Assembly: GCA_025454495.1 (NCBI GenBank)
Contig: JALOOI010000004.1
Location: 1-47,893, forward strand
Origin: Anaerolineae bacterium
GTDB lineage: Bacteria; Chloroflexota; Anaerolineae; Aggregatilineales; Phototrophicaceae
Direction: 5' to 3'
DNA: 47,893 bases
A program made the translations under genes and the position numbers. Shown here piece after piece: positions 1 through 47,893 of this stretch. The notes below the pieces were generated by a model. The model was given only the letters and a program-made list of their open reading frames with translations, ran no database searches and was not told the DNA's origin. How positions within the stretch are numbered: position 1 is the first letter of the stretch; each line of letters begins with the position of its first letter.

Positions 1-103
1 CGATTAATAAACCGGACAGCGGCGCATCCAGCATTCCACTGCTGATGACCCCGCCGGTAATAACCAGTACCATGAGGAATGCCAGAATTCCGACACGTTT
101 CAC
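1..103 (-). CDS. N-terminus of a secreted or membrane protein (partial)
   Basis: Reading leftward from a GTG at 103, about 34 codons are open to the window edge. The peptide begins VKRVGILAFLMVLVITGG, which is two basic residues followed by a hydrophobic stretch, as in a signal peptide or N-terminal membrane anchor. An AAGGAG ribosome binding site (complement of 113-118) lies nine bases upstream, which supports this start. The rest of the gene lies outside the window, so the function cannot be named. It is on the same strand as the DUF4139 gene but separated from it by about 100 bases with a hairpin. Confidence 0.6.
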   Translation of the reverse strand, partial: MKRVGILAFLMVLVITGGVISSGMLDAPLSGLLI

Positions 104-173
104 AGCGTATTTCTCCTTATGCCACAGGCAACGCGCCGATTGTACCCGCAGGAACAATCGCTTGCAAGCATCA

Positions 174-199
174 GCCGGGGCCCGCCGGTGGGCCCCGGC
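174..199 (-). terminator. GC-rich hairpin after the DUF4139 gene
   Basis: A perfect 10-bp inverted repeat, GCCGGGGCCC / GGGCCCCGGC, with a 6-base loop lies 9 bases past the stop codon of the DUF4139 gene. There is no T-run on the minus-strand side; a TTTT lies on the other side. The position suggests a transcription end or RNA-stabilising hairpin. Almost the same stem recurs at 30310-30338 after uvrB. Confidence 0.45.
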
Positions 200-208
200 C
201 CGCGTCTT

Positions 209-2260
209 TTATGCGGGGCGTTTGGGCGGGGTCGGCCGCGCCGGCGGGGTAGCCGGGCGGCTGACGGGCGGCAAATCCAGCCCGGACAGTTCCCTGAGCC
301 GGCCGCCGGCCACGTCAATTTTGGCCCGCGCCTGCTGTATCTCACCGTCGATCTGTTCCAGGCGATCCTGGGTGGCTTCGAGCTGGCGCAGCACGCGGGC
401 CCGCAGCGGCGCTTCATCGCCGGTGGGCTGGAGGGCGCTCAGGTTCGCCCGGTGCTGTTCCTGCTGCGTGTGCAGCGTTTTAATTTCCTCCTGCCAGCCC
501 ACCAGTTGCTGGTTCAGCCGTTCCACTTCGGCCAGCGTATCCAGAAGTTCTTTCAGCGTGGTATGCAGCGCGTCATCCAGCCAGCCATGGGCCAGCGCTT
601 CGCTGAGGCGCTGGTAGCTCAGGCGGCGCACTTCCTCCTTGCGGAAGGTTAACCGGCGGCGCTGCACCACAAATTCCGTCTTCGACCGGGGCGGCAGCGG
701 CACGCGCCAGCGATGCGTGGTGAGCGTTTCGGCATCCGGCGGTCGCGTTTCAAAATAGGCGGCATCCGGCCCGAATTCGTTCAGCGCCGGTGCTTCCAGG
801 GTGACGGTTTGCGCCTGGCCGGTGGTGTTTTCCAGGGTGTAGCGCGTGTTTTCATAGCGATATTCTTCATACAGCACATAGGCCAGCTCCAGGTGCAGCC
901 GCACCACCTGCTGCGTGGTGTGCTGCTGTTCGGCGATGCGAATGCCCTGCTCCACCGCATAGGGCACGTACACCTGGCCTTCCTCGCGGGTGAAGGGAAT
1001 GACCGCCTCACCGCGATAATCGCCATCAATGACCACCGTCACCGGGCCGCGCTCCAGCGTTAGCCCGGAAGCGTTGTGGAAGCGCAGCGCCGCCACCGGA
1101 TGCAGGGCCAGTTTGGAGCCGTTGTACAGCAGTTCGCGCTCACAGGTGATCTCGCTGCCCAGGATGGGCACCAGGGCCGATTCGCCGCGTTTGACCGTGA
1201 CCGGCGTGGTGACGCTGTACTGAAAGGTTTCGCCGGTGGCTTTCGTCTCGGTCGCCGGGATGGCCGACTGAGCCATGGCGGCCATCTCCATGCGGGGCGC
1301 AGGCGCGGCCACCGCCAGCGACGACAATTTCCGCGCCCGTGCATCGCTACCCCCGGCAAAACGCATCCCCGGCGCAGAGTCGTCATCCAGGGTGATGCCG
1401 CGTTCATACTCTATGTCGAATTCCACCGGGCCGGGGGCGACGCGGGCCTCATCTTTCACCGTCGGGCGGTGGGGGATGCGCGATTCGTACAGATCGTAGA
1501 TGAAGGAAATGGGCTGGCCGGCCACCAGCGTCACGCGCACCTGGTTTAAATCTTCTTCCAGGCGGTTATCGAACAGCCCCCACCCCTGGAGCAGCGCCCG
1601 GCCCTGGTCGGGCTGGTCGGCGCTGGTGTGGGCCACCAGCCGGTAACTGACGCGCCAGGTGGGCGACGGAGCCACATAATACACCACCAGGTCATGCGCT
1701 CCTGCGTCCATGCGCACCTGCACCGTCCGGCGATCCGTTTCACCCACCGCCGTCTCCAGCACATAATGCAAATCGTGCAGGGCAAGATCATCCTCAATCT
1801 TCAGCGAGCGCAGCGTGTGGAACGGGAACGAATAAATTTGCCCGTTGTCGGCCATCAGCGCCACATTCAGCGGCGGCGCGGCCTCATGATCATAGCTCTC
1901 CGGCTCATCCAGGCCAATCACCAGGCCGCTGATGCTCTCCAGCTTGTCAGCGATGCGCTCAAAGGTCAATTCTGCCCGCCGCCCGCGCAGGTCGCGCAGC
2001 AGGTCGCCCAGGCTGCGCCCGGCGGAAAGCTGGATGGAACTGGCCGCCAGCCGCGCGTCTCGATCCATCGGGGTCTGGTAATACATCCCGCGGATTTGCC
2101 CGCCGGCCTGGTCAAAGACCGCCAGGCTTTTCAGCACATCGTTGATCTCGTCGCGGCGAAACGTGAGCGCAATTTCTTCGCCCTCGAATGCGCCCTGGCG
2201 CACGAAAAACCCCACCCCGTGCTTGTACAACACCATTTCGCGTACTGGCAACATCGCCAC
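209..2260 (-). CDS. DUF4139 domain-containing protein
   Basis: The protein has 683 residues. Its central part resembles the DUF4139 family (MuiA-like, beta-rich, found in bacteria and fungi), with the recognisable stretch VYYVAPSPTWRVSYRL near residue 200. The C-terminal third is charged and heptad-like (around residues 560-655), predicting a coiled coil, and the end is Pro/Arg-rich. I see no signal peptide or membrane segment, so it is probably cytoplasmic. The GTG start at 2260 is favoured because AGGAGG lies six bases upstream; an ATG two codons later is the alternative. No enzymatic activity is established for the family. The next gene upstream is a small protein of unknown function on the same strand. 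Confidence 0.7.
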   Translation of the reverse strand: MAMLPVREMVLYKHGVGFFVRQGAFEGEEIALTFRRDEINDVLKSLAVFDQAGGQIRGMYYQTPMDRDARLAASSIQLSAGRSLGDLLRDLRGRRAELTFERIADKLESISGLVIGLDEPESYDHEAAPPLNVALMADNGQIYSFPFHTLRSLKIEDDLALHDLHYVLETAVGETDRRTVQVRMDAGAHDLVVYYVAPSPTWRVSYRLVAHTSADQPDQGRALLQGWGLFDNRLEEDLNQVRVTLVAGQPISFIYDLYESRIPHRPTVKDEARVAPGPVEFDIEYERGITLDDDSAPGMRFAGGSDARARKLSSLAVAAPAPRMEMAAMAQSAIPATETKATGETFQYSVTTPVTVKRGESALVPILGSEITCERELLYNGSKLALHPVAALRFHNASGLTLERGPVTVVIDGDYRGEAVIPFTREEGQVYVPYAVEQGIRIAEQQHTTQQVVRLHLELAYVLYEEYRYENTRYTLENTTGQAQTVTLEAPALNEFGPDAAYFETRPPDAETLTTHRWRVPLPPRSKTEFVVQRRRLTFRKEEVRRLSYQRLSEALAHGWLDDALHTTLKELLDTLAEVERLNQQLVGWQEEIKTLHTQQEQHRANLSALQPTGDEAPLRARVLRQLEATQDRLEQIDGEIQQARAKIDVAGGRLRELSGLDLPPVSRPATPPARPTPPKRPA

Positions 2261-2301
2261 AGGTCTCCTCCTACCGGCTTACAGCGCCCATGCGCCCTGC
2301 A

Positions 2302-2739
2302 TTAACTATTATCGCTGTTCAGGCTGTCGTTGGAAAGCAGCAGCGCCTCATCCACCCCATCGGTAATGCCGGGTGACAGTGTTTCCAGGTACGCCAGCGC
2401 CTCGGCCACCGAATAGACCATATGATCGTTGTTTTTCTTCAGAGATAATTTTTCAAAAGTTTCCACATACATCCCGGTAGACATGCGCTGGCCATAAGCG
2501 ATACCGCCGCCCCAGTGCGGGTGCAGCGTCATCTGGCCCAGTTTCCACAGGGTACGCGGGCTGGTGATGTGCGCCTGGCGCAGATCGGACAGGAAATAAA
2601 CGCGGCCGGGCGCGGCCTCCAGCGCCTGCTGCATCGCAGCCAGGAAAGCGGCTTCGCTGCTGGCCGTATCTCTGGCAGTGGTGCTGTACCAGCGGATGAA
2701 GATCAGGCGGTCGGAGAGGGCCCACATTTCGTAACGCAT
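2302..2739 (-). CDS. small conserved-looking protein, possibly STAS-like fold
   Basis: The protein has 145 residues, starting MRYEMWALSDRLIFIRW. The start at 2739 is chosen over an upstream in-frame one because AAGGA lies about eight bases before it. The alternation of a beta-like N-terminus, a helix around AAFLAAMQQALEA, and a strand RVYFLSDLRQA recalls the STAS/SpoIIAA-like fold of Chloroflexota proteins, but I cannot align it to a named family. No transmembrane segment or catalytic motif is visible. It lies 41 bases upstream of the DUF4139 gene on the same strand and may be co-transcribed. Function unknown. Confidence 0.55.
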   Translation of the reverse strand: MRYEMWALSDRLIFIRWYSTTARDTASSEAAFLAAMQQALEAAPGRVYFLSDLRQAHITSPRTLWKLGQMTLHPHWGGGIAYGQRMSTGMYVETFEKLSLKKNNDHMVYSVAEALAYLETLSPGITDGVDEALLLSNDSLNSDNS

Positions 2740-2904
2740 GTCAGCTTTCCTTACAGCGCTAAACGACGGATAAGCCGGCAAAAACCCGGCGTGCAGAAAA
2801 AACAGCTATCACCGGACTCTCAGATAAGGCATACTTAGTCTATAACGATTTAGCAAAGCGACCGGCACCCGGCCTAAAATTTAACACAACAGGAGGTTTA
2901 GCCC

Positions 2905-4146
2905 GTGCACATCCTGATCGTGACTGCCGCCTTACCCTATCCCACCACTTCAGGCGGGGCCCTGCGCGTGTATGGCCTCCTGCGCGGGCTGCACCAGGCG
3001 GGCCACACGCTGGCGCTGCTCAGTTTTCACGACGGCGCGGCCAGCCCCGCCGACACCCCGCTGGCCGAATACTGCCAGCACATCGAAGTGCTGCCGCTGC
3101 CGGCACGCTCGCGCAGCGCCCGCCTGCTGAACCTGGCGCTGAGCAGCACCGCGGACATGGAAAAACGCCTGGACAGCGCCGCGTTCCGGGCGGCCCTGCT
3201 GCGCCTGCTGCGCGAACACACTTTTGACCTGGTGCAGTTTGAAGGGCTGGAAGTCGCCCGCTACCTGGAAGATGCCCGCGCCGCCGGCACCGCCGCCCGG
3301 CTGGTCTACGATGCCTTTAATGCCGAAGCCCAGCTTCAGCAAACCATGTACCAGATCGACCGGGGCACGCCGGGGCGCATGGCCGGGGCGTTCTATTCCC
3401 TGCTCCAGAGCCGCCGCCTGGCCGCGTTTGAGGAACGCATCTGCCGCAGTGCCGACCTGGTGATTGCGGTGTCGTCCGAAGATGCGGCCCTCCTGCGCCG
3501 GCACCGCCCGGATGGCCGGGTGAGCATCGTGCCCAGCGGGATCGTGGTGGAAGATTACGTCACCCGCGCCCGCATCACCGGCGAGCTATCGCTGGAGCGC
3601 CCGGCGGACATGGAACGCCCGGTGATTTTGCCGGAGCGCTCGCTGGTGTTTTCTGGCAAGATGGATTATCGCCCCAATGTGGACGCGATGACCTGGTTCA
3701 GCCATCACATTCTGCCGCAAATTCCCGATGCCACGCTGATTATCGTGGGGCAGCAGCCGCACCAGCGCATCCAGCAGTTAATGCAGCGCCCCGGCATTCG
3801 GCTGACCGGGTACGTGGAGAGTGTGCAGCCGTACCTGCGGGCCGCCGAGGTGTTCATCGCCCCGCTGCGGATGGGCAGCGGCACGCGCCTGAAAATTCTG
3901 GAAGCCATGGCCTGCGGCAGCGCCATCGTGGCCACCTCGCTGGCCGCTTCGGGATTATCGCCAGAAGCCCGAGAAACCATGCTCATCGCCGATACCGAAG
4001 TGGGCTTTGCCGATGCCGTGAACCGGCTGCTGAATACGCCGGAACTGCGCGAGAGCCTGGGCAAACAGGCCACCCGCGTCGTGCGGGCCTATTATGACTG
4101 GTCGGTCATTATTCCCCGCCTGCTGGATGCCTATAAAACCCTGTGA
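2905..4146 (+). CDS. glycosyltransferase family 4
   Basis: The protein has 413 residues with a two-Rossmann GT-B architecture. The N-terminal domain starts MHILIVTAALPYPTTSGG, with the Gly-rich loop typical of GT4 acceptor-side domains. The C-terminal donor domain carries GSGTRLKILEAMACGSAIVAT, the nucleotide-sugar binding region with the family Glu residues. It likely transfers a sugar from an NDP-sugar to a cell-envelope glycan or lipid; the sugar cannot be told. The GTG start is supported by AGGAGG about nine bases upstream. The stop overlaps or abuts the start region of the following GT9 gene, so the two are probably one transcript acting in the same envelope-glycan pathway. Confidence 0.85.
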   Translation: MHILIVTAALPYPTTSGGALRVYGLLRGLHQAGHTLALLSFHDGAASPADTPLAEYCQHIEVLPLPARSRSARLLNLALSSTADMEKRLDSAAFRAALLRLLREHTFDLVQFEGLEVARYLEDARAAGTAARLVYDAFNAEAQLQQTMYQIDRGTPGRMAGAFYSLLQSRRLAAFEERICRSADLVIAVSSEDAALLRRHRPDGRVSIVPSGIVVEDYVTRARITGELSLERPADMERPVILPERSLVFSGKMDYRPNVDAMTWFSHHILPQIPDATLIIVGQQPHQRIQQLMQRPGIRLTGYVESVQPYLRAAEVFIAPLRMGSGTRLKILEAMACGSAIVATSLAASGLSPEARETMLIADTEVGFADAVNRLLNTPELRESLGKQATRVVRAYYDWSVIIPRLLDAYKTL

Positions 4147-4172
4147 GGCGCTGCCTCCACCTGAGTCCGGCT

Positions 4173-5372
4173 ATGGATCGAGAAACCCTGACCACCCGTA
4201 ATCGCCAGCTTGCCGAAGCTTTCCACAGCCCGCCGGTGCGTCATCGCCTGCGGCGCACCCTCATTCAGGCGGCGGCGCATTTTCCCTTCACGCCCTGCCC
4301 CACCGCCCGCGTGCGGCGGGTGCTGTTCATCCGGCCGGATCACCTGGGGGATATGCTGCTGGCCACGCCGGCCATCCGCGCGTTTAAAGCGGCCCGCCCG
4401 TTTGTGGAAGTGCATGTGCTGGCCGGGGCCTGGGCCGCGCCGGTGCTGGCCGGCTACAGCGAGATTGACCGCGTATTGACCATCCCCTTCCCCGGCTTTA
4501 ACCGCCACGAAACCCACCGCAGCCCGCTGGCCCCCTATACGCAACTGGTGCGCGTCTCGCGCCAGCTCCGGCTGATTGGTTATGCGGCGGCGGTGCTGCT
4601 GCGCCCGGATCACTGGTGGGGGGCCATGCTGGCCCATGCCGCCGGCATTCAGGAGCGCATCGGTTATGATCTGCCGGATGTGGCCCCCTTCCTCACGCAG
4701 CGGGTGGCTTTCCGCCATGAGCACGTCATCCGGCAAAATTTGCGCCTGGTGGAACACTGGACGGGCAAAATCGACGATGAAGACGTGCCCTACAGCCTGC
4801 CCGTGTTTGACGATGACCGCGATTTTATCCGGGCCTATCTGGAAACGTGCGGCATCCCGGCGCGGCAAACGGTCATCTGCCTGCATCCGGGGTCGGGCAC
4901 GTGGGCCAAGCAGTGGGACGGCGAAAGCTGGGCCAAGGTGGCCGATACGCTGATTGAACAGGCGGGTGCGGACATTATTTTCACCGGCAGCGACCATGAA
5001 CTGCCGCTGGTGACTTCCATCATGAACCGGATGCGTTACCGGGCCTTCACCGTCGCCGGCGATTTAAACATTGGTCAACTGGCGGCGCTGTATGAACGGG
5101 CGCAGGTGGTGCTGGGGCCGGACAGCGGCCCGCTGCACATTGCGGCGGCGGTGGGCACGCCCACCGTGGCCCTGTATGGCCCGGCCGACCCGGTGGAATT
5201 CGGCACCTGGGGCAGCCGCCAGCAGCATCTCATCCTCACCGCGCCCATCGCCTGCCGCCCCTGCCGCGTGCTGGACTGGGGCGACGATGCGCCGGATTTT
5301 CATCCCTGCGTGCGCGATATTTCCATCGGTCAGGTGCTGGAAGCGGCCCGCCGCCTGCTGGCCCACCGCTAA
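4173..5372 (+). CDS. glycosyltransferase family 9 (heptosyltransferase-like)
   Basis: The protein has 399 residues from the ATG at 4173. An in-frame GTG at 4143 overlaps the previous stop codon and is an alternative start. GT9 hallmarks are visible: an N-terminal VLFIRPDHLGDMLLATPAIR, the mid-protein LHPGSGTWAKQW, and the donor-binding VLGPDSGPLHIAAAVGTPTVALYG. The family includes ADP-heptose:LPS heptosyltransferases, but GT9 members also occur in bacteria without LPS, so the acceptor and donor are open. It is cytoplasmic or membrane-peripheral. It pairs with the upstream GT4 gene. Its end overlaps the end of the convergent ppk2 gene by four bases. Confidence 0.82.
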   Translation: MDRETLTTRNRQLAEAFHSPPVRHRLRRTLIQAAAHFPFTPCPTARVRRVLFIRPDHLGDMLLATPAIRAFKAARPFVEVHVLAGAWAAPVLAGYSEIDRVLTIPFPGFNRHETHRSPLAPYTQLVRVSRQLRLIGYAAAVLLRPDHWWGAMLAHAAGIQERIGYDLPDVAPFLTQRVAFRHEHVIRQNLRLVEHWTGKIDDEDVPYSLPVFDDDRDFIRAYLETCGIPARQTVICLHPGSGTWAKQWDGESWAKVADTLIEQAGADIIFTGSDHELPLVTSIMNRMRYRAFTVAGDLNIGQLAALYERAQVVLGPDSGPLHIAAAVGTPTVALYGPADPVEFGTWGSRQQHLILTAPIACRPCRVLDWGDDAPDFHPCVRDISIGQVLEAARRLLAHR

Positions 5373-6175
5373 TCCGGGATGACCACCTGCGCCAGCCCGG
5401 CTTCGGCCGCGGGGTACTGCGGCGACATCTCCCGAAGCTGCTCCACCACCGCCCGCATGACCACATAATTACGATACCATTTGCGGTTGGCCGGCACGAT
5501 GTGCCAGGGTGCATGGTCGCGGTGGCAGTGGTGGATGGCATCGCTGTAGGCCTGCATATACTCGTCCCATTTTTCGCGCACGGGCAGGTCGCCGGTGGAA
5601 AATTTCCAGTGTTTGGCGGGGTCGGCCAGGCGTTCTTGCAGCCGTTCCCGCTGTTCATCCTTGCTGATGTGCAGGAAAAATTTCAGGATGCGCGTGCCGG
5701 CATCGCTGAGGGCCTGCTCAAAATGATTGATATGCTCATAGCGTTTGCGCCACACTTTTTCCGGCACCAGGTGGTTCACCCGCACGATCAGCACATCTTC
5801 GTAATGGCTGCGGTTAAAAATGCCGATGTAGCCCCTGGGCGGGGTTTGCTGGTGAATGCGCCACAAAAAATCGTGCGCCAGTTCTGCGGCAGTGGGCGCT
5901 TTAAACGCGGCGATCTTCAGCCCCTGCGGGTTAACCCCGCTAAAAACTTTGCGGATGGTGCCATCTTTACCGCCGGTATCCATCGCCTGGAGGACGATGA
6001 GCAGCGACTGTTTTTGCTCCGCGTATAATTTTTCCTGAAGCTCCACCAGTTCCGCCCGCAGCGTTTCCGTGGTGGCTTCGGCTTCATCGCGGCTCAGGCC
6101 GCCATCGTCATCGCAGGGGTAATCCCGCAGGTGAACGGGCTGGCCGGGCGACGGGGTATAGGGATATTTAACCAT
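5369..6175 (-). CDS. ppk2: polyphosphate kinase 2 family, polyphosphate:nucleotide phosphotransferase
   Basis: The protein has 268 residues from MVKYPYTPSPG. It carries the PPK2 Walker A motif AMDTGGKDGT, the following R-V-F-S-G-V-N-P-Q-G segment, and the Walker B-like region IFNRSHYEDVL. This is the soluble PPK2 fold that moves phosphate between polyphosphate and nucleoside mono- or diphosphates; the exact class and direction cannot be fixed from sequence alone. The start at 6175 lies inside the last codons of rqcH, an 8-base overlap (ATGGTTAA), so translation is probably coupled. A longer in-frame opening to 6271 lies entirely inside rqcH and looks spurious. Confidence 0.88.
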   Translation of the reverse strand: MVKYPYTPSPGQPVHLRDYPCDDDGGLSRDEAEATTETLRAELVELQEKLYAEQKQSLLIVLQAMDTGGKDGTIRKVFSGVNPQGLKIAAFKAPTAAELAHDFLWRIHQQTPPRGYIGIFNRSHYEDVLIVRVNHLVPEKVWRKRYEHINHFEQALSDAGTRILKFFLHISKDEQRERLQERLADPAKHWKFSTGDLPVREKWDEYMQAYSDAIHHCHRDHAPWHIVPANRKWYRNYVVMRAVVEQLREMSPQYPAAEAGLAQVVIPD

Positions 6176-7889
6176 GTTTCCAGTGCTCCTCACTGCGGGG
6201 GGCGACGGTGATGGTGGTTTCGTTGCGATACGTGACCATCCCGGGCCCCGCGCCTTTAATTTTACGGACATATTTACAGCGCGTCACATCCACGATCACT
6301 TTCGCCTCATCGCGGCGGGCGCTGTAGTAGGCGGCCAGGGCCGCGCTGTCTGCGATGAGGGTATCGGGGATGCGGCGGCCATCGCTGCGGATGATGACGT
6401 GTGCGCCGGGGACATCGCGGGCGTGCAGCCATATATCCTGCGGGCCGGCCTCTTTAAACGTCACCTGCTCATTCTGGCGGCTGTTGCGCCCCACCCGGAT
6501 CACAAAACCATCACGGGTGAGGCGCAGCGGGGCGCTGCGGGCGCTGCCGCCACCGCGCCGGGCCATCTTCGCGTCGCCGGCCAGGTCACGCGCCTGCAAC
6601 GCCTGAATCACTTCATCAATTTCCGGGTAATTTGCCGCCTGGCGCAGATCATTTTCAAGCTGGGCCAGGTAATCCAGTTCCACGCGGGTGGCGGCCACCA
6701 GGTGCGGCACACCCGTCCGGGCCCGCTTCGCCCGGTTGTACCGGTCAAAATAGCGCTGTGCGTTCTCCAGCGGGGTAAGCGCCGCGTCCAGCTTAATCAC
6801 CAGTTCCGGGGCTTCCAGTTCATACTGAGCGCGTAATTCGGTTTGCCCGGGCCGCAGGGTGTACTGGTACGCCAGGATCAGTTCGCCGCTTTGCTGCAAA
6901 AACAGCATTTCGCCGTCATCCTTCAGGCCGCTTTCCAGCGAAGCCAGTTTGGCGCGGTAACGTTTTTTGCCCTCCTCCAGCGCGGCGAAGACCGGCTTTT
7001 TCATTTCGTTATAGGCTTCCGCGCCGGCCGGTGCGCCAAAATAAGCATTGATGGCCGCGCTGAGGCTGTCGGCGGGCTGCCAGCCGGGCAGGTGCGTCAG
7101 CGGGTACACGCTGAAGGCCTGCGGCAGGCCATCGCTGTGGGCCAGGCCGGGCTGCCACTCGCGGCGCGTCAGCGGCAGCAGCAGCGCCTGCAACGCCGCA
7201 TACAGCGCGTCCGGCTGCGCCGCGCTGGCTTTTTGCTGCACATCACCCCCGGCGCGGAAGACCACTTCCCTGGCCAGCAGCGGGCTGAGTCCCAGCAGAT
7301 GCTGTGTGAGCAGCGCGGCCGTCTTTTGCCTGGGGTCGGTGGCGGCGGCCAGCAGCGCGGCCAAATCAGCCGGACTCAGGTCGGCCGGGTCGCGTTTATC
7401 GGTCATGGGGGGCGGCAGTTTGTAGGCATGGTTGGGCAGGCTGAGGCGGTAACGATTGTCCTCCGGCCCCACCCGCCACAGGCAGTCCTGGATGATGCCG
7501 TCACGCAGCAGCAGCAGGTTGCTGCGGCGTTCCATCGGTTCCACCACGATGGTAAACGAACCTTCCGGGTGCGTCACGTCCAGTTGCAAAATGCGCTCAT
7601 AGGGCGGCTGATGCACGCCGGTGAGGCGGCCATGTTCCACGTAGCGGCGGAACATCAGCCCGAGCTGCGTGGGGACGGGCAGCCCGCGGCGCAGTTTTTC
7701 GGGCATCACCTGCACGCGGGGCTGCTGCTTATCGGCGCTGAGGTACACGTAGTGGCGGCGGTGGCCGGCGTACACCTCCAGACCGATCCCGGTGGCATCC
7801 ACATCCAGCACATCCTGAATTTTGCCCCCGACCAGGGTGGACGACCATTCATCGGCCAGGGCGGCCAGGGTAAAGGCATCAAAATACAC
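6168..7889 (-). CDS. rqcH: RqcH/NFACT family ribosome quality control protein
   Basis: The protein has 573 residues with NFACT architecture. The N-terminal NFACT-N domain starts MYFDAFTLAALADEW and contains the family ERRSNLLLL stretch near residue 120. A helical middle follows (about 285-460), and the C-terminal NFACT-R domain begins near HARDVPGAHVIIRS. Homologues (Rqc2/RqcH, older name FbpA fibronectin-binding protein) bind obstructed 50S subunits and direct C-terminal alanine tailing of stalled peptides. This role is known for the family and inferred here. The gene starts 6 bases after the degenerate recombinase gene and overlaps ppk2, so it sits mid-operon. Confidence 0.88.
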   Translation of the reverse strand: MYFDAFTLAALADEWSSTLVGGKIQDVLDVDATGIGLEVYAGHRRHYVYLSADKQQPRVQVMPEKLRRGLPVPTQLGLMFRRYVEHGRLTGVHQPPYERILQLDVTHPEGSFTIVVEPMERRSNLLLLRDGIIQDCLWRVGPEDNRYRLSLPNHAYKLPPPMTDKRDPADLSPADLAALLAAATDPRQKTAALLTQHLLGLSPLLAREVVFRAGGDVQQKASAAQPDALYAALQALLLPLTRREWQPGLAHSDGLPQAFSVYPLTHLPGWQPADSLSAAINAYFGAPAGAEAYNEMKKPVFAALEEGKKRYRAKLASLESGLKDDGEMLFLQQSGELILAYQYTLRPGQTELRAQYELEAPELVIKLDAALTPLENAQRYFDRYNRAKRARTGVPHLVAATRVELDYLAQLENDLRQAANYPEIDEVIQALQARDLAGDAKMARRGGGSARSAPLRLTRDGFVIRVGRNSRQNEQVTFKEAGPQDIWLHARDVPGAHVIIRSDGRRIPDTLIADSAALAAYYSARRDEAKVIVDVTRCKYVRKIKGAGPGMVTYRNETTITVAPRSEEHWKHG

Positions 7890-7895
7890 GGTGGC

Positions 7896-8843
7896 TCACT
7901 CCGGGGAGAGGGTTTCGGCATGAATCTGGGCATCCACCAGGCGGCGGATTTTTTGCCCGGTTTCGTACCAGCTAATTTTGCTGAGGCCCAGTTTCTCGCG
8001 GATGGCTTCTTCCTCCATGCCCGCCCGCCAGTCGCGCACGGCGCTCGTCCAGCGCAGCACCTCAAACGACAGTTTGAAGGGAATGGCAGCCTGCTCGCCG
8101 ACTTCGGTGAGGATATACTCCAGGTTGCGGGTGGTGCAGGTGAACAGGGTGGTCGCGGGCTGGTACTGCGCGCTGTAAGCGTCGATCAGCGCGGGCAAAG
8201 CGGCCTCCAGCGCGATGCGCCGTTCTTTGTAAATATCTTTGGCCTTCTGCCGCACGAACAGCGTGGGCGACTGCGGGTTGGTGCGATCAATATCGGTCAG
8301 CAGCAGGCGTTCCGTTTCGCTCTTTTTGATGCCGGTTTGCAGCAGCAGTTGCAGGATCAATTCCGGGCGATAATCGTGGTCTTCATCGCGCTTCATGCGG
8401 CGGGCGGCCAGCAGCGCGGCCTGCACCTGCGCCGGGTTCAGCGCTGCGGACAGCGGCGCGGGGCCGGAACGCTGCAAGACCGCCTTCGCCGGGTCATGCG
8501 GCACCGCGCTCAGGGTATACAGCCAGCGAAAGAAGACTTTGAGCGTGGTCACGCGGCGGGCATAGGTTTTGCGGCTGCACGGAATGCCGCGCTCAAATTC
8601 CATCCACGCTAAAAAGTCATTCAGGGCACCCGTGGTATAGTCACTGACCGGGGTAGAGCCGCCGGTGCGCTCCAGCAGCAGCTCCATATCCGCCATGAAG
8701 GCCTTCACCGTATGCTCGGATTTGCCCTCTTGCGTCAGGTGCCGGGCAAACAGGGCCAGCGTTGCGCCGATGGGGGTCTTTCTGGTGATGTCCTGCGGCT
8801 GCTGCGGCGCGGCCGGAAACAGCGGTAGCTGTTTGTTCTTCAC
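7896..8843 (-). CDS. tyrosine recombinase-like protein with degenerate active site
   Basis: The protein has 315 residues. An N-terminal SAM-like core-binding domain (about 25-115) precedes a catalytic-type domain (about 130-305), as in XerC/XerD. The fold-typical landmarks are recognisable but changed: TGIKKSE at 170-176 puts Lys where the first catalytic Arg belongs; EVLRW at 261-265 keeps the second Arg but replaces both flanking His; LGL replaces LGH near 285-287; and the nucleophile Tyr is missing from its usual place, with Tyr293 about three residues early. I infer a DNA-binding protein without strand-cleavage activity. The GTG start has AGGAAGG upstream, overlapping the end of lipM. Its place in a housekeeping operon argues against a mobile element. 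Confidence 0.75.
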   Translation of the reverse strand: MKNKQLPLFPAAPQQPQDITRKTPIGATLALFARHLTQEGKSEHTVKAFMADMELLLERTGGSTPVSDYTTGALNDFLAWMEFERGIPCSRKTYARRVTTLKVFFRWLYTLSAVPHDPAKAVLQRSGPAPLSAALNPAQVQAALLAARRMKRDEDHDYRPELILQLLLQTGIKKSETERLLLTDIDRTNPQSPTLFVRQKAKDIYKERRIALEAALPALIDAYSAQYQPATTLFTCTTRNLEYILTEVGEQAAIPFKLSFEVLRWTSAVRDWRAGMEEEAIREKLGLSKISWYETGQKIRRLVDAQIHAETLSPE

Positions 8844-8855
8844 GGGGGGCCTTCC

Positions 8856-9665
8856 TCAGCGCTTCAACGTCCAGGCAGGGCTGGCATAGGTTTCCTGGTA
8901 CAGCCGGTCGGCGGTGTGCTGTTCGTCGGCGCTGAGGGTGCCGCATTGCAGCGTCAGGTCAAACGTTTCGGCAAAGCCCTGCACCAGCGCATCAGCGGCG
9001 GTCTGCCAGGTAATTTCGTGGCCGGCGATTGCGCCCAGGGTGGTGGCGCGTTCCCGCACCTGCTGCCTGGCGGCCTCGCGGTCAGCTTCCTCTGCATACA
9101 CCAGCGCATCGCAAATGCGGGCAATATCGCCGCACAGGGGCAGCGTGCCATGCTGCAAAATGCCCTCTTTGCGCCGCACCTGGGCACTGCCGATCAGCTT
9201 TTTGCCGCCGGCGGTAATTTCGTAGTGGGAGGGCACTTCAAAGCACACCGGCCCCACGCTGCGCCCATCTTTCTCCTGCTTTTCCGAGGCGGGCACAAAG
9301 CCCATCGCCTGTAACATGGTCAGCAGCGCCGTGCTGATGCGCCGGTAGCTTTCCACGACATCGCCCTGGGCCAGGTCATGCCCGGCGGGCAGGGCCACGC
9401 TGTAGGTCAGTTCGTCGCCATGCAGGATGGCCCGGCCGCCGGTGGGCCGGCGCACCATGTGCCAGCCCAGGGACTCCATCCGTGCCGCATCCGCTTCGGC
9501 GGCCCGCTGGCCATAGCCCAGGGACAAACACAGCGGCTGCCAGCCATACACGCGCAGCGTGGGCGGCTGCGCCCCGGCCGACACCGCCAGCAAAATCGCT
9601 TCATCCACCGCCATGTTCTGCGCCCCGGTTAATGGTGGATCGTAGAGTAAGCGCCATTGACGCAT
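8856..9665 (-). CDS. lipM: octanoyltransferase LipM (lipoate-protein ligase family)
   Basis: The protein has 269 residues from MRQWRLLYDPP. The biotin/lipoate transferase (BPL/LplA) fold is shown by RRPTGGRAILH (72-82), the ligand-binding loop, and the GKKLIGSAQ stretch with the conserved Lys near 156. A Cys at position 141 within VGPVCFEVPSHYE matches the catalytic Cys region of LipM-type octanoyl-ACP:protein transferases rather than ATP-dependent LplA. It would load octanoyl groups onto GcvH or E2 proteins in the cytoplasm for later sulfur insertion by LipA, which is not in this window. It is the first gene of the minus-strand unit that continues into the recombinase-like gene, rqcH and ppk2. 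Confidence 0.82.
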   Translation of the reverse strand: MRQWRLLYDPPLTGAQNMAVDEAILLAVSAGAQPPTLRVYGWQPLCLSLGYGQRAAEADAARMESLGWHMVRRPTGGRAILHGDELTYSVALPAGHDLAQGDVVESYRRISTALLTMLQAMGFVPASEKQEKDGRSVGPVCFEVPSHYEITAGGKKLIGSAQVRRKEGILQHGTLPLCGDIARICDALVYAEEADREAARQQVRERATTLGAIAGHEITWQTAADALVQGFAETFDLTLQCGTLSADEQHTADRLYQETYASPAWTLKR

Positions 9666-9702
9666 ATTTCTGCCCCGCATATACTCAAAAGATAACGTCA
9701 CC

Positions 9703-9730
9703 ATTGTAGACCATTTCATGACGGGAACAA
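9703..9730 (-). promoter_or_regulatory. candidate promoter for lipM operon
   Basis: On the minus strand TTGTTC and TACAAT are 16 bases apart. The -10 matches 5 of 6 consensus positions; the -35 is weak. It lies 38 bases upstream of the chosen lipM start, in the gap shared with the divergent LytR-CpsA-Psr gene. Confidence 0.35.
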
Positions 9731-9736
9731 AACCCG

Positions 9737-10987
9737 ATGTCCGATCTGTTCACTGACCAGAACGCGGCCACGCCGGAGCCAAAGGCCGGTACGCCGGCCG
9801 TGCCGCAGGCATACAGCACCAGCTACTATTCCCGCCAGCAGTCGGCCCCGCCGCCCCCGCCCCCCCTGCGCGAATCCGCCGCGCGGGAACGGGTGAAGCG
9901 CCGCCGCACGGGGGGCACGCCCTCCGGCAGTGAGTGGGCCTGGGTCATCATCGCGGGGACGCTGTTCGCGGTGGTGCTGGTGGTCAGCGTCAGCGCTCTG
10001 GTGTTCATCCGCGCGGCGCAAAATAATGTGGAAGTGCTGCCCACCGCCGATTATCTGGCCGACCTGCCCACGCCCTTTGTGGCCCATACCAGCTTTGGCG
10101 ACAACATCGAACCCGGTGATGCTCTGGTGCTGCCGGATGGCAGCAGCATCGCCCTGGTGCCGTGGGATGGCCAGTCGCGCTTTACCATGATTCTGGCCGG
10201 GCTGGATCGCCGTCCGGGCGATACCGGCCTCAATTACCGCACCGACTCCATGATGCTCATCAGCCTGGACCCGGCAGCCAACTCACTGGGCATCCTGAGC
10301 ATCCCGCGTGACCTGTACGTGCAGATCCCCGGCGCGGGCGATCTTCAGCGCGTCAATACGCCCATGGTCTTCGGCGAATCGCGCTGCCCCGGCTGCGGGC
10401 CGCGCCTGCTGATGCAAACCGTGCAGCTTAACCTGGGCATTCGCGTTAACGATTATATGCTGGTGGATTTTGACGCGGTGATTACCCTGGTGGACATCCT
10501 GGGCGGGGTGGAAGTTGAACTGGATTACACCATCAACGATCCGCAGTACCCCAACATGTACTACGGCTACGATCCGTTTTACCTGCCGGCCGGCACCCAC
10601 CTGCTGAACGGCTACAACGCGCTGCGCTTCGCCCGCACCCGCCACGGCAGCAGCGATATTCAGCGGGCCGAACGCCAGCAGCAGGTGATTACCTCCATCC
10701 GCCAGAAAGTGCTGGATGGCAACATGATCCCCACGCTCGTCCTGCGCTCGCCAGAAATCTGGGCGAACCTGGCGGACAATATGTATACCGGGCTGTCGCT
10801 GGAACAGATCATTCAGCTTGGGCTGTACGTGAAAGATGTGCCGCTGGAGAACATCAAACGCGGGGTGATCGACTATAAATACCTGCGTTCCTACGAAACG
10901 AATGAAGGCGCTCAGGTGCTCATCCCCAACCGGGCTTCCCTGGGTACGCTGATGACAGAAGTCTTCGGCGCGAATTATTCGCAGTAG
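9737..10987 (+). CDS. LytR-CpsA-Psr (LCP) family cell-wall glycopolymer transferase
   Basis: The protein has 416 residues. A Pro-rich basic cytoplasmic N-terminus (1-65) is followed by one membrane segment (about 67-92) and an extracytoplasmic LCP domain. Family landmarks are YRTDSMMLISLD, the LSIPRDLYV segment with the Arg/Asp pair that binds polyprenyl pyrophosphate and metal, and RFARTRHGSSDIQRAERQQQV. LCP enzymes move glycopolymers from a lipid carrier to peptidoglycan or, in some lineages, to protein. The domain has a short internal Cys pair (CPGC). It is divergent from lipM and followed by a hairpin whose T-run faces the other strand. Confidence 0.9.
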   Translation: MSDLFTDQNAATPEPKAGTPAVPQAYSTSYYSRQQSAPPPPPPLRESAARERVKRRRTGGTPSGSEWAWVIIAGTLFAVVLVVSVSALVFIRAAQNNVEVLPTADYLADLPTPFVAHTSFGDNIEPGDALVLPDGSSIALVPWDGQSRFTMILAGLDRRPGDTGLNYRTDSMMLISLDPAANSLGILSIPRDLYVQIPGAGDLQRVNTPMVFGESRCPGCGPRLLMQTVQLNLGIRVNDYMLVDFDAVITLVDILGGVEVELDYTINDPQYPNMYYGYDPFYLPAGTHLLNGYNALRFARTRHGSSDIQRAERQQQVITSIRQKVLDGNMIPTLVLRSPEIWANLADNMYTGLSLEQIIQLGLYVKDVPLENIKRGVIDYKYLRSYETNEGAQVLIPNRASLGTLMTEVFGANYSQ

Positions 10988-11380
10988 CGGCCGGCAAAGC
11001 AAAAAGCGCATCCAGAATGAGGGATGCGCCAATAAGGCCGACCTGCCAATGCCGTGTGACGGTGTATTTTAGGTCCTGCGGTGCAGGTGGGAACACGTGC
11101 GATGGTTCGGCATACACCTCAGCATCGTCATTGCATTCCCCAATTGAGTGAGTGTTGGCCCAAAATGATTGTCACATCATCACGCACATTGCAGGCTGCC
11201 ATCACTTTAGCAGAGCGCCCCGGTGGTGTAAAGCCTTAATCAAATTCAGCCATAACAATCTCCTAACGCTGAGCTTATCTTTGTGACAGCCACATTAAAG
11301 TTTGTGGGCGGCGGTGGTGGCGGCCCGGCCGGGGCCGTTATAATGCCCCGCAGGATTAACCTTACGGAAGGAATGACAGA
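10988..11380. other. 393-base intergenic region with RNA-like secondary structure
   Basis: No convincing gene lies here. Several inverted repeats are visible: GGTGTAT (11061-11067) with ATACACC (11112-11118); CCTGC/GCAGG (11075-11087) inside it; and ATGCCG (11049-11054) with CGGCAT (11108-11113), which cannot form together with the first pair. A T-run terminator at 11001-11029 faces the minus strand. On that strand a GGAG-preceded ATG at 11253 opens only five codons before TAA, then about 35 sense codons follow. A minus-strand small RNA or a decayed gene would both fit. Confidence 0.4.
11001..11029 (-). terminator. intrinsic terminator facing the minus strand
   Basis: GCGCATCC (11006-11013) pairs with GGATGCGC (11022-11029). 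On the minus strand the stem is followed immediately by TTTTT (11001-11005), the classical order. On the plus strand, where the LCP gene ends at 10987, the hairpin is preceded by AAAAA and has no T-run, so it is better placed for a transcript coming from the intergenic region on the minus strand. Confidence 0.65.
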
Positions 11381-12022
11381 ATGCGGGCCCTGCTGGCAGA
11401 ATTCTTCGGGACATTTACGCTGGTGTTCATTGGCACCTTCGCCGTGACGATTGCGCCACAGTTCGGCGTGGTGGTGCCGGCGCTGGCACACGGGTTGATT
11501 ATCGTGGGGCTGGCGGCGGCCTATGGGGCCGTCTCCGGCGGGCATTTTAACCCGGCCGTCACCCTGGCGATGATCGTGGGGGGCAAAATTAACCTGGTGA
11601 AAGCGGCGCTGTATATGGCGGTGCAGTTCGGCGGCGGCATCGTGGCGGCCTTCCTGCTGGTGGCGCTGCTGCCGGACGCGGGCAATTTTGGGCAAACGAC
11701 CGGCAGCCTGACGGCCGGCAGCGTGTGGCAGGCGGCGGTCATCGAAGCCGTGCTGACGTTCTTCCTGGTGAGCACCATTTTTCAGGCGGCGGTGTACGGG
11801 CATGGCGGGCCGGTGGCCCCGCTGGCCATCGGGCTAACGCTGACGGCCTGCATCCTGGCGGGCGGGGTGTACACCGGCGCATCGCTGAACCCGGCGCGGA
11901 CGCTGGGGCCGGCGCTGGCCGCCGGCGACCTGAGCTACCTGCTGCCCTACCTGGTGGGCACATTCGGCGGCGGGGCGGTGGGCGGCGCGGTGCACACCTT
12001 CCTGATGAAGCCAGGGAAATAA
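11381..12022 (+). CDS. aquaporin / MIP family channel
   Basis: The protein has 213 residues with six predicted membrane helices in two homologous halves. Both pore loops are present: GGHFNPAVT (Asn57-Pro-Ala) and GASLNPARTLGPAL (Asn170-Pro-Ala, with the selectivity-filter Arg173). The length fits compact bacterial aquaporins. The helix-5 position that holds His in water-selective AqpZ appears hydrophobic here (LTLTACILAG), so the solute is uncertain and small neutral molecules are possible. GGAAGGA lies seven bases before the ATG. A TATAAT at 11339-11344 is a possible -10 without a good -35. The gene converges with aspS. Confidence 0.88.
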   Translation: MRALLAEFFGTFTLVFIGTFAVTIAPQFGVVVPALAHGLIIVGLAAAYGAVSGGHFNPAVTLAMIVGGKINLVKAALYMAVQFGGGIVAAFLLVALLPDAGNFGQTTGSLTAGSVWQAAVIEAVLTFFLVSTIFQAAVYGHGGPVAPLAIGLTLTACILAGGVYTGASLNPARTLGPALAAGDLSYLLPYLVGTFGGGAVGGAVHTFLMKPGK

Positions 12023-12026
12023 CCGG

Positions 12027-12048
12027 CGGCCGGGTGCGGCCCCGGCCG
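12027..12048. terminator. GC-rich hairpin between aquaporin gene and aspS
   Basis: CGGCCGGG and CCCGGCCG form a perfect 8-bp stem with a 6-base loop four bases past the aquaporin stop, in the gap between convergent genes. No T-run on either side. It could end both transcripts by a factor-assisted route; this is inference from position. Confidence 0.4.
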
Positions 12049-12069
12049 TACCCGGCACCCCCGGCGGGC

Positions 12070-13890
<1,821 letters not shown>

Positions 13891-13941
13891 GGTGCATTTG
13901 TCTCCTCGGTCACGAATAAGGTGCTTAAGGGTTCACAAAAG

Positions 13942-13970
13942 ATCATAACAGGGTTTCGCCGCCCTGTCAA
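13942..13970 (-). promoter_or_regulatory. sigma70-type promoter of aspS
   Basis: On the minus strand a perfect TTGACA (complement of 13965-13970) and TATGAT (complement of 13942-13947) are separated by 17 bases. This is near consensus and lies 52 bases before the aspS start. The same hexamers and spacing occur upstream of the tRNA pair at 27100-27128. Confidence 0.85.
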
Positions 13971-14082
13971 AATGATCCAGGCTGGCGGCCGGCGGGGGAT
14001 GCCTGCCGCAACAAAACGCAGGGATCATAACACGCCGGCCGCCAGGGTACCAGACGGCATTCCGGGGCGCGGCTTTTTGCTA

Positions 14083-14112
14083 TTGCAGGCCCTGCCGGGG
14101 CCTGTTTATACT
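14083..14112 (+). promoter_or_regulatory. candidate promoter of the GT-C glycosyltransferase gene
   Basis: TTGCAG and TATACT lie 18 bases apart, 32 bases before the ATG at 14144. The -10 fits 5 of 6 consensus bases; the -35 is weak. Confidence 0.35.
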
Positions 14113-14143
14113 GCCCGCCGCTGTTATACACGCCGGGAGGCCC

Positions 14144-16018
14144 ATGAACACGCCGTCTATTCATTTGCGCCACTGGCTGAGCCGGCATTTCACCGTCAGC
14201 CGCCGTGTATTCGGGGCGGCGCTGCTGCTGGCCGGCGGTGGGGCCGGCGCGGCCATCCTGGCCATTGATGTGCTGAATGTGGGGCGCGAGGGGGGCATTG
14301 GCCCGGCCCAGGGCGCGGCGCTGGCCCTCATGCTGACGCTGGCCCTCATCGGCGCGACGCTGCTGCCGCGGCCGGATGCGCCGCTGGCCGGCATCCCCGC
14401 CGACGCAGGCGGGCCCGCCGCCGCGGAACCGCCGCCGGCCGGGATCGTGCGGCTGCATCGCGCGGGACTGCTGGCCGCCGGGGCGGTGCTGCTGTTTGCG
14501 CTGGTGGTGTACACCGTGTACGCCGTCAACTTAATGCAGTTCCCCTTTGATTATGACCAGGGAGAAGGGTTTGAACTGTTCGATACCATCCTGCACAGCC
14601 GGGGCGAACTGCCCTACCGCGATACGGAAGTGTTCCCGTTTTACGCCAGCAATTATTCACCGCTGTACCACATCATCGCCGCGCCGTTTGTGTGGTTCTT
14701 CGGCCCGGCCTACTGGTACGGCCGCCTGCTCAGCTTCCTCAGTACGCTGGTGACGGCCGGGCTGATTGCGTATGCCATCCACCGCGAAGAAAAACACCGC
14801 CCGGTGGCGCTGCTGGCCGGGCTGGCCTTCCTGGCTTCCAATACGGTGTATCACATCGGGCCCCTGTTTCGCCAGCACATCAGCATGGTGATGTTCGAGA
14901 CGCTGGCGGTGGTGCTGCTGGCGCGGGCCTTCCCCCGGCAGCAGCCCTGGCTCATCGCGGCCGGGTTTGCCGCGCTCATCGCCGCCGGCTACACCAAGCA
15001 ACTGGCGGCCATCAGCGCCATCGCGGTGCTGGCCTGGGCCCTGCTGGTGAACCCGCGGCGGGCGCTGCTGTGGGGGACGGGCTTCGCCCTCTGCGGCGGG
15101 GCCATTTTTGGGGCGCTGAACGTGGCCAGCGGCGGCGAATGGTGGCGGCAGGCCATCGCGGCCAATGTGGGCGGCATCAATCCGTTGCAGGTGTTCGGCC
15201 TGTTCGACCTGTGGTTTAAGCTGCACGGCTTTTTGCTGGTGCCGGCCGGGCTGCTGGTGGCCTATGAGCTGTACCTGGGGCGTTTATCGCTGTACAGCGT
15301 GTGGCTGGTGGGCGCGGCGCTGCTGGGCGGCACGGCATCCGGCACCTGGGGCGGCGGCGATAGCTATTTTGCCACCTCCATCGCGGCGCTGTGCCTGGCC
15401 GGGGGCATCTTCGCCGCACGGACGCTGCGCGGCACCTGGGCCCTGCCGCCGGCGCTGACGGCCCGCTTCAGCACGACAGTACGCCGGCCGGCCACGGCCG
15501 CGGCCTGGCTCATCGTCCCGCTGCTGTTCCTGGGCTATGGCCTCGCCACCTTCAAAATGCCCACCCACGGCCCGGTTTTCGAGACGCTGGCGCAGCTTTT
15601 CAACATCCAGCCCAATATTCACGGGCGCTTTTACGATTCCGCCAGCTTCAACGTGGGCGGCTATGCCCGCATCGGCTACCTGACCACCCCGGCCGACACC
15701 GCCGCCGGCTACCAGATCGTTGATCTTATCCGCGGGACGGATGGGCCGGTGATGAGCGAGGATGCCGGCTTTAGCCTGGTGGCCGGGCGCGAGGTCATCA
15801 CCAATCCCACGCAGTTATTAAACCTGTGGCGGGCCGGGCTGTTCCAGGGCGACGCGCTGCTGGCCATGCTGGAAGCGCGCGAATTCGGGCTGATTATCCT
15901 GCGGGCGCAGTTTTACCCGGTGCCGGTGTTGCAGGCCATTGACCGCCATTATGAGGTGTATACGGTCATCCGTATGAACGAATTTGATTATCGCCTGCTG
16001 AAGCCCCGGCAGGATTAA
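14144..16018 (+). CDS. GT-C fold membrane glycosyltransferase (GT39/ArnT-like)
   Basis: The protein has 624 residues with about ten or more hydrophobic helices. After two N-terminal helices, a periplasmic-type loop reads FDYDQGEGFELFDTI, the acidic first loop expected of polyprenyl-phosphate-sugar dependent GT-C enzymes. This is followed by NYSPLYHIIAAPFVWFFGPAYWYGR, matching ArnT/PMT-like proteins. A soluble region occupies the C-terminus (about 470-624). It would transfer sugars on the outer face of the membrane; acceptor unknown. The RBS GGGAGG lies just before the ATG. It converges with the AAA+ ATPase gene, and both stop codons sit within one palindrome (16015-16031). Confidence 0.72.
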   Translation: MNTPSIHLRHWLSRHFTVSRRVFGAALLLAGGGAGAAILAIDVLNVGREGGIGPAQGAALALMLTLALIGATLLPRPDAPLAGIPADAGGPAAAEPPPAGIVRLHRAGLLAAGAVLLFALVVYTVYAVNLMQFPFDYDQGEGFELFDTILHSRGELPYRDTEVFPFYASNYSPLYHIIAAPFVWFFGPAYWYGRLLSFLSTLVTAGLIAYAIHREEKHRPVALLAGLAFLASNTVYHIGPLFRQHISMVMFETLAVVLLARAFPRQQPWLIAAGFAALIAAGYTKQLAAISAIAVLAWALLVNPRRALLWGTGFALCGGAIFGALNVASGGEWWRQAIAANVGGINPLQVFGLFDLWFKLHGFLLVPAGLLVAYELYLGRLSLYSVWLVGAALLGGTASGTWGGGDSYFATSIAALCLAGGIFAARTLRGTWALPPALTARFSTTVRRPATAAAWLIVPLLFLGYGLATFKMPTHGPVFETLAQLFNIQPNIHGRFYDSASFNVGGYARIGYLTTPADTAAGYQIVDLIRGTDGPVMSEDAGFSLVAGREVITNPTQLLNLWRAGLFQGDALLAMLEAREFGLIILRAQFYPVPVLQAIDRHYEVYTVIRMNEFDYRLLKPRQD

Positions 16019-16031
16019 GCGCCACGCTTAA
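16015..16031. terminator. palindrome holding both stop codons of convergent genes
   Basis: TTAAGCG-CCA-CGCTTAA is a perfect 7-bp inverted repeat. The TAA of the plus-strand glycosyltransferase (16016-16018) and the TAA of the minus-strand AAA+ gene (complement of 16028-16030) are both inside the stem. The loop of three bases is short. A run AAAAA follows on the plus strand. It may act as a small bidirectional transcript end. Confidence 0.4.
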
Positions 16032-17323
16032 AAATCGGTGGGGCTGCGCCGCCGGCCGCCATTGGGCGAGGGCGTTTCCAGCCCCAGGGGGCGGCGCTGC
16101 GCCAGAAAATCGCCCTCCAGCCGCATTTGCTTCAGCAGGCTGTTGACCGAATCTTGCAGCATGGTCGCGGTGACTTCCAGCTTACGCTCATGCGCGGCCA
16201 GCATCCGGGCATGGACGGCCACTTCGCGCACGAAGGCCCCCGGCTGGCCCAGCAGTTTGGGGACGACCACGGCATGGTCAGCGTGCCACTGTTCGGCCAT
16301 GTAGTGCCGCAGCATCTGCTCCGCCAGGGTGGCATCCTCAATCGGCGGGATGACGAAAATACGATCCAGCCGCCCGGGCCGCTTAAACACCCGGTCATCA
16401 ATGGCATCGGGATAATTGGTGGTGGCCAGCAGCAGCGTGCCGCCGCTGTTATTGGGCGATTCTACGCCGTCCAGCACATTCAGGATGCGGGCCTTGTCTT
16501 CGCCGCGCAGGTAGGCATCAATCTCCTCCACGATCAGCAGCGTGGGATACCGGGCCGAGGCCACCGCCTGAAAAGCCCGCTGAATCTTCTCAAACGTGGC
16601 CCCATCCCGGTCCGACCCGCTGACGTAGACGACGATGCGCCGGCGGGAGAGCGCGTGCTTCGCCAGGGCCGCGCACAGCATGGTTTTGCCCGTGCCGGGC
16701 ACGCCGGCCATCAGCAGTTTGCGAAAAGGTGTCAGCTTAAGCTGGCGGTAAATGCCCACCCCTTCGCCGAAGAAGGCTTCAATATCTTCAAAAATATCGC
16801 GCTTCAGGCTGTCTTCCAGGATCACATCCGGCCAGTCCACCGTGGGGTCGAAGAAGGCATCGGTACCCCCGATGATGTACACATCGCGGCGGCGGCGAAT
16901 GCGCGGCCGCACCGCCCGCGAACACACCACCTCGAAGGCGGCCCACGTCTCCAGGCGGGACTGCGGCACCAGCGCGATGGCGGTTAAATCCTGCACATCG
17001 TCATCAAAATAGGAACTGGCGTAGATCACCTCAAAGGGGGTGCCATCGTCCGCGGTGAAGCGGAAGATGAACGCGCCGGCGGTGGCGGTGAGCACCATGC
17101 GCCGGCCGCGTGCGCCATAATCGCTGATGGGCACAATCACCGGCGAGGATAATTCGGCATAGCCATCGTAGCGGGCCTGCTTCAGTTTGCGCCCGGCCCG
17201 CACCTGCTGAAGCGCGATGCGGTTGCTGCATTCTGAGGAAGCCCACAGGGTGGTAAAAGGTTGTGCCGGGTAGCGTTCCTGCCACAGGGCGGCCGCCCAT
17301 TGAACGAGCCGTTCATACTGCAT
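16028..17323 (-). CDS. AAA+ ATPase with an uncharacterised N-terminal domain
   Basis: The protein has 431 residues from MQYERLVQW. Residues 1-170 match nothing I recognise. The AAA+ core follows: Walker A GVPGTGKT (206-213), Walker B LLIVEEID (261-268) with Glu where Asp is usual, sensor-1 region LLLATTN (297-302), and the second region of homology DDRVFKRPGRLDR (308-320) with two Arg finger candidates, as in BCS1/FtsH-like AAA proteins. No protease domain or membrane segment is present, so it is probably a soluble remodelling ATPase of unknown substrate. The start at 17323 has AGGATGAG upstream. It is divergent from the deacetylase gene. Confidence 0.82.
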   Translation of the reverse strand: MQYERLVQWAAALWQERYPAQPFTTLWASSECSNRIALQQVRAGRKLKQARYDGYAELSSPVIVPISDYGARGRRMVLTATAGAFIFRFTADDGTPFEVIYASSYFDDDVQDLTAIALVPQSRLETWAAFEVVCSRAVRPRIRRRRDVYIIGGTDAFFDPTVDWPDVILEDSLKRDIFEDIEAFFGEGVGIYRQLKLTPFRKLLMAGVPGTGKTMLCAALAKHALSRRRIVVYVSGSDRDGATFEKIQRAFQAVASARYPTLLIVEEIDAYLRGEDKARILNVLDGVESPNNSGGTLLLATTNYPDAIDDRVFKRPGRLDRIFVIPPIEDATLAEQMLRHYMAEQWHADHAVVVPKLLGQPGAFVREVAVHARMLAAHERKLEVTATMLQDSVNSLLKQMRLEGDFLAQRRPLGLETPSPNGGRRRSPTDF

Positions 17324-17367
17324 GGTCTCATCCTGTATCACTCGCACTTCATTATAGCACAGCAGGC

Positions 17368-17395
17368 TTGCCTCATCGGGTAATCACGGTACGAT
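17368..17395 (+). promoter_or_regulatory. candidate promoter of the deacetylase gene
   Basis: TTGCCT and TACGAT are 16 bases apart, 35 bases before the ATG at 17431. Both hexamers fit the consensus moderately. Confidence 0.3.
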
Positions 17396-17430
17396 AGTGC
17401 CAGAGCGATTCTGTGCGAAAGCGACCCTGC

Positions 17431-18471
17431 ATGACCATCTTTTACGCCACCCACCCCCGCTGTACCGCGCACCGGCTGCCGGGGGAATATCACCCGGAAC
17501 GCCCGGAGCGCCTGGAAGCCGTGTGGGCGCTGCTGCAAGAAACGGGACTCCATGCCCGCCTGAACGCGATTAACCCGCTGCCGGCCACGCGGGCCCAGAT
17601 GGAAGCCGTCCACAGCGAAGACCACCTGAACACCCTGGCCTGGATCGCCGGGCAGGAACGCCCGGTAAAAATCGGCTATGACAGCTATGCCGTGCCGGAA
17701 TCGTATGACATTGCCCGGCTGGCGGCCGGGGCGGTGGCGCAAACGGTAGCCGCCGTGCTGACCACGCCGGGCAGCCGCGGGCTGGCCGCCGTGCGCCCGC
17801 CGGGGCACCATGCCACGCCGGATACCCCCATGGGCTTTTGCCTGCTGAACAATATCGCCCTTGGCGCGGCCCACGCCCGCCAGCAGCACGGGTTACAGCG
17901 CGTGCTGATCGTGGATTATGATGTGCATCATGGCAATGGCACGCAGGATATTTTTTACGAGGAAGCCGGCGTGTTGTTCATCTCCGTCCACCAGCACGGG
18001 CGCATGTTTTACCCCGGCACCGGCAGCCTGAACGAAACCGGGCGCGGCGCAGGGCGCGGGTACACGCTGAATATTCCCCTGCCCGCCAGCGTGGGCGATG
18101 CCGGTTATGCGGCCGTGTTTGACCGCATCATCGCGCCGGCGGCCCGCCGCTACGCGCCCGAACTGATCCTGGTGTCGGCCGGGTTCGATGGCCACTTTGT
18201 CGATCCGCTGGCTTCCATGCGCCTGTCGCTGGCCGGCTATGACCGCCTGGCGCGGCAGCTCATCCGGCTGGCCGAGGAATTATGCGGCGGGCGCATCGTC
18301 TTCGTCATGGAAGGCGGCTATGACCTGACCGCGCTGAGCCATGGCATGGCCAATATCGCCCGCGCCCTGCTGGGCGAGGCCGATTACAGCGATCCCCTGG
18401 GGATGCCCGGCGGCACCGAACCGGACATCAGCCCGGTGCTGGCCCAGGTGCAGCAGCAGCACGGGTTGTGA
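17431..18471 (+). CDS. histone deacetylase / acetoin utilisation family amidohydrolase
   Basis: The protein has 346 residues from MTIFYATHPRC. It shows the arginase-deacetylase fold signatures in order: RPPGHHATPD with the catalytic His pair, VDYDVHHGNGTQ with zinc ligands Asp164 and His166, and SAGFDGH with the third zinc ligand Asp253. Relatives remove acetyl groups from lysine, from polyamines or from small amides; the substrate here is not determined. It is probably cytoplasmic. The upstream in-frame extension to 17413 lacks a better start. It is divergent from the AAA+ gene and convergent with the MgtC gene. Confidence 0.88.
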   Translation: MTIFYATHPRCTAHRLPGEYHPERPERLEAVWALLQETGLHARLNAINPLPATRAQMEAVHSEDHLNTLAWIAGQERPVKIGYDSYAVPESYDIARLAAGAVAQTVAAVLTTPGSRGLAAVRPPGHHATPDTPMGFCLLNNIALGAAHARQQHGLQRVLIVDYDVHHGNGTQDIFYEEAGVLFISVHQHGRMFYPGTGSLNETGRGAGRGYTLNIPLPASVGDAGYAAVFDRIIAPAARRYAPELILVSAGFDGHFVDPLASMRLSLAGYDRLARQLIRLAEELCGGRIVFVMEGGYDLTALSHGMANIARALLGEADYSDPLGMPGGTEPDISPVLAQVQQQHGL

Positions 18472-18475
18472 CGCG

Positions 18476-18500
18476 CCCCGGCTGAGTTTACGCGCCGGGG
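18476..18500. terminator. GC-rich hairpin between deacetylase and mgtC genes
   Basis: CCCCGGC and GCCGGGG form a perfect 7-bp stem with an 11-base loop that contains the mgtC stop codon. It lies five bases after the deacetylase stop. No T-run is present. Same class as the hairpins at 174-199, 12027-12048 and 30310-30338. Confidence 0.35.
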
Positions 18501-18952
18501 GTCTCTGCCGGCGGCGGGCGGTGGTGCACACGGGGGGAACGTTCCATGCGGATCGCCCCCCATTTCACCACTTCCAGAATCAGCCAGATGATGACGGTGA
18601 CGGCCATGGCCAGCAGCCAGGCCCCGGTGGCCACCGCCATCCCGATGGCCGCCGTGGCCCACAGGCTGGCCGCGGTGGTCAGGTCATGCACGCTGCCATG
18701 CCGCTTAAAGATGACCCCGGCCCCCAGGAAGCCCACGCCCGTCACCACGTTGGAGGCAATGCGCCCCGTATCCGACCCCGGAAACGCATACAGCGACAGC
18801 AGCGTAAACAGGCACGCCCCCACGCCGGTGAGCATGTGCGTCCGCAGGCCGGCCGGTTTATGATCGTATTCACGTTCCAGCCCGATAATCATACACAGGA
18901 ACGCGGTGAGCAAAATTTGCAGCGTGGCCACCGCCTGTTGTTCCAGCGACAT
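18488..18952 (-). CDS. MgtC/SapB family membrane protein
   Basis: The protein has 154 residues from MSLEQQAVATLQ, with about four membrane helices. MgtC landmarks are GLEREYDHKPAGLRTHMLTG after helix 1 and NVVTGVGFLGAGVIF in the middle. The family includes virulence-associated MgtC, which affects Mg2+ adaptation and the F-ATPase, but many environmental members have no known role. A strong AGGAGG seven bases before the ATG fixes the start; a longer in-frame start at 19012 is not supported. The C-terminal tail is basic and Pro-rich. The dynamin gene pair lies upstream on the same strand, 114 bases away. Confidence 0.88.
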   Translation of the reverse strand: MSLEQQAVATLQILLTAFLCMIIGLEREYDHKPAGLRTHMLTGVGACLFTLLSLYAFPGSDTGRIASNVVTGVGFLGAGVIFKRHGSVHDLTTAASLWATAAIGMAVATGAWLLAMAVTVIIWLILEVVKWGAIRMERSPRVHHRPPPAETPGA

Positions 18953-19066
18953 ACGTTCATCCTCCTCCGTCGCCGCCGGGGCAGCGCGGGCTGCCCCGAT
19001 GAATCTGGTCATGCGTGGCTGTGGCGGGGATGCAGGCGGCGACGGCAGCCAGGGTTAGGGTGGGGG

Positions 19067-20833
19067 TTACAGCGCTTCGATGCGCCCGCGCAGATCGGCA
19101 ATGTCTTTCTGGTGCCGCTGAAGCTGCGTTTGCAGGTCGCTGCTGCGTTTGGCCAGCACTTCCAGGCGGCTGAAGATGGGTGTCAGAATCTGGTTGCCGT
19201 ACTGCGTCAGGCGGTTACGTTCTTTTTTGGTCAGTTCATCCAGCGCCTGATGATAATTGGCGATGAGGGCATCCACCCGTTCATTGAAGGCCAGTTTGGC
19301 CTCGCGGGTGATGCGCCGCCAGTAGCGATAGGCCGGCACGCTGCCCACGGCAAACAGGGCCGCCCCGGCGATGAAGGCCGGCAGCGCCAGCGGGGCCGCC
19401 CCCACCCCGATCAGGCTGCCGGGCGTGAGGAAGGCGATTAACGCCGTCACCAGCCCGCCGGCCGAGACCGCCGCGCTCAACTGAAAGCCGTTCACGTTGC
19501 TATCGAACAGTTCTTTCATCTCGGCGATCACTTTACCGCCGGAATAGGTCTTCAGTTCGCTTTCGGCCATGCGGATGGCTTCTTCCAGGCTGGCCCGCTG
19601 CTCGGCGTACATGCCGGCATCCAGCCCGGCCGGTTCCTGCTCCATCAACCCTTTAAGCTGGTTCAGCCGGTCGATGACGCTGCGCCAGTACAGCCGGCTC
19701 TGATCCACCACGGCATTGATATACTGCCCGGTGGACTCATTAATTTCGCGCAGCGAGCGCCCGATGACCATTTCCTGAAAATCTTCCTGCAACTTCTGGC
19801 GGTCGGTGGTCTGGCGCAGGTTCCGCAGGGTGAGGCGGCTGTCAATGAACTGAAGGCCGCGCTGGCGCACGCCTTCCAGCACCAGATCGACCGAGGTGCC
19901 CGCCTGCTTCATCTGCGTTTCCAGCCCCAGGGACTGGCGCACCAGTTCCTGCTGCACATCGCGCACGCGGGTCACATCCAGCGTCACCGTTTCGCCTTTC
20001 TGGCGCACGTCTTCCATGTGCCGTTGCAGGATGCGCCCGGCCGTATCAAGCTGGGCCAGCAGTTTCTGGCGGGCCGGCGGCGCGGACTGGTACACCCCGG
20101 TGAGGTGCGCCCGAATCGCGCCCATGCCGCCATCGCCGGCGGGGTTGTCTGTGCCCAGGGCATTCAGCCCATCCCGCGCGGAGACCATGAAGATCAGCGG
20201 GTCTAAATCCAGCGTTTGCTGTGCCTGCGTTTCGATGAAACGGCGCACTTCCTGCTGTTCGGCCGGGTTCAACAAATCCACCTGGTTCACCTCCAGGATG
20301 ATCTTTTTACCATACTTCTTCGCCAGTTCCAGGTACAGCCGGTCAGCTTCGGCGAAGGCCTGCTTGGCGGAGATGAGGAAGATCACCAGGTCGCTGCGGT
20401 GCAGGAAAGCGGTGGCGGTGCGCTCATGCTTCTGGAAGATGGAGCCGGTGCCGGGGGTATCCACAATGGCCACCCCCTGTACCCCGATGCCGGGGTGCTT
20501 CCATTCGCGCAGGCCATCCTCGCGGAGGAGGGGTGTGCGTACCGGCGTATCGTGGTAGCGAATCAGTTCGATATATTCGGTGGTGGGGGTAATGCCCATC
20601 GGCAGCAGTTTTTCACCGATCAGCGCATTCACAAAAGTCGATTTGCCGGCGTTAAATTCGCCGATCACCGTGACCATGAAGAACATATCGCTCAGGTCGC
20701 GGGCGACATCGCGCAGTTTCTGGCGGTCTTCATCACCGGCTTCAGTGAGCGCGGTGGCAATATCGTTCAGCAGTTCAATCTCTTTTTCGCGCAGGGCAGC
20801 CACGGGACCTTCGATTACGGGCGCATTGAACAT
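19067..20833 (-). CDS. dynamin-like GTPase (second of a tandem pair)
   Basis: The protein has 588 residues. The GTPase domain shows G1 GEFNAGKST (58-66), G2 TPTTEYI around 82-88, G3 DTPGTG (125-130) and G4 NQVD (183-186). Long helical regions follow (about 270-430), then a hydrophobic hairpin (about 450-510, AAVSAGGLVTALIAFLTPGS and ALPAFIAGAALFAVG) and a final coiled coil. This layout resembles bacterial dynamin-like proteins that bind and remodel membranes. The hydrophobic hairpin is probably the membrane anchor or paddle. The gene lies 26 bases after the other dynamin-like gene and is likely co-transcribed, so the products may form hetero-oligomers. Confidence 0.85.
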   Translation of the reverse strand: MFNAPVIEGPVAALREKEIELLNDIATALTEAGDEDRQKLRDVARDLSDMFFMVTVIGEFNAGKSTFVNALIGEKLLPMGITPTTEYIELIRYHDTPVRTPLLREDGLREWKHPGIGVQGVAIVDTPGTGSIFQKHERTATAFLHRSDLVIFLISAKQAFAEADRLYLELAKKYGKKIILEVNQVDLLNPAEQQEVRRFIETQAQQTLDLDPLIFMVSARDGLNALGTDNPAGDGGMGAIRAHLTGVYQSAPPARQKLLAQLDTAGRILQRHMEDVRQKGETVTLDVTRVRDVQQELVRQSLGLETQMKQAGTSVDLVLEGVRQRGLQFIDSRLTLRNLRQTTDRQKLQEDFQEMVIGRSLREINESTGQYINAVVDQSRLYWRSVIDRLNQLKGLMEQEPAGLDAGMYAEQRASLEEAIRMAESELKTYSGGKVIAEMKELFDSNVNGFQLSAAVSAGGLVTALIAFLTPGSLIGVGAAPLALPAFIAGAALFAVGSVPAYRYWRRITREAKLAFNERVDALIANYHQALDELTKKERNRLTQYGNQILTPIFSRLEVLAKRSSDLQTQLQRHQKDIADLRGRIEAL

Positions 20834-20859
20834 GAGCTTCAGCCTCCTTTCGGCTGTGG

Positions 20860-22746
20860 TTACATCGACATGCCCAGGAATTTGCGCTTCCCGAAAGCAT
20901 TTAAATCCGTTTCAATTCTGGTGATGGCCGTCTCCGAGGTTTTCAGTTTGTTCAACTGCTCATCCTGGATGGCCACCTGCGCCTCCACCAGGCGCGTGAG
21001 CGGGGCGATGGCATCGCGGCGCAGCTTCATGCTGTATTCAATCTGCCGGTCGGCCGCGCGGGTGAGCAGGTCGATATAGTCCGCCTTCACTTTGGCCAGG
21101 CGGGCCGCGTACCCGTTGGCCATGATGCGCCCGCGCAGGGGCAGCAGGATGAAGCCGAGCATCACGCCGGAGAGCAGCAGGATGAGGGCGATGATGGGAA
21201 AGGGCGAATTGCCGCCATCGCCCAGGGCCCCCCAGGCGTTAAACAGCGCCACCAGGCAAATGACCAGCACCAGTTGCCAGGCCGCCAGCACAATCAGCGT
21301 ATTGCGGCGGGCATCCTCCAGGCGATCCACTTCCACCACCCGCGCCTGGGCTTCCAGGCGCTCCAGGTCAGCCCGAATATCCTGGAACATGGAGCGATCA
21401 TATTTGGCCGGGGCCTGGATGGTGCCGATGATCTTATCGCGCATGGAGGCGGGCAGCGCGTTCATTTCGCGCTGGCCATACTTCACCAGATCATCAATAT
21501 CCTGCATATCCTGGCCTTCCAGGCGCGGCGGCAGTTTTTCCACCACCCCGTTTAGCTCAGTCACCGGCTCAAACACCTGCCGCCGTAAAAACGTGGCATG
21601 GGTGGGCAGCGGCGTGCCGGGGCGCTGGAAGAAGCGCATCAGCCCGATCATCTCCAGCAGGCCGCGCCCCAGGGAACTGAGCGCCCGGCTGAGCTGGAAA
21701 ATTTCGTGCAGGGCGGTGGCGCTGCGTTCCGCCACGGAGCTAAAGCGATAATCCACCTCTTTGAGCGTATCTTTCACCCGCGCTTCCTGGTCGCGTTTTT
21801 GCGCCTCAAGCTGGCGGTTCACATTATCGGTAATGGCGCGGTAGCTGTCAAAAGCGGATTGATTTTCGCGCACGGCCACCAGCGCCGCCTGATGCACATT
21901 CTGGAGGATTTGCAGCGGGGTTTGCAGCTTCTGGCGCAGCCGGTCAGCATCGCCCAGGCTTTTTTCGATGTAGGCCTCCACCTGCGCCAGGCCGCTGGCC
22001 TGCCAGCCCTCCACCTCGCGGCCGCCCTCCGGCGTAACGGCCGCCAGCCCCTGCCGGGCCGAAACCAGCCAGATTTCCGGGGTCACGCCCAGTTTATCCT
22101 TGCTTTGCTGGTAGACGTAATCGCGCACGGTGGCGCGTTCTTCCTCCGTCAGCAAATCCACCTGGTTAATGACCACGATCACCTTTTTGCCATATTCCTT
22201 AAACGTCTGGAAGTATTGCAAATTGCTCTGCGTCATGGCGCGGGTGGCCAGCATCACCAGCAGCACGCAATCCGCCCGGTGCAAAAATTTACGGGTGATC
22301 TCCTCATGCGCCTGCACGGTGGATTCCAGCCCCGGCGTATCCACAAAGCTCACCCGCTTCAGCAGCGGCGACGGGTGAAACACAGTATCCACCTCGCCGC
22401 CGGAGTTCATCACCTGCGGGGCATCGCCATAGCGCAGGATGCTCACGCGGTCGGTGGTGGGGGTGGGGCCACTTTTTAACAGGTCAGGGGTACCAAGCAG
22501 CGCATTGATGAGGCTGGATTTACCGGAATTGAACGGCCCGACGAACACCATCAGAAAAGGGTGATCGGCGTGGAACAGGGCATCGCGCACCTGGTTCAGG
22601 CGCTGTTCGCCCACTTTGTCGATGCGGGGCAGCACATCCAGCAGGCCGGTAATCAATTCATACTGCCGGTGGCGGATAGATTCGTATTCCTGAATGAGCC
22701 TGGTTTCGGGGAGTGCCTCAGCCAAAATGACCCGCCTGTTCTCCAT
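20860..22746 (-). CDS. dynamin-like GTPase (first of a tandem pair)
   Basis: The protein has 628 residues. G1 is GPFNSGKSS (70-78), G2 GPTPTTDRVS around 93-102, G3 DTPGL (136-140) and G4 NQVD (194-197). Long helical and coiled-coil regions follow. Two hydrophobic segments near the C-terminus (VLAAWQLVLVICLVALF and PIIALILLLSGVMLGFILL) form a helical hairpin flanked by charged helices. The overall plan matches bacterial dynamin-like proteins, and the sequence is clearly different from its downstream neighbour. Known bacterial pairs act in membrane fusion or repair, sometimes in phage resistance; the role here is inferred only. A candidate promoter is at 22767-22795. Confidence 0.85.
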   Translation of the reverse strand: MENRRVILAEALPETRLIQEYESIRHRQYELITGLLDVLPRIDKVGEQRLNQVRDALFHADHPFLMVFVGPFNSGKSSLINALLGTPDLLKSGPTPTTDRVSILRYGDAPQVMNSGGEVDTVFHPSPLLKRVSFVDTPGLESTVQAHEEITRKFLHRADCVLLVMLATRAMTQSNLQYFQTFKEYGKKVIVVINQVDLLTEEERATVRDYVYQQSKDKLGVTPEIWLVSARQGLAAVTPEGGREVEGWQASGLAQVEAYIEKSLGDADRLRQKLQTPLQILQNVHQAALVAVRENQSAFDSYRAITDNVNRQLEAQKRDQEARVKDTLKEVDYRFSSVAERSATALHEIFQLSRALSSLGRGLLEMIGLMRFFQRPGTPLPTHATFLRRQVFEPVTELNGVVEKLPPRLEGQDMQDIDDLVKYGQREMNALPASMRDKIIGTIQAPAKYDRSMFQDIRADLERLEAQARVVEVDRLEDARRNTLIVLAAWQLVLVICLVALFNAWGALGDGGNSPFPIIALILLLSGVMLGFILLPLRGRIMANGYAARLAKVKADYIDLLTRAADRQIEYSMKLRRDAIAPLTRLVEAQVAIQDEQLNKLKTSETAITRIETDLNAFGKRKFLGMSM

Positions 22747-22766
22747 GTGAATCCGGTTTTGCTTTC

Positions 22767-22795
22767 AGCATAGCCTGGTTAGCCATGCGCTTCAA
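22767..22795 (-). promoter_or_regulatory. candidate promoter of the dynamin gene pair
   Basis: On the minus strand TTGAAG and TATGCT are 17 bases apart, each matching four of six consensus bases, 20 bases upstream of the ATG at 22746. It lies close to the AT-rich palindrome AACTAT-A-ATAGTT at 22800-22812, which also holds a TATAAT on the plus strand for the divergent cyclase gene. Confidence 0.4.
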
Positions 22796-22799
22796 TACT

Positions 22800-22812
22800 A
22801 ACTATAATAGTT
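22800..22812. promoter_or_regulatory. AT-rich palindrome with a plus-strand TATAAT
   Basis: AACTAT-A-ATAGTT is a perfect 6-bp inverted repeat in the gap between the divergent dynamin pair and the nucleotide cyclase gene. It contains TATAAT (22803-22808) reading toward the cyclase. No good -35 is visible. It may be an operator over a promoter core. Confidence 0.35.
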
Positions 22813-22897
22813 CGCAGGGGGCAGGCAGCGCCACCAGCGGCCTGCATCTAATACGTTCATTCACCCTGTTCTGTTTCAGCCCGGATCACGGAGGCGC

Positions 22898-24907
22898 ATG
22901 TTAACCCAACCGGAACGCCAGATTGCCCTGTTGATGGCGCTGGATGCCGCCCGCGACAGCCTGAAAGATGATACCGATCCGGTGGCCATGTTCACGCGCA
23001 TTGTGCGGCTGCTGTGCGACAATTTTCACGCCGGGGCGGGGGCCATCTACATCACCGACGACACCACCGAAGATACCGCGCTGACGATAGCCCTGGGGCT
23101 GGACGAAGCCGCGGCACGGGCGCTGTGCCGCCAGGCGCTGACCTTTACGCAGCCGCAGCCGCTGGCCGCCGCGCCTTTCGCGCAGTCGCTGGCCGTGCGC
23201 GTGCTGATTGATAGCGAAAATCACGTCACCGGCAGCATCATCCTGGGGCGGGAACAGCCGCCCTTCACCGCGGCGGATGTGGCCCTGCTGGCGCTGGCCG
23301 AAAGCCAGATCGATTCTGCCGTGGCCCAGGCCCGCAGCACCTGGCGGCTGGCGGAGCGTAACCGCGAACTGGAAGCCATCTTCCAGATTGACCGCCTGCG
23401 CGACAGCGCCACCGACGAAGCGGCCCTGCTGAACCATTTTACCGGGGTGCTGGTGGAGCATTTCCAGGCGCAACTGTGCCTGCTGCTGCTCAGCCATATT
23501 GATACCGGCGAACTGGTCATGCGCGGCATGGTGGATAAGCTGAATGTGCCGGTGGCCACGCTGAACGCGCTCAGCGAAGCCAGCCGGGAACTGGCCACCA
23601 CGCAACGGCTGGCTTCGCCGCTGCCGGGGGTGGCGCTGCTGGCCGCCCCGCTGATCGTCTCTGGCGTGCGCCTGGGCGCGGTCATCATCGGGCGCAAACG
23701 CCCCTTCCGCGCCGGTGATGTGCGGCTGCTGAACGCCATGAGCGCCCAGATGGATACCGCCATCGCCAAAAGCCGCACCGAGCAGCAGCTTGCCCAGCGC
23801 ACCCGCGAACTGGAAGCCATCTACCGCATCGACCATATCCGCGATCAGGAGAGCGATTTTGACCTGATGATGCAGCAGGTGCTGACGGAACTGTGCCGCG
23901 CCGTGAGCAGTGAAACCGGCTACCTCATCCTGTACAATGCCGCCCAGGAAGAACCGCTGGAACTGAAAGCCGCCACCCGTGAGAACATCCTCACGCAGCC
24001 GGAATACCGCGAAGCCATTTTGCGCGTCTCCCGCGAGGCGCTGGAAAAAGCCGGCGTGGTGGCGCACACCCTGCCCGGCGGGGCCATTCGTTCCATCATC
24101 GCCGTCCCGCTCATCCTCAACGAGACGATTATTGGCGTATTCGGGGCCATCAACAGCCACAGCAGCCGCGGCTTTAACGCCGAAGATGCCCGGATGCTGG
24201 TGGCCATCACCAGCCAGGTGGATACCGCCGTCTTTGAACGGCTGGAACGCCGCCGGATGCGGGCCCTGCTCAGCCGGTCGGTGGACCCCAAAGTGCTGGA
24301 GAAGCTGCTGCAAAACGCCAGCGATAACCTGCTGGCCGGGGAACGGGTGGTGCTCAGCGTGCTGTTTGCGGATTTGCGCGGCTCCACCGAATGGGCGGAG
24401 CGCACCGCGCCGGAAGAACTGGTGGCGCTGCTGAACACCTTCCTGGGAATGATGACCGATGTTATCTTTAAGCACGGCGGCACGCTGGATAAATTCGTCG
24501 GCGATGAGGTGATCGCGCTGTTTGGCAGCCCCGTGCCCATGGAACACCATGCCTGTTCGGCGGCCCGGGCCGCGCTGGAAATGCAGCGCGTCCATGAAGC
24601 CATCCGCAGCGACCTGCGCCGCCAGGGGCGCGAAATTCCGCCGATGGGCATTGGCCTCAGTTCCGGCGAAGTGATCGCCGGTGAATTTGGCCCGCCCATC
24701 CGCACCGATTTTACCGCCATGGGCCGGGTGATGAACCTGGGGGCGCGGTTGTGTGGCAGCGCCCCGGCCGGCAAAATCATCGTCAGCGAAACCACCCGCC
24801 AGGCCCTGGGCGACCAGGCGCAGGTGCTGCCGCTGGAACCCGTCAGCCTCAAGGGTATCGGGCTGGTGAACGTGTATGAACTGCTGGCCATGACCCTGGC
24901 CGGATGA
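22898..24907 (+). CDS. class III adenylate/guanylate cyclase with three GAF domains
   Basis: The protein has 669 residues. Three GAF-like sensory modules cover about 20-160, 170-310 and 315-455, linked by similar helices (RNRELEAIFQIDRLRD and RTRELEAIYRIDHIRD). The catalytic domain (about 480-640) contains LFADLRGSTEW with metal Asp492, DKFVGDEVIALFG with metal Asp536, and VMNLGARL with the Asn and Arg of the active site. Lys in DKFVGD points to ATP as substrate, so the product is probably cAMP. There are no membrane helices, so it is a cytoplasmic sensor; the GAF ligand is unknown. GGAGG precedes the ATG. It is divergent from the dynamin pair and 54 bases upstream of lysA. Confidence 0.88.
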   Translation: MLTQPERQIALLMALDAARDSLKDDTDPVAMFTRIVRLLCDNFHAGAGAIYITDDTTEDTALTIALGLDEAAARALCRQALTFTQPQPLAAAPFAQSLAVRVLIDSENHVTGSIILGREQPPFTAADVALLALAESQIDSAVAQARSTWRLAERNRELEAIFQIDRLRDSATDEAALLNHFTGVLVEHFQAQLCLLLLSHIDTGELVMRGMVDKLNVPVATLNALSEASRELATTQRLASPLPGVALLAAPLIVSGVRLGAVIIGRKRPFRAGDVRLLNAMSAQMDTAIAKSRTEQQLAQRTRELEAIYRIDHIRDQESDFDLMMQQVLTELCRAVSSETGYLILYNAAQEEPLELKAATRENILTQPEYREAILRVSREALEKAGVVAHTLPGGAIRSIIAVPLILNETIIGVFGAINSHSSRGFNAEDARMLVAITSQVDTAVFERLERRRMRALLSRSVDPKVLEKLLQNASDNLLAGERVVLSVLFADLRGSTEWAERTAPEELVALLNTFLGMMTDVIFKHGGTLDKFVGDEVIALFGSPVPMEHHACSAARAALEMQRVHEAIRSDLRRQGREIPPMGIGLSSGEVIAGEFGPPIRTDFTAMGRVMNLGARLCGSAPAGKIIVSETTRQALGDQAQVLPLEPVSLKGIGLVNVYELLAMTLAG

Positions 24908-24961
24908 GGGCCCGGGGCCCCGATCATGGTCATGCGCCAGCGCTGATGACAGGAGCAGGGT

Positions 24962-26206
24962 GTGGCACTGCACGATTCAATCCGTTATGAAAACGGCACG
25001 CTGATGATGGACGCGCTGCCGATGGCCGACCTGGTGGCCAAAACCGGCACGCCGGTCTATCTGTACAGCCTCAAACGGGCGCTGCACAACCTGCACGCCA
25101 TCCGCACGGCCTACAGCGGGCTAACGGTGGAGGTGCATTACAGCGCCAAAGCCAATGGCTGCCTGGCGGTGCTGCGGGCGCTCATCCAGGCCGGGGCCGG
25201 CATTGATGCCGTCAGCGCCGGCGAAATTCACCGCGCCCTCACGGCCGGGGCCACGCCACAGCAGATCGTTTTTGCCGGGGTGGGCAAAACGCCGGACGAA
25301 ATTCGCTATGCGGTGGGCCAGGGCGTGGGCTGGTTTAACGTGGAAAATGTGGACGAACTGCACCAGCTTCAGCAGGCCGCCACTGACCTGGGCCGGGACG
25401 CGGTGCCGGTGGCGCTGCGCCTGAACCCGGAAGTGACCGCCAGCACCCATCCGTACATCGCCACCGGGCACGGCGGGGCCAAATTCGGGCTGACGGCCGA
25501 GGTGATCCGCCATGTGCTGGCCCACCAGGCACAGTATCCCCGGCTGCGCTTCGGCGGGCTGCACGTCCACATCGGCAGCCAGCTTGGCGACACCGCGGCC
25601 ACCGTCGCCGCGGTGAGCCGCGCCCAGGAACTGCTGGCCCCCTACCCCGCCCTGCGAATGCTGAACATCGGCGGCGGGATGCCGGCCGTGTATCGCCAGG
25701 GGCAGGCGCTGCCCGCCTTCAGCGATTTTGCCGCCGCGCTGCGGCCGCTGCTGCGCGATTATCACGTCATCCTGGAACCGGGCCGCGCCATCATCGCCGA
25801 TGCCGGCGTGCTGGTGACGACGATCCTGTATGTGAAAAAGCAGGCCGGCCAAACCCTCTACATCGTCGATGCCGGCATGACCGAACTCATTCGCCCGGCG
25901 CTGTACGAAGCCGTGCATGAGTTTGTGCCGCTGCGCTCGTTTGAAGGCAACATTCATCGAGCCGCGCAGGTGGTGGGCCCGGTGTGCGAAAGCAGCGATG
26001 TCCTGGGGCAGGAGGTGATGCTGCCAGAACTGCGGCCCGGCGACCGGCTGGCCATCCTGACGGCCGGCGCGTATGGCATGGTGATGGCCAGCAATTACAA
26101 TGCCCGGCCGCGCCCGCCGGAGGTGGTGGTCACGGCGCAGGGCAACAGCGCTTTCGTGGCCCGGGCCCGCGAAACCTGGGAGGATCTGCTGCGGGGTGAG
26201 GTGTAA
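24962..26206 (+). CDS. lysA: diaminopimelate decarboxylase
   Basis: The protein has 414 residues of the fold-III PLP decarboxylase family. HYSAKANGC carries the PLP Lys63; HVHIGSQL and the Gly-rich NIGGGMP form the phosphate-binding region; EPGRAIIADAG follows; CESSDVLG holds the catalytic Cys342 from the second subunit; and GAYGMVMASNYNARPRPPEV is near the end. It makes L-lysine from meso-diaminopimelate in the last step of lysine biosynthesis. The GTG start has AGGAG six bases upstream. No lysine riboswitch is visible in the short upstream gap. The unknown gene at 26245 follows within 40 bases. Confidence 0.93.
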   Translation: MALHDSIRYENGTLMMDALPMADLVAKTGTPVYLYSLKRALHNLHAIRTAYSGLTVEVHYSAKANGCLAVLRALIQAGAGIDAVSAGEIHRALTAGATPQQIVFAGVGKTPDEIRYAVGQGVGWFNVENVDELHQLQQAATDLGRDAVPVALRLNPEVTASTHPYIATGHGGAKFGLTAEVIRHVLAHQAQYPRLRFGGLHVHIGSQLGDTAATVAAVSRAQELLAPYPALRMLNIGGGMPAVYRQGQALPAFSDFAAALRPLLRDYHVILEPGRAIIADAGVLVTTILYVKKQAGQTLYIVDAGMTELIRPALYEAVHEFVPLRSFEGNIHRAAQVVGPVCESSDVLGQEVMLPELRPGDRLAILTAGAYGMVMASNYNARPRPPEVVVTAQGNSAFVARARETWEDLLRGEV

Positions 26207-26244
26207 GGGAAGTTGTTGAACGCTGCTATCAGGGGATGGTGTGG

Positions 26245-26847
26245 ATGAAAGCGCCGTTTGAGTCGTATTTGCTCATTAGCGATGTCAATTTGATGGCTTA
26301 TGATCGCCAGGTGCGGGGCGGGGTGCTGGCGGCCCTGGCCACGCACACGCAGCCGCGGCGCATCGTCCTCAGCCGGGTGGGGGCCCTGCTGCGCCCCGGC
26401 AGCCAGCCGCCTTACGTCTACCATGCCGATCAACTGGGCCGCCAGGCGCTGCTGTGGGAGCCGCCCACCACGCACCTGGTCGCCTTCAGCAATGTGCATA
26501 CGTGGCTGGCGCAAAATCTGCTGCCCTTCCCGCTGGCCGGCATCGTGATGACGCACGCCCTGCCCCACGCCATTCGCAGCGCGGCCGCCGCCAGCCTGCC
26601 CATCGCCGGCTTTGCCGATTATTACCAGGTCATTGACCGGCTGACGCAGCAGTACGGCACCCGCATCGCCCTGGTGACGGAACCCGCCGCGGCGGATTTC
26701 GTCGTCGCGCTGCTGCAACTGCGCGACCGGCACGCGGTCTACCACCCGCAGGACTGGCAGCCGCAGAGCAAACGGCTGGCCGTCTTCGCCTGCGACCGGC
26801 CCGCGGCGCTGCGGGCCGGCCTGCGCGATTTTTTCGCACAGCCTTAA
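26245..26847 (+). CDS. hypothetical protein following lysA
   Basis: The protein has 200 residues from MKAPFESYLLIS. An ATG nine bases earlier (26236) is an alternative, but AGGGGA is better spaced for 26245. The sequence shows alternating hydrophobic strands and helices (RRIVLSRVGALL, GIVMTHALPHAIRS, RIALVTEPAAADFVVALL, KRLAVFACDRPAALRAGLRDFF), suggesting a soluble alpha/beta protein. I do not recognise the family and see no catalytic motif. It is probably co-transcribed with lysA and ends before the bidirectional terminator at 26890. Confidence 0.6.
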   Translation: MKAPFESYLLISDVNLMAYDRQVRGGVLAALATHTQPRRIVLSRVGALLRPGSQPPYVYHADQLGRQALLWEPPTTHLVAFSNVHTWLAQNLLPFPLAGIVMTHALPHAIRSAAAASLPIAGFADYYQVIDRLTQQYGTRIALVTEPAAADFVVALLQLRDRHAVYHPQDWQPQSKRLAVFACDRPAALRAGLRDFFAQP

Positions 26848-26889
26848 GCGCACCGGCCCCCGGTGCTGGCCGGCCATAGAATGCAAAAA

Positions 26890-26913
26890 CCCGCTTTGCA
26901 GCGGGCTTTTTTT
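26890..26913. terminator. bidirectional intrinsic terminator
   Basis: CCCGC (26890-26894) pairs with GCGGG (26901-26905) around a 6-base loop. The plus strand continues with C and seven T; on the minus strand the stem is followed by TTTTT. It ends the lysA-side transcript and the tRNA transcript coming from the other side. The last T of the run is also the complement of the tRNA discriminator base. Confidence 0.85.
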
Positions 26914-26987
26914 GGTGATGGCTGGGCTCGAACCAGCGAACCTGTTCATTATGAGTGAACCGCTCTAACCAGCTGAGCTACATCACC
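26913..26987 (-). tRNA. tRNA-Met (CAT), elongator
   Basis: A complete 75-base cloverleaf: acceptor GGTGATG/CATCACC with discriminator A, D-stem GCTC/GAGC, anticodon stem GTTCA/TGAAC with loop CTCATAA, T-arm GCTGG-TTCGAGC-CCAGC. The anticodon CAT together with a fully paired acceptor and the CACTCATAATG-like arm fits elongator methionine; tRNA-Ile2 with lysidine cannot be excluded completely. CCA is not encoded. It lies 5 bases after the initiator tRNA on the same transcript. Confidence 0.9.
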
Positions 26988-26992
26988 TTGAG

Positions 26993-27064
26993 TCGCGGGG
27001 GCGCGATTCGAACGCACGACCTCCGGGTTATGAGCCCGACGAGCTGCCTCTGCTCTACCCCGCA
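26993..27064 (-). tRNA. initiator tRNA-fMet (CAT)
   Basis: A 72-base cloverleaf with the initiator hallmarks: three consecutive G-C pairs next to the anticodon loop (CGGG-CTCATAA-CCCG) and no Watson-Crick pair at position 1:72, here U1-G72. Acceptor TGCGGGG/CCCCGCG, discriminator A. The D-loop (AGAGGCA) is two bases shorter than in the E. coli initiator. CCA is not encoded. It is transcribed with the elongator Met tRNA from the promoter at 27100-27128. Confidence 0.92.
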
Positions 27065-27099
27065 CCATGTTAACTGTCTGATTGCTCAGCACGATGGTC

Positions 27100-27128
27100 A
27101 TCATACCAGCGGCGCGGGGCGCTGTCAA
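27100..27128 (-). promoter_or_regulatory. sigma70-type promoter of the Met tRNA pair
   Basis: On the minus strand a perfect TTGACA (complement of 27123-27128) and TATGAT (complement of 27100-27105) are 17 bases apart, with a TG one base before the -10 (extended -10). It lies 35 bases before the tRNA-fMet 5' end and matches the aspS promoter in hexamers and spacing. Confidence 0.87.
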
Positions 27129-27162
27129 CGGTCAGAAACCGTTTTATGAGTTTTATACAGCC

Positions 27163-28089
27163 TCAGGCATCATCGCTGTCGATGGCCGCGTGCGTCACCT
27201 GGTAAATGGATTCCAGCGAGGCCCCGCGTGCGCCTTCGATGCGGTTCATGCGCTTCTGGAACTGCATCATGGCATACTGAATAAATTCATCCAGGTCCAG
27301 CCCGAAAGGCATGGGGTCATACTGCGCGAAGTTCTCCTGAATGATGCCCACCGCCGGCAGCAGCAGCGTGTTCATGGTGTCTTCCGCCACCGGCCACAGC
27401 GCCGGATTTTCTGCCACCAGCCGCGAAATGAGGAAGATGCCATAGGCAATATGGCGCGATTCATCCTGTTTGATTTTGTTCACCCCGGCCACCACCCCCG
27501 GCATCAACTGGTGGCGCTTGAGCATGGTGAAATAGGCGTGGTAGCCGGTTTCGGCCAGCACCCCTTCCACGATCATATTGTAAGTGATGGAGGCGATGAG
27601 CTGCGCGTGTGGCGAGCGATCCTGCATCAGCCGATCCAGCGCCGCCGGCAGCGCTTCGTAAAACACCTGGCTGTAATGCGGCGTATGGAAGCGCGGCAGG
27701 TCAGCCTGGCTGTCCACGCCGATCACCTCATGCAGCACGCGCTGGAAAAAGTCGGTATGCTTGGCTTCTTCCCACAAAAACGTGGTGAGGAACATTTCTT
27801 CTTCGGTGCGGTTTTCGCTGGCAATCGCCAGGATCAGCGGCAGCAAATCCAGCGTCACCGCTTCTTCGCCGGCCACGAACTGCGCCGTGAGGTGCGTCAG
27901 AATGCGCTGTTCATCCGGCTTCAGGCGCAGCCAGTCCTGGCGATCCTGCGTCATATCCAGTTCGGACGGGTTCCAGATGCCGTATTTTTTGGCCTTCTCG
28001 AACAATTTCATCGGTGGCAACTGGCGATTTAACCCGCGGGTGGTGGTCACAAAAGCGGTATGTTTTTTGGTGGCAACCTCGGTCGTCAT
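27163..28089 (-). CDS. R2-like ligand-binding oxidase (R2lox)
   Basis: The protein has 308 residues from MTTEVATKKH and the ferritin-like fold of ribonucleotide reductase R2. Metal ligands are in place: Glu75 and the ether-crosslink partner Val78 in GEEAVTL, Glu108 and His111 in WEEAKH, Tyr170 and Glu175 in TYNMIVE, and Glu210 and His213 in DESRH. The Val/Tyr pair and the first-ligand Glu separate R2lox from true R2, which has a radical Tyr and Asp. Known R2lox proteins assemble a Mn/Fe cofactor, bind a long-chain fatty acid and make a Val-Tyr crosslink; the natural substrate is unknown. No class I R1 gene is nearby. GGGAGG precedes the chosen start. Confidence 0.9.
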   Translation of the reverse strand: MTTEVATKKHTAFVTTTRGLNRQLPPMKLFEKAKKYGIWNPSELDMTQDRQDWLRLKPDEQRILTHLTAQFVAGEEAVTLDLLPLILAIASENRTEEEMFLTTFLWEEAKHTDFFQRVLHEVIGVDSQADLPRFHTPHYSQVFYEALPAALDRLMQDRSPHAQLIASITYNMIVEGVLAETGYHAYFTMLKRHQLMPGVVAGVNKIKQDESRHIAYGIFLISRLVAENPALWPVAEDTMNTLLLPAVGIIQENFAQYDPMPFGLDLDEFIQYAMMQFQKRMNRIEGARGASLESIYQVTHAAIDSDDA

Positions 28090-28257
28090 CGTCGGTATCC
28101 TCCCGGTATCCGCAGCCTCTTCAGCTTTCATTATAGCCCCTTTCACCGGCCGGCCGCAGCCCGAAATGGCCAGATTGACCATACTCAACCACCCGCAAAC
28201 ACGCTATAATTTAACGTCCACACCGAACAGGTATTCTACCCAGGAAGGATCGCCAGC

Positions 28258-30297
<2,040 letters not shown>

Positions 30298-30309
30298 CCG
30301 GCAGCCACG

Positions 30310-30338
30310 CCGGGGCCCTGGCGCTGGCCGGGCCCCGG
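30310..30338. terminator. GC-rich hairpin between uvrB and aminopeptidase genes
   Basis: CCGGGGCCC and GGGCCCCGG form a perfect 9-bp stem with an 11-base loop, 12 bases past the uvrB stop and 7 bases from the convergent gene's stop. No T-run. The stem is nearly identical to that at 174-199. Confidence 0.45.
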
Positions 30339-30345
30339 CGGCCGG

Positions 30346-31449
30346 TTACACCACAAACGCGCCGTTCTGGTAGAACAATTCCCCATCCACCCGTATTTCG
30401 CTGTCCTGGCGCATATCGCAGATCATATCCCAGTGGACGGCGCTGGTGTTCTGGCTGCCCGTCTCCGGGTAGCCCATGCCCACCGCCATATGCACCGTAC
30501 CGCCGATTTTTTCATCGTACAGGATGCTGCCGGTGAATTTATTGATGCCGAAGTTGGTGCCGATGGCGAATTCGCCCAGGTAGCGTGCGCCGGCATCGGT
30601 ATTCAACTGCGCCTGAAGCAGATCATCATTTTGCTCGGCGCGGGCGTGCGTCACCCGCCCCTGCTCAAAGGTCAGTTCAATGCCGCTGACGGCCCGCCCG
30701 CCCACGATGGACGGGTAGCTAAAGCGCACGGTGCCGTTCACGCTGTCTTCCACGGGGCCGGTAAAAATTTCGCCGTCCGGCATATTCCGCAGCCCCTGGC
30801 AGTTCACAAAGCTGCGCCCGTCGATGGACAGTTGCAGATCAATGCTGGGGCCGCGCAGCACAATGTGCTTTTTGCCCTTCAGCCAGTCGATCTTGTCCTG
30901 CTGCATGGTGCCCAGGGCCTGCCAAGCGGCCGCCGGATCCTCCTGGTCGCAGAAGCAGGCGCTGTAAACGAAAGCCTCGTATTCTTCCAGGCTCATGCCG
31001 GCTTCCTGGGCGAAGGCTTCGGTGGGGAACATCGCGCCCACCCAGCGCATGTCGCCGCGGGCGGCCCGCTGTAAGCGCGTGTTCAGCCAGGAGCGCCGCG
31101 CCGCCGCCACCTGCTGCACCCGCGCCCCCGGAATGCCCGTCATGGCGCGGGTGTTGCTGCTGCCGGTCACGCGGATGTAGACATCGGCTTTGTCGTAGTA
31201 CAGCGTTTGCATCGGGTCCAGCCAGGCGATCTGTTCGGCGCTGGCATGGCGCAAAAAGTCGCGCGTCATGGCTTCATCGTTCATGATGAGCGACGGGTGA
31301 CCGCCGGCCACCAGCACCGCATGATACACCTCGCGCAGCACGGGCAGCGCCAGCGCCTCGCCCAGGATGCCCACCCAGTCCCCCGGTTTTACCGTGGTAG
31401 AATAATTGACCAGCAGGTTCGCCAGTCGCTGCGCCCGAATGTCAGTCAT
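30346..31449 (-). CDS. M29 family aminopeptidase
   Basis: The protein has 367 residues from MTDIRAQRLANLL. It matches the AmpS/AmpT/aminopeptidase II family: an N-terminal domain (LLVNYSTTVKPGDWVGI), then the two-metal catalytic domain with TGPVEDSVNGTVRF, LGEFAIGTNFGI, HMAVGMGYPETG and SAVHWDMICDMR, which carry the conserved Glu, Glu, His, His and Asp ligands. It removes N-terminal residues from peptides in the cytoplasm as a dimer. GGGGAG lies five bases before the ATG at 31449. The tpx gene lies 36 bases upstream on the same strand. Confidence 0.9.
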   Translation of the reverse strand: MTDIRAQRLANLLVNYSTTVKPGDWVGILGEALALPVLREVYHAVLVAGGHPSLIMNDEAMTRDFLRHASAEQIAWLDPMQTLYYDKADVYIRVTGSSNTRAMTGIPGARVQQVAAARRSWLNTRLQRAARGDMRWVGAMFPTEAFAQEAGMSLEEYEAFVYSACFCDQEDPAAAWQALGTMQQDKIDWLKGKKHIVLRGPSIDLQLSIDGRSFVNCQGLRNMPDGEIFTGPVEDSVNGTVRFSYPSIVGGRAVSGIELTFEQGRVTHARAEQNDDLLQAQLNTDAGARYLGEFAIGTNFGINKFTGSILYDEKIGGTVHMAVGMGYPETGSQNTSAVHWDMICDMRQDSEIRVDGELFYQNGAFVV

Positions 31450-31485
31450 GCTTACTCCCCTGTTCAATCAATGAAAAAAAGCGTT

Positions 31486-31998
31486 TCAGGCAAGCTGCCG
31501 GGCCGCGGCCAGCGCCGCCGCAAAATCCACTTCCTGGCCGATCACCGGCACATATTCCACATGGCGCACGATGTTATCTTTGTCCAGCACGAACACCGCC
31601 CGCTGGCAGGCCCGCCACGCCACATCGTGCACGCCATAGGCATCGGCAAATTCCATATCCATATAAGTGCTCAGCGTTTCGCTGTTTTTGATGCCTTCAT
31701 TGTCGCAGTAGCGGCGCAGCGCAAAAGTCGTATCGGCGCTCACCGTTAGCACGACGATATTTTCCCCCAGAGAGACGGCTTCTTCGTTAAAGCGGCGCGT
31801 TTGCGCGGAACAGACGCGCGTATCAATGGAGGGGATGGTGCTGATGATCTTCACTTTGCCGGCGTAATCGCTCAGGCGGCGCTCAGAACGATCATTCGCC
31901 AGCAGCTTAAAATCCGGGGCGCTCTGCCCGGTCATCAGCATCTCGTAGCGCACCGGGTGTTCCAGCGTCCCCACCATCATACCGGGGCGGTTCGTCAT
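31486..31998 (-). CDS. tpx: thiol peroxidase (Tpx, atypical 2-Cys peroxiredoxin)
   Basis: The protein has 170 residues from MTNRPGMMVG. The thioredoxin fold carries SIDTRVCSAQTRRF with peroxidatic Cys63 and LRRYCDNEGI with resolving Cys98, the spacing typical of Tpx. Thr60 and Arg69 complete the peroxidase site. It reduces hydrogen peroxide and alkyl hydroperoxides using thioredoxin. An inverted repeat ATCGAC-N6-GTCGAT (32015-32032) lies in its leader. It is upstream of, and probably co-transcribed with, the aminopeptidase gene, and divergent from the DM13 protein. Confidence 0.93.
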   Translation of the reverse strand: MTNRPGMMVGTLEHPVRYEMLMTGQSAPDFKLLANDRSERRLSDYAGKVKIISTIPSIDTRVCSAQTRRFNEEAVSLGENIVVLTVSADTTFALRRYCDNEGIKNSETLSTYMDMEFADAYGVHDVAWRACQRAVFVLDKDNIVRHVEYVPVIGQEVDFAAALAAARQLA

Positions 31999-32014
31999 AA
32001 CCTCACACTCCCTC

Positions 32015-32032
32015 ATCGACTCGTGCGTCGAT
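32015..32032. promoter_or_regulatory. inverted repeat in the tpx leader
   Basis: ATCGAC-TCGTGC-GTCGAT is a perfect 6-bp inverted repeat 16 bases upstream of the tpx ATG. It could be a regulator binding site or a small RNA hairpin over the ribosome binding region. A TATGAT lies about 40 bases farther upstream on the minus strand as a possible -10. Confidence 0.35.
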
Positions 32033-32132
32033 CATGGTTAAAATCAGGCGGTGCTGCAATCATAGCGCAGCGAAAATGCCTTTGCAGTGTAGAATAACCT
32101 TATTCACAAACTGCTCATGCAGAGAGGCCCCT

Positions 32133-32858
32133 ATGACCCGGAACACTCCTTCGCGGCCGCCCGCCCGGCGCGCTGCCAGTCGCCCGGAAGCGGCCCCGGC
32201 CGGGCCGCGCCGCCCGGCTAATTTGCTGGGGCTGCGTACCCGCACCGGCGGCTTCAATTTTAACCGGCTGCTGGTGTATCTCATCGTGGTGCTGGCGCTG
32301 ATCGCGGTCAGCTTTCCCTTCTGGCGGCCCATCGCCTTCCCCGACCCCGTGGAAGTGAGTTTTGCGGAATTTACGCCGGAGCAGCAAACCTACGTCCGCA
32401 CCCTGCCGGCCGACCGGCTGGCGCTGCTGCGGCAGATCGTGGCGGAAAACCCGGCCCGCGCGGCAGACATCATCACCGCGCTGCAACGGCCCATCGCCAC
32501 CTTTGATGATCGCCTGCCGCCGGGAGACACGGTGCGCCTGGCGGAAGGGGGCTTTACCACGCTGGATGCGCTGCGCGGCGCGGCCGGCACGGCTGTCCTG
32601 TACCGGCTGGAGGGCATCCATTTCCTGCGGCTGGAAGCCATGAACGTGCTGCCGGGGCCTGCGCTGCACGTCTTTTTGTCGTCACAGGCGGCCCCCACGG
32701 GCGTGGCGGCGTTTGATCGTGACCTGGGGCCGCTGAAAGGCACCGCCGGCAATATGCTCTACCGGCTGGACTTCGCGCCGACGGGCTTCCTGAGTGTGAT
32801 GCTGTACGATGTGACCTATCAGCAGGTACACAGCAGCGCGCCGCTGGTCTTCCGTTAG
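32133..32858 (+). CDS. membrane-anchored DM13 domain protein
   Basis: The protein has 241 residues. A basic, Pro/Arg-rich cytoplasmic N-terminus (1-45) precedes one membrane segment (about 52-72, LLVYLIVVLALIAVSFPFW) and an extracytoplasmic C-terminal DM13 domain (about 125-241) with the typical VLYRLEGIHFLRLEAMNVLPGP and LHVFLSS stretches. DM13 is a beta-rich domain proposed to take part in electron transfer or to bind other extracytoplasmic proteins; no Cys is present here, so a thiol role is unlikely. GAGAGG precedes the ATG at 32133. A longer in-frame opening from 32034 overlaps the tpx leader and is not supported. Confidence 0.72.
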   Translation: MTRNTPSRPPARRAASRPEAAPAGPRRPANLLGLRTRTGGFNFNRLLVYLIVVLALIAVSFPFWRPIAFPDPVEVSFAEFTPEQQTYVRTLPADRLALLRQIVAENPARAADIITALQRPIATFDDRLPPGDTVRLAEGGFTTLDALRGAAGTAVLYRLEGIHFLRLEAMNVLPGPALHVFLSSQAAPTGVAAFDRDLGPLKGTAGNMLYRLDFAPTGFLSVMLYDVTYQQVHSSAPLVFR

Positions 32859-32868
32859 GCACGGCCGC

Positions 32869-32898
32869 GGTTACGGTTGCGGTTATGGTTGCGGTTGC
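32869..32898. repeat. five tandem GGTTRY hexamers between convergent genes
   Basis: The run reads GGTTAC GGTTGC GGTTAT GGTTGC GGTTGC, 10 bases after the DM13 gene stop and 4 bases from the amidohydrolase stop. Other convergent junctions here hold GC-rich hairpins instead. Confidence 0.7.
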
Positions 32899-32902
32899 GA
32901 TT

Positions 32903-34516
32903 TCAGGCTCCCGGCATATCGCCGTAACGCCATTCGCCGCCGGTCATGGTCGCCAGGATTTGCGTGCCAGGGATGGCATCCGGCAGCACCTGCAACAAAT
33001 CCCGATCCACCACGATCAGGTCAGCCAGGTAGCCCGGCCGAAGCTGACCCAGGCGGTCTTCCATGCCGGCGGCATAGGCTGCGCCGGTGGTGAAGCCGGC
33101 CAGCGCTTCGGTCATGGTCAGCCGCAGCTCCGGGTACCAGCCCTCCACCCCCGGCGCACCATCGCGGCGGCGGCGGGCGACGGCCGCATGAATGCCCAAC
33201 AGCGGCTCAAACGGCTCCACCGGCGCATCTGACCCGAAAGCCACCGTCACGCCCTGGTCGATTTGCAGGCGGGCGTTATAACCCAGGCGACAGCGCTCGC
33301 CCCAGTATTTCGTCGCCCGTTCCATGTCCGACGTGGCATGGATGGGCTGCATGGACGCGATCACCTGAAGCTCCGCCAGGCGGCGGGTATCGTCCGGGTG
33401 GATCAACTGGACATGCTCAAGGCGGTGCCGGCGCTGCGCCGGGGCGATGCCGCGGGCGGCTTCTTCCTGGCGCACCGTGGCATACACATCCAGCACATGG
33501 CGCACGGCCTTATCGCCGATGGCGTGGATGGTGGACGGCAGCCCGGCTGCGCTGGCCCGGCTGACCAGCGGCAGCATCTCCTCTTTGCTCACCACCACCA
33601 TGCCGTAATTGTCCGGTTCGCCTTCATACGGCTCCACCATGAGGGCGGTACGCGGGCCCAGGGCCCCATCGGCGAACAATTTTAAGCCGCCGAAGCGCAG
33701 CCAGTCATCGCCAAAACACCAGCGAATGCCGGTTTCCAGCGCGTGTTCCAGCCAGCGCTGGTTAATTTGCTTCACGACGCGCAGCTTAAGCTGGCCGCGC
33801 TCGCGCAGCACCTGGAGCGCCTTCAGGCAGGAAGGATCATCATAATCGTGGAAGCCGGTCAGCCCGGCCGCCAGCATGAGGGACTGGGCCTGGGCCATCA
33901 TGTCCGCCAGGTGTTCGGGGGTGGGGGCCGGGATGTGCTGCGCGACCAGGGTCATGGCGGTTTCCAGCAGCAGGCCGGTGGGCTGGCCGGCGGCATCGCG
34001 CACGATGTGGCCGCCTTCGGGGTCGGGCGTGCCGGCGGTGATGCCGCAGCGGCGCAGGGCCGCGCTGTTCACCCAGGCGGCATGGCCACTCTTGGCGGAA
34101 AAATAGGCCGGTTTTGCGCCGGTCACGCCGTCAAGATCCGCCGCGGTGGGAAATGCGCCATCGGCCCATAAATCCTGGGCCCAGCCGCGCCCGGTGATCC
34201 AGCCCTCCGGCGGGGTCTGGTCGGCGCGGGCGGCGATGCGGCGCACCGCTTCCGCCCGTGAGGGCACTTCGTACAAATCCACCGCCTGCAACGCCCGCGA
34301 CAGCCATTCAAAATGCAGGTGGGCATCGGTGAGGCCGGGCAGCACATAGCGCCCGTTCAGGTTATCGCGCTGTGTGAGCGCCCCGGCCAGCGCCAGCATC
34401 GCCTCATCGCTGCCGGTAGCCACGATGCGCCCGCCGCTGATGGCCAGGGCGCTGACGCGGGGCGTGTGGGCCCCGGTGTAAATGCTGCCGTTGAAAAGCA
34501 CCCGTTCCACCAGCAT
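32903..34516 (-). CDS. YtcJ-like amidohydrolase (amidohydrolase 3 family)
   Basis: The protein has 537 residues. The N-terminal metal motif is LTDAHLHFEW with the His-x-His pair near residue 68. Mid-protein are SGHAAWVNSAAL, GFHDYDDPS, and LFADGALGPRTA, which is characteristic of the YtcJ-like group. C-terminal landmarks are HRLEHVQLI with a metal His and VAFGSDAPVEP with the catalytic Asp. It likely hydrolyses an amide or related bond with one or two metals; the substrate is unknown and the protein lacks a signal peptide. Its ATG overlaps the stop of the PfkB gene (TGATG), so it is coupled to the upstream operon. Confidence 0.85.
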   Translation of the reverse strand: MLVERVLFNGSIYTGAHTPRVSALAISGGRIVATGSDEAMLALAGALTQRDNLNGRYVLPGLTDAHLHFEWLSRALQAVDLYEVPSRAEAVRRIAARADQTPPEGWITGRGWAQDLWADGAFPTAADLDGVTGAKPAYFSAKSGHAAWVNSAALRRCGITAGTPDPEGGHIVRDAAGQPTGLLLETAMTLVAQHIPAPTPEHLADMMAQAQSLMLAAGLTGFHDYDDPSCLKALQVLRERGQLKLRVVKQINQRWLEHALETGIRWCFGDDWLRFGGLKLFADGALGPRTALMVEPYEGEPDNYGMVVVSKEEMLPLVSRASAAGLPSTIHAIGDKAVRHVLDVYATVRQEEAARGIAPAQRRHRLEHVQLIHPDDTRRLAELQVIASMQPIHATSDMERATKYWGERCRLGYNARLQIDQGVTVAFGSDAPVEPFEPLLGIHAAVARRRRDGAPGVEGWYPELRLTMTEALAGFTTGAAYAAGMEDRLGQLRPGYLADLIVVDRDLLQVLPDAIPGTQILATMTGGEWRYGDMPGA

Positions 34517-35361
34517 CAGCCATCCTTTACCATGTCCAGCGCGGATTGCACTTCCGCCGGGGTGACGGAATTTTCTATGCCGGCCCGGGTGACGCAGGCC
34601 GCGGCCAGCCGGGCGGCCACGCGGCTGGCCCGGCCCATGTCGTGGCCCACCTGCGGCAGGCAGGCCAGCAGCGTGGTGGCAAACACATCGCCCGCGCCGG
34701 TGGGTTCCACTTCAGTTACCGGGTAGGCGGCGTAGGGCTGCGGCACCCCCTGATGATAATAAGTGCCACCGCTGGCCCCGTCGGTGACGAACAGATGCTT
34801 CACCAGCGCGGCAAATTCCGGTTCCAGTTCCGGCGCAGCCACGATGTCCTGGCGGCTGAAGACCACCACATCCGCCCGGCGCAGCACGTCTTCATCGTAA
34901 AAGCGCTTAAAATGCACCCGCCCGTCAGCATCCATATGGCGCATCCACCCCTGCGGGGTCAGCAGCACCAGCGTTTCCGGCGGCAGGCGGTGGATGAGGC
35001 GCGGATCCACTTCGGCGGCGATGGGCCCCAGGTGGACGAAGGGCGCATTCAGCCAGCCGGCGGGAATATCGTCCCAGGTGAGGTAGGTGGCGGTGCTGTG
35101 GCAGTATTGAATGCGCTCCGTGCCCCGGTAGATATTCTCAAAGGTGGTGGTATGGTCGGCCACCCGCACCGACAGCGCGGCATACTGCGCCAGGGTGGCC
35201 AGCAGCGTTTCGCCGGCGGCGGTGGAGGTGACAATGCCCACCCGGCGGCCCAGGGTATGCGCCACCTGGGCCGCGTAGGACACCGTGCCGCCGGGGGTGC
35301 GGCCGTGGGGGGTTAAATCCGCGGTCATATGACCGAGCAGCAGATAATCAATGGCGGTCAC
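34516..35361 (-). CDS. PfkB/ribokinase family sugar or nucleoside kinase
   Basis: The protein has 281 residues. It has the N-terminal PfkB Gly motif region (TPGGTVSYAA) and the C-terminal signature EVEPTGAGDVFATTLLA, with the catalytic Asp and anion hole. A strand KHLFVTDGASGGTYYHQG comes before it. It phosphorylates a hydroxyl group of a sugar, nucleoside or related small molecule; the substrate cannot be assigned. The GTG start at 35361 lies 6 bases after the jag stop, and the stop overlaps the amidohydrolase ATG. It is the penultimate gene of the rpmH operon block. Confidence 0.82.
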   Translation of the reverse strand: MTAIDYLLLGHMTADLTPHGRTPGGTVSYAAQVAHTLGRRVGIVTSTAAGETLLATLAQYAALSVRVADHTTTFENIYRGTERIQYCHSTATYLTWDDIPAGWLNAPFVHLGPIAAEVDPRLIHRLPPETLVLLTPQGWMRHMDADGRVHFKRFYDEDVLRRADVVVFSRQDIVAAPELEPEFAALVKHLFVTDGASGGTYYHQGVPQPYAAYPVTEVEPTGAGDVFATTLLACLPQVGHDMGRASRVAARLAAACVTRAGIENSVTPAEVQSALDMVKDG

Positions 35362-35367
35362 GGGCGC

Positions 35368-36267
35368 TCACTTTACCGGTGAAATGGTGACTTTGCGGCC
35401 GTCACCTTCGCCAATGCTGCGGGTGGTGACATCCGTCCGCGCCCGCAGCGCCAGATGCACGATACGGCGTTCATGCGGCGGCATCGGCTCCAGGGTGATG
35501 GTGCGCCCCTGGCTGAGGGCCTGCTCGGCCATGCGGTTGGCGAGCTGCTTCAGCCGGTCTGACCGGCTGGCCTTGTAGGAACCGGCATCCACGATGACAT
35601 TGGCGCGGGTTTGCAGGCGGCGGCTGATGATGAGCCGCAGCAGATATTGCAGCGCGGCCAGCGTTTCGCCGCGGCGGCCGATCAGGCGGGCCACATCCTG
35701 CCCCTTAATATCCAGAATCCAGTGCATCTCCTCGCCTTCGCGGGTGGATTCGGCGCGGTGAATGGTGATGCGGGCCGCAATCTCCATGCGCGTGAGCAGT
35801 TCCCCCAGAATTTCGCGGCCGGCCAGGGCCACGGCATCGGCCTGGTCATCGGGGATTTCGTCGCCCTGGGGGGCGGCAATATCATCTTCCACTTCATAAT
35901 CAAAATGTGGGCCGGCAGCGGGCGCGGCCGGGCGTTCACGCGGCGGGCGCGGCTCACGGTCGCGGTCACGGTCGCGGTCACGGCGCGGTTCCTGATTACG
36001 GTCACGGTCACGGTCGCGGCGCGGCTCACGGGGGGGGCGCGGGGCTTCGGCGGCCGGTTCGGCCGGGGGGGGCGGCGGTGGCGGGGGCAGCGGGCGGCTC
36101 ATCACCACCAGGCGCACCCGCGCCGGCCGTGCGCCAATGCCCATAATGCCCCGGCTCGGTTCATCCATCACTTCCACCATCACATCGGTTGACGTTAAAC
36201 CCAGTTCCGCTAAACCGGCAGCAATGGCCGCCTCTACTGTATCCCCGGTTTTCTCAATAGATTGCAT
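35368..36267 (-). CDS. jag: Jag/KhpB (SpoIIIJ-associated) RNA-binding protein
   Basis: The protein has 299 residues from MQSIEKTGDTVE. The Jag-N domain (1-56) is followed by a long linker (57-145) made of Pro and Arg-Asp repeats. A KH domain (about 150-228) carries the RNA-binding loop IGRRGETL (196-203), and the R3H domain (about 230-299) carries MPPHERRIVH. KhpB binds RNA and, with KhpA, influences cell division and envelope genes in firmicutes. AGAGG lies six bases before the ATG at 36267; an opening to 36432 overlaps yidC and is not used. Downstream of yidC as in many bacteria. Confidence 0.9.
   Translation of the reverse strand: MQSIEKTGDTVEAAIAAGLAELGLTSTDVMVEVMDEPSRGIMGIGARPARVRLVVMSRPLPPPPPPPPAEPAAEAPRPPREPRRDRDRDRNQEPRRDRDRDRDREPRPPRERPAAPAAGPHFDYEVEDDIAAPQGDEIPDDQADAVALAGREILGELLTRMEIAARITIHRAESTREGEEMHWILDIKGQDVARLIGRRGETLAALQYLLRLIISRRLQTRANVIVDAGSYKASRSDRLKQLANRMAEQALSQGRTITLEPMPPHERRIVHLALRARTDVTTRSIGEGDGRKVTISPVK
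35953..36030. repeat. hexamer-like repeats encoding the Jag Arg-Asp linker
   Basis: Units such as CGGTCA and CGGTCG recur through this stretch, inside the jag coding region. On the minus strand they encode alternating Arg and Asp (RDRDRD) at residues 83-104. The repeat can expand or contract in frame because its unit is a multiple of three. Confidence 0.6.
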
Positions 36268-36339
36268 AATCATCCTCTTTAGCAAAACCAGGCGGAATGC
36301 CATCGCAATCCGCCCGACTGAATACACGCACATTGTCGC

Positions 36340-36365
36340 GCGGCCCTCGCGGAGCCGCGGGCCGC
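36340..36365 (-). terminator. GC-rich hairpin after yidC
   Basis: GCGGCCC and GGGCCGC form a perfect 7-bp stem with a 12-base loop, 2 bases past the yidC stop, in the 100-base gap before jag. No T-run. It may partly end transcription or protect the upstream mRNA. Confidence 0.35.
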
Positions 36366-36367
36366 CC

Positions 36368-37261
36368 CTAGCGGCGGGTCTTTTTCTTCTTGCGGGCCGT
36401 GGCCCCGGCGCTGCTGGCCGTGCCGGCCGCATTCGCCGCGATCACCCGGCGCGGGGCCGGGGCCGGCGCGTCGTCATCATCTTCGGACGGCACGGGGGCC
36501 GCTTTGGCTTTGCCGCCAAACAGGCGATCCAGCACATTTTTACCCCACGGGCTGTACTGCACAATGCCGATGACGTTGGAGGTGATGAAGTAGACCGACA
36601 GCCCCACCGAAAACGACAGCGCGAAGAAGCCGAACATGATGGGCATGATCGTCGTCATGGAGCGCATGGTGGCTTCCATCTGGTTCGGCGGGCCATCAGA
36701 CGGCGTGCTGGTGGTGGGCGGCTGCGATAATTTCATCTGCACGTAGGTGGTGGCCATCACCAGCAGCGGCAGCACCAGCGCGTAGGCCGGGTTCACCGGC
36801 GGCGTGGGCGGCTGCGTCAGGTTCATGCCCAGCCACATATTCTGCATCGGGATCAGCCCATCCAGCCCCGGAATCAACAGCCGTTCGGAAAGATCGACCA
36901 GTTGATAGGGCGTGTTGGACAGGGCGAAATAAATGGCCTGGTACAGCCCGATGAGGATGGGAAACTGGATGAGCAGCGGCAAACAGCCGCCAAACGGATT
37001 CACCCCGGCTTCGCGGTACAAATCCATCTGCGCCTGGGCCAGCTTTTCGCGGTCATCCTTGTACTTTTCCTGAATTTTCTTCAGCCGCGGCTGAAGTTCC
37101 TGCATCCGTTTGGCCGACTGCTGCTGTTTGGCCAGCAGCGGGTAGGTGATGATGCGTACCAGCACCGTAAAGATGATGATGGCCAGCACAATATCCCGGT
37201 TGAGGACGGAATACATCCACGTCAGCAGCGTGACAAACGGGTTGAAAATCAAATCCCACAT
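36368..37261 (-). CDS. yidC: YidC/Oxa1 family membrane protein insertase
   Basis: The protein has 297 residues. It begins with a hydrophobic segment and the YidC core: a first core helix IIIFTVLVRIITYPLL with the conserved groove Arg (Arg36), a cytoplasmic coiled-coil hairpin (QSAKRMQELQPRLKKIQEKYK, two helices), GGCLPLLIQFPILIGLY, and later helices LPLLVMATTYVQM and FGFFALSFSVGLSVYFITSNVIG. The C-terminal tail is Ala/Pro-rich and ends in RKKKKTRR, expected to contact the ribosome. It inserts membrane proteins with or without Sec. The first gene order rpmH-rnpA-yidD-x-yidC-jag is kept, with a PQQ lipoprotein inserted before it. Confidence 0.94.
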   Translation of the reverse strand: MWDLIFNPFVTLLTWMYSVLNRDIVLAIIIFTVLVRIITYPLLAKQQQSAKRMQELQPRLKKIQEKYKDDREKLAQAQMDLYREAGVNPFGGCLPLLIQFPILIGLYQAIYFALSNTPYQLVDLSERLLIPGLDGLIPMQNMWLGMNLTQPPTPPVNPAYALVLPLLVMATTYVQMKLSQPPTTSTPSDGPPNQMEATMRSMTTIMPIMFGFFALSFSVGLSVYFITSNVIGIVQYSPWGKNVLDRLFGGKAKAAPVPSEDDDDAPAPAPRRVIAANAAGTASSAGATARKKKKTRR

Positions 37262-37282
37262 CGCGTCTTCTCCACTCGCTGC

Positions 37283-38488
37283 CTAACGACTGTAATTCCA
37301 GCCAAAATTGTCATTGGTGTAATCCAGCGGCACGGCCACCACCAGATGCGCGGTGTTGGTGGTGCTCACCAGGATCAGCGGTTCGTCGATGTTCTCCGGG
37401 TTGCTGCGATCCTGCGGCTCGCTGGCCGGGATCAACACCAGGTCGGACAGGATTTCCGGCCGGCTCTGAATTTCGTAGCTGTCCAGCACGTCCCCCGTCT
37501 GACGTGAGAGCCAGTACACAAAGCCATCGCGGGAGGCCACCACCACCATATCCTCCGTCACCAGCGGGCCCGGGCGAATGCCGCGGGTGGCGGCTTTCGT
37601 CGCCCACACCTGGGTCATATCCTCCGGGTTAATGGCGAAGACATAGCCGCTGAGATCCGTCACATACAGCAGGCCGTCGTACAGCACCGGCGTGCTCCAC
37701 ACCCAGTTATTGGCCTTAAAACTGGCGACGATCTCGCCGGCGGTGGAGATTTTATACACATGGTGCGAATAGCTGCCCACGTATAAAAAGCCGTCGTGGT
37801 ACAGCGGGGTCGCGCCGGCCAGCCCCTGCAAATTCACCGGCTCCTCCCACACGGCCGCGCCCGTTTCGGCATCGAAAGCGTACAGATGATGATCCACCGA
37901 GGACACATACAGCACGCCATCCACCAGCAGCGGGGCCGACCACGCACCATCGCGGGTGATGGCCGTCCAGCGCTCGGCATACGTATCCCGATCCAGCGCC
38001 ACCACGCTGCCGAATTTCAGCGGCACATACAGCGTATCCTCGCTCACGGCCACATCGGCAATGACGGGTGCCGGCAGCGGAATGCCGGCGGTGCTATCGG
38101 GGCGGGCCCGCAGCATGTCCACCGTCAGCAGGCGATTGTTATACGCCGGCAGCAAATACAGCGCCTCCCCCAGGTCCAGCCCGCGGGCGAAGAACTGGGC
38201 ATTTTCGTACTGGTGCCCGTCCAGCGTCCAGAACAGCGGGTTGCCGCTTTCGTCGGTACGGGGGTCGCCGCTGGCATCTTCCAGGCGGGCCAGGGTGCCA
38301 TTGTGCGGCTGGATGAGCGTGACCACCTGATTGTAGGCCACCAGCACGCGCAGCTTACCGTTCAGTTCAATGGGCTGCATCACCGGCCAGCTTACGCCGA
38401 TGCGCGTCGGCGCACAGCCGGTGGCCACCAGCAGCACCGCCACCAGCACCATCAGCAACGAAGAAAGTCCACGTTTGCGGGTGTTCAA
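37283..38488 (-). CDS. PQQ-repeat beta-propeller lipoprotein
   Basis: The protein has 401 residues. The signal peptide ends in a lipobox, VATGC, with Cys25 as the lipidation site. The rest is a beta-propeller of PQQ/BamB-like blades: APLLVDGVLYVSSVDHHLYAFDAETGAAVW, ATPLYHDGFLYVGSYSHHVYKI, and STPVLYDGLLYVTDLSGYVFAINPEDMTQVWA each show the strand-turn-WA pattern. It would sit outside the cytoplasmic membrane. BamB is part of outer-membrane assembly in proteobacteria, but no Bam genes are here and the role is unknown. It lies 3 bases after yidD and 21 bases before yidC, so it belongs to the operon. Confidence 0.85.
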   Translation of the reverse strand: MNTRKRGLSSLLMVLVAVLLVATGCAPTRIGVSWPVMQPIELNGKLRVLVAYNQVVTLIQPHNGTLARLEDASGDPRTDESGNPLFWTLDGHQYENAQFFARGLDLGEALYLLPAYNNRLLTVDMLRARPDSTAGIPLPAPVIADVAVSEDTLYVPLKFGSVVALDRDTYAERWTAITRDGAWSAPLLVDGVLYVSSVDHHLYAFDAETGAAVWEEPVNLQGLAGATPLYHDGFLYVGSYSHHVYKISTAGEIVASFKANNWVWSTPVLYDGLLYVTDLSGYVFAINPEDMTQVWATKAATRGIRPGPLVTEDMVVVASRDGFVYWLSRQTGDVLDSYEIQSRPEILSDLVLIPASEPQDRSNPENIDEPLILVSTTNTAHLVVAVPLDYTNDNFGWNYSR

Positions 38489-38491
38489 ACC

Positions 38492-38710
38492 TCACTCCTT
38501 GGGGGGTACCGGATCAAAACCGCCGGGATAGAAAGGCTGGCAGCGCCACAGGCGATACAAGCCCAGCCGCAGCCCGCGCAGCAGTCCGTGTACTTCGATG
38601 GCTTCGTACATATACTCAGAACAGGTCGGTCTAAACCGACAGGCAGAGGGCAAAAGTGGGGAGAGAAAACGTTTGTAAAAGCGGATAGATTTGAGCGCGA
38701 GCCACTTCAT
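38492..38710 (-). CDS. yidD: membrane protein insertion efficiency factor YidD
   Basis: The protein has 72 residues from MKWLALKSIRFYKRFLSP. It shows the family motif CRFRPTCSEYMYEAI and the ending RLWRCQPFYPGGFDPVP. YidD is a small amphipathic inner-membrane-associated protein that helps YidC-dependent insertion. The ATG overlaps the rnpA stop by one base (TGATG), showing translational coupling; the longer in-frame opening to 38746 lies inside rnpA. Confidence 0.93.
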   Translation of the reverse strand: MKWLALKSIRFYKRFLSPLLPSACRFRPTCSEYMYEAIEVHGLLRGLRLGLYRLWRCQPFYPGGFDPVPPKE

Positions 38711-39054
38711 CACGTCGTATCTTTCACTATGCCAGCCTGTTGACACAGCCTGCTGAGGCGCTGCTGGATGGCGGCCAGCGATTGACCGGCCACGGCCGGG
38801 CGGGCGATGACCACCACATCATACCCCTGGTCCAGGCGGGCGTGCAGCAGGCGCAGCGCTTCTTTCAGCAGGCGGCGAATGCGATTGCGGGCCACAGCGC
38901 TGCCCACGCGCTTCCCGGTGATAATACCGTAACGGTTGTGCGGGAGGGTGCCAGGCGCAACATTGATGATGAGCCAGTGATCCTGGCAGGTGTGGCCTGT
39001 TTCCCGCACCCGCTGAAAGTCGTCACGCTGCCGAAGCCGCAGGTGCTGCTGCAC
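38710..39054 (-). CDS. rnpA: ribonuclease P protein component
   Basis: The protein has 114 residues. It begins MQQHLRLRQRDDFQRV and carries the RNR motif in GSAVARNRIRRLLKEALRLL, which binds the P RNA, then the strand DVVVIARPA. It is the protein cofactor of RNase P, which matures tRNA 5' ends. The start is GTG at 39054, 10 bases after the rpmH stop. The stop overlaps the yidD start. Length and position next to rpmH are typical. Confidence 0.94.
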   Translation of the reverse strand: MQQHLRLRQRDDFQRVRETGHTCQDHWLIINVAPGTLPHNRYGIITGKRVGSAVARNRIRRLLKEALRLLHARLDQGYDVVVIARPAVAGQSLAAIQQRLSRLCQQAGIVKDTT

Positions 39055-39064
39055 AATCCAGCCT

Positions 39065-39244
39065 TCAGGATGCGTTCCAGTTCACTTTTTTGACGTGATT
39101 GGGATTGACGGTCAACTGATGCCGGCCCCGGGCACGGCGGGCCTTCAACACCTTACGCCCGCCTTTGGTGGCCATGCGGGCCCGAAAGCCATGCACGCGC
39201 TTGCGCCGGCGAATTTTCGGCTGCCAGGTACGTTTGGTAGACAT
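39065..39244 (-). CDS. rpmH: 50S ribosomal protein L34
   Basis: The gene has 59 codons. The protein starts [20 protein letters not shown], continues [20 protein letters not shown], and ends with a tail, [19 protein letters not shown], about 14 residues longer than the usual 44-46-residue L34. It is very basic, as expected for this 23S rRNA-binding protein. It lies 10 bases before rnpA, the classical order, and is the first gene after the strong promoter at 39295-39323. No dnaA gene or DnaA-box cluster is seen on the other side. Confidence 0.95.
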
Positions 39245-39294
39245 GCGATTCTTAGCCTCTGGTTACTCAATCACAGGACAGCACAACGGGCTGC

Positions 39295-39323
39295 ATTATA
39301 GCGGCCCCCTGTAGCCAGGTCAA
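39295..39323 (-). promoter_or_regulatory. sigma70-type promoter of the rpmH operon
   Basis: On the minus strand TTGACC (complement of 39318-39323) and a perfect TATAAT (complement of 39295-39300) are exactly 17 bases apart, 50 bases before the rpmH ATG. It probably drives rpmH, rnpA, yidD and the genes after them. Confidence 0.87.
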
Positions 39324-39381
39324 CCCGTGCCAGGATGCAGTTTGGCCGCCGCACTCGCCATTAACCCTGGCCTCCTTTTTG

Positions 39382-39390
39382 TGATATACT
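39382..39390 (+). promoter_or_regulatory. extended -10 element toward the unknown cassette
   Basis: TGATATACT is a TG-n-TATACT extended -10. The -35 region is weak. It is the best candidate start of transcription for the three-gene cassette at 39546-42012. Confidence 0.4.
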
Positions 39391-39545
39391 CGCTGCGATG
39401 CATACGGAGTTACCTCTGCCAGCAAACATTGAACACAACAACCTGGCCCAACAACAGCACACCACACCGCGCTTTTTTACGCTCACCGGCCACCAGCGCG
39501 ATGCCTTATCCCCTGTACCGGAACACTGGAGGGTTATAAGAGCCT

Positions 39546-41108
39546 ATGCCTGCTCATCCCCTGGCACGCAATTTTACCATCACACCGGACGACATCGAGT
39601 ATTTAACCGGGGTACTCCTGGAGCAGGAAACCCCCATGCTCACCGAAGAACTGGCGCTGCTGCTGCTGGATAAACGCCTGACCGATGAAAAAGAAGCGCT
39701 GGAAGCCCGCTACCGCGGCACGCGGGTGTATCACCCGGTGGCGCATTACGAAACCGGCGAGCGCCTCATCTTCACCGAAATGGACGATGCCACCGCCACC
39801 GTGCGCGCGGTGCGCCCGGGCGACAATGCCGATTATGGCACCTACCGCGTGATCGCCGTGGATTTTGACGATAAAACGCTGAACCTGGCCGGCGGCCTGC
39901 GCGAATTTGCCAGCGATTTCGTGCCCGAACACCCGCTGAACCAGGCCCGCATCGGCCATGCGCTGACGGCCGACGGCAGCAGCGCCACCAGCCGCGATAT
40001 TCTGCACTCCGACTATAAAACGCTGATGATTACCATGCACGAAGCGCTGCAAAAAAGCGGTGTCCTCATGCGCGTGGCCGGCTACTGGTTCCCCCGTGAC
40101 CTGGTGATGGATATTGACGTGGGCACGCTGCACCTGGCGGAAGCCGTGCTGGATATGGCCAGCGGCGGCCCCCTGCCCACCCGCGACATCATCGAGCAGG
40201 TGGGCGGGGTGGGCAGCGCCCCCATGACGCTCCAGGTCTTTTCGCTGAACCTGGCCATGAGCCGCGATAACCGCTTTGATGAGGTGGGGCCCGCCGGTGA
40301 GGTGCTGTGGTACCTCAACCGAATGGAACCCGACCCCGTGCGCCGCATCCCCGACCTGCTCCAGTACCGCGCCATCACCTACAACGAAGACCTGCTCAGC
40401 GATGAGATGGACGACCTGGAAACGGAACTGGATGACGAGCTGACCGATATTGATTTTGAAGGCACGCTGAAAAAAGCCACCTCCACCCTGCTGTACCCGC
40501 ACCGCCGCGCCGGCACGCTGCCGCTGAATGCCAAAACACGCACCATCTTCCCCACCGGGCGCACGCCGCGAATTCATGTGGCGCTGGTGGATGCCACCGA
40601 CGGCGAACATTTCCCCGGCTGGGTGGTGCATGAGCATAAATATGTGTACGGGCTGGAGCCGTACTACGCCAAACACCGCCTGCCGGTGGGCGCACGCCTG
40701 AGCGTGGAAAAAGGCGAGCGCCCGGGCCAGATCATCCTGAGCTACGAGGGCTACAAACCACGCACCGAATACATCAAAATCTTCATCCCCGGCGACCAGA
40801 TTCAGTTTGAAAATCGCCGCCGCGCCATCGGGGCGGCCTATGATGAACTGCTCATCTTCGGGGTGGATGACCTGGCAGCGCTGGATACCATGGTGAAGGC
40901 GCACCAGAAGCAAAGCATGGTGGCGCTGCTGCGCCTGCTGCTGGCCGAACTGGGCCGGCTGTCGCCCCAGGGCACCGTGCATGTGGTCACGCTGTACAGC
41001 GTGATGAACGTCTTCCGCCGCTGCCCGCCCGGCCCGGTCTTCGCGCTGCTGCGGGCCAACCCCGAATTTGAAGATGTGGGCGATCATTACTGGAAACTGA
41101 GCCAATAG
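39546..41108 (+). CDS. unknown protein with HARE-HTH-like regions, first of a three-gene cassette
   Basis: The protein has 520 residues. I do not recognise the family. The N-terminus (TPDDIEYLTGVLLEQETPMLTEELALLLL) looks helical. A middle block (about 155-265) reads PLPTRDIIEQVGG, then SLNLAMSRDNRFDEVGPAGEVLWYL, like the HARE-HTH/RNA-polymerase-delta type winged helix. The last 60 residues end NPEFEDVGDHYWKL, a second similar pattern. A strongly acidic segment (DDLETELDDELTDIDFE, about 292-310) lies between. No signal peptide, membrane helix or catalytic motif is visible, so it is probably a soluble nucleic-acid-associated protein. The next two genes follow by 20 and 14 bases. Confidence 0.65.
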   Translation: MPAHPLARNFTITPDDIEYLTGVLLEQETPMLTEELALLLLDKRLTDEKEALEARYRGTRVYHPVAHYETGERLIFTEMDDATATVRAVRPGDNADYGTYRVIAVDFDDKTLNLAGGLREFASDFVPEHPLNQARIGHALTADGSSATSRDILHSDYKTLMITMHEALQKSGVLMRVAGYWFPRDLVMDIDVGTLHLAEAVLDMASGGPLPTRDIIEQVGGVGSAPMTLQVFSLNLAMSRDNRFDEVGPAGEVLWYLNRMEPDPVRRIPDLLQYRAITYNEDLLSDEMDDLETELDDELTDIDFEGTLKKATSTLLYPHRRAGTLPLNAKTRTIFPTGRTPRIHVALVDATDGEHFPGWVVHEHKYVYGLEPYYAKHRLPVGARLSVEKGERPGQIILSYEGYKPRTEYIKIFIPGDQIQFENRRRAIGAAYDELLIFGVDDLAALDTMVKAHQKQSMVALLRLLLAELGRLSPQGTVHVVTLYSVMNVFRRCPPGPVFALLRANPEFEDVGDHYWKLSQ

Positions 41109-41128
41109 CGGCGAAAGGTCTTTGCATC

Positions 41129-41572
41129 ATGCAGCCAGGCAAACCCAATATTCTGCTGAAACCCACGCTGGATACACGCTTCCACATTGATTATGAGTGG
41201 TGGCAGCGCGAGCAGCAGCCGGGCGATTTGCGTACCTACATGCTGACGCACCTGCCCCCGGACAAACGCGATTATTTCCAGAAGCAGGAGCAGGATCGCG
41301 TGCTGGATTATGTGCATCCGCAAACCGGCGAAGTGTTCCGGCTGGATGAACTGGGGCTGGCCATCCAGGAAGCTGCCCGCCAGCCCGATTTTATCAACCC
41401 GCAGACATCACTGGTGGAGAGCATCTTTCGGGTGTTTCTGGCCAATGGCAATATCCCGCGGACCCCGCGGGAACTGGCCAAAGACACCGGGCGCGATGCC
41501 ATGACCATCCTCAAAACTGTCGGCGGCATCAAGGTCTATAAAGGCATTCGCCCCTATCAGCCCGAATCGTAG
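41129..41572 (+). CDS. small protein with C-terminal helix-turn-helix, second gene of the cassette
   Basis: The protein has 147 residues. The N-terminal part contains aromatic and charged stretches (FHIDYEWWQREQQPGD). The C-terminal part (about 105-140) reads TPRELAKDTGRDAMTILKTVGG, which fits a helix-turn-helix with the turn at TGRD and a following wing KVYKGIRP. It is possibly a DNA-binding protein. Family not recognised. Flanked by the 520-residue and the 141-residue proteins on the same strand with short gaps, it is very likely co-transcribed. Confidence 0.65.
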   Translation: MQPGKPNILLKPTLDTRFHIDYEWWQREQQPGDLRTYMLTHLPPDKRDYFQKQEQDRVLDYVHPQTGEVFRLDELGLAIQEAARQPDFINPQTSLVESIFRVFLANGNIPRTPRELAKDTGRDAMTILKTVGGIKVYKGIRPYQPES

Positions 41573-41586
41573 AGGAGAATCGGTAC

Positions 41587-42012
41587 ATGGCCCGTGTCAT
41601 CAACACCAACAGCCCGCAGAAGCGCCGCAATCATTTGATGCGTACCATCGCGGAGATTTTGCGCGGCCTGGGGCAAAAACACAGCATCGACGACGAAGCC
41701 CGCGATATGGCCGCCACCATCGTCTTTTGCCTGCGCGACATTGACGACACCATCAACGAATCGATCCAGGCGTGGGAAAAGCGCAATTACTACAAAAAAG
41801 CGGATGACTTCCAGGAAAAGTGGTGGTGGGCGGCCCAGTATGCGCTGCGGGTGGAAAAGCTGGTGCGCGAGGCGAAATGGGAAGACCTGCCGGCGGTGAT
41901 GATGAAGCTGTTCCCCTATTTTGCCGAAATCGAAATCAACAAGCCCATGCGCGATGAAAAAGACTGGCTGGGCGGTTACGATAAACTGATGGCAGAACCG
42001 CCCCGCGCCTGA
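41587..42012 (+). CDS. small all-helical protein, third gene of the cassette
   Basis: The protein has 141 residues: MARVINTNSPQKRRNHLMRT at the start, then long amphipathic helices, one of them Trp-rich (FQEKWWWAAQYALRVEKLV). There is no membrane helix. I recall no named family. The composition (charged, helical, no Cys) suggests a small protein-protein or nucleic-acid binding module. GAGGAG lies 8 bases before the ATG. It closes the cassette; after the stop comes a hairpin (42029-42045) shared with the convergent gene. Confidence 0.62.
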   Translation: MARVINTNSPQKRRNHLMRTIAEILRGLGQKHSIDDEARDMAATIVFCLRDIDDTINESIQAWEKRNYYKKADDFQEKWWWAAQYALRVEKLVREAKWEDLPAVMMKLFPYFAEIEINKPMRDEKDWLGGYDKLMAEPPRA

Positions 42013-42028
42013 TGTGCGGCGGGGCGCA

Positions 42029-42045
42029 GCCGGGCCTAACCCGGC
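42029..42045. terminator. hairpin between the cassette and the convergent gene
   Basis: GCCGGG and CCCGGC form a perfect 6-bp stem with a CCTAA loop that includes the stop codon of the minus-strand gene. No T-run. Confidence 0.3.
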
Positions 42046-42974
42046 GGGGTGAGGGCCTGCCAGGCGGATTGGGTGCGCTGCTGGCGCAGGCCCGCCGCCA
42101 CATCCAGCAGCGGCCGGTCACGCTGCCAGCGCTGCGCCACCGCCGCCGGCACGGTTGACCAGTCCACCCCGGCCAGCAGGTGGCCAAACTGGCGCAGGGC
42201 CCCGGCCAGCGCCAGATGCACGCCCGGCGTGGTGACGGTTTCGCTGTGGGCCAGGGTGTTCAACAGCACCAGCAGCGCCAGCCAGTCCTCCTGCTGCGCT
42301 GTGGGCCAGCCATACAGCCGCGCCAGCCGGCACAGGTAGCCCGCCAGCGCGGCCAGCACATGCACATCTTCCAGCGTGCGAAACGGCTTCACGTAGCGCG
42401 TGTAACCATCGCCCTCCAGCACATCCGCTTCGGTGACGCGCACCGCCTCCAAATGCAGTTCACCGTGGCTAATCTCCGGGATGAAGGGCAGCGGCGGGTT
42501 CATCGTCACGGTCAGCCCGGCGGCCGGGCGTTCCAGCCGCACCAGCACGAGATGTTTGTGCGCCGCTTCGATCACCCCTTCCACCGCCACCACCAGGAAC
42601 ACCTCCGCCTCCTGTGCCCCGGTGACAAAGGTCTTGCGGCCGCCCAGATGATACTCGCTGCCGTGCGGGGCCAGGTGCGCCCGCAGATCACGCGGGTGCT
42701 GGCCGCCCGTCTCCGTCACACACAGCGCCACCAGGCGTTGCGGGGGCAGCGCGGGCACCAGCCGCCGCAGCGCCGCCTGATAGCCGGCCATAAACGCATA
42801 GCCGGCCCGGTCAGCCAGAAAACCGCCCCGCGCGGCCATGAGGATGGTGTTCAAATCGTGGCGCGGGCTGTGCTGGCGATACATCTGCCACCAGTCAGCG
42901 CAGGCGGGCATGTCCGGGGCGCTGCGGGCAACCGGCAGCAGGTCGGCAAAGAGCTGCAAAAAGCTGTTGGGCAT
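42036..42974 (-). CDS. acyl-CoA dehydrogenase-like protein, shortened
   Basis: The protein has 312 residues against about 380 for the family. The middle is clearly acyl-CoA dehydrogenase-like: LCVTETGGQHPRDLRAHLAPHG and YHLGGRKTFVTGAQEAEVFLVVAV match the FAD-binding beta domain (TE..GGSD, LNG.K.FITNA). The C-terminal helical domain is short and the catalytic Glu is not evident. It may be an enzyme of a divergent subgroup or a non-catalytic relative. The lipoprotein gene lies 6 bases upstream on the same strand. Confidence 0.65.
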   Translation of the reverse strand: MPNSFLQLFADLLPVARSAPDMPACADWWQMYRQHSPRHDLNTILMAARGGFLADRAGYAFMAGYQAALRRLVPALPPQRLVALCVTETGGQHPRDLRAHLAPHGSEYHLGGRKTFVTGAQEAEVFLVVAVEGVIEAAHKHLVLVRLERPAAGLTVTMNPPLPFIPEISHGELHLEAVRVTEADVLEGDGYTRYVKPFRTLEDVHVLAALAGYLCRLARLYGWPTAQQEDWLALLVLLNTLAHSETVTTPGVHLALAGALRQFGHLLAGVDWSTVPAAVAQRWQRDRPLLDVAAGLRQQRTQSAWQALTPPG

Positions 42975-42980
42975 GGCAGG

Positions 42981-43907
42981 TTAGCCTCCCTGATTGACCG
43001 GGATCATGGTGGGTATGGGCAGCGGCTGGGGGCCGGCCGGGGCCACCAGCCCTGGCACGCTGCTGCTGTATTCGTTCCAGTTCACGCCCCCCGGCAGCAG
43101 CGCGAAAATGCTGCCCGCCGGCTGGCTGAGGAAGATCGACCCATCGCGGGAGGTTTGCACCTGCACGCTGTAGGGCTGTTCGTATTCCATCACCCCCCAG
43201 CCCAGGCGGCCGCGAATGATCTCGCTGCTGCGCCACACCAGCCCGAAGCCCCGGCGCGGCTGCCACAGCCCGGCCGCCGGGGCCTGCAAATATTCGCCCA
43301 CCACCTCCGGCATCCCCTCGTTAAAATAATCGCGGAACACCTGCCAGCGCGGCTGTGCGGCATCATCGTACAGCACATAAATGGCATCCTGGCTCTGCAC
43401 CCACATCATATGCCCCGCCTGAAAGCGTTGATACACCGCCTGCGAGGCATTGGGCGGGTTCAGCGGGCAGGCCGGCGGGCGCGGCTGGATGAAAAACCAG
43501 GTGCTCTCACACACTTCATTGGCCGCCACCGCCACTTCCCGCGTGATGGGAATGATGACGCTGGTAGGCAGCAGGAACGCGGTGGCCGTGGCGGTGACGG
43601 TGGTCGTCGGCGTGAGCGTTTGCGTGGGCGTGAGGGACTGGGTGGGCGTGAGGGTGGGCGTTTTACTGGGCGGCAGCGTGGGCGTGACCAGCACAAAACT
43701 GGCATCCACCGTCACCGCCTGGAGCACCGAAGGCACCTCCAGCGTGGGCAGCGCCGGCGTGGCGCTGAGGACGCGGGTGGGCAGCGCGGTGCCTGGCGGG
43801 GCCAGCGTCACATCCCCCACCAGGCGCGGACCAATCGCCGGTTGTTCCCCGGCACAGGCTGCCAGCAGCACCAGCAGCAGCAGCATCCCCCCCCACCCTC
43901 TCAGCAT
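42981..43907 (-). CDS. lipoprotein with Thr/Pro linker and a conserved extracytoplasmic domain
   Basis: The protein has 308 residues. The signal peptide MLRGWGGMLLLLVLLAAC has a lipobox ending at Cys18. A low-complexity linker rich in Thr and Pro follows (about 75-110, TPTLTPTQSLTPTQTLTPT). The C-terminal domain (about 145-290) contains GHMMWVQSQDAIYVLYDD and RRGFGLVWR, a module I associate with surface lipoproteins of Chloroflexota; its function is not known to me. It is exported and anchored in the membrane. A candidate promoter is at 43950-43977. Confidence 0.7.
   Translation of the reverse strand: MLRGWGGMLLLLVLLAACAGEQPAIGPRLVGDVTLAPPGTALPTRVLSATPALPTLEVPSVLQAVTVDASFVLVTPTLPPSKTPTLTPTQSLTPTQTLTPTTTVTATATAFLLPTSVIIPITREVAVAANEVCESTWFFIQPRPPACPLNPPNASQAVYQRFQAGHMMWVQSQDAIYVLYDDAAQPRWQVFRDYFNEGMPEVVGEYLQAPAAGLWQPRRGFGLVWRSSEIIRGRLGWGVMEYEQPYSVQVQTSRDGSIFLSQPAGSIFALLPGGVNWNEYSSSVPGLVAPAGPQPLPIPTMIPVNQGG
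43611..43671. repeat. repeats encoding the Thr/Pro linker of the lipoprotein
   Basis: Imperfect repeats of GTGGGCGTGAGG-like units on the plus strand encode TPT units in the lipoprotein on the minus strand. They are a low-complexity coding repeat. Confidence 0.55.
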
Positions 43908-43949
43908 CAGCGTCTCGTTTCAGCACCGGTATGCAGGTTGTTGGTGTCT

Positions 43950-43977
43950 ATTCTAGTGACGTGCGCCCAATGTGCAA
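43950..43977 (-). promoter_or_regulatory. candidate promoter of the lipoprotein gene
   Basis: On the minus strand TTGCAC and TAGAAT are 16 bases apart. The -10 fits five of six consensus bases; it lies 42 bases before the ATG. Confidence 0.35.
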
Positions 43978-44079
43978 TAATGGTTCCGCCGGCATGGCCC
44001 CCCGCGGCGGGCAAAAACGAGTATACTGAAGATGGGATTATTCAATGTGCCCAGGGCCACCAGCGCAGGAGTCGCCAGT

Positions 44080-44418
44080 ATGTCTCGCAAAACCGGTAAA
44101 GAAGCCCGTGCCGAACGTATCACCTGGTTTGCGCTGATTCTGATCTTCATCCCGCTGAATTTTGGCGACTGGCTGAGCACCATCCCGGCCTACCTGTTCC
44201 CCTTTGCCGTGGCGGTGGTGCTGCTGTTTTCTGGCATTTACCAGTGGCGCAAAGACTGGCGCGTTAGCCCGATTGTGTGGATCGTGGCGGCGCTGATGCT
44301 GGTGGTGGGGGGCGTGGAAATTTACTATCCGGCCTTCATGCCCTTTGACCCGGTGCTGGCCGCCTTGATTGCCGCCGTCGGCATCATTCTGTTCGGGGTG
44401 CTTTCCAATGAAAGTTAG
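44080..44418 (+). CDS. small membrane protein of unknown function
   Basis: The protein has 112 residues from MSRKTGKEARAERITWF. After a basic N-terminus come about three hydrophobic helices (FALILIFIPLNFGDWLS, YLFPFAVAVVLLFSGIYQW, and the pair IVWIVAALMLVVGG / VLAALIAAVGIILFGVL). AGGAG lies eight bases before the ATG, so the longer opening from 44032 is not used. TATACT at 44022-44027 may be its -10. I do not recognise the family. Confidence 0.6.
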   Translation: MSRKTGKEARAERITWFALILIFIPLNFGDWLSTIPAYLFPFAVAVVLLFSGIYQWRKDWRVSPIVWIVAALMLVVGGVEIYYPAFMPFDPVLAALIAAVGIILFGVLSNES

Positions 44419-44447
44419 CCGATTTTACTGAGGACTCTTTGTGCATA

Positions 44448-44476
44448 TTGACAGAATCGGGGTCATGCGCTACAAG
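44448..44476 (+). promoter_or_regulatory. candidate promoter of the PucR-type regulator
   Basis: A perfect TTGACA (44448-44453) and TACAAG (44471-44476) are 17 bases apart, about 35 bases before the ATG at 44511. Confidence 0.5.
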
Positions 44477-44510
44477 TTGATTGGACAAACTCCCGATTTT
44501 TGTGAACAAA

Positions 44511-46154
44511 ATGACTGACTCAAACAACACCATTCATGTGGAAGATATACGGAAACTGGCGCTGCCGCTGGGTACGCGGGTGGTGACGGGCGAAGGCGCA
44601 CTCAACCGCCCGGCCACCTGGACGACGGTGATCTATCCCGAAGACCAGCTCGGCGGGAAAACGATCCAGCCGGGCGAAATTGTGCTGGTGGCAGCCCCGG
44701 AGAACAAGACGCGCCCGCTGGTCTCCGAGGTGGACATTATCCGCTGGAGCGCCACCGGGCAGGCTTCGGCAGTGGTGTTCTGCACGGCGGTGTCGCCGGC
44801 GGCCATCGCCGAAGCGCGGGCGGTGAACCTGCCGCTGCTGGTGCTGCCGCCCGGCCACCGGGTGCGGATGGTGGAGAAAACCATCGTCAGCCTGCTGGTG
44901 GATCGTAAGGGGCAGCTTGAACGGCGCGGCACGCAAATTTACCGCCAGTTGACGCAAATTTCCTCGCGCAATGAGGGCATGTCCGAACTCATCAACGCCA
45001 TGGCCCGGCTGACCAACAAGGCGGTGGTCATCCAGGACAAGCGCCTGCGCCTCACCGAAAGCACCATCCAGCCCGGTTTTGCGGCCATCTGGGATGATAT
45101 TGAAACGTTCCTGCGCAAGCTGGATAACCTGCCGGTGGAGATGCAGGATCGGCATCGCGTGAGCGAGATTGATGTGCCGGTGCTGATGCAATCGCTGCCG
45201 GTGCCGGGCATCGCCCGCCTGGTTGCGCCGGTCATCACCAGCGGCATCGGCCGCGGCTATCTGTCCATCATCGGCTATGACAGCGAGATTGATGATATTG
45301 ACCTGCTGGTGTGCGAACACGGCGCGGCGGCCTGTGCGCTGGAAATGGCCAAGCTGAAGGCCGTCAGCGAGACGGAGAAACGCCTGCGCGGCACCTTTCT
45401 GGATCGCCTGTTGATCGGCGATGTGAGCCAGCAGGAAGCCGTGCGCCAGGGCGAGCGCTTTGAGCATGATATGACCCGCGTGCATGTGGCCATGGTGCTG
45501 TCGTGGCGCGGCGACAACAGCCCCTCCATTCGCCGGCTGGAGACCACCATCAACAGCCTGCTGGAGGCGCACCGGGCGGCGGCGCTGGTGTGGCAGCGCG
45601 AAAAAGAACGCGAGGTGGTGGTCTTCCATGCCACCGATAACGAGCACCCGGTGGATAACAGCCTGAAGCTGGCCACCACCTTCACCCGCGAGATTAACCG
45701 CCAGTATCCGGGCAGCCGGGTGGCGGTGGGGCTGGGCCAGCCCGCCCGCGAGATTAGCTCCTGGCGCACCAGCTACCGCGATGCCGTGCAGGCCATGGAG
45801 CTGGCCGTGCGCCTGCAAACCGATACCCCGCTGTTCATCGGCGACCTGGGGGTGTACCAGCTCATTCTGTCGCTGTCTGACCGCGAAAAGCTGACCGATT
45901 TTTGCCACAGCACCCTGGGCAAGCTGATTGATTATGACGTGCGGAACAATGCCGATCTCATCAAAACGCTGGAGGCCTTCTTCAACTGTCATGGCAACCT
46001 CAGCCAGACGGCCGATGTGCTGATCGTGCATCGTAACACGCTGCTGTACCGCATGAACCGCATCAACGAAATCGCCGCCATTGACCTCAACCGGCCGGAA
46101 ACGCGCCTGGCGCTGCATCTGGCGCTCACCATCCGGCGGCTGCTGAATATTTAA
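44511..46154 (+). CDS. PucR/CdaR-type transcriptional regulator
   Basis: The protein has 547 residues from MTDSNNTIHVEDIRKLALP. An N-terminal PucR-like sensory domain (about 10-125) includes GEIVLVAAPENK and a run of conserved hydrophobic strands. A GGDEF-like (CdaR) region is in the middle (about 310-440). The C-terminal HTH (PucR C-terminal) is LSQTADVLIVHRNTLLYRMNRINEI. PucR-type regulators control purine and other catabolic genes; the ligand here is unknown. The ATG at 44511 lacks a clear RBS; a TTG at 44481 is an alternative. It precedes the glutamate synthase-like gene. Confidence 0.83.
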   Translation: MTDSNNTIHVEDIRKLALPLGTRVVTGEGALNRPATWTTVIYPEDQLGGKTIQPGEIVLVAAPENKTRPLVSEVDIIRWSATGQASAVVFCTAVSPAAIAEARAVNLPLLVLPPGHRVRMVEKTIVSLLVDRKGQLERRGTQIYRQLTQISSRNEGMSELINAMARLTNKAVVIQDKRLRLTESTIQPGFAAIWDDIETFLRKLDNLPVEMQDRHRVSEIDVPVLMQSLPVPGIARLVAPVITSGIGRGYLSIIGYDSEIDDIDLLVCEHGAAACALEMAKLKAVSETEKRLRGTFLDRLLIGDVSQQEAVRQGERFEHDMTRVHVAMVLSWRGDNSPSIRRLETTINSLLEAHRAAALVWQREKEREVVVFHATDNEHPVDNSLKLATTFTREINRQYPGSRVAVGLGQPAREISSWRTSYRDAVQAMELAVRLQTDTPLFIGDLGVYQLILSLSDREKLTDFCHSTLGKLIDYDVRNNADLIKTLEAFFNCHGNLSQTADVLIVHRNTLLYRMNRINEIAAIDLNRPETRLALHLALTIRRLLNI

Positions 46155-46157
46155 GCC

Positions 46158-46182
46158 GGGCCCGGGCCGCCCCGCCCGGCCC
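46158..46182 (+). terminator. hairpin after the PucR-type regulator gene
   Basis: GGGCC and GGGC (one bulged C) pair with GCCC and GGCCC around a CGCCCC loop, 3 bases past the stop. TTTT follows at 46190-46193, so it may be an intrinsic terminator. Confidence 0.5.
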
Positions 46183-46215
46183 GCCGCACTTTTCCCCTGG
46201 CAGCCGCCCGCTGCC

Positions 46216-46230
46216 TGTACATTGTGTACA
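46216..46230. promoter_or_regulatory. palindromic operator candidate TGTACA-N3-TGTACA
   Basis: Two TGTACA half-sites (each itself palindromic) flank a TTG. The 15-bp element ends 20 bases upstream of the TATAGT -10, at the -35 region, so a regulator bound here could activate or block transcription of the glutamate synthase-like gene. Confidence 0.45.
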
Positions 46231-46247
46231 AATCCCCGGAGTGATTT

Positions 46248-46256
46248 TGGTATAGT
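46248..46256 (+). promoter_or_regulatory. extended -10 promoter element
   Basis: TGGTATAGT is TG-n-TATAGT. No good -35 hexamer is visible, as is usual for extended -10 promoters. It would start a leader of about 200 bases. Confidence 0.5.
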
Positions 46257-46403
46257 CTGTCTATTTGCAATCGGTTACAATGGCGGTGGGGAAACGCCAG
46301 TTGTGCTCTTTTATCAGTTCTACGCTGTATGTCGTTCGGGTTTACACCATTTCAGTAGTAATCCGGCACAGCGCCGACTTTTTACGACATTAACGACAAA
46401 TCA

Positions 46404-46426
46404 GCAGGTTTGATTATGCAACCTGC
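46404..46426 (+). promoter_or_regulatory. leader hairpin, possible attenuator
   Basis: GCAGGTT and AACCTGC form a perfect 7-bp stem with a 9-base loop, 34 bases before the ATG. ATTTTTA follows about eight bases later, so an attenuator-like terminator is possible but the T-run is distant. Confidence 0.35.
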
Positions 46427-46460
46427 CCAATTCATTTTTACGCCGGGAGATGATTGACCA

Positions 46461-47893
46461 ATGAAGAAAGCTGCAAAGAAGCCCCATTGTCCCCCCCCTG
46501 CGCCCACTCTGCTGAGTGATCTTGACTTACACCGAATTGACCGGGAAGAACGCGATGCCTGTGCGCTCATCTGCGCCGTCCGCAAAGGCGGGCAGCCCAC
46601 CCACGGCAACGTTAAAAGGACGATTGAAGCCCTGGCCCGCATGGGCCACCGCACCGGCTACATCAATGGCGAAGGCGATGGCGTGGGGGTGATGACCGAC
46701 ATCCCGCGCCAGTTGTGGTCTAAATGGCTGTCGCAGTCCGGGCTGATCGGCTCGCTGGCGACCGACCGCAATTTCTGGGTGGCGCATGTGATGATCCCGG
46801 CGCGGGATCGGCCGCGGGCCCGCCACCTCATCGACCAGATTTGCCGCGTCATCAGCGAAGCCGGCCTGCACATCCTCATTGATCGTCAGGGGCAGGTGAA
46901 CAGCCGCGTGCTGGGCCCCAATGCCGAAAAGAACGAACCCGTCTTCTGGCAAATCGCCGGCATTAACGGGCAAATTCCCCCGCTGGAACTGGAGCGCACG
47001 CTGTTTGAATTGCAGTCCAGCCTGGAAGATGACCTGGGCGTGCATTTCCCGTCGTTTTCGTCGCACAGCGTGGTGTACAAAGTGCAGGGGACGATTGAAA
47101 TTTTACGGCGTTATTACCCGGAGCTGCGCGACCCGGATTACGCCTCCACGGTGACGATGGGCCACGCCCGCTACAGCACCAACACCAACCCCATCTTTGA
47201 ACGGGCACAGCCTTTCAACATCCTGGGCCACAATGGCGAATTTAACACCATTTCGCGCTTTCGCATGGAAGCCGCCATGGTCGATATTCCCATGCACGTC
47301 AACGGCTCGGATTCGCAGGATGTGGATCGCCTGATTCAGGGGTTGTGCGCCCGTTACGGGCTGGACCTGGTGGAGGCGATGGAATACGTCTTCCCGCCCT
47401 ACTCGCACGATCTCATCCAGAATGCGCCGGATATTCACCGCATGTACGACGAAATGCGCCAGGCGCTGGGCCACTTCGCCCAGGGGCCGGCGGCGGTGGC
47501 CGCCCGCCTGGGGAATCTGTGTGTGTTCAGTGTGGATGCCCTGGGGCTGCGCCCGCTGTGGTTTGGCGAAACAGAAAAGGAATATTTCGCCACGTCGGAA
47601 CGCGGGGTGTACCATCTGGATCAGATGGCCGCCAGCCCGCGGCCGCTGGCCCCCGGCGAAAAAATCGCCCTGCGCGTGCAGCCGGGCCGCGGCATCGAAG
47701 TGCTGGATTACCCCGCCATGCAGCGGCATGTGCTGGCCCGCTACCATGAACGCCAGCCGGCCGGCCCGGCGGATGCCCCTTCCATCTGGACGATGAGCAC
47801 CCGCGATGCCGCCCCGGCGGGCCTGTTCCCGACCGGCGGCGGTTATCGCCAGGGCGGCACACAGCTTAAGACCGAAACCGCCCCGGCCGCGGT
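46461..47893 (+). CDS. gltB: glutamate synthase large subunit, glutaminase-type N-terminal part (partial)
   Basis: 477 codons are open to the window edge. The N-terminal-nucleophile glutamine amidotransferase domain shows RDACALICAV, whose Cys34 aligns with the nucleophile of GltB after a 33-residue propeptide; MGHRTGYINGEGDGVGVMTDIPRQ; GHARYSTNTNP; QPFNILGHNGEFNTI; and SDSQDVDRLIQGL. In the complete enzyme this domain frees ammonia from glutamine for 2-oxoglutarate. A Pro/Ala-rich linker starts near residue 430. The rest lies outside, so a full GltB or a related stand-alone amidotransferase are both possible. The start follows GGGAGA by about ten bases. Confidence 0.82.
   Translation, partial: MKKAAKKPHCPPPAPTLLSDLDLHRIDREERDACALICAVRKGGQPTHGNVKRTIEALARMGHRTGYINGEGDGVGVMTDIPRQLWSKWLSQSGLIGSLATDRNFWVAHVMIPARDRPRARHLIDQICRVISEAGLHILIDRQGQVNSRVLGPNAEKNEPVFWQIAGINGQIPPLELERTLFELQSSLEDDLGVHFPSFSSHSVVYKVQGTIEILRRYYPELRDPDYASTVTMGHARYSTNTNPIFERAQPFNILGHNGEFNTISRFRMEAAMVDIPMHVNGSDSQDVDRLIQGLCARYGLDLVEAMEYVFPPYSHDLIQNAPDIHRMYDEMRQALGHFAQGPAAVAARLGNLCVFSVDALGLRPLWFGETEKEYFATSERGVYHLDQMAASPRPLAPGEKIALRVQPGRGIEVLDYPAMQRHVLARYHERQPAGPADAPSIWTMSTRDAAPAGLFPTGGGYRQGGTQLKTETAPAA

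Follow-up and report, generated by a model that had tools for sequence, protein, structure and literature searches.

A gene pair of the Anaerolineae encodes a near-universal chromosomal bacterial B3 protein that is not a restriction enzyme, together with a small winged-helix partner. The B3 protein is probably a vertically inherited, sequence-specific DNA-binding regulator that is carried on the chromosome and serves a housekeeping role. To our knowledge, B3 domains count as transcription-factor domains specific to plants, with restriction enzymes as their only bacterial relatives. In a literature search that did not extend to most subscription journals, no paper connected B3 domains with Chloroflexi, and none dealt with this protein or with an Anaerolineae regulator of such a kind. 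The pair was characterised in a stretch of 47,893 nucleotides from an Anaerolineae bacterium of the family Phototrophicaceae (GenBank assembly GCA_025454495.1, contig JALOOI010000004.1), hereafter referred to as the window.

Gene content and genomic neighbourhood

Three plus-strand open reading frames with ATG starts follow one another in the window, namely gene 1 (39,546–41,108; 520 residues), gene 2 (41,129–41,572; 147 residues) and gene 3 (41,587–42,012; 141 residues), with intergenic gaps of 20 and 14 bases, exactly as an earlier sequence-only reading had claimed. Orthologues of genes 1, 2 and 3 were found in 58, 57 and 57 of 61 close genomes, respectively, mostly at 40–77% identity, and almost all genomes of the order have them. 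Because orthologues of each are present in nearly all close genomes, sequence comparison identifies all three as real genes and not chance open reading frames. Searches of Pfam, NCBIfam and PADLOC assigned no family to proteins 1–3 at E ≤ 1, except for a match of protein 3 to DUF2458 (E 0.05) that was judged meaningless, and the proposal that these are undescribed families therefore stands for the three databases. When all members of the three alignments were compared with Pfam, merely scattered sub-threshold HTH matches appeared.

The minus-strand neighbours comprise yidD, a gene for a PQQ/BamB-like propeller, yidC and jag, and no mobile element was seen near the three genes in the window, in agreement with the chromosomal, non-mobile setting suggested earlier. 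Within the window's family, the three genes run divergently from rnpA, yidD, the BamB-like gene, yidC and jag, and rpmH/rnpA adjoin them. The propeller gene itself (37,283–38,488, minus strand) encodes a PQQ/BamB-like beta-propeller lipoprotein and sits between yidD and yidC, an order repeated in about 20 loci of the family. On the other side of the three genes, a 312-residue protein is encoded at 42,036–42,974 (minus strand), for which Pfam gives a single family above cut-off, the acyl-CoA dehydrogenase middle domain.

Genes 1 and 2 of many other Anaerolineae lie downstream of a response regulator gene and of genes that, on our own reading of the sequences, we take to encode DUF192 and LysM proteins. 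A functional tie to rpmH/yidC was considered and dropped, as that neighbourhood is restricted to the window's family.

Linkage of genes 1 and 2

Linkage was assessed in 80 loci from named MAGs, 79 of which were testable (at L109 the contig ends at once). Gene 1 was immediately followed by gene 2 in 77 of the 79, with a median gap of 20 bases, and gene 2 was undetectable in the other two (L136 and L148). It also came immediately downstream in all 12 checked loci with a short or diverged gene 1, nine of them without the B3 half of the gene. Across these sequences the gene 1–2 pair is the invariant unit, and an ancient one.

Gene 3, which encodes a Trp-rich protein (6 Trp in 141 residues), is conserved independently: it is joined to genes 1 and 2 in the window's family only, with one nearby inverted copy elsewhere (L130), and other members of the order retain it in unrelated neighbourhoods. 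It was detected in 54 of 150 class genomes. The three genes had been read as a single cassette; genes 1 and 2 do stay together across Anaerolineae, and gene 3 is linked to them solely in the window's family. The notion of a three-gene system was rejected on this ground, and gene 3 is outside the core mechanism.

Distribution and inheritance of gene 1

Gene 1 was present in 139 of 150 genomes sampled across Anaerolineae, and in 98 of the 103 best genomes of that sample, nearly always with one match per genome. Its identity was 63% within the genus, about 39–60% within the family, about 39–45% within the order and about 28–42% within the class. Since identity drops with taxonomic distance, and the gene is near-universal and nearly always a single match, the pattern of inheritance read from these sequences is vertical.

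A profile search also recovered distant relatives in other Chloroflexota, spanning the middle and C-terminal parts of the protein. The two types are tied together by a hybrid gene 1 of one family (L270 and L271, gene 2 adjacent in both), because it matches each of them: its first half shares 29% identity over 345 residues with gene 1, and its second half 23% over 371 residues with the distant type. The distant homologues at L087–L091 and L181–L183 are followed by a HEAT-repeat-like protein of about 300 residues and not by gene 2; at L181, a NAD-kinase-like gene lies upstream of the homologue.

A B3-type domain in protein 1

Protein 1 was modelled with AlphaFold2 using 71 orthologues (pLDDT 92.6, pTM 0.80). 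The assignment of residues 307–404 (40,464–40,757, plus strand) to the B3-type pseudobarrel is well supported at the level of the predicted fold, by structural comparison and by a profile-profile match. When the model was compared with the PDB (VIA-align), plant B3 domains took each of the first 16 ranks, and the B3 domain of LlaJI came 17th. The best match was the VAL1 B3 domain (6j9a; Z 10.9, rmsd 2.6 Å over 96 residues), and the plant domains included those of FUS3, LEC2, ARF1, ARF5, NGA1 and TEM1. Among restriction enzymes, LlaJI, BfiI and NgoAVII gave Z 9.4, 7.8 and 7.0, respectively. The first 17 matches rise above the general level of the comparison, which lies at Z 7–8. Foldseek returned a probability of 0.98 for VAL1 and ARF5, with weak E-values.

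The profile-profile comparison (hhalign) used nine plant B3 sequences taken from PDB entries as the target. The profile of the B3 region matched it with P 5.9e-5 and a Prob of only 65%, the profile of the whole of protein 1 matched at residues 332–400, within the structure-defined region, and protein 2, taken as a negative control, gave a Prob of 0.2%. The Pfam B3 model (PF02362) did not match the window protein and exceeded its cut-off in none of 120 class genomes, and sequence profiles of the B3 region alone and of genes 1, 2 and 3 found nothing significant among PDB sequences. Protein 1 is thus a B3 protein at fold level and falls outside the B3 family as Pfam models it.

The likeness to plant B3 factors (VAL1, FUS3, LEC2, ARF1/5, RAV1 and NGA1) consists of the shared pseudobarrel, at Z 8–10.9, and of an order of motifs that agrees with the plant profile (..LPxxxxxxxFP...D...W...YV.G....F....L..G..v....R). 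Unlike these factors, protein 1 is bacterial, shares about 10–17% identity with them, has a shorter N-arm loop, carries its B3 domain among three winged helices and an SH3-like barrel, and escapes the Pfam B3 model.

A putative DNA-contacting N-arm spans residues 317–327 (YPHRRAGTLPL; 40,494–40,526, plus strand). Its pattern, YPHRRxGTLPL, is nearly invariant over the 71 orthologues: H319 is kept in 69, R321 in 62, G323 in 70 and P326 in all 71, and position 320 is R in 52 and W in 18. By analogy with known B3 domains, this arm may contact DNA. The B3 domain has a net charge of +6 and is the only clearly basic domain of the protein; it would bind double-stranded DNA in a sequence-specific way. 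The transcription- or nucleoid-like character that had been suspected is supported, and the B3 domain itself, the chief point of interest, had been missed.

Winged helices, barrel and domain loss

The remainder of the AlphaFold2 model comprises a winged helix (wH1) at residues about 10–56, an SH3/chromo-barrel-like domain at residues 57–125, a middle winged helix (wH2) at residues 150–262 (39,993–40,331, plus strand), an acidic linker at residues 275–304 (net charge −12) and a C-terminal winged helix at residues 441–520. Net charges are −8 for wH1, −4 for the SH3-like domain and −6 for wH2, the C-terminal winged helix being neutral. Central and C-terminal helix-turn-helix blocks and an acidic segment had been described from the sequence, and the predicted structure bears them out as winged helices and the acidic linker, respectively.

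The most conserved domain is wH2, which has a fold like that of the N-terminal domain (HARE-HTH) of the RNA polymerase delta subunit (8x6g_E and 9a6y_A; Z 7.6, level with unrelated winged helices) and shares its acidic character. In contrast to delta, protein 1 is multidomain and has neither the acidic disordered C-terminal tail nor a HARE-HTH match: PF05066 matched nothing in the window's genome, and weak matches occurred in 2 of 25 orthologues (best E 0.0066). The HARE-HTH label given previously is consequently unconfirmed by sequence, the likeness of wH2 to the delta domain being one of fold only. Foldseek also gave a weak lead from the SH3/chromo-barrel-like domain to MSL3, and its weak matches to the winged helices include RNA-binding ones, SelB and Egalitarian.

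In nine genomes of four groups (f40, f44, f53 and f54), gene 1 ends after the middle winged helix, and the B3 domain and C-terminal winged helix are absent from the locus. Gene 2 still comes immediately after these short genes (L262–L269 and L272; also seen at L180). Because a gene 1 that lacks B3 still has gene 2, protein 2 would go with the N-terminal half, and B3 may be a separable DNA-reading head. Of all the evidence on the division of labour within protein 1, this loss is the most telling, and it suggests that the conserved core function can persist without B3 in the lineages that lost that half.

Proteins encoded by gene 2

Protein 2 was modelled with a pLDDT of 89.0 and bears a winged helix at its C-terminus, where a helix-turn-helix had been read from the sequence; its fold matches are weak (best Z 5.7). 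Some gene 2 orthologues give weak, sub-threshold C-terminal matches to the GDS1 and HTH_20 winged-helix models, whereas the window protein is unmatched, and no relative of its N-terminal half was found.

A search of 201 genomes of the phylum revealed gene 2 relatives in 25 genomes outside Anaerolineae, and in nine such loci examined they were not beside gene 1. These homologues carry a CxxC motif, usually plus a CC pair (L246–L253), and many Anaerolineae proteins have C..H and HC at the same positions, which the window's lineage has lost. The pattern points to a likely ancestral zinc site. At L248 and L251, the gene 2 homologues lie directly downstream of ruvC-ruvA-like genes.

Control region upstream of gene 1

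Members of the window's family carry a conserved 13-mer, AACCCRACGCTTG, that abuts a TTGCAA-like −35 box upstream of gene 1, with a TATAAT-like −10 box 18 bases beyond it. The 13-mer stands beside the −35 box in L097, L100, L103, L110, L111, L114–L116 and others, and no exact copy occurs in the window itself. Each genome contains 0–2 copies, and in several of them the copy is that preceding gene 1. The 13-mer is put forward as a candidate self-regulatory site, which such a low copy number would suit.

Discussion

With about even confidence, the complex of proteins 1 and 2 is interpreted here as a regulator of chromosomal genes, in which B3 would read DNA and the winged helices and barrel would dock partners. 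Specifically, B3 would recognise a short DNA sequence via its conserved basic N-arm, and the protein-docking modules, namely the acidic winged helices together with the SH3-like barrel, would hold protein 2 and possibly also RNA polymerase, a role modelled on the acidic winged helix of the delta subunit. Protein 2 would be the obligate winged-helix partner, and the complex would most likely regulate the transcription of chromosomal genes. The fold and the distribution of protein 1 are well supported; DNA binding, partner binding and the regulatory role are what we infer.

A broader structural role, in which the complex bridges or marks chromosomal sites such as the origin or domain borders instead of single promoters, appears rather unlikely. 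It would suit a near-universal, single-copy gene with a multivalent winged-helix architecture, and the HEAT-repeat partner of the distant homologues also fits, as architectural complexes often include HEAT-repeat proteins. The adjacency to rnpA-yidC in the window's family points the same way, since many bacteria have that locus near their origin; elsewhere in the class, however, the genes lie away from it, in the response regulator/DUF192/LysM setting, and most domains of protein 1 are acidic, unlike typical nucleoid proteins. The same adjacency, here to rpmH/rnpA, could be taken to favour an RNA- or ribosome-associated factor with winged helices in tandem that bind RNA in the manner of SelB or Egalitarian. 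This reading has a low probability: the adjacency is not conserved across the class, the SelB and Egalitarian matches extend over long stretches at very low TM-scores, and the structural match to B3 is far stronger.

It is equally improbable that protein 1 is a domesticated restriction or defence component, its B3 domain having been taken from a restriction enzyme and now reading methylated or foreign DNA. In the literature consulted, the B3 domains reported from bacteria do belong to restriction enzymes (PMC4267653), and those of LlaJI, BfiI and NgoAVII/CglI, also bacterial, have the fold in common with protein 1 and, CglI apart, were named above among its structural matches. Against this origin, no nuclease domain was found in protein 1 (Pfam, NCBIfam, PADLOC and the full-length model), no methyltransferase occurs among the recurring neighbours in the 80 loci, no helicase partner was found, and PADLOC gives no match. 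The restriction endonucleases are sporadic, whereas protein 1 is near-universal in Anaerolineae, and its class-wide conservation and vertical pattern are unlike those of defence genes. A mobile or defence origin was also sought directly, in PADLOC, viral contigs, phages and plasmids, and none was found; no relative turned up in the last three.

Returning to the regulator of chromosomal genes, we consider it an evenly balanced proposition that this phylum-old, non-restriction B3-winged-helix protein and its dedicated partner serve Anaerolineae as a core factor in transcription or in the chromosome. If true, it would represent a third branch of B3 proteins beyond plants and restriction enzymes, housekeeping in role and vertically inherited. 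A near-universal, single-copy, nuclease-free B3 protein in a bacterial class would bear on the origin of the plant B3 domains, and it would offer a way into the global control of genes in the abundant, poorly cultured Anaerolineae.
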